Below, piece after piece: positions 1 through 35,264 of a stretch of 35,264 nt of DNA (positions are counted from its first letter, which is position 1; every line of letters begins with the position of its first letter). The notes beneath the pieces were generated by a model. The model saw nothing but the letters and a program-made list of their open reading frames with translations, was not told the origin of the DNA and ran no database searches. A program made the position numbers and the translations under genes. This stretch comes from a virus. The stretch is from positions 1-35,264 of the IMG/VR virus record IMGVR_UViG_3300030102_000829, one strand, 5' to 3'.

Positions 1-437
1 TTACATATAACTGCTTGTTGTGCTAATGGATCTAGTATACTAACATCTTCTGGTTTAGCTACATATTTAAGATATGCAGCATCATAATCTGTTAATACTT
101 CTCCTGATTCTATAGACCATTCTGTTGTGTCATCATATGCTTCTGTAGACGCATAAAGATTAATTAATCTTACATAGTCTATAGGTAACGCATATTTATA
201 TTGATATTTAAAAGCGGGTGCTTCTGCTAACCTGGTAAGCTGAACTCGTTTAGTTGCAGAGTTCCAATTATAACTTCGTAATGTTTCAACCAATGCTTGA
301 TCAAAAAGAATGTTACAAAGTTTTGCAGAAAAAATAACGCCATCATCTGTGGCTTGTGCTACATCAAGTGAAGCGATTGTGTCTGCACCTATTTTAAGAA
401 GTGCGTGATTACATATTTCTATTTTATTTAAAGCCAT
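1..437 (-). CDS. Tail tubular protein A (gp11-like), N-terminal part, cut by the window edge
   Basis: Adaptor protein that in T7-like phages sits between the portal and the tail nozzle. The product starts MALNKIEICNHALLKIGA, a typical start for this family, behind a GGAG ribosome binding site. About 145 codons are visible before the left edge interrupts the frame. Its last 288 nt are matched at about 92% by the right end of the window, where the rest of the gene lies. Joined to 34793-34976 the gene is 621 nt (206 residues), close to T7 gp11 (196). It follows the capsid and the 162-residue protein, separated from them by a terminator-like hairpin. The family call rests on sequence feel and perfect gene order, and I consider it secure. 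Confidence 0.85.
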   Translation of the reverse strand, partial: MALNKIEICNHALLKIGADTIASLDVAQATDDGVIFSAKLCNILFDQALVETLRSYNWNSATKRVQLTRLAEAPAFKYQYKYALPIDYVRLINLYASTEAYDDTTEWSIESGEVLTDYDAAYLKYVAKPEDVSILDPLAQQAVIC

Positions 438-448
438 ACTTCACTCCT

Positions 449-496
449 AAAAAAATGGTGGACTTATACTAACCGAGAAGGTAGTTAGATGCCACC
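449..496 (-). terminator. Intrinsic terminator or attenuator between capsid region and tail genes
   Basis: On the minus strand GGTGG (496-492) pairs with CCACC (461-457). An inner CTAAC (488-484) pairs with GTTAG (473-469). The hairpin is followed by A and seven T residues (456-449). The internal loop is asymmetric (3 and 7 nt), so the structure may be only partly efficient. It lies just downstream of the capsid and 162-residue genes and before tail tubular protein A, the place where T7 has T-phi. Partial termination here would lower tail gene expression relative to capsid; that role is inferred. Confidence 0.65.
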
Positions 497-508
497 TGAT
501 ATTACTTG

Positions 509-997
509 TTATACACCAACGTAGTAAAAGATTTGACCAGTACAAGTGATTGATCCACTTACTGTATTTGAGTCACTTACTACAGCAGTTACAAGACCTA
601 TGCCTGTAGCTGCTACAGGTGCTTGATCCCACCCTGTATGTACTTGAACAGCACCAGAGTTTATAGCACCCATACCACCAGCTTGTCCGATTTGTACGCC
701 ATCAATAAAGAAATTGACTCTTGTACTACCATCGCTGCCTAAAGCTGCACTAGTTTGTAAAGTTGCATTAAGAACAACTGCACCTTGTGGCAATACTGTT
801 AATTGGAATGTGTCTTGAGCAGCAGAAGCTGAAGTAACATCAAACTTTGCAGTTTTAATTTCAACTGCATTAGTGTTTGAATCAAACAACTTTTGCGTAC
901 CATCTTTAGCACTTGAAGCAGTAATAGCATCTACATTTGTTGCACCAGCTGTTCCACCATACACTTCAATAATTTGTGTTGAATTTTGATTTCCCAT
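509..997 (-). CDS. Putative virion protein (capsid decoration or head fibre)
   Basis: 162 residues, rich in Ala, Gly, Thr, Ser and Val with few charged residues and regular alternating hydrophobic stretches, as in an all-beta (Ig-like or jelly-roll) fold. No signal peptide or membrane segment is visible. It begins only 13 nt after the capsid gene stop and ends before the terminator-like hairpin, so it is probably co-expressed with capsid at high level. That position suits a decoration or head-fibre protein. No specific family was recognised; the structural role is inferred from position and composition. Confidence 0.6.
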   Translation of the reverse strand: MGNQNSTQIIEVYGGTAGATNVDAITASSAKDGTQKLFDSNTNAVEIKTAKFDVTSASAAQDTFQLTVLPQGAVVLNATLQTSAALGSDGSTRVNFFIDGVQIGQAGGMGAINSGAVQVHTGWDQAPVAATGIGLVTAVVSDSNTVSGSITCTGQIFYYVGV

Positions 998-1010
998 TTA
1001 ATTATCCCCC

Positions 1011-1997
1011 TTAACCTGCGTTAGCACCTGATTCTTTGACACCGATTTGAACAACTTTCTTTTCTTCCATACGAACAGCACCTGTTCTCATACAAGAGTA
1101 AGCATAGTAGTTAAATCTTTTATCGTCACGCTTGCTAATCTCTGTCATAATTTGAGGATTAGTTACTTGACGCACGGCAGAACGAGTATATGCAACACAA
1201 GCTCTCTTACCAGCAGTAGTTGATGATCCACTTGCTGCAACAGGAAGATCGTCAGATGCTCCCCAAGAAAGGTTTGCGATATGGTTTGTTCCGTCAGCAT
1301 CATTTGCATCATTTACAAATGGAAGCTGATTAGACTTGATGATTTCGAATCCAAAGAATGTATTCATATCACCACTAACTAAAGACTTAATATTATTGAA
1401 GTCAATAGAAGCAACAGTTGTATTAGTCAATAAGTCTTGTAGAGCTTTAGGACTAACAGCAAGATATGGTTTGTTTAATGGATCAGAAAGATCAACTCCA
1501 TTAGTTTCCATAATCTCTCTTGCTTCAGCAATCTTATCAATAGTAAGACCTTCGTTGTTGTGAGCAATCTTATTAGCAGCAGCTAGATCAGCAGTACCAC
1601 TTCCTGTTTTACCAGTTTGTGCAGTACCGAATAATCCTTTTAAGAACTCAATGTCATACTTACGCATAAGTGCAGTTACTTGTTGCTGAACATATTCTGA
1701 TTCAGGATTTACAAGCATTTGAACTTTATCGAACTTATCTAACATTAATCCAACGTCATACGCAGTAGCAACTACTCTACGTCTGTCGTGAGATATGTCA
1801 TTTTCAGGAGAATCAGCATAGCGAGAAGTAACCTCGTCAGCAATAACTGATCCTAACTGATCGTAATATTTTTCTTCACCTTCAATAGATTCTTCAAGGT
1901 GAGTGCCTTTAAATTTACCACCGATTGTTTGAGTAAGTAAATCTAGAGTAGCACCATACTGCTTTACGAATGCAGTTGTTATACTAGTTGAAGCCAT
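1011..1997 (-). CDS. Major capsid protein
   Basis: 328 residues, starting MASTSITTAFVKQYGATLDL, with a strong SD (AAAAAAAGGAG) 7 nt before ATG. The N-terminal part has the E-x-Y-Y-D-Q-L-G and D-R-R-R-V-V-A-T pattern and the helix-rich middle seen in HK97-fold capsid proteins of T7-like and related marine podoviruses. It follows scaffold in the standard portal-scaffold-capsid order. Unlike most genes here, it is preceded by a long leader of about 200 nt with hairpins, suggesting its own regulation. The capsid assignment is strong from order, size and sequence character; the exact capsid family is not claimed. Confidence 0.88.
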   Translation of the reverse strand: MASTSITTAFVKQYGATLDLLTQTIGGKFKGTHLEESIEGEEKYYDQLGSVIADEVTSRYADSPENDISHDRRRVVATAYDVGLMLDKFDKVQMLVNPESEYVQQQVTALMRKYDIEFLKGLFGTAQTGKTGSGTADLAAANKIAHNNEGLTIDKIAEAREIMETNGVDLSDPLNKPYLAVSPKALQDLLTNTTVASIDFNNIKSLVSGDMNTFFGFEIIKSNQLPFVNDANDADGTNHIANLSWGASDDLPVAASGSSTTAGKRACVAYTRSAVRQVTNPQIMTEISKRDDKRFNYYAYSCMRTGAVRMEEKKVVQIGVKESGANAG

Positions 1998-2004
1998 TTT
2001 ATAT

Positions 2005-2120
2005 CTCCTTTTTTTAATAATTGGCTAATTAATTTACACGACTAATCGGCTCTGATTATCTCCAAAAGGAGGTCTTGCCTGCCAGTTTACGTCTGGGTTG
2101 ACGACAACTTACAGAGGTCT
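2005..2120 (-). promoter_or_regulatory. Structured RNA leader of the capsid gene with anti-SD mimic
   Basis: Read on the minus strand, this leader holds GTTG-TCGT-CAAC (2108-2097), CCAG-7 nt-CTGG (2096-2082) and CTCC-TTTT-GGAG (2071-2060), enclosed by CTCTG (2116-2112) with CAGAG (2054-2050). The segment ACCTCCTTTT (2073-2064) resembles the 16S rRNA 3' end and is an 8-nt perfect complement of the capsid SD (AAAAGGAG, 2012-2005). It could therefore pair either with its local GGAG or with the capsid SD. The words AAGACCTC and GAGATAATC each occur twice in the leader. A TATAAT lies upstream at 2172-2167 but lacks a good -35. Regulation is inferred; no known riboswitch class was recognised. Confidence 0.5.
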
Positions 2121-2195
2121 TAAAAAGATTATCTCTTTCGTTACAAAATCCTTACTAAATGTACCTATTATATGTCAAGTCTAATTATAAAAAAA

Positions 2196-3068
2196 TTATT
2201 TTTCTTCTCTTTTAAACTTTTCTTTATACAAATAATCCATTTTTTCTCTAATATGAGTAGGTATTGGTGTTCCTGTTTTAAGATATTCTTTAACTTCTTG
2301 TTCAACATCAAATAGTTGATCAGTAATACCGGCTAATGTATTTGTTTGATGATGGCCTATTTCTGGATCATCTGCAAATTTAGTAGCTATTCTACCCAAC
2401 GCAAGAGCAAATGCTGGGTCTTTTAACAAACCTGATTCTTTTGCGAACTCAATATTTTCTTCTGGCATTCCATTTGCTTTAAGCATAACTTCAATACCAT
2501 TCATCATACCATCATAACTGTCACCCCACTCTTTACGGAGTTGAGATTCCATTGTTTCAATATTTTCTTCAACAGCTTTATTATCTTCTTCAATACTGTT
2601 AGCTACAAAACCTAAATACCAATCAACTAAATCTTCAGCTTGTTCAGCAGTAGCACCTATTTTAAAGATTTCTTGTTTGAACTCTTCGACTGCGTTTTCA
2701 AAAAAAGGTACTGACTCTTCTCCAACCACTTTAGTAAACTCGTCACCAATGGTAAAATCATAGCCGTCGACATCTTCAGGTCTACCCAGTTTTTTATAAA
2801 AAGCATCCCACTCTTCTTGCGGAGCATCTGACTTCGGAATATCACCTTTTTTACCTGCGAAGCTTTGAAGTTCCTTAATATATTTTCCAACTTCATTAGC
2901 ATCTTTACCTTCCAGGTTTTTCCAAAATCCTGCTGATTTAATATCTTCATTATCAATTTGTGATAACATACTATCAACAAATGATTGTGATGATTCTTCA
3001 ACTGGAGTTTCTTCTGCAACTTCTTCAACTACTTCTTCAGTAGACTCTACTACTTCTTCTTCACTCAT
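2196..3068 (-). CDS. Capsid assembly scaffolding protein
   Basis: 290 residues, very acidic (the first 25 are mostly Glu and Val), predicted mainly helical, with a basic tail ending in K-F-K-R-E-E-K. This charge pattern and the position between portal and capsid are the hallmarks of podoviral scaffolding proteins (T7 gp9-like), which form an internal core of the procapsid and bind capsid through the basic C-terminus. The start overlaps the end of the 91-residue gene by 8 nt. A minus-strand ORF in another frame at 2657-3028 is a shadow. Sequence similarity to gp9 is weak by eye, so the call leans on composition and position. Confidence 0.8.
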   Translation of the reverse strand: MSEEEVVESTEEVVEEVAEETPVEESSQSFVDSMLSQIDNEDIKSAGFWKNLEGKDANEVGKYIKELQSFAGKKGDIPKSDAPQEEWDAFYKKLGRPEDVDGYDFTIGDEFTKVVGEESVPFFENAVEEFKQEIFKIGATAEQAEDLVDWYLGFVANSIEEDNKAVEENIETMESQLRKEWGDSYDGMMNGIEVMLKANGMPEENIEFAKESGLLKDPAFALALGRIATKFADDPEIGHHQTNTLAGITDQLFDVEQEVKEYLKTGTPIPTHIREKMDYLYKEKFKREEK

Positions 3069-3336
3069 TAGTGACCTCCTCTATGGGTTTCATATTTAAT
3101 TGATTCTTAATACTTAATATTACATTTCGTAATGAATTCATTTTAGCTTCCATAACAGGATCATTATACTCTGTTTGGTCTTGCCATTTACAAATCCCTA
3201 TTAAAAATTTTGCTACTAATAATGAGTCGTTGTTTTCTATATCAAAAAGATTTATGAAAGCTTTTCTAGTTTCTTCTGATAAATCCTTCTCGTTATCCCA
3301 CTCGAAATCGTAGGTTACTTTATCAATTATATCCAT
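3061..3336 (-). CDS. Small acidic protein between portal and scaffold
   Basis: 91 residues beginning MDIIDKVTYDFEWDNEKDL, acidic, no Cys motif, signal peptide or membrane helix. Its ATG overlaps the portal stop in a TAATG junction and its end overlaps scaffold by 8 nt, so it is translationally coupled within the head operon. Podoviruses often carry a small gene of unknown function here. No family recognised; involvement in head assembly is a guess from position. Confidence 0.65.
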   Translation of the reverse strand: MDIIDKVTYDFEWDNEKDLSEETRKAFINLFDIENNDSLLVAKFLIGICKWQDQTEYNDPVMEAKMNSLRNVILSIKNQLNMKPIEEVTNE

Positions 3337-4985
3337 TATCCCTCTGCTTCTTGATTAACTAATCCTTGTATAAATTCTGCACCACTTCCTTGTTCAGGTG
3401 CTTTTCTTGTTTTAGCATAAGCATCACTTATAGTTTGTGCTTCTAATGCAGATTGTTGTGCTTGTGCAGATTCAGCTCTTTGTTCTCTTATTTCCATAAC
3501 AGCTTCTTCTGATAATTGTAAATCTATTGGCATCATATTTACTTCTTGTATAAATCTAGCTGTTTTATCTTCATTTAAATTATCAAAAATATCTGGTTTA
3601 ACTTGTGCTATTTGTGCCATTTGTTGAATAGCTGTCATAGTGCCAAACAATTCCATTTGCCTGGAAGCTATAGACGCTTTACCAATTAAATCAAAATCAA
3701 GACTTGCTTCGGATAATTCTTCTATTTCTAATTCAGGAAATAAACCTGAACGAAACATAATACTAAATGCTCTTTCTAATGCTGGTTTTACAAAGTATTT
3801 ATTTAATCTATTTACAGCAGGTGTTAAGAATTGAAGAGATAAGTTTAATCTTTCTTGTGATTCAAATGCTGTCATATTTTGTTTATTCATTAATGGATTA
3901 AATAATGGAATGTAAAAAGCATCTAATACTTCTTGTTCTTTCTTTTGAATCATTGCATCATTAACAACAATATTATCCATTGGTCTTAATTGTTCAGGTT
4001 TAGATAATGGATTACCAGCATTGTAATATATAATAGACCCTTGATCATTTGATATTCTACGAACAGAACCATCATTTGGTGCTAGCCACGGGGGGTTAGA
4101 TACTCTTTCAGCACCACGAATACGAGCAACTTCCATTCTATTTATCATTGGAAGTGTATTAATTACTTCTGATGCGGGACTTCTACCATACTTTTCATAG
4201 TTTGTTTTATAAAATCTACCAACAGAATAAGGCATTTCATCAAATCCTGACTCCATAACTATTTCTTTTGTAGTTAAACTTACATAATATGAAGCAACTT
4301 TTTTATTTTCTTTCTTATCTGTGTTAGGAACAAATCCATTTCTAGGCATAACAACGTGTATAAACTGATGCTCTTTAGTTTGTGTAGACATATTCTCTGC
4401 TTGTTGTCGTATACGTTCTGGACAATTTTCACCAAACTGTTGTAATGCTTGTCTAGCTGTAAGTTTAAACTCACGAATAACAGTATCAATTATACCTTGA
4501 TAGTTTTCACAAAAATAAAATTGATTAATATAATGTGATCGCCAGTTAATAAAGTTCTTCTTATCTGATTCACAATATAATGTAGTTGTTCCAATGTAAC
4601 CACAATGATCAATACATTGTCCCATCTCTTCATAGAAGTTTGAGTTTTCAATAGCGTTAATAAATTTTTTAGATACAGATGATAATGCACGAACTACATT
4701 GTCATTAGATAATAACTCACGATCAGTTGTTACAACTCGAATCCAATTTTGTCCTTGTGGAAACATATGACTCATCATACCAGCAGTAAACATACGTCTT
4801 GCTTTTATACCAATATCTGTTACTCGTTGTGAGTCTGTACGTTCACCTGCTGTTTTTTTACTTTGTATATCATCTGCTTTTGGGTTGCAAAACTCTGCAC
4901 AGGTTTCGTATATGTCATTAAAGTTACTTCTTTCTGTACTCGTTTTTTCACGATTGTACATTTGAATTAAATCTTTAGCATTCAT
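3336..4985 (-). CDS. Portal protein (head-tail connector, gp8-like)
   Basis: 549 residues, close to T7 gp8 (536). It forms the dodecameric vertex through which DNA is packaged and ejected. The N-terminus has the E-x-C-x-x-F-C-x-P pattern near residue 25-35 typical of T7-type head-tail connectors, and the wing/clip region includes S-N-P-P-W-L-A-P near residue 297. The C-terminal 60 residues are Gln/Ala-rich, like the barrel end. It lies directly downstream of a small Pro/Gly-rich gene (TAATG junction) and upstream of scaffold. Order, size and motifs agree. Confidence 0.9.
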   Translation of the reverse strand: MNAKDLIQMYNREKTSTERSNFNDIYETCAEFCNPKADDIQSKKTAGERTDSQRVTDIGIKARRMFTAGMMSHMFPQGQNWIRVVTTDRELLSNDNVVRALSSVSKKFINAIENSNFYEEMGQCIDHCGYIGTTTLYCESDKKNFINWRSHYINQFYFCENYQGIIDTVIREFKLTARQALQQFGENCPERIRQQAENMSTQTKEHQFIHVVMPRNGFVPNTDKKENKKVASYYVSLTTKEIVMESGFDEMPYSVGRFYKTNYEKYGRSPASEVINTLPMINRMEVARIRGAERVSNPPWLAPNDGSVRRISNDQGSIIYYNAGNPLSKPEQLRPMDNIVVNDAMIQKKEQEVLDAFYIPLFNPLMNKQNMTAFESQERLNLSLQFLTPAVNRLNKYFVKPALERAFSIMFRSGLFPELEIEELSEASLDFDLIGKASIASRQMELFGTMTAIQQMAQIAQVKPDIFDNLNEDKTARFIQEVNMMPIDLQLSEEAVMEIREQRAESAQAQQSALEAQTISDAYAKTRKAPEQGSGAEFIQGLVNQEAEG

Positions 4986-5413
4986 TATATTGTTTGTCCT
5001 TTAGTGCGTGCAGACATAGATTGTTTTTGTTCTTTTCTTAATTTTTTAAGATAATTATCATAAGCTTTTTGTTGTAGTCGTTTATTTCTTTCTGTTATAT
5101 ACGATCCTTTTACTGAAATACCAATTTTACCTACGTTTGGATTTTCTTTTAAAAATTCTTCTTTAGATAATTCTTTTTCAGGTGTATCTGTACCTGTAAC
5201 TTCTCTAACATTAGCTAGTTCAACAGGAGATGCACCAAGAACTTCTCCGCTTGCTCCTAATGTTTGTCCACGAGTTGCAAATGCACCACGTCTTTGTCGT
5301 CTAGCTACTTCTTGACGCATAGTTGGAGATTGATATGCTGCTGATACATCTTCAACTGGTGGTGGTGGTGTTTCAACTTTTGGTGGTTTAGGTGGTTTTC
5401 CTCCGCCGCCCAT
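4985..5413 (-). CDS. Pro/Gly-rich N-terminus virion-associated protein, function unknown
   Basis: 142 residues starting MGGGGKPPKPPKVETPPPPV, a low-complexity Gly/Pro/Lys arm followed by a basic region (R-R-Q-R-R-G, about residue 39) and a Lys-rich helical C-terminus. It has a good SD (AAGGAG) and overlaps the upstream 116-residue gene by 26 nt; its stop is shared with the portal start. Short proteins with a Gly-rich start are frequently found beside portal genes in marine podoviruses. No enzymatic motif is visible. The virion association is inferred from location. Confidence 0.65.
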   Translation of the reverse strand: MGGGGKPPKPPKVETPPPPVEDVSAAYQSPTMRQEVARRQRRGAFATRGQTLGASGEVLGASPVELANVREVTGTDTPEKELSKEEFLKENPNVGKIGISVKGSYITERNKRLQQKAYDNYLKKLRKEQKQSMSARTKGQTI

Positions 5414-5738
5414 AAACTAATCTCCTTATCCTATCTATTTTATAGCATTTAATAGGTTTATTCTCTCCTCGCTCAAATATAACCCATTCCATTTTATGGG
5501 GTTCTATCTCAAATAGACGTAGAATATCCCCTGCTGCGTAATGTACATACCAACAATTAAGCGTGTCAAGTTTATTGTTTTTATTATTTAACATTGCATC
5601 TTTGTTGTGCATTATAGCCATAACAAAGATTCTATCATCACTATAAACTACTCCGTGTGTCAGATAAAAGTCCATTAGACTGTCGAAATCTTTTCCATAA
5701 CGGATCTTCGCTTGCTCTATCGGTTTCCCATTGTACAT
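5388..5738 (-). CDS. Conserved-looking 116-residue protein overlapping the terminase 3' end
   Basis: Starts MYNGKPIEQAKIRYGKDFDS behind a purine-rich SD (GGCGGAAG) and overlaps the 3' end of the large terminase by 98 nt in another frame. An alternative start at Met22 (5675) would still overlap. The middle has mixed alpha/beta character (V-M-A-I-M-H-N-K-D; C-W-Y-V-H-Y-A-A-G-D), and the C-terminus is basic (R-R-L-V-Y-G-R-R-R-K). I do not recognise the family. The composition is protein-like along its full length and the gene is needed to bridge TerL and the next gene without a gap, so I take it as real. Confidence 0.65.
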   Translation of the reverse strand: MYNGKPIEQAKIRYGKDFDSLMDFYLTHGVVYSDDRIFVMAIMHNKDAMLNNKNNKLDTLNCWYVHYAAGDILRLFEIEPHKMEWVIFERGENKPIKCYKIDRIRRLVYGRRRKTT

Positions 5739-7089
5739 ATTCTTCCGCCTTCCCTACTGTATTTGGTAATTTTATTTTATTTCCTGTAGTTAAATATGGA
5801 TTTACAAGATTTAAATGTATACCCATAACCATAGTTCTAAACGCATCTGCTGCGTGAGAGTGTTTATCGTGTAAAGGTTTACCACTTGCACCCTCTCTGT
5901 AAGATTCCAGGTGTTCTAATAAATCTTCACACCTTTCGTGGATATATACTTCTCGTAATTTACGCCTACATATTTCTATATCTTGTAATACCGAGTTGGT
6001 TTTGGGTACACGTCTAAAATCTATACCTACTTCTTTTGCTGTAGATACTAAATCACCAAACAACATACGCTTGGAAACGTCGTGTGGTGCAAAATGTCCA
6101 CCATACTTGTAGTTTTTACTATTTACTACTATAGCATAGTCTTCAATTTTTTTACCACTAGACTCGTGATAATCTATTATAATAGGTTTACCATCTATAA
6201 CTTGTGCAAATACTATGGCTGTAGCATCAGAAGTACCCAAGTCCCAAAAAGTAAATACACACCCATCTCTAATATCGATATTTCCATATCTTCCTTCATT
6301 TTTTAAGACTTCAAGTTCGTGTCCGTAGTAGCTATTCTCTACTTGAGAAATCGCTTCATTCAAATATTCTTGACGAGCCATTGCATAAGATATTATACCC
6401 GAGTCAACATCTTCTTGAATATTTTTATAAGGTTTGTTATCATAAGGACTAATTTTGTTAGCAAGTTCCGGATTAATTTCCATATCACTACCAACCCAAT
6501 ACGCAGTTTTTGTATCAGCAAGTTGATACCATTGTGTAAACCAGTTTTTATTTTCTTTATTGTTTTCATATAATCTCCATAAATGATTTGATTTTCCTCG
6601 TAATGTGCCGTTGAATATTACAAACGCATTACCTTCAGTTAGAATTGGTGCAAGAAATCCGGATACTTCTTCTTTGTGTAATGAGAACTCTGATAATACA
6701 TACCCTGAACCACCTTGCCCAACGAAATTTAAGTTGTCTGTGCCGTCAATCTTTATCCTACTACCATTGATTAAGTCAAGAAAGAAGTCTGAATTGTTTT
6801 TTCTGCGTACTATTTCTGGTGGACATAGCAGATCAATAAGTTTTTTACCTCCTGCCCATTCACATATGTTATCCCATAACGCTCTTTGCGCCCACGCTCT
6901 AGTAGGAAATAGGTAGTAATAGTTACCAGGTGTTTGAATAGCACGTTTTATCATAGCATTAAAAGAGGTTACATCTTTGCCAGCTCGTCTGTGCCACGAT
7001 ATAACAGAATACTGTATACCACTATCAAATGCTTTTAGAAATGGTACTTGATAATCTCTTGGTTCAATAGTTGGTATCCGTATTTTCAT
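5641..7089 (-). CDS. terL: Terminase large subunit (packaging ATPase/nuclease)
   Basis: 482 residues. Packages DNA into the procapsid through the portal. The ATPase part has a Walker A-like W-H-R-R-A-G-K-D at residues 32-39 and a Walker B-like Y-V-L-S-E-F at 130-135, where Ser replaces the usual first acidic residue. The nuclease part has F-W-D-L-G at 281-285 (acidic D283) and H-A-A-D-A-F-R at 412-418 (D415), as in RNase H-like terminase nucleases. Length is a little shorter than T7 gp19 (586). Its start overlaps a small zinc-binding gene by 26 nt and its end overlaps the 116-residue gene by 98 nt. Very secure. Confidence 0.95.
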   Translation of the reverse strand: MKIRIPTIEPRDYQVPFLKAFDSGIQYSVISWHRRAGKDVTSFNAMIKRAIQTPGNYYYLFPTRAWAQRALWDNICEWAGGKKLIDLLCPPEIVRRKNNSDFFLDLINGSRIKIDGTDNLNFVGQGGSGYVLSEFSLHKEEVSGFLAPILTEGNAFVIFNGTLRGKSNHLWRLYENNKENKNWFTQWYQLADTKTAYWVGSDMEINPELANKISPYDNKPYKNIQEDVDSGIISYAMARQEYLNEAISQVENSYYGHELEVLKNEGRYGNIDIRDGCVFTFWDLGTSDATAIVFAQVIDGKPIIIDYHESSGKKIEDYAIVVNSKNYKYGGHFAPHDVSKRMLFGDLVSTAKEVGIDFRRVPKTNSVLQDIEICRRKLREVYIHERCEDLLEHLESYREGASGKPLHDKHSHAADAFRTMVMGIHLNLVNPYLTTGNKIKLPNTVGKAEEYVQWETDRASEDPLWKRFRQSNGLLSDTRSSL

Positions 7090-7222
7090 CTAGCTCTTTT
7101 GCATAACACATCATACATATATTTTTTACCACATATCCATTACAATCTAGCTCTTGAAAAATAGGATTATCTTTTGAATCCTTTGTTTTACATTTACCAC
7201 ATTGTAATTTTTTTGTTTTCAT
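7064..7222 (-). CDS. Small zinc-ribbon-like protein
   Basis: 52 residues from the ATG at 7222, chosen because it overlaps the upstream stop as ATGA; an in-frame ATG at 7246 would add 8 residues. It carries C-G-K-C near residue 8 and C-M-M-C near residue 40, a spaced CxxC pair suggesting a single zinc ribbon or knuckle. It ends within the start of terL. Treble-clef or ribbon miniproteins are common in phages; the function here is unknown. Confidence 0.6.
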   Translation of the reverse strand: MKTKKLQCGKCKTKDSKDNPIFQELDCNGYVVKNICMMCYAKELDENTDTNY

Positions 7223-7458
7223 ATTTCTAAAATATTTTTTACGCATCCTATAGGTATTACTATCTTATCAGCTAATACCGACCCATCTAAATACCTACTT
7301 GTTGTAAGTCTTATAAACCTTTTTGTTAATGTATCAATCCAGCCAACACTTTCTGCTGCACAAGGTTCTATTTCATTTTCGGTGTGAAGATCGGCTACAA
7401 TATCTTCCCACTCAACTAACACTCGTGTGCCTTTTTTAAACTTCCAATTCATATTCAT
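7219..7458 (-). CDS. Small protein of unknown function
   Basis: About 79 residues from Met at 7458 (M-N-M-N-W-K-F-K-K-G). The frame is open to a GTG at 7476 and there is another ATG at 7452, so the start is uncertain. Strong hydrophobic/charged alternation (T-R-V-L-V-E-W-E-D-I-V; I-G-C-V-K-N-I-L-E-I) suggests a small beta-rich, SH3-like barrel, but this is only an impression. Its stop overlaps the next gene as ATGA, consistent with translational coupling in the TerS-TerL interval. Confidence 0.55.
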   Translation of the reverse strand: MNMNWKFKKGTRVLVEWEDIVADLHTENEIEPCAAESVGWIDTLTKRFIRLTTSRYLDGSVLADKIVIPIGCVKNILEI

Positions 7459-7594
7459 ATTCAAATTGTGTGCCACAATACGGACAATACTTTGGTTCTG
7501 TAATTTCTAATGGCAAACCTGGTTGCTCGTGTATGAAAAAAAAATTTTTACAAGTAAAACATTCCATATACGTTAAGTATGGTAGTAACTTCAT
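7436..7594 (-). CDS. Small zinc-ribbon protein downstream of TerS
   Basis: 52 residues. Starts MKLLPYLTYM and contains E-C-F-T-C-K (C12, C15) and Y-C-P-Y-C-G (C37, C40), a classic two-knuckle zinc ribbon, with an acidic aromatic tail. The ATG overlaps the TerS stop in a TAATG junction. It overlaps the next gene by about 20 nt. It is the first of two CxxC miniproteins between the terminase subunits. Function unknown; nucleic-acid or protein binding is plausible. Confidence 0.65.
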   Translation of the reverse strand: MKLLPYLTYMECFTCKNFFFIHEQPGLPLEITEPKYCPYCGTQFEYEYELEV

Positions 7595-7935
7595 TATTTC
7601 TTTGAGGGTAATTTTTTTCCTACTTTCTTTTTTGGGTTATAGTTTACTATCTCAATTACAATATCTTGTTCTTGCTCCCCTAATCCAGCTATCCTTGCAA
7701 GTTTATCACTAGCTTGTGCATTACCTTTAGAACTTTCTTTGTACAGATGTTCTAATACATCCTGACGTAATCGCTCTTTATCATTTAAATTTACAGCATT
7801 ACTATTTATTTTTTTACATTTATCCTCTAAAGTTTTTACTTTCTTATTGGCTGAATGCAACTCTTGAGCAAATGCCCACAACAAAGAATTGTCTGCTGAT
7901 TTGATTCTTGAAAAAATTGTTTGAACTGTTTCCAT
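7594..7935 (-). CDS. Putative terminase small subunit
   Basis: 113 residues from the ATG at 7935; a GTG at 7974 would add 13 residues of unlikely sequence. It has an N-terminal helical part (METVQTIFSRIKSADN), a helical Lys/Glu-rich middle, a region L-Y-K-E-S-S-K-G-N-A-Q-A-S-D-K-L-A-R that resembles the TerS oligomerisation core, and a short beta stretch with a basic Lys-rich tail. It is the first leftward gene, upstream of terL as expected. TerS proteins diverge strongly, so the assignment rests on position, length and this core. Confidence 0.65.
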   Translation of the reverse strand: METVQTIFSRIKSADNSLLWAFAQELHSANKKVKTLEDKCKKINSNAVNLNDKERLRQDVLEHLYKESSKGNAQASDKLARIAGLGEQEQDIVIEIVNYNPKKKVGKKLPSKK

Positions 7936-8432
7936 ACCATATATTGAACATTGAAGAAACCAGCAAGTCAACACTTTAGGTCAAATTTTTTAAAAGTTGT
8001 TTGGGGTCTAAATATAATATAAAAAAAATTTTTGTGTCGACGGGTGGCATTTTTTTTTGCCGGGTGTTTTTGTAAGTTAATTATATATGTGCGTTTTTGT
8101 AGGTCTTTTTTTATGGGTTGTTTTATAAGGGTTTTTCCTGGTAATTGATTTTTAAAAAAATTGCTTCTTATATATGACGCGTGCGAGGACAAAAAAAAGC
8201 GATTAATTTTAAGTCAAAATGCAAACAATTTTTTAACTATTCTTTTATGTGTTCCTATATAGGATTTGTTACTAGCTACAAAACTTTTCAATCCAAGATC
8301 TGAAATTTTTTTTCGTAGGAACTTGCAAAAAAAAAACGTAATCCTGGAAGATTTTTTTTATAATTTAAAGCCTTGTATTATATAACTATATATGTTCAAA
8401 TTATGGACAACTTAAAGAAAGGAATAAATAAA
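7936..8432. other. Divergent non-coding control region
   Basis: About 500 bp between the leftward packaging genes and the rightward early genes. It is extremely AT-rich with many A and T runs of 7-9. It includes a GGCA-T tract-TGCC inverted repeat flanked by direct CGGGTG copies (about 8041-8066) and stretches such as TATATATG and TATTATATAAC that could serve as -10 elements on either strand. Both transcription units must start here or just inside, but I could not pick one convincing -35/-10 pair. A replication origin here is possible but not shown. The minus-strand ORF at 7968-8192 is low-complexity and rejected. Confidence 0.6.
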
Positions 8433-8831
8433 ATGTATACACAAAGACATAATATTGAAAGTGAGCAGCAACGAGAAATAGTAAGACAAGATATATTAGA
8501 TAAATTAAATAATGGTTATGTAGATACTTATGGTTGCGATTTACACCACGAGTTATGCAACAAAGATTATTTTATTATTGGCACTTATAAAGCAAAAAAA
8601 TTTCTGGGTGCTGCAACTTTTGAAATAATCGAAATGATAAAAGAATATGAGCAAAACAACTTCGGCGAAGTTTCAACCGATTTTAGCAACGCCGAAAAAG
8701 TCGCAAATATGTTTGCTTATATTATTGGTCAAGAAATATTAAATGAAAGTAATCATTTAAATAAATTATGGAATGATTTCTTAAATGAAGAAGACATTAA
8801 AACAATTAGAAAGGAATTAAAAAATGTTTAA
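8433..8831 (+). CDS. Early protein, unknown function
   Basis: 132 residues from ATG 8433, chosen for the SD AAGAAAGGA; the frame is open 20 codons further upstream without a ribosome site. Starts MYTQRHNIESEQQREIV and appears soluble and helical, with Y-G-C-D-L-H-H-E-L and D-Y-F-I-I-G-T-Y-K-A-K-K-F-L followed by a long acidic helical half. No catalytic motif recognised. It is the first rightward gene, so it is probably expressed early. The leader and first four codons are copied before the gene at 9269. Confidence 0.7.
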   Translation: MYTQRHNIESEQQREIVRQDILDKLNNGYVDTYGCDLHHELCNKDYFIIGTYKAKKFLGAATFEIIEMIKEYEQNNFGEVSTDFSNAEKVANMFAYIIGQEILNESNHLNKLWNDFLNEEDIKTIRKELKNV

Positions 8832-9252
8832 ATATATTAAATATAATAAAGGTAAATTTGATTATCCAAGAGCGATAACTTATCTTGGCACTTATCAAAA
8901 GGAAGACGAAGAAAACGCATTAAAAGAATTGGCACAATTAAAATTAATTGTCCGAAGATTAAACAAAATATTAAAATATGAGGGTGTCGCTTTACATTTT
9001 AAATGTAGGGGAAGACGTGGAAAGAATAACAAACACCCTTACTTTAAAGACAATCCAACAAAAGGACATTACGACGGCACAACACCAATAAAATACGCAC
9101 AACGTGTTGACGTTTATTTAGACGCAGTTAAAAGCGAAGAAAGATATATAGAAAATAGAAAATTAAGAGAATTAAATTATAAAGTTAAACGAGCAAATTA
9201 TTACGTTGAAGAATTAAAAAATATAATTTGTGAAGATTCATTAAACATATAG
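8824..9252 (+). CDS. Early protein, unknown function, basic
   Basis: 142 residues, overlapping the previous gene by 8 nt. Rich in Lys, Arg and Tyr; the centre K-C-R-G-R-R-G-K-N-N-K-H-P-Y is strongly basic and could contact nucleic acid, and the C-terminal 45 residues look like one long helix. No family recognised. The coding frame is supported by length, SD (AAAGGAATTAAAAAATG) and tight coupling to its neighbour. Confidence 0.65.
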   Translation: MFKYIKYNKGKFDYPRAITYLGTYQKEDEENALKELAQLKLIVRRLNKILKYEGVALHFKCRGRRGKNNKHPYFKDNPTKGHYDGTTPIKYAQRVDVYLDAVKSEERYIENRKLRELNYKVKRANYYVEELKNIICEDSLNI

Positions 9253-9268
9253 AAAGGAATAAAATAAA

Positions 9269-9451
9269 ATGTATACACAAAAAGACGAAGACATAATATT
9301 AACAACTGCCGTTAATATCTGCATAGGTGACGACGGATTGAAAGCACAACAAATTGTGCAAGTAGTAAAAGAATTAAAAAGAATGCCAAAAGAAAAACTA
9401 CAAGAGCAAGTTGATTTTTACTACTACACACCACAAGAAGAATTAACTTAA
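9269..9451 (+). CDS. Small early protein, unknown function
   Basis: 60 residues starting MYTQKDEDIILTTAV, with SD AGAAAGGA. The leader and first codons nearly repeat those of the 8433 gene, but the rest differs. Mostly helical and charged. It ends directly before a strong intrinsic terminator, closing the first early operon. Confidence 0.65.
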   Translation: MYTQKDEDIILTTAVNICIGDDGLKAQQIVQVVKELKRMPKEKLQEQVDFYYYTPQEELT

Positions 9452-9453
9452 AC

Positions 9454-9478
9454 AAGGGGGTTGCTCCCCCTTTTTTTT
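9454..9478 (+). terminator. Strong intrinsic terminator
   Basis: AAGGGGG, loop TTGCT, CCCCCTT, then an eight-T run. A G/C block of five perfect pairs in such AT-rich DNA is conspicuous. It ends the 8433-9451 operon. Confidence 0.9.
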
Positions 9479-9509
9479 ATGGTTTGTTTGTATCGTATAA
9501 ACACACCAT
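9479..9509. promoter_or_regulatory. Imperfect 12-bp inverted repeat before a single gene
   Basis: ATGGTTTGTTTG and TAAACACACCAT form a near-palindrome (10 of 12 pairs) around TATCGTA. It sits between a terminator and the SD of the next gene, where an operator, promoter or RNA processing hairpin would be expected. The contained TATAAA could be a -10 element, but no good -35 is present at the right distance. Confidence 0.4.
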
Positions 9510-9530
9510 AAAAGAAAGGAGTAAAATAAA

Positions 9531-9740
9531 ATGAAAGACCAAACAGAAAAATATTATTTAAAAAAATATAGGAATTATAATTGTAAATTAATTGATTTAT
9601 ATTTTTATGAATTAATAGAAATCCTTTTGGATTTAGTTAATTGGGAAGATAAAAAAATTAATCTTGATTATTTAGATGAAGACGAAGAAAAACAAAAACA
9701 AATGATTGTTAAACAAATTAAGTTGAGTATAAAAAATTAA
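9531..9740 (+). CDS. Small early protein framed by two terminators
   Basis: 69 residues starting MKDQTEKYYLKKYRNYNC with SD GAAAGGAG. Aromatic-rich N-terminus (many Tyr), a hydrophobic helix around L-I-D-L-Y-F-Y-E-L-I-E-I-L-L-D-L and an acidic segment D-E-D-E-E-K. It lies between two strong terminators, so it probably has its own promoter or depends on readthrough. This isolation is typical of phage host-takeover genes, but no family was recognised. Confidence 0.65.
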   Translation: MKDQTEKYYLKKYRNYNCKLIDLYFYELIEILLDLVNWEDKKINLDYLDEDEEKQKQMIVKQIKLSIKN

Positions 9741-9750
9741 TTCAATTATG

Positions 9751-9775
9751 AGGGGATTCTATCCCCTTTTTTTTT
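9751..9775 (+). terminator. Strong intrinsic terminator
   Basis: AGGGGAT, loop TCT, ATCCCCT: a perfect 7-bp stem followed by nine T residues. It ends the single-gene unit 9531-9740. Confidence 0.9.
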
Positions 9776-9861
9776 ACCTGGAAGCCGAAATTTTAACACG
9801 CAACTTTATTTTTAAAATTTTAGATCCGAGAAAAAAATTTAAAAATAGCTAATAAAAAACT

Positions 9862-9941
9862 AAAAAAAAATGGAACGTCAAACATTGAAGAGATCAAAAA
9901 AAAATGAAACGTCAAACATTGAAGAAACTATACATTGAAGA
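9862..9941 (+). repeat. 34-bp tandem repeat (two copies plus a partial third)
   Basis: Unit 1 (9862-9895) and unit 2 (9896-9929) each have nine A then TGRAACGTCAAACATTGAAG; they agree at 30 of 34 positions. A partial third copy (ACATTGAAGA, 9932-9941) runs into the SD of the lysozyme-like gene. No gene lies between 9741 and 9952. The rest of that gap is AT-rich sequence with nothing else I can name. The repeat could be a binding or leader element; only its presence is certain. Confidence 0.85.
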
Positions 9942-9952
9942 AAGGAAAAGTT

Positions 9953-10333
9953 ATGACCTGGAAAACATTACTACTTGTAATAGGTATGATTGAAAGTAAC
10001 CTTAACATTGAAGAGATAGGTGACAATGGAAAAGCATTCGGTCAATACCAGCTATGGGAAATATATATTGAAGATGTAAATAGAATATATAAAACTAACT
10101 ATGTACATCACGACGCTTTCACATTGAAGAAAGCCGAAGAGATTGTAAAATTATATACAACCTATTGGTGCAGCAAAAGAAACCTTGAGCTAAACCCGGA
10201 AAATATTTGTAGGTTTCATAATGGGGGTAGTGGTTGGATATTTAAACCACACCTTACAGATAACTATTGGAAAAAGTGTAAGAAAAAAATTGAAGAGTTG
10301 GGATTAAATCCCTATAGTATTATTAATGAATAA
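9953..10333 (+). CDS. Lysozyme-like / lytic transglycosylase-type endolysin
   Basis: 126 residues from ATG 9953 (SD AAAGGA, 6 nt away); an in-frame TTG at 9935 is less likely. The SLT/goose-lysozyme pattern is visible: I-E-S at 13-15 (catalytic Glu14), G-K-A-F-G-Q-Y-Q at 26-33, and R-F-H-N-G-G at 87-92 where the family has Y-N-G-G. It would cleave peptidoglycan glycan strands. The N-terminal hydrophobic stretch belongs to the first catalytic helix, so no signal peptide is evident and a holin would be needed for release. It lies in the rightward early/middle region, far from the putative holin at 18.4-18.8 kb. Confidence 0.75.
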   Translation: MTWKTLLLVIGMIESNLNIEEIGDNGKAFGQYQLWEIYIEDVNRIYKTNYVHHDAFTLKKAEEIVKLYTTYWCSKRNLELNPENICRFHNGGSGWIFKPHLTDNYWKKCKKKIEELGLNPYSIINE

Positions 10334-10348
10334 AGAAAGGAATAAAAA

Positions 10349-10522
10349 ATGAAGATAAAAGAACTTACTACACAATATGTAAAGGATAAAGGTTTATCAT
10401 TACCGCTTGATTTAACAAACGATAATATTAGAGAAAATTATATAAGTTATTTAGCTAAAAATAATGTACCTTTAAAAGACCAAATTGCTTTACTGATGGG
10501 AAATTTTAAAGACTTAAATTAA
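10349..10522 (+). CDS. 57-residue protein, unknown
   Basis: Starts MKIKELTTQYVKDKGLSL, SD AGAAAGGA at good spacing. It contains Y-I-S-Y-L-A-K-N-N-V-P and ends in a short helix. First of a run of very short ORFs with overlapping starts and stops between lysozyme and the nuclease gene. No family recognised. Confidence 0.6.
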   Translation: MKIKELTTQYVKDKGLSLPLDLTNDNIRENYISYLAKNNVPLKDQIALLMGNFKDLN

Positions 10523-10542
10523 AAGAAAGTAGAGAATAAATA

Positions 10543-10662
10543 ATGAAGATAAAAAGATTACACGTCGCTACCTATTTACCTTACCAGGAAAAGATAGGAA
10601 ACAAATATGTTAAATGTCAAAAGTGGTTTTGGCAAATGATAAAAGGAAGGATTAAAAAATGA
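10543..10662 (+). CDS. 39-residue basic protein, unknown
   Basis: Starts MKIKRLHVATYLPYQEKI, 14 of 39 residues basic or aromatic, ending W-F-W-Q-M-I-K-G-R-I-K-K. The weak SD AGAGAATAAATA precedes it. Its stop overlaps the next start as ATGA. The sharing of the first four codons (MKIK) with the previous ORF is notable. Coding status is likely from the coupling but not proven. Confidence 0.5.
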   Translation: MKIKRLHVATYLPYQEKIGNKYVKCQKWFWQMIKGRIKK

Positions 10663-10775
10663 TTGACCCTGAAGAGTATGATGAAGAAGAAGAAGCGAGA
10701 GCGTATGAAGGTGGTCTTGAAGATTATCTTTATGATAATTATGTAGCAGAACAATTAGAAGAAAGGGATAAATAA
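10659..10775 (+). CDS. 38-residue very acidic protein, unknown
   Basis: About half the residues are Asp, Glu or Tyr (M-I-D-P-E-E-Y-D-E-E-E-E-A-R). SD AAGGAAGG lies inside the previous ORF. Small acidic phage proteins can be DNA mimics that block host enzymes; nothing beyond composition supports this here. Confidence 0.5.
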   Translation: MIDPEEYDEEEEARAYEGGLEDYLYDNYVAEQLEERDK

Positions 10776-10922
10776 ATGAGTAATCAAAAAATATATTCAG
10801 TATGGGTAGGTGCTAGTGAAGTCAACTGGTACTACTTAACAAAAGAAGATGCTATTGATTTAGCAGAAGATTATAGAGATGATGGATATGATGATGTAGT
10901 CATCAGAAAGGAATTAAAATGA
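10776..10922 (+). CDS. 48-residue protein, unknown
   Basis: MSNQKIYSVWVGASEVNWYY followed by an acidic helix ending D-G-Y-D-D-V-V-I-R-K-E-L-K. The alternating hydrophobic N-terminus and acidic helix match small phage proteins whose sequence pattern is strand, tight turn, strand, then K-E-D-A (T-K-E-D-A-I-D-L-A). SD AGAAAGGGA. It overlaps the next gene as ATGA. No function known. Confidence 0.6.
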   Translation: MSNQKIYSVWVGASEVNWYYLTKEDAIDLAEDYRDDGYDDVVIRKELK

Positions 10923-11119
10923 GTAAATTAGAAGTAGAATACATTGAAGAAACACAAGAGTACAACATTAGTGGTCTAAAGTATTCAGTTGAAGAAGCTA
11001 AAAAGATTGCATTCTTTATTGAAACTAATGAGCAAGACAAACATTACACGCAACAAGATTGGGATAGACAACAAGTCGAAGCCGATAAAATATCAGAGCA
11101 TACTAGAGATAGTATATGA
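10919..11119 (+). CDS. 66-residue acidic protein, unknown
   Basis: Starts MSKLEVEYIEETQEYNISG, acidic, with SD AGAAAGGA. It carries one of the ACATTGAAGA repeats in its coding sequence (10941-10950, read as I-E-E). It overlaps the next start as ATGA. No family recognised. Confidence 0.6.
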   Translation: MSKLEVEYIEETQEYNISGLKYSVEEAKKIAFFIETNEQDKHYTQQDWDRQQVEADKISEHTRDSI

Positions 11120-11463
11120 AACGCAGAAGCAAGCAACAAGTAGCTAGAGAAAAGGTGTGGTCACGAGTGATCAGAAATAAACACGATAACAAATGGCCTA
11201 TTATCTTTAGTGAATTATCTAGTATGTACAACGAAGCAACTGTTATTAAACTTGCATCTATCGTTTGGTGGGATTGTCAAACAGATAAAGAAGAGTATGA
11301 TTGGAGTTATGTGTATAGTATTATGAAAAAATATTATAGTCATATCGAATATGAATACGAAGAATGTGATTTAGTAAATGGTTTAATTTATGTGGGTTAT
11401 CCACAAGACCTTGCTTTGTTTAGAGTGAAGAAACCAAAGAATAAAAATGGGAGAAAAAAATAA
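11116..11463 (+). CDS. 115-residue basic protein, unknown
   Basis: Basic N-terminus (M-K-R-R-S-K-Q-Q-V-A-R-E-K) and basic tail (K-K-P-K-N-K-N-G-R-K-K) surround a Trp/Tyr-rich core (V-W-W-D; Y-D-W-S-Y-V-Y). Charge suggests nucleic-acid binding. It is coupled at both ends (ATGA before, TAATG after) to the replication and recombination genes. It contains a perfect DnaA-box-like TTATCCACA inside V-G-Y-P-Q. Function unknown. Confidence 0.6.
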   Translation: MKRRSKQQVAREKVWSRVIRNKHDNKWPIIFSELSSMYNEATVIKLASIVWWDCQTDKEEYDWSYVYSIMKKYYSHIEYEYEECDLVNGLIYVGYPQDLALFRVKKPKNKNGRKK

Positions 11464-12395
11464 TGTTATTAAAATTAGCTGGAGTTACATTTGCAACAGA
11501 CAGAAATACAAAATTAAAAAAGTTACAACCAAGTGGTGCTGTTTCTTTTGAAGCAGAGCCTGATAACGAACACGACTCGAATGCCGTTAAGGTTATGTAT
11601 AAAGGTGAGCATATTGGATACGTTCCTAAATCACCTGAAGCACAAGCTGAATGTTTAAAGATAGGCGTAGGTAAAATTATTGACTACGCATATTATGATT
11701 CGGATTTAAAGTTCAATCAAAAACATATCGGACAATTCCAGGCAATGACGTTTGAAGTTGGAGAGGTAGAGATTGACAATGGTAAAATTATTGGTGGTCA
11801 GTATCTTCGTTGTACACAGTTCCTTAAATACTTTGACCCATACGGAAGTAGTGAGGGTTTGATTAAGTGGGCGTTTGGTCAAGGCGATACATACGAAGCA
11901 TATGAAGAAGCACTTAATCTTGCAGCAGAAAATGGTACAGCTATGCACGACGCTATTGAATGTTATTTTCGTAAAGAAGATTATAACGTAGATCTTTTGC
12001 CAAAAGGTTGGGTTAACTTTGTAGCAAAGTATATACCTACATTTGTTTGGGGTGAAGAAAGATTCTATGACAATGAACTTATGGTAACGGGTCAACCCGA
12101 CTTTGCTGGATACATAGAATACAAAGGTAAACGTGTACCTTGTTTATTAGATTGGAAGTCTAGTAAAAGACCAAGTAAGAAACACGAAATACAAATTAGT
12201 ATCTATGCAATGAATAGTAAGGTTGATGATCAATCCATAGAGGGTGCTATGGTTGTTGCATTTGGATCAGATAACAAACAAGGGTTTGCTACCAAGTGGG
12301 TAACAAGAGAACAAATAGAGAGTAACTATCAAGGGTGTTTACATATCAAGAAAGCTATGGAATGTATTGGTTGTTACGTTAGTAATTATTATTAA
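11463..12395 (+). CDS. HIRAN domain fused to a PD-(D/E)XK (Cas4/RecB-type) nuclease
   Basis: 310 residues. Residues 5-57 match HIRAN: G-V-T-F then E-P-D-N-E-H-D-S-N-A-V-K-V and H-I-G-Y-V-P-K. HIRAN modules bind damaged or single-stranded 3' ends. Residues about 158-250 carry the RecB/Cas4 nuclease motifs: G-T-A-M-H-D-A-I-E (H162), Q-P-D-F (D213), L-L-D-W-K (D230, K232) and Q244 in Q-I-S-I-Y-A. The likely role is a replication/recombination exonuclease, as expected beside helicase and SSB genes. Four Cys for a Cas4-type Fe-S cluster are not evident. Start shares TAATG with the previous gene. Confidence 0.8.
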   Translation: MLLKLAGVTFATDRNTKLKKLQPSGAVSFEAEPDNEHDSNAVKVMYKGEHIGYVPKSPEAQAECLKIGVGKIIDYAYYDSDLKFNQKHIGQFQAMTFEVGEVEIDNGKIIGGQYLRCTQFLKYFDPYGSSEGLIKWAFGQGDTYEAYEEALNLAAENGTAMHDAIECYFRKEDYNVDLLPKGWVNFVAKYIPTFVWGEERFYDNELMVTGQPDFAGYIEYKGKRVPCLLDWKSSKRPSKKHEIQISIYAMNSKVDDQSIEGAMVVAFGSDNKQGFATKWVTREQIESNYQGCLHIKKAMECIGCYVSNYY

Positions 12396-12405
12396 GGAGA
12401 AGATT

Positions 12406-13017
12406 ATGAGATTCGAAGAAGGAGAGTTTGGTATATTCCCAGCACAACTTGTTAAAGGGTTAGCACCTAACTTACAAGTAGTATTAAGTTGGTTGATATT
12501 TCACACAAACAATAAGACAGGAGTGGCTTTTCCTAGTCACTCAACTCTATGTAAAGAAACAGGAATTAAATCAAGAACAACAATGATACAAATATTAAAT
12601 GATTTAGAAACTGCTGGTTACATAAGAAAGAAAAATAGATCACGAGAGAATGGTGGTAATACTAGCAATGAGTATGAGGTGTTCATAAAAAGAAGTAGGG
12701 ATTGTACATTTACCGAACAACCTATTGTACAAGAGTTGGACACTAACCAAAAGAAAGATAACCAAAATAATCCTATATCAGAAATGTTATTCCAGGAATG
12801 TTGGAAAGTATATGGTTGTAAGGGTAATAAAAAAATAGCTAAAAAGTATTGGGATAAATTATCTGAAGAAGATAGAGCTAACATTCGTAAGTGCATAACT
12901 GTTTACATTGGTGTAAGAGAGTATCAATTTAGAAAGGACTTTCAAGGTTACATCAATCCTCAATACAGACGTTGGGAAGAAAATGTATCAGAGAATAATG
13001 GAGTGATAAGAATATGA
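12406..13017 (+). CDS. Winged-helix replication protein (replisome organiser / helicase loader type)
   Basis: 203 residues from ATG 12406 (SD AAGGAGA); the frame is open upstream but without an SD. The N-terminal 85 residues look like a winged helix: G-V-A-F-P-S-H-S-T-L-C-K-E-T-G-I-K-S-R-T with recognition helix then L-E-T-A-G-Y-I-R-K-K, as in phage replication proteins and HTH_36 proteins. A charged linker leads to a C-terminal domain with K-I-A-K-K-Y-W-D-K-L and R-K-D-F-Q-G-Y-I-N-P. Directly upstream of the DnaB-like helicase (ATGA overlap), so origin recognition or helicase loading is likely. Confidence 0.7.
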   Translation: MRFEEGEFGIFPAQLVKGLAPNLQVVLSWLIFHTNNKTGVAFPSHSTLCKETGIKSRTTMIQILNDLETAGYIRKKNRSRENGGNTSNEYEVFIKRSRDCTFTEQPIVQELDTNQKKDNQNNPISEMLFQECWKVYGCKGNKKIAKKYWDKLSEEDRANIRKCITVYIGVREYQFRKDFQGYINPQYRRWEENVSENNGVIRI

Positions 13018-14282
13018 GAGAACTACCTTGTGATATTGTAGCTGAACAAAGTGTTATTGGTAGTATTCTTTTAGATCCACAACTTTCTTTTCCAAAGATT
13101 ACATTATCTAAAGAAGATTTCTATGATGCTAAACATAAGATATTGTTCCAAGCATTACGAGATATGTATATAAATAATTATACTTTAGATATGATAACTA
13201 TGCGTAATTATCTACAAGACAAGAAGTTATTAGATACCATAGGTGGAGAAAAATATCTTCTTCGTTTACAAAATATAGCTATTGTTCCAAGCCACGTTAT
13301 TCATTATCAAAAAATACTTAAAGAGAAAGCTGCTCTTCGTAGAGAAATAAAAATATTATCTGAAGCACTTGATAAAACTTATGATGGAGAAAGTAATGCT
13401 GATAAAGTTATAAGTGAATTAAGTATACCTAAAGTTGAAGATGAAAAAACATTAGAAGAATTAGGAGAAGAGTTCATTAATAATTGTATAAACAATACAG
13501 TCGGAAGTTTTTCCTGGTGGAATGATGAATGGAATAAACAACTAGGAAAAATGGATTCTGAATTAATGTTATTACACGCACCAAGATCAACTGGTAAGAC
13601 TGCTCTTATGCTACAATGGATATTAAAATCACATTGTAATAATTTAAGGACACCGCTTGCAAGTATTGAGATGTTAAGAAAAGAATTACTACCTAGACTA
13701 ATAGCTAATATTGGTCAAGTAAACACGCATCAAATGAGGACACAAGGAAACCCAACTGTAAATCAAGTTAATTCATCAAGAGAGTCTATTCAAACATTGA
13801 AGAAACTAGAGTTATGTGTAAGAGATAAAGCAATGACCATTGATGATATTAGGTCTTGGGCAATATCAGAGTCAAAGAATGGTGTTGACGCTATATTCAT
13901 TGATAATCTTTTATCTATATCAGACGGAGGAAAACAATGGCAAAGTAAAACAATAATGTATGATCACTTCATAAGAAAGTTTAGAGATTTAAGAGATGAA
14001 TTAAAAGTACCTATAATTATTTTAGCACACCCAACTTCTGACGGAACTAATCAAATAGCTTGGTCAAGAGATGTTGAAAACTTTGCAGATATAATTTTAT
14101 TTATTATGGAAGTTCCATACAACGGAGTGGAGGTTAATGGTAAAGTAATTATGAAAGATAATTTAATTGAAAATCATTCTGTCTGTCGTTTCCAAAAGAA
14201 CAGACAAGGAATTAGTCTTACAGCTAGTGTATCTTTTAATAAACAAACACAAACATTTAAACATATTAGATGGGAGCAGTAA
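13014..14282 (+). CDS. DnaB-like replicative DNA helicase
   Basis: 422 residues. The N-terminal DnaB domain begins C-D-I-V-A-E-Q-S-V-I-G-S-I-L-L (6-20). The RecA-like domain has Walker A A-P-R-S-T-G-K-T-A at 189-197 and Walker B V-D-A-I-F-I-D-N-L-L at 291-300, then I-I-I-L-A-H-P-T where bacterial DnaB has Q-L-S-R, a common change in phages. It unwinds the fork 5' to 3'. No primase domain or separate primase was seen, so host primase is probably used. The coding region includes a copy of ACATTGAAGA (13794). ATGA overlap with the upstream replication gene. Confidence 0.9.
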   Translation: MRELPCDIVAEQSVIGSILLDPQLSFPKITLSKEDFYDAKHKILFQALRDMYINNYTLDMITMRNYLQDKKLLDTIGGEKYLLRLQNIAIVPSHVIHYQKILKEKAALRREIKILSEALDKTYDGESNADKVISELSIPKVEDEKTLEELGEEFINNCINNTVGSFSWWNDEWNKQLGKMDSELMLLHAPRSTGKTALMLQWILKSHCNNLRTPLASIEMLRKELLPRLIANIGQVNTHQMRTQGNPTVNQVNSSRESIQTLKKLELCVRDKAMTIDDIRSWAISESKNGVDAIFIDNLLSISDGGKQWQSKTIMYDHFIRKFRDLRDELKVPIIILAHPTSDGTNQIAWSRDVENFADIILFIMEVPYNGVEVNGKVIMKDNLIENHSVCRFQKNRQGISLTASVSFNKQTQTFKHIRWEQ

Positions 14283-14303
14283 TTTGTTACCTTATTTAAT
14301 AGG

Positions 14304-14332
14304 TTGACAAATATGTAATAAAAAAGTATAAA
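14304..14332 (+). promoter_or_regulatory. Consensus sigma-70 promoter
   Basis: TTGACA (14304-14309), 17-bp spacer, TATAAA (14327-14332), in the only sizeable gap of the replication block. It drives the SSB-like gene and the DNA-modification block downstream. A perfect -35 with ideal spacing indicates use of host RNA polymerase. Confidence 0.8.
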
Positions 14333-14366
14333 TAATTATTAAATAAATTATAAGGAGAAACTAGTA

Positions 14367-14951
14367 ATGGGATTAACAAATAGTAGTAGAAATAGTAAGA
14401 TAGTATCTATAATAAATGGTAAGTTTACCATTCGTTTAGATGATGATTCTAACAATCCAAGTGCAGTAGAGAGAACTCTTACAAAGGGTAACAATGCAGG
14501 TAAGGTTGTTAAAGAATTACAGTACACAGGTATAGAAGGTAAGATACAATCAGCTTACGTTAGTGAAACTGAATATGGTTCAACCTTTAATACAATATTA
14601 ATTGATGATGAGAATGATAGCTTTACTTTACAAATAAGTTTAGAGTCTTCTTACTTCGGTCAGTATGCAAAACGTATGCCTAATATAAATAAAGATGAAG
14701 CAATCTTTTTTGGTTTAGGATACGACAGAGAAAGAGAACGTCACTTCTTGTATGCAAAACAAAATGGAGAAAAAGTTCCTATGAAGTTTACAAGAGATAA
14801 TCCTAATGATATGCCACCACCAGTAAAGAAAACTATAAAGGGTGTAGAGAAATGGGATTGGGAAGAACAAGAAAACTTTTTATATGAAGTAGCTATGGAC
14901 TTTTCAAGTGCTAGTGATGTAGAAGGAAGTACAGAAGAGATTCCTTTTTAA
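14367..14951 (+). CDS. Single-stranded DNA-binding protein, phage type
   Basis: 194 residues, SD AAGGAGA. The N-terminal part is beta-rich with a basic start; the end is acidic and finishes E-E-I-P-F, the hallmark SSB tip that docks partner proteins. The middle has S-F-T-L-Q-I-S-L-E-S-S-Y-F and D-E-A-I-F-F-G-L-G-Y-D, and a conserved-looking K-W-D-W-E-E-Q. Its own promoter lies just upstream, fitting the high amount of SSB needed. OB-fold assignment is inferred from the tail and location after helicase; primary similarity is not obvious. Confidence 0.7.
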   Translation: MGLTNSSRNSKIVSIINGKFTIRLDDDSNNPSAVERTLTKGNNAGKVVKELQYTGIEGKIQSAYVSETEYGSTFNTILIDDENDSFTLQISLESSYFGQYAKRMPNINKDEAIFFGLGYDRERERHFLYAKQNGEKVPMKFTRDNPNDMPPPVKKTIKGVEKWDWEEQENFLYEVAMDFSSASDVEGSTEEIPF

Positions 14952-15370
14952 TGCCTAAACTTCCACACAACAGAACTTGGTATCTCAAGAAGTTAGTTGA
15001 GAAAGCCAAGCGTTGTGTTAAAGAGCGTGATAATTGGACTTGCCAAAGATGTGGTAAAATAGTTGATGGTGCTAATTGTCACGCTTCTCATATATTAAAT
15101 GTAGGTGCATACAAATCTCTTGAACTTGATCCAAGTAATATGAAAGTATTATGTGGTATGCCTTGTCACTTATCCTGGTGGCACAAGAATCCTTTGGAAG
15201 CTGCTGAATGGTTTAATGAAAAGTTTCCGGATAGATATTTTTATTTAAAAGAAATAGCAAAAAAAAAATTAAAATACCTACAGTTACTTTGGCAGAACTA
15301 CACAGTAATACAAAATCTGATGGGTCAGATTATGGAGAAAAATACTATCAAGTTATTAAGGAGTTGTTAA
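14951..15370 (+). CDS. HNH / NinG-like endonuclease; C-terminus probably altered by a frameshift at A10
   Basis: 139 residues as read. R-D-N-W-T-C-Q-R-C-G (C31, C34) with H44, H47 and C-G-M-P-C-H (C68, C72, H73) form the treble-clef HNH pattern seen in lambda NinG-type recombination proteins. After the run of ten A (15259-15268, codons 103-106) the frame gives unlikely sequence. A -1 shift there yields I-K-I-P-T-V-T-L-A-E-L then Y-Y-Q-V-I-K-E-L-L-N-E, ending at TGA 15385-15387, which looks far more natural. This is a sequencing or population indel or a real slippage site. Start overlaps the SSB stop (TAATG). Confidence 0.75.
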   Translation: MPKLPHNRTWYLKKLVEKAKRCVKERDNWTCQRCGKIVDGANCHASHILNVGAYKSLELDPSNMKVLCGMPCHLSWWHKNPLEAAEWFNEKFPDRYFYLKEIAKKKLKYLQLLWQNYTVIQNLMGQIMEKNTIKLLRSC

Positions 15371-15856
15371 ATGAAAGAAATTCTTGATGTGTGTTGTGGT
15401 GGCAAAATGTTTTGGTTTGATAAAGAAAATATAGATACTTTATATCTAGATAAAAGAAGAGAAGGTGCTGGTATTGTTGAGAAGTGGCAACCTACTTTTA
15501 AAGTAAATCCTGATTTAATAATGGATTTTAGAAATTTAGATTTACCTGATGAGTCATTTAGTTTAGTTGTGTTTGACCCACCACATATTTTTAACAAAGG
15601 TATATCTACAGAAAGAAGTGTAATGGCAAAAAAATATGGAACTTTACATTGGGATACCTGGAAAGATGATTTGTCAAAAGGATTTAATGAATGTTGGAGA
15701 GTGTTAAGACCAAGAGGAACTTTAATATTTAAATGGCACGACCATCAAGTTAAGATAAGAGAAGTTGTAAATTGTTTTAGTCAACAACCTTTGTTTGGTC
15801 AAAGGTCAGGTAAAGGTGGTAAGTCACATTGGTTAGTTTTTTATAAAGGAGAATGA
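15371..15856 (+). CDS. Class I SAM-dependent methyltransferase, probably DNA-modifying
   Basis: 161 residues. Motif I is D-V-C-C-G-G-K-M-F-W (6-15), where SAM would bind. Motif IV is F-D-P-P-H (68-72), close to the D/N-P-P-Y/W of amino-methyltransferases, so N6-adenine or N4-cytosine methylation is plausible. G-K-G-G-K-S-H-W-L-V-F-Y closes the fold. No target-recognition domain is visible, as usual for short phage methyltransferases. It sits with PP-loop and Mom-like genes, which points to genome modification against host restriction. Target sequence unknown. Confidence 0.78.
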   Translation: MKEILDVCCGGKMFWFDKENIDTLYLDKRREGAGIVEKWQPTFKVNPDLIMDFRNLDLPDESFSLVVFDPPHIFNKGISTERSVMAKKYGTLHWDTWKDDLSKGFNECWRVLRPRGTLIFKWHDHQVKIREVVNCFSQQPLFGQRSGKGGKSHWLVFYKGE

Positions 15857-15857
15857 A

Positions 15858-15953
15858 ATGGATGATGAAACAATGTTATACTATGGGATGATAATGATTA
15901 TGGGTGCGTTAATATTTGTTGGTCTAATGGAGATGTTAGTTGAGCATTTTTAA
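15858..15953 (+). CDS. 31-residue single-span membrane peptide
   Basis: MDDETMLYYGMIMIMGALIF continuing to a short M-E-M-L-V-E-H-F tail: one transmembrane helix with acidic ends. SD AAAGGAG lies within the end of the methyltransferase gene. Its end overlaps the PP-loop gene start by 14 nt. It may be a leader or a true small membrane protein. Confidence 0.5.
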   Translation: MDDETMLYYGMIMIMGALIFVGLMEMLVEHF

Positions 15954-16809
15954 AACAATAGAAACTAAATATAATTATCTTTCATTAGGTGCAGGCGTAC
16001 AATCATCTACGTTAGCCTTTATGTGTATGAAAGGAGAGATAACACCTAAACCTGATTGTGCTGTATTTGCTGATACACAAGCAGAACCACAAGAAGTGTA
16101 TGACTATTTAGAATATTTAAGAGATAACGTAGACTTCCCTGTCTATACTGTTACTTCAGGTTCATTAGAAAAAGAAGTTATTAAAGAAAAAATAGCTACA
16201 GAAAAAGCCATTCAATATAATCCAGGTGAAAAGTATGGTGTATTACAAATACCAGCATTCGGAGTTATGCCAGATGGAAGTGTAACAGCAGCAATAGGTA
16301 GAAAATGTACAGCAGATTACAAGATAAAACCTGTTCATAAATTTATAAAAGAAAAATTTAATATAAACTCCCGGAAAAAAGATGCAGTTAATTTAGCTAC
16401 AGCATACATTGGAATATCATATGATGAGATTCAAAGAATGAAACCATCAAGAGATAAATGGTGTGTTAATAGACATCCATTAATTGAAAAACAAATAAGA
16501 AGATCTGACTGTATTAAATGGATGAAAGAAAATGGTTATGAAGAACCACCAAGAAGTGCTTGTTATTTTTGTCCATTTCACGATAACAAAGAATGGAGAA
16601 ACTTGCGTAACAATAATCCAATAGAGTTTGAAAAGGCCATACAGTTTGATAAAGATATTAGAAAAAGAATGAAACAATTTCCTAAAATTAAAATGGAAGT
16701 TTATCTTCATAAAGATTGTAAACCATTAGACCAAATAGATTTTGATAATGATGAAGATAAAGGACAAATGAATTGGTTTAATGAATGCGAAGGAATGTGT
16801 GGAATATAA
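15940..16809 (+). CDS. PP-loop ATPase, PAPS-reductase-like family
   Basis: 289 residues from a TTG with GGAG 8 nt upstream; no later start keeps the nucleotide motif. S-L-G-A-G-V-Q-S-S (15-23) is the PP-loop variant of adenine nucleotide alpha-hydrolases, followed by C-A-V-F-A-D-T-Q-A-E-P, the usual partner motif. Cys pairs near the end (A-C-Y-F-C-P-F-H; C-E-G-M-C) resemble metal or Fe-S ligands in phage PAPS-reductase-like proteins. It adenylates a substrate before thiolation or amidation. Lying among a methyltransferase and a Mom-like gene, DNA base or backbone modification is a reasonable role, but sulphur metabolism or tRNA modification cannot be excluded. Confidence 0.75.
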   Translation: MSIFKTIETKYNYLSLGAGVQSSTLAFMCMKGEITPKPDCAVFADTQAEPQEVYDYLEYLRDNVDFPVYTVTSGSLEKEVIKEKIATEKAIQYNPGEKYGVLQIPAFGVMPDGSVTAAIGRKCTADYKIKPVHKFIKEKFNINSRKKDAVNLATAYIGISYDEIQRMKPSRDKWCVNRHPLIEKQIRRSDCIKWMKENGYEEPPRSACYFCPFHDNKEWRNLRNNNPIEFEKAIQFDKDIRKRMKQFPKIKMEVYLHKDCKPLDQIDFDNDEDKGQMNWFNECEGMCGI

Positions 16810-16827
16810 TTTTATTTAAGGATAAAT

Positions 16828-17250
16828 GTGAAGGATAAAGAATTTAGAATAGGTATTAGATTTGTAAGTTTATTTCCTGCACTTCAACCTATTATTATTC
16901 CTGAAGATCCTTATTGTTCTTATGACTTTGAAATTAAACATTACATATTAGAAGTAAAAGCAAGAGATAAATATTACGACGATTGGATTATTGAAAAAAT
17001 AAAAGCAGATAAAAATTTAAAGATAGCTAAAGAAACCGGAAAAGAATTTTTATATTTATCAGAATATAAAGGTATAGGATATGTACATAATGTTACTAAA
17101 CTTACTTCTAATAATTATGATTTTAAATGGGAAATAAAAAACTTGCCTGAAACAACAGAGTTTAGTAAAACAAATTGGATTCCAAAACATATTGGATATA
17201 TGCACATTAAAGATTCTAAACAAATAAAAATAGGAGAAGTAAATGATTAA
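16828..17250 (+). CDS. Possible PD-(D/E)XK-fold nuclease
   Basis: 140 residues from a GTG with SD AAGGATAAAT. Residues about 29-55 read Y-D-F-E-I-K-H-Y-I-L-E-V-K-A-R-D: a D then E-V-K, the E-x-K core of restriction-like nucleases, followed by Y-Y-D-D-W-I-I-E-K-I-K-A-D-K and E-F-L-Y-L, the expected next helix and strand. The rest is unfamiliar. It is in the modification block, where a nuclease acting on unmodified DNA would make sense. Assignment by motif only. Confidence 0.5.
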   Translation: MKDKEFRIGIRFVSLFPALQPIIIPEDPYCSYDFEIKHYILEVKARDKYYDDWIIEKIKADKNLKIAKETGKEFLYLSEYKGIGYVHNVTKLTSNNYDFKWEIKNLPETTEFSKTNWIPKHIGYMHIKDSKQIKIGEVND

Positions 17251-17437
17251 AATAATTATAGAAGACGAGCAAGAATTAGTAGGCATTAAAGATAAACATA
17301 GCTGGACATTAGAAGATACAGTTAGTGTATTTGAAACTGCACTAAATAAATTTTTTAATTCAGAAGTTAAAGTATCTGTTCAACCTAAACAAAAAGCTAC
17401 TATTGAAGTTCCTATGCAAGAAGCAGAAGGTATGTAA
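17243..17437 (+). CDS. 64-residue protein, unknown
   Basis: MIKIIIEDEQELVGIKDKHS then a helix with T-L-E-D-T-V-S-V-F-E-T-A-L-N-K-F-F and an acidic end. SD AGGAGAAG lies inside the preceding gene; it overlaps the preceding gene by 8 nt and shares TAATG with the Mom-like gene. No family recognised; tight coupling suggests work with a neighbour. Confidence 0.6.
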   Translation: MIKIIIEDEQELVGIKDKHSWTLEDTVSVFETALNKFFNSEVKVSVQPKQKATIEVPMQEAEGM

Positions 17438-17973
17438 TGGAAGATGTAATGCCTTTGTTTAGGAGTTCTCTTGGAGATCATAAACCTAAAAGCACAAAGG
17501 ATTTAATTTTACTTTCTTGTAGTGTTCACGAAGCGTGTAAATTAAATAGTAAATGGCATAGTCGATTACCAATTATTCATTGGTCTAATGTAGTTCGTAA
17601 TAAATATTATAAGTGTTATAGTTTTTCTTATAACTATGTTAACTATGCTACTGCTATTTGGAGCAGTCCAGTAGCTAGAAAATTAGATGATAAAACATTT
17701 TTAGAATTAAGAAGAATGGCTATATGTAATGAAGCACCAAAGAATACAGCTACTCGTATGATTTCTTTAATGATAAAAGATATTAAAAAAAAATTACCAA
17801 AGATAAAAACTTTAATTAGTTACCAGGATACGGAAGTACATTTAGGTACAATCTATAAAGCATCTAATTGGAAAGATATAAAAATATCTAAAGCAGCATC
17901 TTGGCAAAAAAGTAGAAAAAGAAATAAAGAACAAACTATGGCACAAAAAATAAGATGGGAATATTACATTTAA
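17437..17973 (+). CDS. Mom-like DNA adenine modification protein (GNAT-related)
   Basis: 178 residues. The order of features matches phage Mom/GNAT-like proteins: N-V-V-R-N-K-Y-Y (51-58), E-L-R-R-M-A-I-C (90-97), N-T-A-T-R-M-I-S (103-110), and I-S-Y-Q-D then H-L-G-T-I-Y-K-A-S-N-W (127-145), where the family reads S-Y-A-D..G-H-x-G-T-I-Y-x-A. Mu Mom converts adenine to a methylcarbamoylated form that blocks restriction. Gln replaces the Ala in S-Y-A-D. It ends the rightward operon, immediately before the riboswitch promoter. Family call is by pattern and quite strong; chemistry is inferred. Confidence 0.72.
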   Translation: MEDVMPLFRSSLGDHKPKSTKDLILLSCSVHEACKLNSKWHSRLPIIHWSNVVRNKYYKCYSFSYNYVNYATAIWSSPVARKLDDKTFLELRRMAICNEAPKNTATRMISLMIKDIKKKLPKIKTLISYQDTEVHLGTIYKASNWKDIKISKAASWQKSRKRNKEQTMAQKIRWEYYI

Positions 17974-17976
17974 ATC

Positions 17977-18005
17977 TTGACACATTTTTGTAACTTTAGT
18001 ATAGA
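17977..18005 (+). promoter_or_regulatory. Consensus sigma-70 promoter for the riboswitch unit
   Basis: TTGACA (17977-17982), 17-bp spacer, TATAGA (18000-18005). The expected start is about 7 nt after the -10, a few bases before the riboswitch aptamer. It begins four bases after the Mom-like stop. Confidence 0.8.
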
Positions 18006-18017
18006 CAGTATATAACT

Positions 18018-18064
18018 CGTTCAACCTGTATGGTCGGAAGTAGCAGAAAGTCTGCGAAGGAACG
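18018..18064 (+). promoter_or_regulatory. Glutamine riboswitch (glnA / Downstream-peptide RNA family)
   Basis: P1 is CGTTC (18018-18022) with GAACG (18060-18064); P2 is ACC-TGTAT-GGT (18024-18034); P3 is GCAGA-AAG-TCTGC (18043-18055). The conserved joining segments CGGAAGTAG after P2 and CGAAGG after P3 match what I know of the L-glutamine aptamer shared by the glnA and Downstream-peptide RNAs. These occur in cyanobacteria, cyanophages and marine metagenomes. A GGGAGG SD and an 18-codon ORF follow at once, as the Downstream-peptide name implies. Ligand binding is from family knowledge; the direction of control here is unknown. Confidence 0.88.
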
Positions 18065-18085
18065 CTAACATTGGGAGGTATTACA

Positions 18086-18142
18086 ATGGAAGTTATCCTT
18101 ACTTATAGAGGTGTAGCGTACAAAAAAATCCTAAAGAGGTAG
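18086..18142 (+). CDS. Riboswitch-controlled 18-residue peptide (DUF4278-like)
   Basis: MEVILTYRGVAYKKILKR. SD GGGAGG lies 7 nt before ATG, directly after the riboswitch. The L-T-Y-R-G-V-x-Y core resembles the DUF4278 motif common in small cyanobacterial and cyanophage proteins and in peptides below Downstream-peptide RNAs. It is basic and short and followed by a strong terminator, so the transcript encodes nothing else. In cyanobacteria glutamine riboswitches control glutamine-synthetase inhibitors; a host nitrogen-metabolism target is therefore an attractive guess, not shown here. Confidence 0.75.
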   Translation: MEVILTYRGVAYKKILKR

Positions 18143-18289
18143 TATGCGTATATGTCCTACACTTGTAGGACATATTTTTTCTCCGATCTTTTCACTTGCC
18201 TGGCGTATCATCTCATCCCTATCAAATCCATTAACTTCTACTACTGCTTCTTTTCCTGATTCCTTGTGAACAATACGATACATAGACAT
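18131..18289 (-). CDS. 52-residue protein at the convergence point
   Basis: MSMYRIVHKESGKEAVVEVN onward, ending I-R-I-L-P-L; SD AGGGAG is 2-3 nt before the first ATG with a second ATG two codons later at better spacing. The C-terminal codons are made by the terminator hairpin of the opposite strand and the last 12 nt overlap the 18-residue peptide gene tail to tail. It is the last gene of the leftward unit. The N-terminal half is protein-like (hydrophobic/charged alternation, then an amphipathic helix). Unknown function. Confidence 0.5.
   Translation of the reverse strand: MSMYRIVHKESGKEAVVEVNGFDRDEMIRQASEKIGEKICPTSVGHIRILPL
18150..18180 (+). terminator. Strong intrinsic terminator of the riboswitch unit
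   Basis: ATATGTCCTAC (18150-18160), loop ACTT, GTAGGACATAT (18165-18175): an 11-bp perfect stem followed by a T run. It stops the plus-strand transcript at the point where it would meet leftward transcription. Confidence 0.92.
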
Positions 18290-18312
18290 AACTCCCTTTT
18301 AATTTTGATGTG

Positions 18313-18349
18313 AAAAAATTGTGACTTGGAAGTTTTACTGTAGAGTCAC
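18313..18349 (-). terminator. Possible leftward terminator or hairpin after the holin-like gene
   Basis: On the minus strand GTGACT (18349-18344) pairs with AGTCAC (18326-18321), followed by AA and six T residues. The loop is 17 nt, so it is weak. The gap 18290-18396 holds nothing else clear, except CTCAAGTT/AACTTGAG around the end of the holin-like gene. Confidence 0.3.
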
Positions 18350-18396
18350 GCCACAGAGAATAGGGAAATGATAACCCTCAAGTTGACTTCCTAACT

Positions 18397-18822
18397 TTAT
18401 TTAACTTGAGAACTACCGAAGTAAAATCCTACCAGAGCTAGCATAGTTTGACGAACTTCAGGTAATAATACATACCCTTGTAATTCTATCCAACCATTAC
18501 CTTTAGAGAAAACATCTCCAAACAAAAATCCTAGTAGTCCTCCTGTTTTATTGGCTTCAATAGTAACTGGTTCATTAAAGAAGGCAAGAATAAAAGGTGC
18601 AAAAATTACTGCAAATAATGTACATATAGCTATTACTCTTCTTACTATTGCACCTGCTTGACCTGTTCTAGCCATAGCTTTGTCAGCACTATCATCTGCT
18701 GCACCTTGTTTTTTTAACATACCTTCCATCATTTGTGCTTGTGATTGTGTTTGAGCAGCTATCAATTTCATTACAAAACCTGATAAACTACCACCTAACA
18801 TAGCTAATAACTCTACACTCAC
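18397..18822 (-). CDS. Putative holin (three-helix type)
   Basis: 141 residues from a GTG that overlaps the previous stop (GTGA). Hydrophobic segments lie at about 4-22 (L-L-A-M-L-G-G-S-L-S-G-F), 64-83 (V-I-A-I-C-T-L-F-A-V-I-F-A-P-F-I-L-A-F-F) and 125-138. Between the first two there is a Gln-rich helix. Overall this resembles the 3-TM holin family found in phages and gene-transfer agents, which starts with an L-G-G-x-x-G-x-x-M-K-L pattern. It would permeabilise the inner membrane for the endolysin at 9953. The family call is tentative. Confidence 0.6.
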   Translation of the reverse strand: MSVELLAMLGGSLSGFVMKLIAAQTQSQAQMMEGMLKKQGAADDSADKAMARTGQAGAIVRRVIAICTLFAVIFAPFILAFFNEPVTIEANKTGGLLGFLFGDVFSKGNGWIELQGYVLLPEVRQTMLALVGFYFGSSQVK

Positions 18823-18956
18823 GACATCATACCTTTTTTCTTGGTAAACTTCTTTTTCTTTTTAAGTTTTGCAAAGTCAGCAGCTTCAATCTTATTAGGA
18901 TCTCCTGCGACTCTTGCTATCTTCATTTGTTTTGATGAATATTTAGTTCCAGGCAT
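18819..18956 (-). CDS. 45-residue Lys-rich protein
   Basis: MPGTKYSSKQMKIARVAGDP, then a Lys-rich tail (A-K-L-K-K-K-K-K-F-T-K-K-K-G). ATG shares TAATG with the upstream gene, and SD GGAGG is inside it. The segment I-A-R-V-A-G-D-P-N-K-I resembles a short motif seen in tiny marine phage proteins. Part of the basic-protein cassette; likely virion- or DNA-associated. Confidence 0.65.
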   Translation of the reverse strand: MPGTKYSSKQMKIARVAGDPNKIEAADFAKLKKKKKFTKKKGMMS

Positions 18957-19054
18957 TACATACCTCCATAGTTCTTACCACCCATAGGTTTCTTTACAGG
19001 TTTCTTTTTTTTAGTAAACTTCTTTTTACCTTTTTTCATATTACCATATTCCAT
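18956..19054 (-). CDS. 32-residue Lys/Gly-rich protein
   Basis: MEYGNMKKGKKKFTKKKKPV then K-K-P-M-G-G-K-N-Y-G-G-M. Nearly half the residues are Lys. The Gly-rich end is M-G-G-K-N-Y-G-G-M. Coupled to both neighbours by TAATG. The same K-K-F-T-K-K-K string is present in the next two ORFs, suggesting duplication of a small basic peptide. Confidence 0.55.
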   Translation of the reverse strand: MEYGNMKKGKKKFTKKKKPVKKPMGGKNYGGM

Positions 19055-19221
19055 TACTTACCTACTTTCTTCATTGCTTTTTTATGTGATTGAGTGAACG
19101 ACATACCCTTTTTCATATCCTCTTTCATCATATCCATATGTTTTTTACTATGATGCTTTGAATGTTTATTAAGAGTATCCTTTTGTTTTTTACTTAATTT
19201 TTTTGTAAATTTTTTTTTCAT
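19054..19221 (-). CDS. 55-residue Lys/His/Met-rich protein
   Basis: MKKKFTKKLSKKQKDTLNKH followed by H-S-K-K-H-M-D-M-M-K-E-D-M-K-K-G-M. Highly basic, with a His/Met-rich helix that could bind metal. Start TAATG-coupled to the upstream gene. The phrase L-S-K-K-Q-K-D-T-L-N-K-H-S occurs in similar short proteins of marine phages in my recollection; no function known. Confidence 0.6.
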   Translation of the reverse strand: MKKKFTKKLSKKQKDTLNKHSKHHSKKHMDMMKEDMKKGMSFTQSHKKAMKKVGK

Positions 19222-19508
19222 TACCATTTTACCTTATTTGCCCAATATGCCGCAGATGATTTACCTTTAGCAATATTTTTTCTATGTCTTGCTTTAAATG
19301 ATTTACGTTTCATTTTAATTCTTCTGCTTTCTCCTGCTTTTGGTTTACCAGCAGTAGAAGCACCTTGTTGACCAAACCTAATTGTTTTAGCTTTTCCATT
19401 AACAACAGTTACAACAACGTGTGATTTAGTTGGATGATTAGGTGTTCGTTTTGGTTTATCAATACCACTCACACCAGCTCTTTTAATACTTGCTGTATAT
19501 TTACCCAC
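19221..19508 (-). CDS. Basic virion-type protein with RFG...ARH...W pattern
   Basis: 95 residues. N-terminal half has a beta hairpin-like S-H-V-V-V-T-V-V-N-G-K-A-K-T-I-R-F-G; the C-terminal half has K-S-F-K-A-R-H-R-K-N-I and S-A-A-Y-W-A-N-K-V-K-W. Small basic proteins sharing the order V-x-F-G, R-x-S-F-x-A-R-H, T/S-A-x-Y-W-x-x-K-x-W are widespread in marine phages and large DNA viruses. Their role is unknown, with virion DNA-binding often suspected. Start coupled to the upstream gene (ORF end at 19508). Confidence 0.7.
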   Translation of the reverse strand: MGKYTASIKRAGVSGIDKPKRTPNHPTKSHVVVTVVNGKAKTIRFGQQGASTAGKPKAGESRRIKMKRKSFKARHRKNIAKGKSSAAYWANKVKW

Positions 19509-19747
19509 TACCTAAACCTCGCTGTTTTCTTTGCTATTCTTTTAGGTTGTCTAACAAATTGTTTTCCTTTTCGAGTTCCCTCTCTTTTTGCTTTAGTGGT
19601 TGCTGCATATTCAGCACTAGATAAAGATTTGATTGCAGCTTCAGGTAAATATCTTTCCCCTGTTTCAGATGATTTTTTACCAGATTTAGTTCTCCACTTT
19701 TGTTTAGTCCATTTTCGTAAAGATTGTTGTGATTTAGATAAACTCAT
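19508..19747 (-). CDS. Basic conserved protein with KWT-QKWRTKSGKKS motif
   Basis: 79 residues, about one third Lys/Arg. The start L-R-K-W-T-K-Q-K-W-R-T-K-S-G-K-K-S, then G-E-R-Y-L-P-E-A-A-I-K-S-L-S and Q-P-K-R-I-A-K-K-T-A is a recurring pattern I recall from marine phages and giant-virus genomes, with no assigned function. Belongs to the basic cassette, overlapping its upstream neighbour by 4 nt. Possible DNA condensation or internal head protein. Confidence 0.7.
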   Translation of the reverse strand: MSLSKSQQSLRKWTKQKWRTKSGKKSSETGERYLPEAAIKSLSSAEYAATTKAKREGTRKGKQFVRQPKRIAKKTARFR

Positions 19748-20019
19748 TTACGATTCCTTTTTAAAAATTTTTTTGCTCTACTTGCTATCGCTGCTTGTTC
19801 ATTCTTACCTTGTACTTTTGCTCGTTGTTCCATAACAGTTAATATCTGTATCTTTCTTGCGTATGGTTTATTTATTCGTTTAACTTTAGCAGCAGTATTT
19901 TGTGCATCAGCTATAGTAGCATATTTAATACGAACAGTATCCTTTGGATTCTCATCAGTATATAAACGTCTACCACTACCTTTAGGTTTTTTACCTGTAC
20001 CTACACGAGGATCAGCCAC
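19744..20019 (-). CDS. Basic conserved protein, virion or DNA associated
   Basis: 91 residues from the GTG at 20019, chosen because GGAGG lies 6 nt upstream; a GTG at 20031 would overlap that SD. Sequence: R-L-Y-T-D-E-N-P-K-D-T-V-R-I-K-Y-A-T-I-A-D-A, then a long basic helical half ending K-F-L-K-R-N-R-K. The D-E-N-P-K-D-T motif recurs in small basic proteins of marine viruses. Overlaps the 62-residue gene by 8 nt. Confidence 0.7.
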   Translation of the reverse strand: MADPRVGTGKKPKGSGRRLYTDENPKDTVRIKYATIADAQNTAAKVKRINKPYARKIQILTVMEQRAKVQGKNEQAAIASRAKKFLKRNRK

Positions 20020-20200
20020 GATACCCTCCACCTTTAGCTTTATATTGTTTAGCTAACATTTGTGCTTTACGAGCAGACCATTGTCCAGGTCTACCACCTT
20101 TACCACCAGCTTTAATACGATTAAATAATGCTTTACGCATAGTTGGTTTAGTATAGTTACCCGCTTCGTTTACTCTACTATGACCTTTTTTATGACCCAT
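20012..20200 (-). CDS. Basic conserved protein with VNEAGNYTKP...GQWSARKAQ motif
   Basis: 62 residues. V-N-E-A-G-N-Y-T-K-P-T-M-R-K, then K-A-G-G-K-G-G-R-P-G-Q-W-S-A-R-K-A-Q and a Gly-rich tail. It is one of the most recurrent short families in ocean viral sequences that I know, with no proven function. Start coupled by TAATG to the small membrane protein upstream. Its presence with the two preceding families marks a known-looking cassette of basic proteins. Confidence 0.75.
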   Translation of the reverse strand: MGHKKGHSRVNEAGNYTKPTMRKALFNRIKAGGKGGRPGQWSARKAQMLAKQYKAKGGGYRG

Positions 20201-20352
20201 TACTTACCCAACCTTTGCTTTATTCCTATAACTAAATATACTATAGTTAGTATAGATATAACTAACGATAACAAAGGATTAACCCATTGTAGATTCCAAC
20301 TACTAACAAATCCTATTGTTCCTACTAAACCTTTTTCAATACAATCATTCAC
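20200..20352 (-). CDS. 50-residue single-span membrane protein
   Basis: Starts at GTG 20352, which overlaps the PEP-CTERM gene stop as GTGA, with AAGGA upstream. One strong transmembrane helix near the end (P-L-L-S-L-V-I-S-I-L-T-I-V-Y-L-V-I-G-I) with a basic tail (K-Q-R-L-G-K). Could be an accessory lysis protein (pinholin or spanin-like) or a membrane anchor; no family recognised. Confidence 0.6.
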   Translation of the reverse strand: MNDCIEKGLVGTIGFVSSWNLQWVNPLLSLVISILTIVYLVIGIKQRLGK

Positions 20353-20912
20353 GACAGTTTCCTTTTAGCTATTAATAAACTTGCACCACCTAATATAATT
20401 AAACTTATAGCTTGTGGCTCTGGAATAATACTTAATGGTTGATTACTTGTTACTGTAAAATCTACTGTGCCTACAACGTATGGGTCATAACTAGATACAA
20501 CTGCTACTAACTGATTATGTATCTGTACATCATCTAAATAAAAGTATAATCCTTCTGGACTATCTTCGTTACCATCATCATCTTCATCAAACAATGTAAG
20601 CTGTACAGACCCACCACTAAATCCATTTAATGTATGTTGTTCTATCTCATACAAATAAAGATAAGGGTCGTTATAATCATAGTTAGGATTACTACTACCT
20701 AAATCAGCATCATAATTATCAAACGCTAAAGTAGCATATCCATCTGTTTGTATATGAAATATATCATAATAGAATGGCTCTTGGTCTACATAGGTAACAT
20801 TACTTTCTGTAAGTGTAGCTTCTACATCATATACATACAAATCAGCTCGTGTAATACTTGCTAACATTATTAGTAACACAAATCCTATCCATAAAATTAT
20901 ATTTTTAATCAT
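20349..20912 (-). CDS. Secreted PEP-CTERM-like anchored protein
   Basis: 187 residues from ATG 20912 (ATGA overlap; an upstream ATG at 20927 adds five residues). N-terminal signal peptide: K-N then I-I-L-W-I-G-F-V-L-L-I-M-L-A-S, cleavage probably after T-R-A. The mature part is a beta-rich, Asp-rich domain (D-E-D-D-D-G-N-E-D; many Tyr) that may bind Ca2+. The end is I-P-E-P-Q-A-I-S-L-I-I-L-G-G then a hydrophobic helix and K-R-K-L-S: the three parts of a PEP-CTERM exosortase signal. A phage copy implies export and anchoring at the infected cell surface, but only if the host has an exosortase. Confidence 0.7.
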   Translation of the reverse strand: MIKNIILWIGFVLLIMLASITRADLYVYDVEATLTESNVTYVDQEPFYYDIFHIQTDGYATLAFDNYDADLGSSNPNYDYNDPYLYLYEIEQHTLNGFSGGSVQLTLFDEDDDGNEDSPEGLYFYLDDVQIHNQLVAVVSSYDPYVVGTVDFTVTSNQPLSIIPEPQAISLIILGGASLLIAKRKLS

Positions 20913-21058
20913 TTCTTTTTCATCCAACTAATTAATTTAAATATCTTCCAATGTCTTGGCATAAACATACTCAATGTACATATGAATCCACCTAATCCAA
21001 TACAGATACCTGTAAGGTGTGGTTGTATATGTTCTAAAATTATATCGAAGTGTATCAT
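20909..21058 (-). CDS. 49-residue single-span membrane protein
   Basis: MIHFDIILEHIQPHLTGICI, with one helix L-T-G-I-C-I-G-L-G-G-F-I-C-T-L-S-M-F-M and a basic tail (W-K-I-F-K-L-I-S-W-M-K-K-K). ATGA-coupled at both ends, between a virion-type gene and the PEP-CTERM gene. Resembles a short holin-like or anchoring protein, but no family was recognised. Confidence 0.6.
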   Translation of the reverse strand: MIHFDIILEHIQPHLTGICIGLGGFICTLSMFMPRHWKIFKLISWMKKK

Positions 21059-21600
21059 TGCATACTCGCTTCTTTTTCACCAAAGTCATTTACATCAGGA
21101 CTTCTTGCTGACCTAACCATAGTTTCTTCAGCTTTTCTTTGTTCATCTGTTTTAGTTCTTTCTTCTCCAACTTTAACACCAAAGAATGTTTTAACTACAG
21201 GTATTTCTTGTCCAAACTTACTGTGTCCTTCAGGTATAGTATCTTGTATTGTACCTGTTTCTATTAACTCTGTTATCATAGGTGTAGCTTTTTCAACTGC
21301 TTGTGTTGTGTGGTCGTGCATATGTTCTACCTGGAAAGCACCCGCACTACCTACTGCTATCAATCCAGACGCACCTAGATTAGCTACCTGTGTTTGTACT
21401 TGTGCAACCACAGCTTGTATGCCTGATTGAGCTGCTTGGTTTACTACCTCTGTTGTAGCTGTTTCAGTAACTGTAGATTCTACTGCTTCTTTACCACCTT
21501 TAGATTTATAGATGTCATCATCTTTGCGGTGATCAAACATACCATCTTCATACAGTACACCTTTGATAGTTACGTTTTTACCTTTTTTACTCATAGTCAT
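21055..21600 (-). CDS. Unknown protein with Ala/Val-rich middle
   Basis: 181 residues; Met3 (21594) is an alternative start. N-terminus is basic/hydrophilic (M-S-K-K-G-K-N-V-T-I-K-G-V-L-Y-E-D-G), the middle (about 55-90) is rich in Ala, Val and Gln with A-S-G-L-I-A-V-G-S-A-G-A, and the end is acidic. The middle could be an amphipathic or membrane-inserting helix. Between appendage and membrane-protein genes; no function assigned. Confidence 0.55.
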   Translation of the reverse strand: MTMSKKGKNVTIKGVLYEDGMFDHRKDDDIYKSKGGKEAVESTVTETATTEVVNQAAQSGIQAVVAQVQTQVANLGASGLIAVGSAGAFQVEHMHDHTTQAVEKATPMITELIETGTIQDTIPEGHSKFGQEIPVVKTFFGVKVGEERTKTDEQRKAEETMVRSARSPDVNDFGEKEASMQ

Positions 21601-21991
21601 CTGATTCCAATAAGGTGTTACGTTCTTCTATGGTAAGAAAGTTATCTATACTATATCCTTTGGTATCTAACCAAGTTTCCCAATCTTGCAAATCATCTTT
21701 AGTAAATTTAGGTATACGATAAGTTGGATTTACTGTAGCCATTAATCCTATAACAGCTTTAGTTTCATCATTAGATTTTTGTATCCATATAACATATTCT
21801 TCTATAGTTTTTTGTTTAGTAGAATTACCATTATCATCTACTTCACTCGCCGACCAGGTTGCATCTGTTGGTAATTCTTCAGATAGAAATGCTGTAGGTA
21901 CTTCTAAATAAGCATAAGGCATACCATTACTATGTACAAATTTATCGTACTTGTGTGGCACTGCAACTATATCTTCTTCATTAACTGACAT
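21587..21991 (-). CDS. Unknown acidic protein downstream of the appendage gene
   Basis: 134 residues, acidic, with D-A-T-W-S-A-S-E-V-D-D-N-G and E-E-Y-V-I-W-I-Q-K-S-N-D. It overlaps the LamG-like gene by 11 nt and the next by 14 nt. Its place right after receptor-binding genes resembles that of tail-fibre assembly chaperones, and its acidity fits, but no motif confirms it. Confidence 0.55.
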   Translation of the reverse strand: MSVNEEDIVAVPHKYDKFVHSNGMPYAYLEVPTAFLSEELPTDATWSASEVDDNGNSTKQKTIEEYVIWIQKSNDETKAVIGLMATVNPTYRIPKFTKDDLQDWETWLDTKGYSIDNFLTIEERNTLLESDDYE

Positions 21992-24065
21992 AAGCTCTTG
22001 TCCTCGCTAATTCTCCTGCGTCTGATAACGCACTACTATATTGTAAAAGTTGTGTAACTAATTCTGAATTTGTTGCATCTCGTTTTGCAAAAGTTTGTGT
22101 AGCACTTGCATTATTAATACTTGCTATATCTGATGCACTTACGTCTGTAGTAATTAGATCTAATCCACATTCGCTACCATTATGTACATATCCACTAGGA
22201 TTAGATACAGAAGTATTTCCTACTGCATAATCTGCACCTACTATACTACCATCAGAATCAACATATCTTTTACCCCAAAATGATGATAATGTAGCGTTAT
22301 CAACAGTACCATTATTACCTTGTCCACTTATATCAGTAATAGTAGTTGTTCCTATACCTTGTTCAAAATCAGATTTAGTTAAACCCTCTACTTCAAAAGA
22401 CCTAGCTGTTACAATAATACCTGCTTGACCTCCAACGTGAGAATCTCCAAAAATTAAATTACCACTTGCAGCTTCTACAGTTATGCTAACAGCAGGGTGG
22501 GTTGTTGTTGTACCACCTGTTGTTGTTTTTAATTGTAATGATCCTGAACCATTATATATTAATTCAAAATCATAATTTGTATTTGCTACTATTGTACCAT
22601 CAGGTGCTAATTGAGTTTCTCCTGAACCACCTAAAAAGGTAACTACTCTGCCTAATTTACCACTACCAACACCAAATATTCTTAACCACAATCTAGCTGT
22701 ACCTGTTCCTGCTTCTTGTCCTAATATATTTCCCTCATTAGATAATGCTGTATCAGTTGTTATATTAAATTTAACTGTCCAAGCAGATGTATTAAATGAA
22801 CCAAGTCCATAACTTATTCGTGCATCAGCACCATCAAATGTAACTGCTTGTTTTGTTTTATTTATTAGTGCAGGTATTTTTTTAACAACTATAAATTTTA
22901 AATCACTTATAACTACTTGTGCGGCATTAAGAACAACAAATTGAATATCACAAGTACTTGAATTAGCATTAAGAGTTGTAGAAAAATTATATGTTCCTAT
23001 TTCTCCACCTAAAAATACACTACTTTGAGTCCAACCTGCTGACGCAGATGATATAGCTACATCTTGATTAGCACCACCTGTTGCACCTGTTTGTACTACA
23101 GTTCCTGATACTACTAATGTATCTCCTGATACAAGTCCAAATACACTTTGTCTTAATTTATCTGATACACCTGTATTTCCTGTAAGAGTTAAATTATTTG
23201 CATTGGCTACCCAAGTACCTGTACCTCCACTTAAATCGTCCCAATATCCTGTATATCCTCTAAATATATCTTTATCGAATCCATTTAGATTGTTATGTGA
23301 AACTATTAAGCTACTAGATTCTGTAGTTCTGGTAGCACCTGTATTAGTTGCGTGATTACCTTGTCCACTAATATCAAATATTGTATCACCGCTACCCTCC
23401 GCACAAGTATAATGAGTAAGCAAATCTGTTTCACTTGTGCCTGCTTTAAATGAGTATAACTCCATTGGAGCAAAACCTGAAGTTCCACTTCCACTCCATA
23501 AAGCACCTATAGTAAGTTTATTTCCACCTGAAAAATTACCTGAACTTGTATGTGTATCTGTTGTACTAGAATCTTGAGTAAGATTAAATCCTTGAGAAGT
23601 AATCGTAGACCCTTCTCTTTTTACAACAATTTTTACTATATCAGTATCACTTACTTCACTAGAATTAAATATTTCATAGGTTGTTTTTGTACCATCTGCA
23701 TCTACAACAAAAACTAAACCTCTTGAGCCTGCTCTATACTGTAACGCAAACCATCTATTGTTTGTAGTTGTATCACCATCTATAAAAACATAATCTCCAT
23801 CTTCCCAATCAAACTTAAATATTGTTTCATAATAAAAATTACCTGCACCTAGACCTGTGTTGTTAGCTTGTATGAAATCATTACTACCATCAAAAGTAAG
23901 TGCATTAGTTCCTGTAAAAGTAGCATCAGTACCCTTAACATTAACTATTGTCTTACCATCTGTAGATGGTTGTGTAAGCCAAGTATTTAAATTAGTCTGT
24001 TCGGGTAACAAACTATTAGATAAATCCGTACCACTTTTTTGTCCTAAATTTAACGATAGTGACAT
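21981..24065 (-). CDS. Receptor-binding/appendage protein with LamG-like lectin domains
   Basis: 694 residues, Thr/Ser/Gly-rich, beta. Two laminin-G/concanavalin-like domains are seen: one starts A-L-T-F-D-G-S-N-D-F-I (about 53-63) and ends D-I-S-G-Q-G-N-H-A-T (about 230); the second starts A-V-T-F-D-G-A-D-A-R-I (about 407) and ends D-I-S-G-Q-G-N-N-G-T (about 577). A separate beta domain of about 250-400 lies between them. Such modules bind sugars and are common in tail appendages. Being after the fibre gene, it is probably attached to the tail or the fibre. Glycan target not predictable. Confidence 0.72.
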   Translation of the reverse strand: MSLSLNLGQKSGTDLSNSLLPEQTNLNTWLTQPSTDGKTIVNVKGTDATFTGTNALTFDGSNDFIQANNTGLGAGNFYYETIFKFDWEDGDYVFIDGDTTTNNRWFALQYRAGSRGLVFVVDADGTKTTYEIFNSSEVSDTDIVKIVVKREGSTITSQGFNLTQDSSTTDTHTSSGNFSGGNKLTIGALWSGSGTSGFAPMELYSFKAGTSETDLLTHYTCAEGSGDTIFDISGQGNHATNTGATRTTESSSLIVSHNNLNGFDKDIFRGYTGYWDDLSGGTGTWVANANNLTLTGNTGVSDKLRQSVFGLVSGDTLVVSGTVVQTGATGGANQDVAISSASAGWTQSSVFLGGEIGTYNFSTTLNANSSTCDIQFVVLNAAQVVISDLKFIVVKKIPALINKTKQAVTFDGADARISYGLGSFNTSAWTVKFNITTDTALSNEGNILGQEAGTGTARLWLRIFGVGSGKLGRVVTFLGGSGETQLAPDGTIVANTNYDFELIYNGSGSLQLKTTTGGTTTTHPAVSITVEAASGNLIFGDSHVGGQAGIIVTARSFEVEGLTKSDFEQGIGTTTITDISGQGNNGTVDNATLSSFWGKRYVDSDGSIVGADYAVGNTSVSNPSGYVHNGSECGLDLITTDVSASDIASINNASATQTFAKRDATNSELVTQLLQYSSALSDAGELARTRAYVS

Positions 24066-24361
24066 TACAACTCTCGTACATTAATAACAGCAGAACCACG
24101 AATAACTGTATTTTCACCAGTTTTAAATGGTCTTGATACTCCGAATGGTGGAATAAAGAATGCACCTGATGTACCACTAGATACTGTACCTGGATCAGAA
24201 GTATCTAATTTAACATATGCACCAGCACCTGCTGTATCAGCAACTTCTATAATTGAGTTTGCTTTTACAGTTATAGCTGTATTAGCATTACCTTTTACAG
24301 TCATACCACCGACTTGTATACTTTCCCCTGTGTTAGGAAACTTTTGTGCTTCTATTGACAT
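24065..24361 (-). CDS. Small beta-rich virion protein
   Basis: 98 residues: M-S-I-E-A-Q-K-F-P-N-T-G-E-S-I, then short beta strands (I-T-V-K-A-N-S-I-I-E-V-A-D) ending R-G-S-A-V-I-N-V-R-E-L. No charged helices or membrane parts. Between two receptor-binding genes. A small adaptor or cap on the fibre is plausible from position; no family recognised. Confidence 0.55.
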   Translation of the reverse strand: MSIEAQKFPNTGESIQVGGMTVKGNANTAITVKANSIIEVADTAGAGAYVKLDTSDPGTVSSGTSGAFFIPPFGVSRPFKTGENTVIRGSAVINVREL

Positions 24362-24381
24362 AATATTATCCTTTTTTTAAA

Positions 24382-25854
24382 TTAACTTAATTTAGTTATT
24401 TTTAATGTTGCTCTAGCGTCCCATAATTGATGATCGGAACCTGTAGCAGCATCATCATTTGCTATTTGTAATTTATCTGTTGATACATCACTAATAGTTA
24501 AAATGTGTTTTATTATTCTAGCATAAGGAGTTAAATCTGCTCCACCATTATAATTAGAAGTCAATGCATTTACACCTGTATTTGGAAAAGTTGATCCTAA
24601 TAAATCTCTTGAAGTACCTGTTCCTTGTGCTATTCTAGTTCCTGTCCAAACAGTACCTGCCATATTAGTAGATGTATCACTACCTGTATTATCTCCTTTA
24701 GTAAATTGAGTAGTATAAGAATCTCCACCAGTAGTATCTTTATCAACGTGTTCATATTGTAAATCTACAAGATAAGTGCCTGTTGATGTAAATGTCCATA
24801 TACCATTACTATCAAATGATCCAAAATTAGCGTGAGGAGAATTAGTTATTATATTCCAATTTTTCCATCTCCAATTACCTGTACCTCCTCTACAGTCAGC
24901 ACTATAGTATTCATAAAAAGGATTACCTAATGCAATATGTTCAGGATTACCTGTACCTGCACTTGTTCTACCAATAATATGATTAGTAGCTATTTGTGCC
25001 ATTGTAGGTAAGCTAACTGCATTACCTGCTAACTCTGAAGAAGTAACTGCACCATCAGATATTTGTGCTGATCCAACTGCATTACCTGCTATTTTAGAAG
25101 CTGTAACTGCATTGTTACCTATCTTGGCTTCTGTTACTGCACTATCTGCTATTTCTGCTGTATCTACTGCATTTGCTTTTATTTCTGCTGTATCAACAGA
25201 ATCTGTGGCCAATGCTAATTCACCTGAATTAAATGTAAAATCGCTTGTAACATCTACTGATATATTATTAGCAGTAATATCTATACCATTACCACCAGAT
25301 ACTGAATCACCAGCTACAGATGAAAATGTTTGTGTATTAATATTACCACTACTATCAAACCCTAATACTTTACTTGCTCTTGATGCTGCACTTTCAGTTA
25401 CATTATATGTTATAGATGAAGCGTCAGATGCAGGAAAGGTAACAACTCTATCATCATCTAATTGTTGTGTTTGTGCTACTGCTCTATCTAATGCAGTATT
25501 CAAGGCCGTAGGATCAATAGCTGACCCCTCTTGTAATGTGTATTCTTGAGTAAAAGGAACAACACGTTCTATTGTAATAAATGTACCAGCAGCATAACCT
25601 GTACCACCAAGAACTATAGTCCCGCCTTGCCTGGTATCGTTATTTACTGCAGTAATACTAAACTGTGTATTATTAGTTGGAGAATCACTAAATGATAATG
25701 GTGTATCTGCTGTTTCTCCAGATGCTCTTTTAAAAACTTTAATATCTGAATTTGCAAAAAATGGTACTCTTACACCATCAACAGTAAAATCAAAACTTGT
25801 TTGATTTTCTGTTGACGTATAAGTTTCTCTGTTTTTTAATGTTGAAATTGCCAT
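24382..25854 (-). CDS. Tail fibre protein with T7 gp17-type N-terminal domain
   Basis: 490 residues. The first ~150 match the T7 fibre attachment domain: E-N-Q-T-S-F-D-F-T, V-F-K-R, G-T-F-I-T-I-E-R-V-V-P-F-T-Q-E-Y, A-L-N-T-A-L-D-R-A-V-A-Q-T-Q-Q-L-D-D-D. Residues about 218-280 hold a roughly 10-residue repeat (D-T-A-E-I-x-A-N-A-V type) suited to a trimeric shaft. The C-terminal ~170 residues look like a beta tip (C1q-like or jelly roll) with Trp/Tyr-rich strands and would bind the receptor. It has its own promoter upstream. Confidence 0.85.
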   Translation of the reverse strand: MAISTLKNRETYTSTENQTSFDFTVDGVRVPFFANSDIKVFKRASGETADTPLSFSDSPTNNTQFSITAVNNDTRQGGTIVLGGTGYAAGTFITIERVVPFTQEYTLQEGSAIDPTALNTALDRAVAQTQQLDDDRVVTFPASDASSITYNVTESAASRASKVLGFDSSGNINTQTFSSVAGDSVSGGNGIDITANNISVDVTSDFTFNSGELALATDSVDTAEIKANAVDTAEIADSAVTEAKIGNNAVTASKIAGNAVGSAQISDGAVTSSELAGNAVSLPTMAQIATNHIIGRTSAGTGNPEHIALGNPFYEYYSADCRGGTGNWRWKNWNIITNSPHANFGSFDSNGIWTFTSTGTYLVDLQYEHVDKDTTGGDSYTTQFTKGDNTGSDTSTNMAGTVWTGTRIAQGTGTSRDLLGSTFPNTGVNALTSNYNGGADLTPYARIIKHILTISDVSTDKLQIANDDAATGSDHQLWDARATLKITKLS

Positions 25855-25870
25855 AGTTCCCCCATATTTT

Positions 25871-25900
25871 TTTATATTAAATTACTGATTTCAATGTCAA
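25871..25900 (-). promoter_or_regulatory. Consensus sigma-70 promoter for the fibre genes
   Basis: On the minus strand TTGACA (25900-25895), 18-bp spacer, TATAAA (25876-25871), in the short gap between the giant internal virion protein and the fibre gene. It gives the fibre/appendage/basic-protein operon an independent start. Confidence 0.7.
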
Positions 25901-25902
25901 GT

Positions 25903-28900
25903 TTAATCTATTCCTAATATCTTTTCTCTTATTCTTTCTGGTAAACCACCTTGTTTTTTTCGAAGCTCTTCTCTTTTTACGTTTTCTATTTCTGCATCAG
26001 AAGCTCTAACTCCTAAATCAATTTCTCTTTGTTTAGCTTCGTCTTCTTTTGGTTCTCCTCTCATTTCTCTTTGTCTTTCTTCTTCTATTTTTTTCTGTTC
26101 TTTTAATTCGTTAATTCTACCTTTACCAAACATATAATATAATCTATCTCCTATGATTGGTATTTCTCTAACAAGAGTAAAGTCAGCAAATTCTAAATTT
26201 TGAAACCAATTATCTTTACTAAAATCTATTTTTCTTATAATTGTAGCCATATCTTTTGCAGCAGAATCAAAGAAAGCAATAGGTGGTTGAACTACATCAA
26301 AAATAATATCTGATGGTTTTCCTGATTTTATATCTTCTAATACACCAAATCTATAAAGACCAACTAATCTAAACATATTATCTAAAAATGAATCAGTTAA
26401 GTTAATCGCTTTTCCTCGTAATAAATCTTTTAAAGCATCTGTACCCATACCCATTGCTGTAAATAATATTGCTATTTCAGCTAACTTACCAAAACCTTGA
26501 GTAGCTAATTGTTTATCTCCTGTTACCATACCATTAACTAAATCATCTAATCCTTGTCGTCTAAACAAATCTAACTGCATAATAGTAAAAGTTTTGAGTG
26601 TATAAAACATTCTTCCATTTGGCATTTCTAAATATTTTTGTGGCATATTAGAAAGAGTAATAGGTTGTATATCTAATAAAGAACTGAACAAAAAGAATGC
26701 AACATCTTCTGTCATATTTTCATTTAAAAAATCTTGTTTAACTTGATCTCTTTGTTTTTTATTTGGAAATAATACATTAAATCTTTCTTCGTTAAATTTA
26801 TCTAACTTATTATTTTCAAGTTGTTGTTTAACATTTTGTCTAGCTCCTTCTATAAAAGATTCTTTATTAAATTTATCTAATCTTTTAAAACCTGTATAAG
26901 TTAAAATTTTATTAATTATTCCTGCAGCACCTTTTTCATTTAATTCTTGGTTAATTTGTTCTAATCCTATGTCTTGTAATTTTAATTGTTTTTCAGAAGA
27001 TAAAGAATTTATAGCATTTGCATATCCATTTCTTACCATATTAAAAGCAAGCTCTGACATTTGAGTAATAGTAGATTCAAAATCACTTAACATAGAAGCG
27101 TATGTTAATCCTTTAAACATTGAAGTTATTCTTGAAGAAGGTTGTGCAGTAAAACGTGCATATAATGTATCTATTAAAACTTGTTCATCTTGATCGCTTA
27201 AATTATTTTCTTCTTTTATTTTTCTTACAATCGAACCAATGCTTTCAGCGACTTCTTGTATTTCAGCTTCAGAATCTAAATCTTGGCCAAATAAACTTCT
27301 TGCTTCAGTAGTATCAACTATTTCGTCTATATGAATCATTAATGCTTCTATAGGGTTAAAATAAAACTCATTCATTTCTTCTGTAATATCTTTAATAACT
27401 CTTTCTCTAGTTGATTTTGGAGTTTTACCACCAGCAAATTTAAACTGTCCTACAATAACTTGATTAGCTATCTTGGCTTTTTCTTGTTCAGTTAATCTTC
27501 TATTTGGATCTTTTTCTTGTAATTTCTTTTCAGCTTGTTTCCAGGCTCTATCTATTGATGATCCTAAATCTTTACCAAAAAAGTTTGTTAATCCTTCATA
27601 ATCATTTACTCGATTAGGAAAATAATTTTCTCTATCTGCAACATCATATCCAGAATTAACAAGTGAATCTCGTAAATCTTTTAATACACTTCTTAAATTA
27701 TCTACATTTTCTTTAGAAATATGTTTTAGAACAGTTTCAAAATCTCCATTTTTAAGAGCTAGATCTACTTCTTTTGCTACAGTTGGATTTGTTTTTTGTA
27801 GTGTAATAAACTCATCTAAAAATCCTTCTAATCTTTTTATATATTTAGCTTTCTTATTATGCACATTAAATTCAAATCTAGTTAATCTTCTAAATAATTG
27901 AGGACTTATATCTCTTATTCTTGATAAAATAGGAACTAATATTTTATCTAATTTCACAGATCTGTTTAATATTCTTGACCTTGCCTTTGCTGTATCTTGT
28001 ACTTCTTCTGATTCATCTTCGTTTTCTTGTAATTCATTCTCTGTTTCTTCAACAATATTTATTGGTGTATCAGGTGTATTATATATATCTGATAAAGGAT
28101 TTGGTGTTTCTTTTTTTCTATCTAATTTCTCTCGTCTTAATGCTCTTTGTAATCTTTCTGTGGTTCTCTTTACATTAATAGTTCCATCTGGATTTGTAAC
28201 AATCTCAAAATTTACTGTACGTTTTGCATCATCAAAATATTCTTTTATTTCTTGTTGCTCTTCTTCATTAGTTTCTCTGTTATCTTTTTTCTTTTGTTCA
28301 TTTGCTTGTCTTCTTTTTTTACCTTTTAATGATTCAATAGGTTTACCAAATTCTTCTTCTATTCTTAAATTAGTTGTATCTCTTTTTTGAATATATTTTT
28401 TTCTAATATTATCAATCTCTTCTTCAACATTTCTTTCTCTAGCTTCTTCTTCAATTAACTGCTCTTGTTCTGTTTGTTCTACAACTTCTTCTTCTTCGTC
28501 ATCACCGATATTTTGATCAATAATTGCTGTTCTTTTTTTAACTAAATATGAATTGTACTTATTAACATTTTCATCTGTAGGATTATTAATAGCTGCTCTT
28601 AATAAATCTTGAGCAACTTCATCATCTTCAATCCCTTTTTTATTAACAACTATTTCATTTATTTCTTCTTCTGTTTTTGTTTTATTTATTCTTGTTACTT
28701 CTCCTCTAGTTACAAATGTATCAGTTATTCGAACAGATTCTTTTTCAATAACTTCTTTTTCCATTTCATTGCCAACATCTCTCATTTTTTTATCAAGATG
28801 TTCTTCTTTAAATATTTTTACTCTTTCGTCATCATTTTTTGCATTTACTATTTTTGATGCTACATCAGGACTAATACCATCTTTAATTAATTTTTTTCTA

Positions 28901-30087
28901 GATCTATTTTTTAGAAATACATTTACTTGACCAAATGCTTCACCACCTAGCAAACCACCAAAGTAACCATAAATACCTGAATCTAATACACTACTCCAAT
29001 TTATCTCTCCTTTAGTTTGTTGTTGTAAATAAGCTGTTTCTGACATTTCTTGCAGTAACTCTCCAATAGCAGAAGGTTGTGCTTGTTTTAAAATAAATAA
29101 TTGATTATCAAAAAATCCTTTAACACCAGTTCTTTGAAAAGATTGAACTCCTTTTGTACCAACTCCAACTTGTGCTTTATCTACTACTGTAGCAACAATA
29201 GAAAACATTGCAGCATATCCAGATGCTGAAGCAGATGCTTTTTGCTCTGCTTCTTCTACACTCATACCTGCTCTTGTGTATTTATCAAAATATTCAAAGT
29301 ATGCTTCATCATAATAACGTAATAAATTATAGGTATAACCTGCTGTAGTGCCTACTCCTGGAATAAGATATAAAGCCATAGATGGAATCTCTCCTGAAAC
29401 TGTAGCCATTATTCCACCTAAACTCATTCTTTGTTCTATAGGTACACTTTCTATTGCATCATTTATTTCTTTTTGTTCTTCTCTGTATCTATCTAATCTA
29501 TCAACAGAGTCAGATATTCTACTTTGTGCATCTGTTGAACCAGTCCCTCTATTAAAACCCATTGATATATAGAACGCACCTTGTACTGTTTTTGCATTTT
29601 CTGCTTTTCCTTTAGCTTGTTCAGCATCAATTAATCCATCTTCCATATCTTTTGCAGCAATCAAATCACCAACAGCTATAGCTCTTTTTGCACTTAACAA
29701 ACCTTGTTGTGCAGTTGCTTTAGCTAATATTCTAGCATTTGAAAAGGTAGGCATATCCCTTCCACCTTCACCAAAATATTCTAAAGGATTTAAAGCACCT
29801 ATAAGGTTATATTTTTTTAATGAATCATCAATAGCTTCTTGCGAAGACGAGTAACCATCTAATTCAAGTTGTGCATTAACCATTGATTCATTGTATTGCA
29901 CACCATACTTTTTAGAATTATATTGTATTAATTTACTTAAATTTAATTGTTCATCAAAATTTTCATTAGTTTCTGCACTAAATTTTCTAATACTATATGG
30001 TAAGTCTGTGGATTTTGCTAATGCCTGGTCTGCTAAAAAAGCAGAAGAAGCACCTGTTATTTGTTTTTTTGTAAAGTCATATGACAT
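25903..30087 (-). CDS. Giant internal virion protein (gp16-like ejectosome component)
   Basis: 1394 residues, close to T7 gp16 (1318). It would be ejected to form the channel across the cell envelope. The N-terminal ~400 residues are helical with hydrophobic spans around 230-310 (G-E-I-P-S-M-A-L-Y-L-I-P-G-V-G; A-A-M-F-S-I-V-A-T-V-V). Residues ~410-700 are a very charged Glu/Lys/Arg coiled-coil region, and the rest is mixed alpha with a basic-acidic tail. I saw no lysozyme/transglycosylase motif like that at the T7 gp16 N-terminus. TAATG overlap with the gp15-like gene. Confidence 0.8.
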   Translation of the reverse strand: MSYDFTKKQITGASSAFLADQALAKSTDLPYSIRKFSAETNENFDEQLNLSKLIQYNSKKYGVQYNESMVNAQLELDGYSSSQEAIDDSLKKYNLIGALNPLEYFGEGGRDMPTFSNARILAKATAQQGLLSAKRAIAVGDLIAAKDMEDGLIDAEQAKGKAENAKTVQGAFYISMGFNRGTGSTDAQSRISDSVDRLDRYREEQKEINDAIESVPIEQRMSLGGIMATVSGEIPSMALYLIPGVGTTAGYTYNLLRYYDEAYFEYFDKYTRAGMSVEEAEQKASASASGYAAMFSIVATVVDKAQVGVGTKGVQSFQRTGVKGFFDNQLFILKQAQPSAIGELLQEMSETAYLQQQTKGEINWSSVLDSGIYGYFGGLLGGEAFGQVNVFLKNRSRKKLIKDGISPDVASKIVNAKNDDERVKIFKEEHLDKKMRDVGNEMEKEVIEKESVRITDTFVTRGEVTRINKTKTEEEINEIVVNKKGIEDDEVAQDLLRAAINNPTDENVNKYNSYLVKKRTAIIDQNIGDDEEEEVVEQTEQEQLIEEEARERNVEEEIDNIRKKYIQKRDTTNLRIEEEFGKPIESLKGKKRRQANEQKKKDNRETNEEEQQEIKEYFDDAKRTVNFEIVTNPDGTINVKRTTERLQRALRREKLDRKKETPNPLSDIYNTPDTPINIVEETENELQENEDESEEVQDTAKARSRILNRSVKLDKILVPILSRIRDISPQLFRRLTRFEFNVHNKKAKYIKRLEGFLDEFITLQKTNPTVAKEVDLALKNGDFETVLKHISKENVDNLRSVLKDLRDSLVNSGYDVADRENYFPNRVNDYEGLTNFFGKDLGSSIDRAWKQAEKKLQEKDPNRRLTEQEKAKIANQVIVGQFKFAGGKTPKSTRERVIKDITEEMNEFYFNPIEALMIHIDEIVDTTEARSLFGQDLDSEAEIQEVAESIGSIVRKIKEENNLSDQDEQVLIDTLYARFTAQPSSRITSMFKGLTYASMLSDFESTITQMSELAFNMVRNGYANAINSLSSEKQLKLQDIGLEQINQELNEKGAAGIINKILTYTGFKRLDKFNKESFIEGARQNVKQQLENNKLDKFNEERFNVLFPNKKQRDQVKQDFLNENMTEDVAFFLFSSLLDIQPITLSNMPQKYLEMPNGRMFYTLKTFTIMQLDLFRRQGLDDLVNGMVTGDKQLATQGFGKLAEIAILFTAMGMGTDALKDLLRGKAINLTDSFLDNMFRLVGLYRFGVLEDIKSGKPSDIIFDVVQPPIAFFDSAAKDMATIIRKIDFSKDNWFQNLEFADFTLVREIPIIGDRLYYMFGKGRINELKEQKKIEEERQREMRGEPKEDEAKQREIDLGVRASDAEIENVKREELRKKQGGLPERIREKILGID

Positions 30088-31874
30088 TATTTAGTACCCA
30101 CATTTCTACTTTGCTTTATTGGATCTTTGTTTATTGATGTGGTATCTTTTTCTCTAATATTTCCATTAGCATCTTTATAATAAGATCCAGGTGGTAATTT
30201 AGCATACTCTTCAGCAAACTGTGTAGGATTATTATAGACAAGTGAAATTGTAAATTCTGTTTCATTATTTTCTACAGGTGTTGGTGTCGGAGTAGAAATA
30301 ACTTCAACTAATTTTGAAGCTATTCCACCATTTACTTGATTTCTTAATTCTCTTATATCTTCTACTTTTGGTCTGTTGTTTGCATCAAATTTATTACTAA
30401 AATCAATAATTTGTTTAAAAGCATCTTGTACAGAAGATTCATATGCTTTAAATCCTTCTGGGTCAAATGTTTGAAAATCTTCTGCCATTTCTATAGATTC
30501 TCTAATAATTTTATATTGAAAAGATTTTGATAAATCTACTCTATAGTTTTCAGGATCTTCTCCTTCAGGTAAAGGTGCTATCCCTAACATCACAGCTGCT
30601 CTATTGTAAGCGTCATCACTATTTCCAGAAGCTGCTATCCAATCTTCCCACATAACAGTAGCAAACTCACGAATGTAGTTAGCATATAATGCACCTTTAT
30701 TTCCTTTACCTTTTATATCTACATCAAATACTTTTACTATATCTTCAATAAGAGTTAAAAAATCTCCTGTACTACTAAACTTTACAAGTGATTCGTCTAA
30801 TTTTTTTCTTTGATCATTTGATGGATTTAAAGAATCAAATGAACGAAGTATTATAGAATCAAATCCATCTTTACCTAAATAAGGTTCATATTTAGCACGC
30901 AAGGTATCTATATCTCTTGGATTAACAGCTTCATTTTGTGAAAGTAAAAGACTAAAAGCAATGTCTGTTTCTCTTCTTGCTTGAGTAGCCTTTCTATTTA
31001 CAGCATTTTCTTTTAAAGAAATATTTTCAAATAATTTTGATTTTTGTGTTGCATCTAAAACTTTGTCTTTTTCAATTCTTTCTTTTAAATCTTTTATACT
31101 CTCTTGGAACTCATATGGATTAAGAGCTTCTACAGTATAATTACTGTATAATAAATCTATTTTCGTAGAATAAAGTGAAGAAGCATTTCTTTGTCTTGTT
31201 GATTGTACAGTTCCAGGTTTAGTTGTTCTTTCTAAATCAGTATATCCCTCTTCAATATCTAAAGATAAATCATCAATTTGTTGTTTTAGAGCAATAGCTT
31301 CAGGAGAAGCGGGATTTAATTTTTCATAATCTAATTGCAAACTATCTAACATAATTACTTTACCTTCAAGTAAATTAAATTGTGATAAGTTTGATTGTTC
31401 AATTTCTCTTTGATTGATAGCAACAAGTTGTTGTGTATTTATTTTATTTTCATAATTTACAAAATCATTATCAGCTCTTAATCTATTATCATTAAAATTA
31501 AAATTCTTTTCTGATAAAGAACCTTGTAATTTATTTAATTCATCTTGTACAACAGTTTCACTTATTTGATCATAAGATAATGGATTACCCTCAAACTCTC
31601 CTCTACCTAATAAAGCATCTTGTGAGCGAGTAATTATTCTAGCATCTGTTTCTAATTTTTCTCTTTCATAATCTGCTAATAAACCTTTATCAACAGTCTT
31701 TGCTTTTTCTTCAAAAAAGTCTGATGCAACCCCTCCAGCTTGTGTGATAAAATCTGCTAACAAAGCATCTTCAGCACCAGCAGCTTTAATAGTTGCAGTT
31801 GGGTCTAAAGGTTTAGCTACACCTTCACCTGATACTCTTACTTGTGATTTATATTTTGGTAGTGGTATTGCCAT
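30087..31874 (-). CDS. Internal virion protein (gp15-like)
   Basis: 595 residues, mostly helical and Gln/Asn/Glu-rich, with long heptad-like regions (E-K-L-E-T-D-A-R-I; N-K-L-Q-G-S-L-S-E-K-N). Starts MAIPLPKYKSQVRVSGEGVA, a common start type in this family. T7 gp15 has 747 residues. It lies between the gp14-like and gp16-like genes in canonical order and would form the middle part of the ejection channel. Assignment is by order and composition, as these proteins diverge fast. Confidence 0.75.
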   Translation of the reverse strand: MAIPLPKYKSQVRVSGEGVAKPLDPTATIKAAGAEDALLADFITQAGGVASDFFEEKAKTVDKGLLADYEREKLETDARIITRSQDALLGRGEFEGNPLSYDQISETVVQDELNKLQGSLSEKNFNFNDNRLRADNDFVNYENKINTQQLVAINQREIEQSNLSQFNLLEGKVIMLDSLQLDYEKLNPASPEAIALKQQIDDLSLDIEEGYTDLERTTKPGTVQSTRQRNASSLYSTKIDLLYSNYTVEALNPYEFQESIKDLKERIEKDKVLDATQKSKLFENISLKENAVNRKATQARRETDIAFSLLLSQNEAVNPRDIDTLRAKYEPYLGKDGFDSIILRSFDSLNPSNDQRKKLDESLVKFSSTGDFLTLIEDIVKVFDVDIKGKGNKGALYANYIREFATVMWEDWIAASGNSDDAYNRAAVMLGIAPLPEGEDPENYRVDLSKSFQYKIIRESIEMAEDFQTFDPEGFKAYESSVQDAFKQIIDFSNKFDANNRPKVEDIRELRNQVNGGIASKLVEVISTPTPTPVENNETEFTISLVYNNPTQFAEEYAKLPPGSYYKDANGNIREKDTTSINKDPIKQSRNVGTK

Positions 31875-31886
31875 AATAATATTCCT

Positions 31887-32483
31887 TTAACCGACATTGC
31901 CCATTATATATTGTGCTCTAATAGAGTCTAATGATCCTAGTGGTGCATCTTGTAATACTTTAGCACCAGAAGCGGGTTTAGTTGCAAATTTTAAATCTCC
32001 TTTAGCAAATCCACTTGCTAATGTTCCAGCTGCACCTAATATACCTTTAGCAAATGCTGCTTCACCTTGTTGCCTTAAATTATACGATTGAACTTGGCCA
32101 GAGTAAACAGTTTGTCTTGCTGCATTTTCTCCTGCTATAGTTGCTAAATCTCTTTGTCTTGTAAGTTCTAATAAATCTAATTGCATTTCTTGTGCTTGAT
32201 CTAATATTGAAAGTAAATCTGTACCACCTAATGTACCACCACGACTAGCTACACTCATACGTTGTTGTGCTTTTAATTCACGTTGCTGTTTACCTAAACG
32301 TCTTGTAGCAAATTCTATCGCATCAGCTTCAGCTTGTGCATTAGCTCTTATGATTTTTGCGTTATAAGCTGCCATTTGTCTTGCAGCTTTTGCTTGTTTT
32401 CTAGCTGATCTTCTACCAAAAATACCACCAAGTATTGATGCTCCTGCCGATATTCCATATGCTGCTGCTACTGGTAATACCAT
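31887..32483 (-). CDS. Internal virion protein (gp14-like)
   Basis: 198 residues, as T7 gp14 (196). Hydrophobic Ala/Gly N-terminus (A-A-A-Y-G-I-S-A-G-A-S-I-L-G-G-I-F-G), then basic R-R-S-A-R-K-Q-A-K-A-A-R-Q, a Gln/Arg-rich helix with R-G-G-T-L-G-G-T-D, and a second hydrophobic Ala/Gly stretch near 148-160. This two-hydrophobic-ends pattern fits the protein that inserts into the outer membrane during ejection. Directly follows tail tubular protein B. Confidence 0.8.
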   Translation of the reverse strand: MVLPVAAAYGISAGASILGGIFGRRSARKQAKAARQMAAYNAKIIRANAQAEADAIEFATRRLGKQQRELKAQQRMSVASRGGTLGGTDLLSILDQAQEMQLDLLELTRQRDLATIAGENAARQTVYSGQVQSYNLRQQGEAAFAKGILGAAGTLASGFAKGDLKFATKPASGAKVLQDAPLGSLDSIRAQYIMGNVG

Positions 32484-34783
32484 TATGCTCCCTCCACGTC
32501 TAAATTAGTTGCAATACTTAACACAGTCATAGGATATGGTAAGTCTTGCTTTACCTCTATAAGTTTTTCTCTTTCATAATCTGAACCAACAAAAAATCTT
32601 TGCTGTCCTGTTTTAAGAGTTATTGCTTGTCCAGCAGGGTCAGTTGTTTTTAATACAGGAAAGTTAGTTAATTGTCTTCCTTCTTCTCCAACTTGTCCAC
32701 CTTTAGTATTTAAAAATCTTACTACAATCCTAGAAGAAGATTTTACTCTTGATTGAGATTCTCTACCAACAAGTGATGGTTCTAAAGGCATAGGTCTTAA
32801 TGTAGATGTATATTGCAATCCTGCTATAATTGTACTTGATTGTTTGTCTATAGATATAGCACCACTAGATACAGTTTGTTCAGAATGAAAATTACCATCT
32901 GCTATTACTTGAACTGTTTTACCTTCTAAATGATTTAATCCACTTACAGAAGTAATATTAGAACCTGTAGCTTTTACACCACTATCTACATAAAAATCTA
33001 AATTAGACCTATTTGCAAATTTTTCTATACAATATATTGGAGAGTCAGTTGTACCACGATTAACACAAAGATATACTAAATCTTCTCCACTCGCTGGTAT
33101 AGTAGCACCACTAATAATTGTACCTGTAGTAATAATGTTTGCCCACCCCATAAGTTTTTGCATACGATCATAAGTAAGTATACACGCAGTACCATCATTC
33201 TTAATACACCATATAATCTGTTCAGGATTTTTTTGTACAAACATTTCTGTAATACCAAGATTATCTGTACCTTTTGTAATATCCTCACTTAAAATATTTA
33301 AATCATTACCAACAAATACATCTGCTTCTCTACTATAAATTAATTCTCTTAATTTTAAATTATTACGTTGTACATAAACAACTACATCATTAGCAACAAC
33401 TGCTTGGACATTTGCTGATCCATAAGAGTTTTGTATTTGTGTATTAATATTAGAAGCTGTAACTAAAGCATCTCTGTCTACAGAGTTTATTGATACAGTA
33501 CCACCATCAGTACCCATAAATAAATCTCCTTTTGCTATAAGGTATTGTGCTTCTTCTGGAGTATCTACTGTTCGTTTGATAGCCATATCAGAAGTTGTAC
33601 CTGTTAAAAAATTATATATATCTCCTGATACACTTCCAAATACTGTAGCTGGTTCTGCTTCCGAACCTGTAAAAAATAATCTGTTTTGATAAAATTCTCC
33701 AGCAACAGGAAACTTTCTAGCATTACTAAATGCTGCTTCTGACCAATTTGTTGTAGCATTTGTACTTCCTAAATCAGATACAACAGTTGCATTAACTTGT
33801 GTTGCACTTGTAAATCCTGTAATCTTAACTAATCCTTTTTGTGCTAAACTATCAGTAGTTATAGTTACTTCTATTGTGCCACCTGTGCTAGTATCTAAAT
33901 CGTGTTGCACTCTAATTTGTGTATTACCATCTTGAGCCACAGATGAACTAAAAGAAAAGTTTGCTGATGTACCACCTGATGTATTTCCAAGCACAACAAA
34001 ATCAACAAAACCCGAACCTGTATCTCGTTGTAATACAACACTACCTTTCCAAGTACCACTCGTAGTAACAGAAAAGTTAGAAAAACTAACATCTAATTCA
34101 GAAGTATTAGTTACTGCTGTAGCACTACTAGAATGTGTAACTGTTCTTTGTCCTGATGTTCTAATCTGATCTATAGCCCATATTGAATCAACGTGACCTG
34201 ATTCAAATAAAGATGCAGATGCAGTTAATGTTATACTACCTGTAGTTCCACTAGGTGTAATTGTTGTTGCTGTAATGTTTTGATCTAATAATGGTGGATA
34301 AACATATTCAATATCTGATATTACAAATGTAGGTGCAATAGTTGCTCTAACTACTTTTAAAGGTTCGTGATTAGGATGTGTTAATATTAATGTATCAAAT
34401 CTTCTAATAAACTGTATAGTATCTAAATCTGCTTCACTATAAGGTACAGTACCAGAAATACTACTATCTGATACTTGACTACCATCAGAATTATAAACTC
34501 TAATATATCCAACACCAACTTCAACAATATAATTAGTGTCAGCAGAAAAATCAAAAGGAATTAGTTTTACTTTTTTATCACCATTAGATGACCCTGAACT
34601 TGCTGTACCTTTTGTTTTTGCAACAAATTCTGTACCACTACGTCTTTCAACTCCACCACCAAATAATACATAAAAGTTATCTAAATCACGACAACCAGTT
34701 TTGTACATTTCTAAATCAGAACGACCATCTATTTTTCGAGAAAGTTCTCCAGCATTAAACGCTTGTATATAACTTATTGCCAA
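32483..34783 (-). CDS. Tail tubular protein B (gp12-like nozzle)
   Basis: 766 residues (T7 gp12 has 794). Starts MAISYIQAFNAGELSRKIDG, then G-C-R-D-L-D-N-F-Y-V-L-F-G-G-G-V-E-R-R-S-G-T-E-F-V, the signature of the nozzle protein family in short-tailed phages. The middle is Ser/Thr-rich beta. The family W-x-R-x-S/T-G type central motif is reflected in Q-N-R-L-F-F-T-G-S near residue 365. SD GGAG follows the tail tubular A stop. High certainty from sequence and order. Confidence 0.9.
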   Translation of the reverse strand: MAISYIQAFNAGELSRKIDGRSDLEMYKTGCRDLDNFYVLFGGGVERRSGTEFVAKTKGTASSGSSNGDKKVKLIPFDFSADTNYIVEVGVGYIRVYNSDGSQVSDSSISGTVPYSEADLDTIQFIRRFDTLILTHPNHEPLKVVRATIAPTFVISDIEYVYPPLLDQNITATTITPSGTTGSITLTASASLFESGHVDSIWAIDQIRTSGQRTVTHSSSATAVTNTSELDVSFSNFSVTTSGTWKGSVVLQRDTGSGFVDFVVLGNTSGGTSANFSFSSSVAQDGNTQIRVQHDLDTSTGGTIEVTITTDSLAQKGLVKITGFTSATQVNATVVSDLGSTNATTNWSEAAFSNARKFPVAGEFYQNRLFFTGSEAEPATVFGSVSGDIYNFLTGTTSDMAIKRTVDTPEEAQYLIAKGDLFMGTDGGTVSINSVDRDALVTASNINTQIQNSYGSANVQAVVANDVVVYVQRNNLKLRELIYSREADVFVGNDLNILSEDITKGTDNLGITEMFVQKNPEQIIWCIKNDGTACILTYDRMQKLMGWANIITTGTIISGATIPASGEDLVYLCVNRGTTDSPIYCIEKFANRSNLDFYVDSGVKATGSNITSVSGLNHLEGKTVQVIADGNFHSEQTVSSGAISIDKQSSTIIAGLQYTSTLRPMPLEPSLVGRESQSRVKSSSRIVVRFLNTKGGQVGEEGRQLTNFPVLKTTDPAGQAITLKTGQQRFFVGSDYEREKLIEVKQDLPYPMTVLSIATNLDVEGA

Positions 34784-34792
34784 AACTTTCTC

Positions 34793-35264
34793 CTATATTA
34801 TTGGTGAACTATAATTTCTTGATACGAGAAAGTTACTTTCTTCGTTGTCCCAATTTTTGTTTTCTATTGTATCAATACTACGAGCAGCAGGTAGTATGAT
34901 TGTTTGTAATTCTGTTAATAAATTGTTTTTAAGTTTTTCATCTAATTGCATAGGCACAGCAAGTTTCATAGCTAGATTACATATAACTGCTTGTTGTGCT
35001 AATGGATCTAGTATACTAACATCTTCTGGTTTAGCTACATATTTAAGATATGCTTCTTCATAATCTGTTAATACTTCTCCTGACTCTACAGACCATTCTG
35101 TTGTATCATCATATGCTTCTGTAGACGCATATAAATTAATTACTCTAACAAAATCTATAGGTAATGCGTATTTAAATTGATATTTAAAAGCAGGTGCTTC
35201 TGCTAACCTGGTAAGCTGAACTCGTTTAGTTGCAGAGTTCCAAGAGTATAATCGTAATGTTTCA
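34793..35264 (-). CDS. Tail tubular protein A (gp11-like), C-terminal part, cut by the window edge
   Basis: The other fragment of the gene that begins at 437. It covers the last ~157 codons, ending S-R-N-Y-S-S-P-I-I and TAG (34795-34793), 9 nt before tail tubular B. Positions 34977-35264 repeat bases 1-288 with 22 differences and no gaps, and the protein differences are conservative (I/V, Y/F, D-A/E-E), so both versions are functional sequences of strain variants. The pair could instead be a true partial duplication, but the perfect frame of the joined gene speaks for end overlap. Confidence 0.85.
   Translation of the reverse strand, partial: ETLRLYSWNSATKRVQLTRLAEAPAFKYQFKYALPIDFVRVINLYASTEAYDDTTEWSVESGEVLTDYEEAYLKYVAKPEDVSILDPLAQQAVICNLAMKLAVPMQLDEKLKNNLLTELQTIILPAARSIDTIENKNWDNEESNFLVSRNYSSPII
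34977..35264. repeat. Terminal overlap: diverged direct repeat of bases 1-288
   Basis: Aligned base by base without gaps to 1-288; 22 mismatches by hand count, most of them silent or conservative in the tail tubular A frame. Exact terminal repeats of T7 type would be identical, so this is better explained by contig ends taken from two coexisting variants of one circular or permuted genome. Confidence 0.85.

Follow-up and report, generated by a model that had tools for sequence, protein, structure and literature searches.

A candidate phage-borne type-1 glutamine riboswitch predicted to turn on an 18-residue DUF4278-type peptide

The viral DNA analysed here (the window, meaning the whole stretch of 35,264 nucleotides) comes from a small marine phage and encodes a peptide of only 18 residues, which very probably lies under the control of a glutamine-family RNA sensor. 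The same sensor precedes tiny proteins, most of them without annotation, in well over a hundred further viral sequences. It is likely that the unit is a self-contained phage type-1 riboswitch that turns ON a DUF4278-type peptide as glutamine rises; we infer that the RNA binds glutamine, that the response is in the ON direction, and that the peptide serves to tune nitrogen metabolism. Cyanobacteria, marine metagenomes, and a few phages are already known to contain glutamine riboswitches, and the parts of the present unit, type-1 riboswitch and DUF4278, are likewise known. Among the targets that type-1 riboswitches activate in cyanobacteria are DUF4278 proteins such as IF17 (PMC6316151).

Cassette layout and phage background

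A covariance-model search of the whole window places the type-1 glutamine riboswitch aptamer (RF01739) on the plus strand at 18016-18068, as a full-length match (1-53) of 47.1 bits with an E-value, for the whole window, of 2e-7. The gathering score is 35 bits, and this is the sole Rfam match above threshold in the 35 kb. The Downstream-peptide model (RF01704, now "Glutamine-II") had no match at E <= 5 in a covariance search of 17900-18300; the aptamer is therefore assigned to type 1, not type 2. The first-pass annotation had read all core elements of a glutamine aptamer from the letters, with both the glnA and the Downstream-peptide families in mind; helices P1, P2, and P3 and the conserved core are indeed all present, and the models favor the former family. 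The unit and its neighbors are laid out as follows.

17437..17973, plus strand: Mom-like DNA modification protein (PF25680, E 5e-18; phrog_1384), upstream neighbor outside the unit
17977..18005, plus strand: candidate sigma-70-type promoter, TTGACA-N17-TATAGA, read from the sequence
18016..18068, plus strand: type-1 glutamine aptamer (RF01739, covariance model)
18018-18022 / 18060-18064: aptamer P1, CGTTC/GAACG
18024-18026 / 18032-18034: aptamer P2, ACC/GGT
18035-18043: aptamer core, CGGAAGTAG
18043-18047 / 18051-18055: aptamer P3, 5 bp
18057..18100, plus strand: predicted anti-aptamer hairpin (OFF state), from folding energy and opening cost
18073..18078, plus strand: Shine-Dalgarno sequence (SD) GGGAGG, 7 nt 5' of the AUG
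18086..18142, plus strand: 18-aa ORF MEVILTYRGVAYKKILKR, ATG at 18086 to TAG ending at 18142, a minimal DUF4278-like (YRG) peptide
18150..18175, plus strand: intrinsic terminator, an 11-bp hairpin followed by T6
18131..18289, minus strand: convergent 52-aa ORF, MSMYRIVHKESGKEA...PTSVGHIRILPL, kept in all eight relatives examined

The aptamer helices are supported by covariation across viral homologs: P2 has at least 3 bp in 105 of 105 viral aptamers, compared with 47% when the arms are mispaired, and P3 is kept in 67%, compared with 21%.

The promoter had been called a consensus one, which is slightly generous. Its -35 element (TTGACA, 17977-17982) is perfect and the spacer is 17 nt, but the -10 element (TATAGA, 18000-18005) agrees at 4 of 6 positions and lacks the final T, which is why a consensus scan missed it. 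A transcript start is expected near 18012. TTGAC lies exactly at -41 from P1 in nine units of the 105-unit viral set; the upstream sequences of the clade are otherwise divergent, yet TTGAC is kept at about -41. The terminator stem carries a compensatory change in relatives (CCTAC/GTAGG to CCCAC/GTGGG). The SD, the 18-codon ORF, and the 11-bp terminator are all in place, and the proposal of a self-contained cassette of about 200 bases is supported: the unit recurs in relatives and its reading frame is under purifying selection, which argues against chance. The proposed insulation from the surrounding operon holds on the 3' side, where the terminator lies, but not on the 5' side, where none was found between the Mom-like gene (end 17973) and the promoter, so that read-through from the operon is expected. 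A role as uORF or attenuator for a downstream gene was excluded, as the terminator and a convergent gene come next.

The Mom-like gene is missing at this place in some relatives, one of which (L417) has the unit directly after a 64-aa ORF; no relatives of the Mom-like neighbor were found. Beside the unit, on the plus strand at 15371-17973, it is grouped with a DNA methyltransferase and a PAPS-reductase-like protein that also matches SspD in PADLOC. It is possible that this cluster is a DNA-modification island.

The phage had been described as T7-like, a label that its predicted proteins do not sustain. Its capsid and tail proteins are nearest those of HTVC010P-type pelagiphages (34-37% identity; MCP up to 37%, tail tubular B (TTPB) about 34%), TerL is 28-32% identical, and the replication genes are DnaB-like and O-like. 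By these comparisons the phage resembles HTVC010P-type podoviruses and is probably not T7-like in the usual sense. No RNA polymerase match was found in the window or the scanned ORFs; the control genomes gave no match either. The close kin, 61 loci by terminase, are uncultured. RF01739 is present in 11 of 50 relative records, and in eight of the nine that reach at least 30 kb, with scores of 36-52 bits. None of 10 isolated HTVC010P-type pelagiphages carries the riboswitch, the unit has no close DNA match among isolate phages, and psbA is absent from all relatives tested.

As to the host, the YRG motif points to cyanobacteria and the capsid and tail point to SAR11-type phages, while a PEP-CTERM-like protein and a neighbor sharing 54% identity with a P8625 (Verrucomicrobia phage) protein hint at Verrucomicrobia. 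RF01739 was found in none of 195 Verrucomicrobia genomes. The PEP-CTERM-like protein (20349-20927, minus strand, 192 aa) has, as read by eye, a signal-peptide-like start and the tail IIPEPQAISLIILGGASLLIAKRKLS, which is unusual in a phage; it has no Pfam match and was not seen in the relatives fetched.

The peptide and its family

A YRG peptide follows 10 of the 12 aptamers of the clade. In eight units the ORF reads MEVIL(T/Y)YRGVAYKKILKR, and in two more it begins MEVTLNYRGSTYVKV. The MEVIL form exists in seven distinct nucleotide versions, among which codons 7, 8, 9, 11, and 13 vary only synonymously and the T/Y change at codon 6 is the sole amino-acid difference. Variation is confined to codons 6-13, codons 1-5 and 14-19 being invariant at the nucleotide level. 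Invariance of codons 1-5 even at synonymous sites is expected if they also form RNA structure, as in the hairpin predicted below. For the last codons, a reason is offered by the overlap with the conserved convergent ORF, which crosses the terminator and ends, antisense, within the 3' end of the 18-aa ORF; the convergent ORF itself has no Pfam match.

An aptamer pattern search recovered at least 119 viral contigs, and a strict SD, ATG, and ORF (at least 14 aa, within 60 nt) is present in 119 of 124 distinct viral downstream regions, compared with 2.9 (maximum 7) in shuffled sequence; pooled dN/dS over 37 independent viral pairs is 0.20. A pattern scan of genome contigs was set aside as too loose, its matches being mostly due to chance. 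Two outcomes that the first-pass annotation had named as fatal to its proposal, the absence of a covariance match and a peptide frame not shared by relatives, did not arise, and the comparison confirms the 18-codon ORF as an authentic coding frame under purifying selection. At about position 1570 of two more distant relatives (L423 and L424), the same aptamer lies 5' of a different ORF of 53 aa (M[WY]YV-K--LSGG-HEVYQA...), which suggests that the cargo of the cassette is exchangeable.

Against DUF4278 (PF14105), the 18-mer scores 13.5 bits (E 0.095, model positions 3-11 of 57), below the curated cut-off of 25.3 bits; we therefore call it DUF4278-like and not a member. Three longer phage YRG proteins exceed the cut-off (26.5-30.3 bits), and a profile-profile comparison links the viral YRG family to cyanobacterial DUF4278 with 96% probability (E 6e-9). 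The LTYRGVxY core of the 18-mer is also N-terminal in the cyanobacterial riboswitch-controlled proteins: nearly all ORFs read after cyanobacterial RF01739 aptamers encode YRG proteins with an M-K-L-T-Y-R-G-V-x-Y start, and in these the YRG repeat (DUF4278) occurs one to three times, in many cases with an IF domain after it. Matches to DUF4278 above the cut-off came from 16 of the 59 cyanobacteria scanned, from one of 195 Verrucomicrobia, and from none of 240 Alphaproteobacteria; this scarcity beyond the cyanobacteria weighs against the proposed reading. Judged by its sequence, the peptide amounts to a minimal DUF4278 repeat and lacks the IF domain that inhibits glutamine synthetase. Like IF17 (GifB) and the DUF4278 proteins of cyanobacteria, it has the N-terminal LTYRGVxY core and the same riboswitch; unlike IF17, it is a single repeat with a basic tail.

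Two known leaders invite comparison. The Synechocystis gifB leader (RF01739, glnA RNA) shares the aptamer sequence and structure, the position just 5' of a DUF4278-type ORF, and probable activation of translation; the present unit differs in being phage-borne, in having its own promoter and terminator and an ORF of 18 codons, and in placing the first five of these in a predicted OFF hairpin. Downstream-peptide (RF01704) RNAs precede ORFs of 17-100 aa in cyanobacteria (PMC2864571), which in picocyanobacteria are of DUF4278 type (PMC6316151). Here, too, a glutamine aptamer lies 5' of a tiny ORF, but the window RNA scores as RF01739.

A predicted two-state leader and its rival readings

In the predicted OFF state, AAGGA (18057-18061) pairs with UCCUU (18096-18100), GCU (18064-18066) with AGU (18091-18093), and CAUUG (18069-18073) with CAAUG (18084-18088), so that the hairpin takes up the aptamer 3' end, the linker, and codons 1-5, with the AUG paired and P1 excluded. 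RNA 18056-18101 folds into this hairpin at -13.2 kcal/mol (z -3.80), a value equalled by none of 200 shuffles. Opening the SD-to-AUG region costs 10.11 kcal/mol in the unconstrained fold, as against 6.06 kcal/mol with P1/P2 held, and a drop of about 4 kcal/mol is also found in the seven MEVIL-type relatives listed. Over 105 viral units the mean ddG is 1.59 kcal/mol, compared with 0.05 with shuffled tails; when the units are counted by peptide cluster, so that kin do not enter twice, 14 of the 20 lie above their control (p 0.006). The MEVTL subgroup shows a weak two-state signal (ddG 0.6 in L427), and L423 shows none. The elements that differ between states are the start codon and early codons. 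Sequestration of the SD was considered as the switch and excluded, for the SD lies in a loop and is as open in one state as in the other.

The ensemble folded without constraints does not populate P1, and a fold with P1/P2 formed is about 7.9 kcal/mol less favorable than the unconstrained one. This is more than a weakly bound ligand could pay at equilibrium, so the switch would be kinetic, acting during transcription. As P1 formation lowers the opening cost of the start site, glutamine should turn translation ON. In the mechanism that we propose, host RNA polymerase would start near 18012; without glutamine, the aptamer 3' segment (AAGGA...GCU) and linker would be paired to codons 1-5, with the AUG hidden in the hairpin; with glutamine, P1 (CGUUC/GAACG) would form and remove that segment, leaving only a weak 5-bp hairpin, so that ribosomes could start; and the terminator would then end the transcript.

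The same energies, namely the high cost of P1/P2 and the unpopulated P1, would also suit an aptamer that has been retained beside a peptide expressed constitutively, or one that glutamine switches OFF. We consider this unlikely: a dead aptamer would not have kept its core so strictly conserved or its P2 and P3 covarying, the structural predictions favor ON, and the homologous cyanobacterial switches activate (PMC6316151). Far less probable still is a non-coding transcript, either a sponge or an antisense RNA to the 18131-18289 gene, with the 18-aa ORF incidental. The transcript is indeed short and terminator-ended, and a conserved antisense ORF overlaps it with its 3' end, but the synonymous-only codon variation, the excess of viral units with an SD, ATG, and ORF, and the low dN/dS all speak for a translated product.

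What that product does is a separate matter. It could be a miniature glutamine-synthetase inactivating factor, given a riboswitch class and N-terminal motif as in IF17 and the basic character of the peptide. This is an improbable reading, however, because the 18-mer has no C-terminal IF domain (RQQxML region), viral tiny proteins score no higher against an IF profile than shuffled sequences do, profile-profile comparison finds nothing, and the DUF4278 part of IF17 is dispensable for inhibition (PMC6316151). An IF7-like origin of other viral micro-proteins, suggested by RRRQKILM in Melnitz beside RNRQQVML in IF17, was likewise rejected, with scores equal to shuffled sequence and a negative profile comparison. 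There is a larger, though still modest, chance that the peptide acts elsewhere—on DNA or RNA, at the membrane, or on a general host-takeover target—with glutamine as only a timing cue, for example one that marks when protein synthesis ends. Elsewhere among viruses, many unrelated basic micro-proteins are under the control of such aptamers, and a timing role was proposed by the Melnitz authors (PMC9004378). Yet the YRG class specifically matches DUF4278, which bacteria place under the same riboswitch, and charge is weak evidence: 108 of 108 micro-proteins are net positive, but so are 84% of off-frame readings. The phage may sense the nitrogen status of its host, as the first-pass annotation proposed, and by way of the DUF4278 link a nitrogen role for the peptide is plausible; as to how a glutamine-induced YRG peptide might act, our guess is that it occupies a DUF4278 binding site as a short decoy or partner.

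Viral aptamers and micro-proteins beyond this phage

The ORFs that follow viral aptamers have a median length of 38 aa. About a quarter encode YRG peptides, and the rest belong to other families of basic micro-proteins. Among 39 non-relative riboswitch contigs tested, psbA is present in five, four of which encode YRG proteins; and the 22 isolate or single-virus records that match a tandem YRG protein all come from cyanophages or from marine viruses sequenced as single cells. Tandem glutamine aptamers before one micro-ORF, as in bacteria, were observed in eight contigs (L009, L013, L027, L044, L057, L069, L078, and L116).

In the cyanomyoviruses P-SSM2, P-SSM7, P-TIM68, S-SRM01, and DSL-LC02, as in the present phage, an RF01739-like aptamer lies near small DUF4278 proteins; in the first four it lies upstream, two of the four scoring below cut-off. 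These viruses differ in that their aptamers are weaker (29-36 bits) and are often separated from the protein gene by another ORF, the proteins are longer (40-48 aa), and the background is T4-like.

Melnitz, a phage of OM43, offers another parallel in layout: it too is a marine phage, and its RF01739 aptamer stands immediately 5' of a tiny ORF. The Melnitz riboswitch has been read in print as control of the tmRNA gene ssrA (PMC9004378). Its aptamer (RF01739, 52.8 bits) is directly followed on the 3' side by a 32-aa ORF, MTLYQQWCYLKAQKEYRRRQKILMYFRIRLKG, with its own SD (L443:1270-1368; MZ577097.1 from about 46469). The record annotates an opposite-strand ORF there and leaves the 32-aa ORF without annotation on its strand. 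Unlike the YRG peptide, the Melnitz ORF belongs to another family (WC[FY]K), which also follows aptamers in other contigs, and in the two-state comparison the opening cost of its start site falls from 14.1 to 9.8 kcal/mol. The recurrence of the family and this energy difference make the micro-protein a likelier target than ssrA, and the layout of the 119 viral regions described above also suggests a different target in Melnitz; the riboswitch there probably acts on the 32-aa micro-protein.

In the literature, the type-1 glutamine riboswitch is restricted to cyanobacteria apart from environmental sequences. We also observed it in Alphaproteobacteria with small genomes (1.4-1.6 Mb; L488-L495; G595, G442, G576). 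One of these genomes has eight copies, arranged as tandem pairs; the genes that they precede are glnA, two ammonium-transporter-like genes, and a circularly permuted ATP-grasp gene.

So far, phage glutamine riboswitches have been either attributed to known genes or described with no target. In the present unit a target is visible, an 18-codon peptide conserved across a clade and below the reach of most gene callers. Among the papers searched, none states that viral aptamers gate micro-proteins, and as far as we have found, this rule is new, as are the phage group, the minimal peptide, and an OFF structure drawn from coding sequence. As a tentative generalization, with the odds slightly against it as matters stand, diverse aquatic phages (T4-like cyanophages, the OM43 myophage, and HTVC010P-type podoviruses) may share a class of cassette in which a glutamine riboswitch gates a hidden micro-protein of about 16-70 residues, its first codons often doubling as the OFF structure, and thereby retunes the host when glutamine rises in infection. 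If the switch proposed here is real, phages read a host metabolite directly by RNA to time the production of micro-proteins, and the peptides themselves would become testable probes of host nitrogen control.
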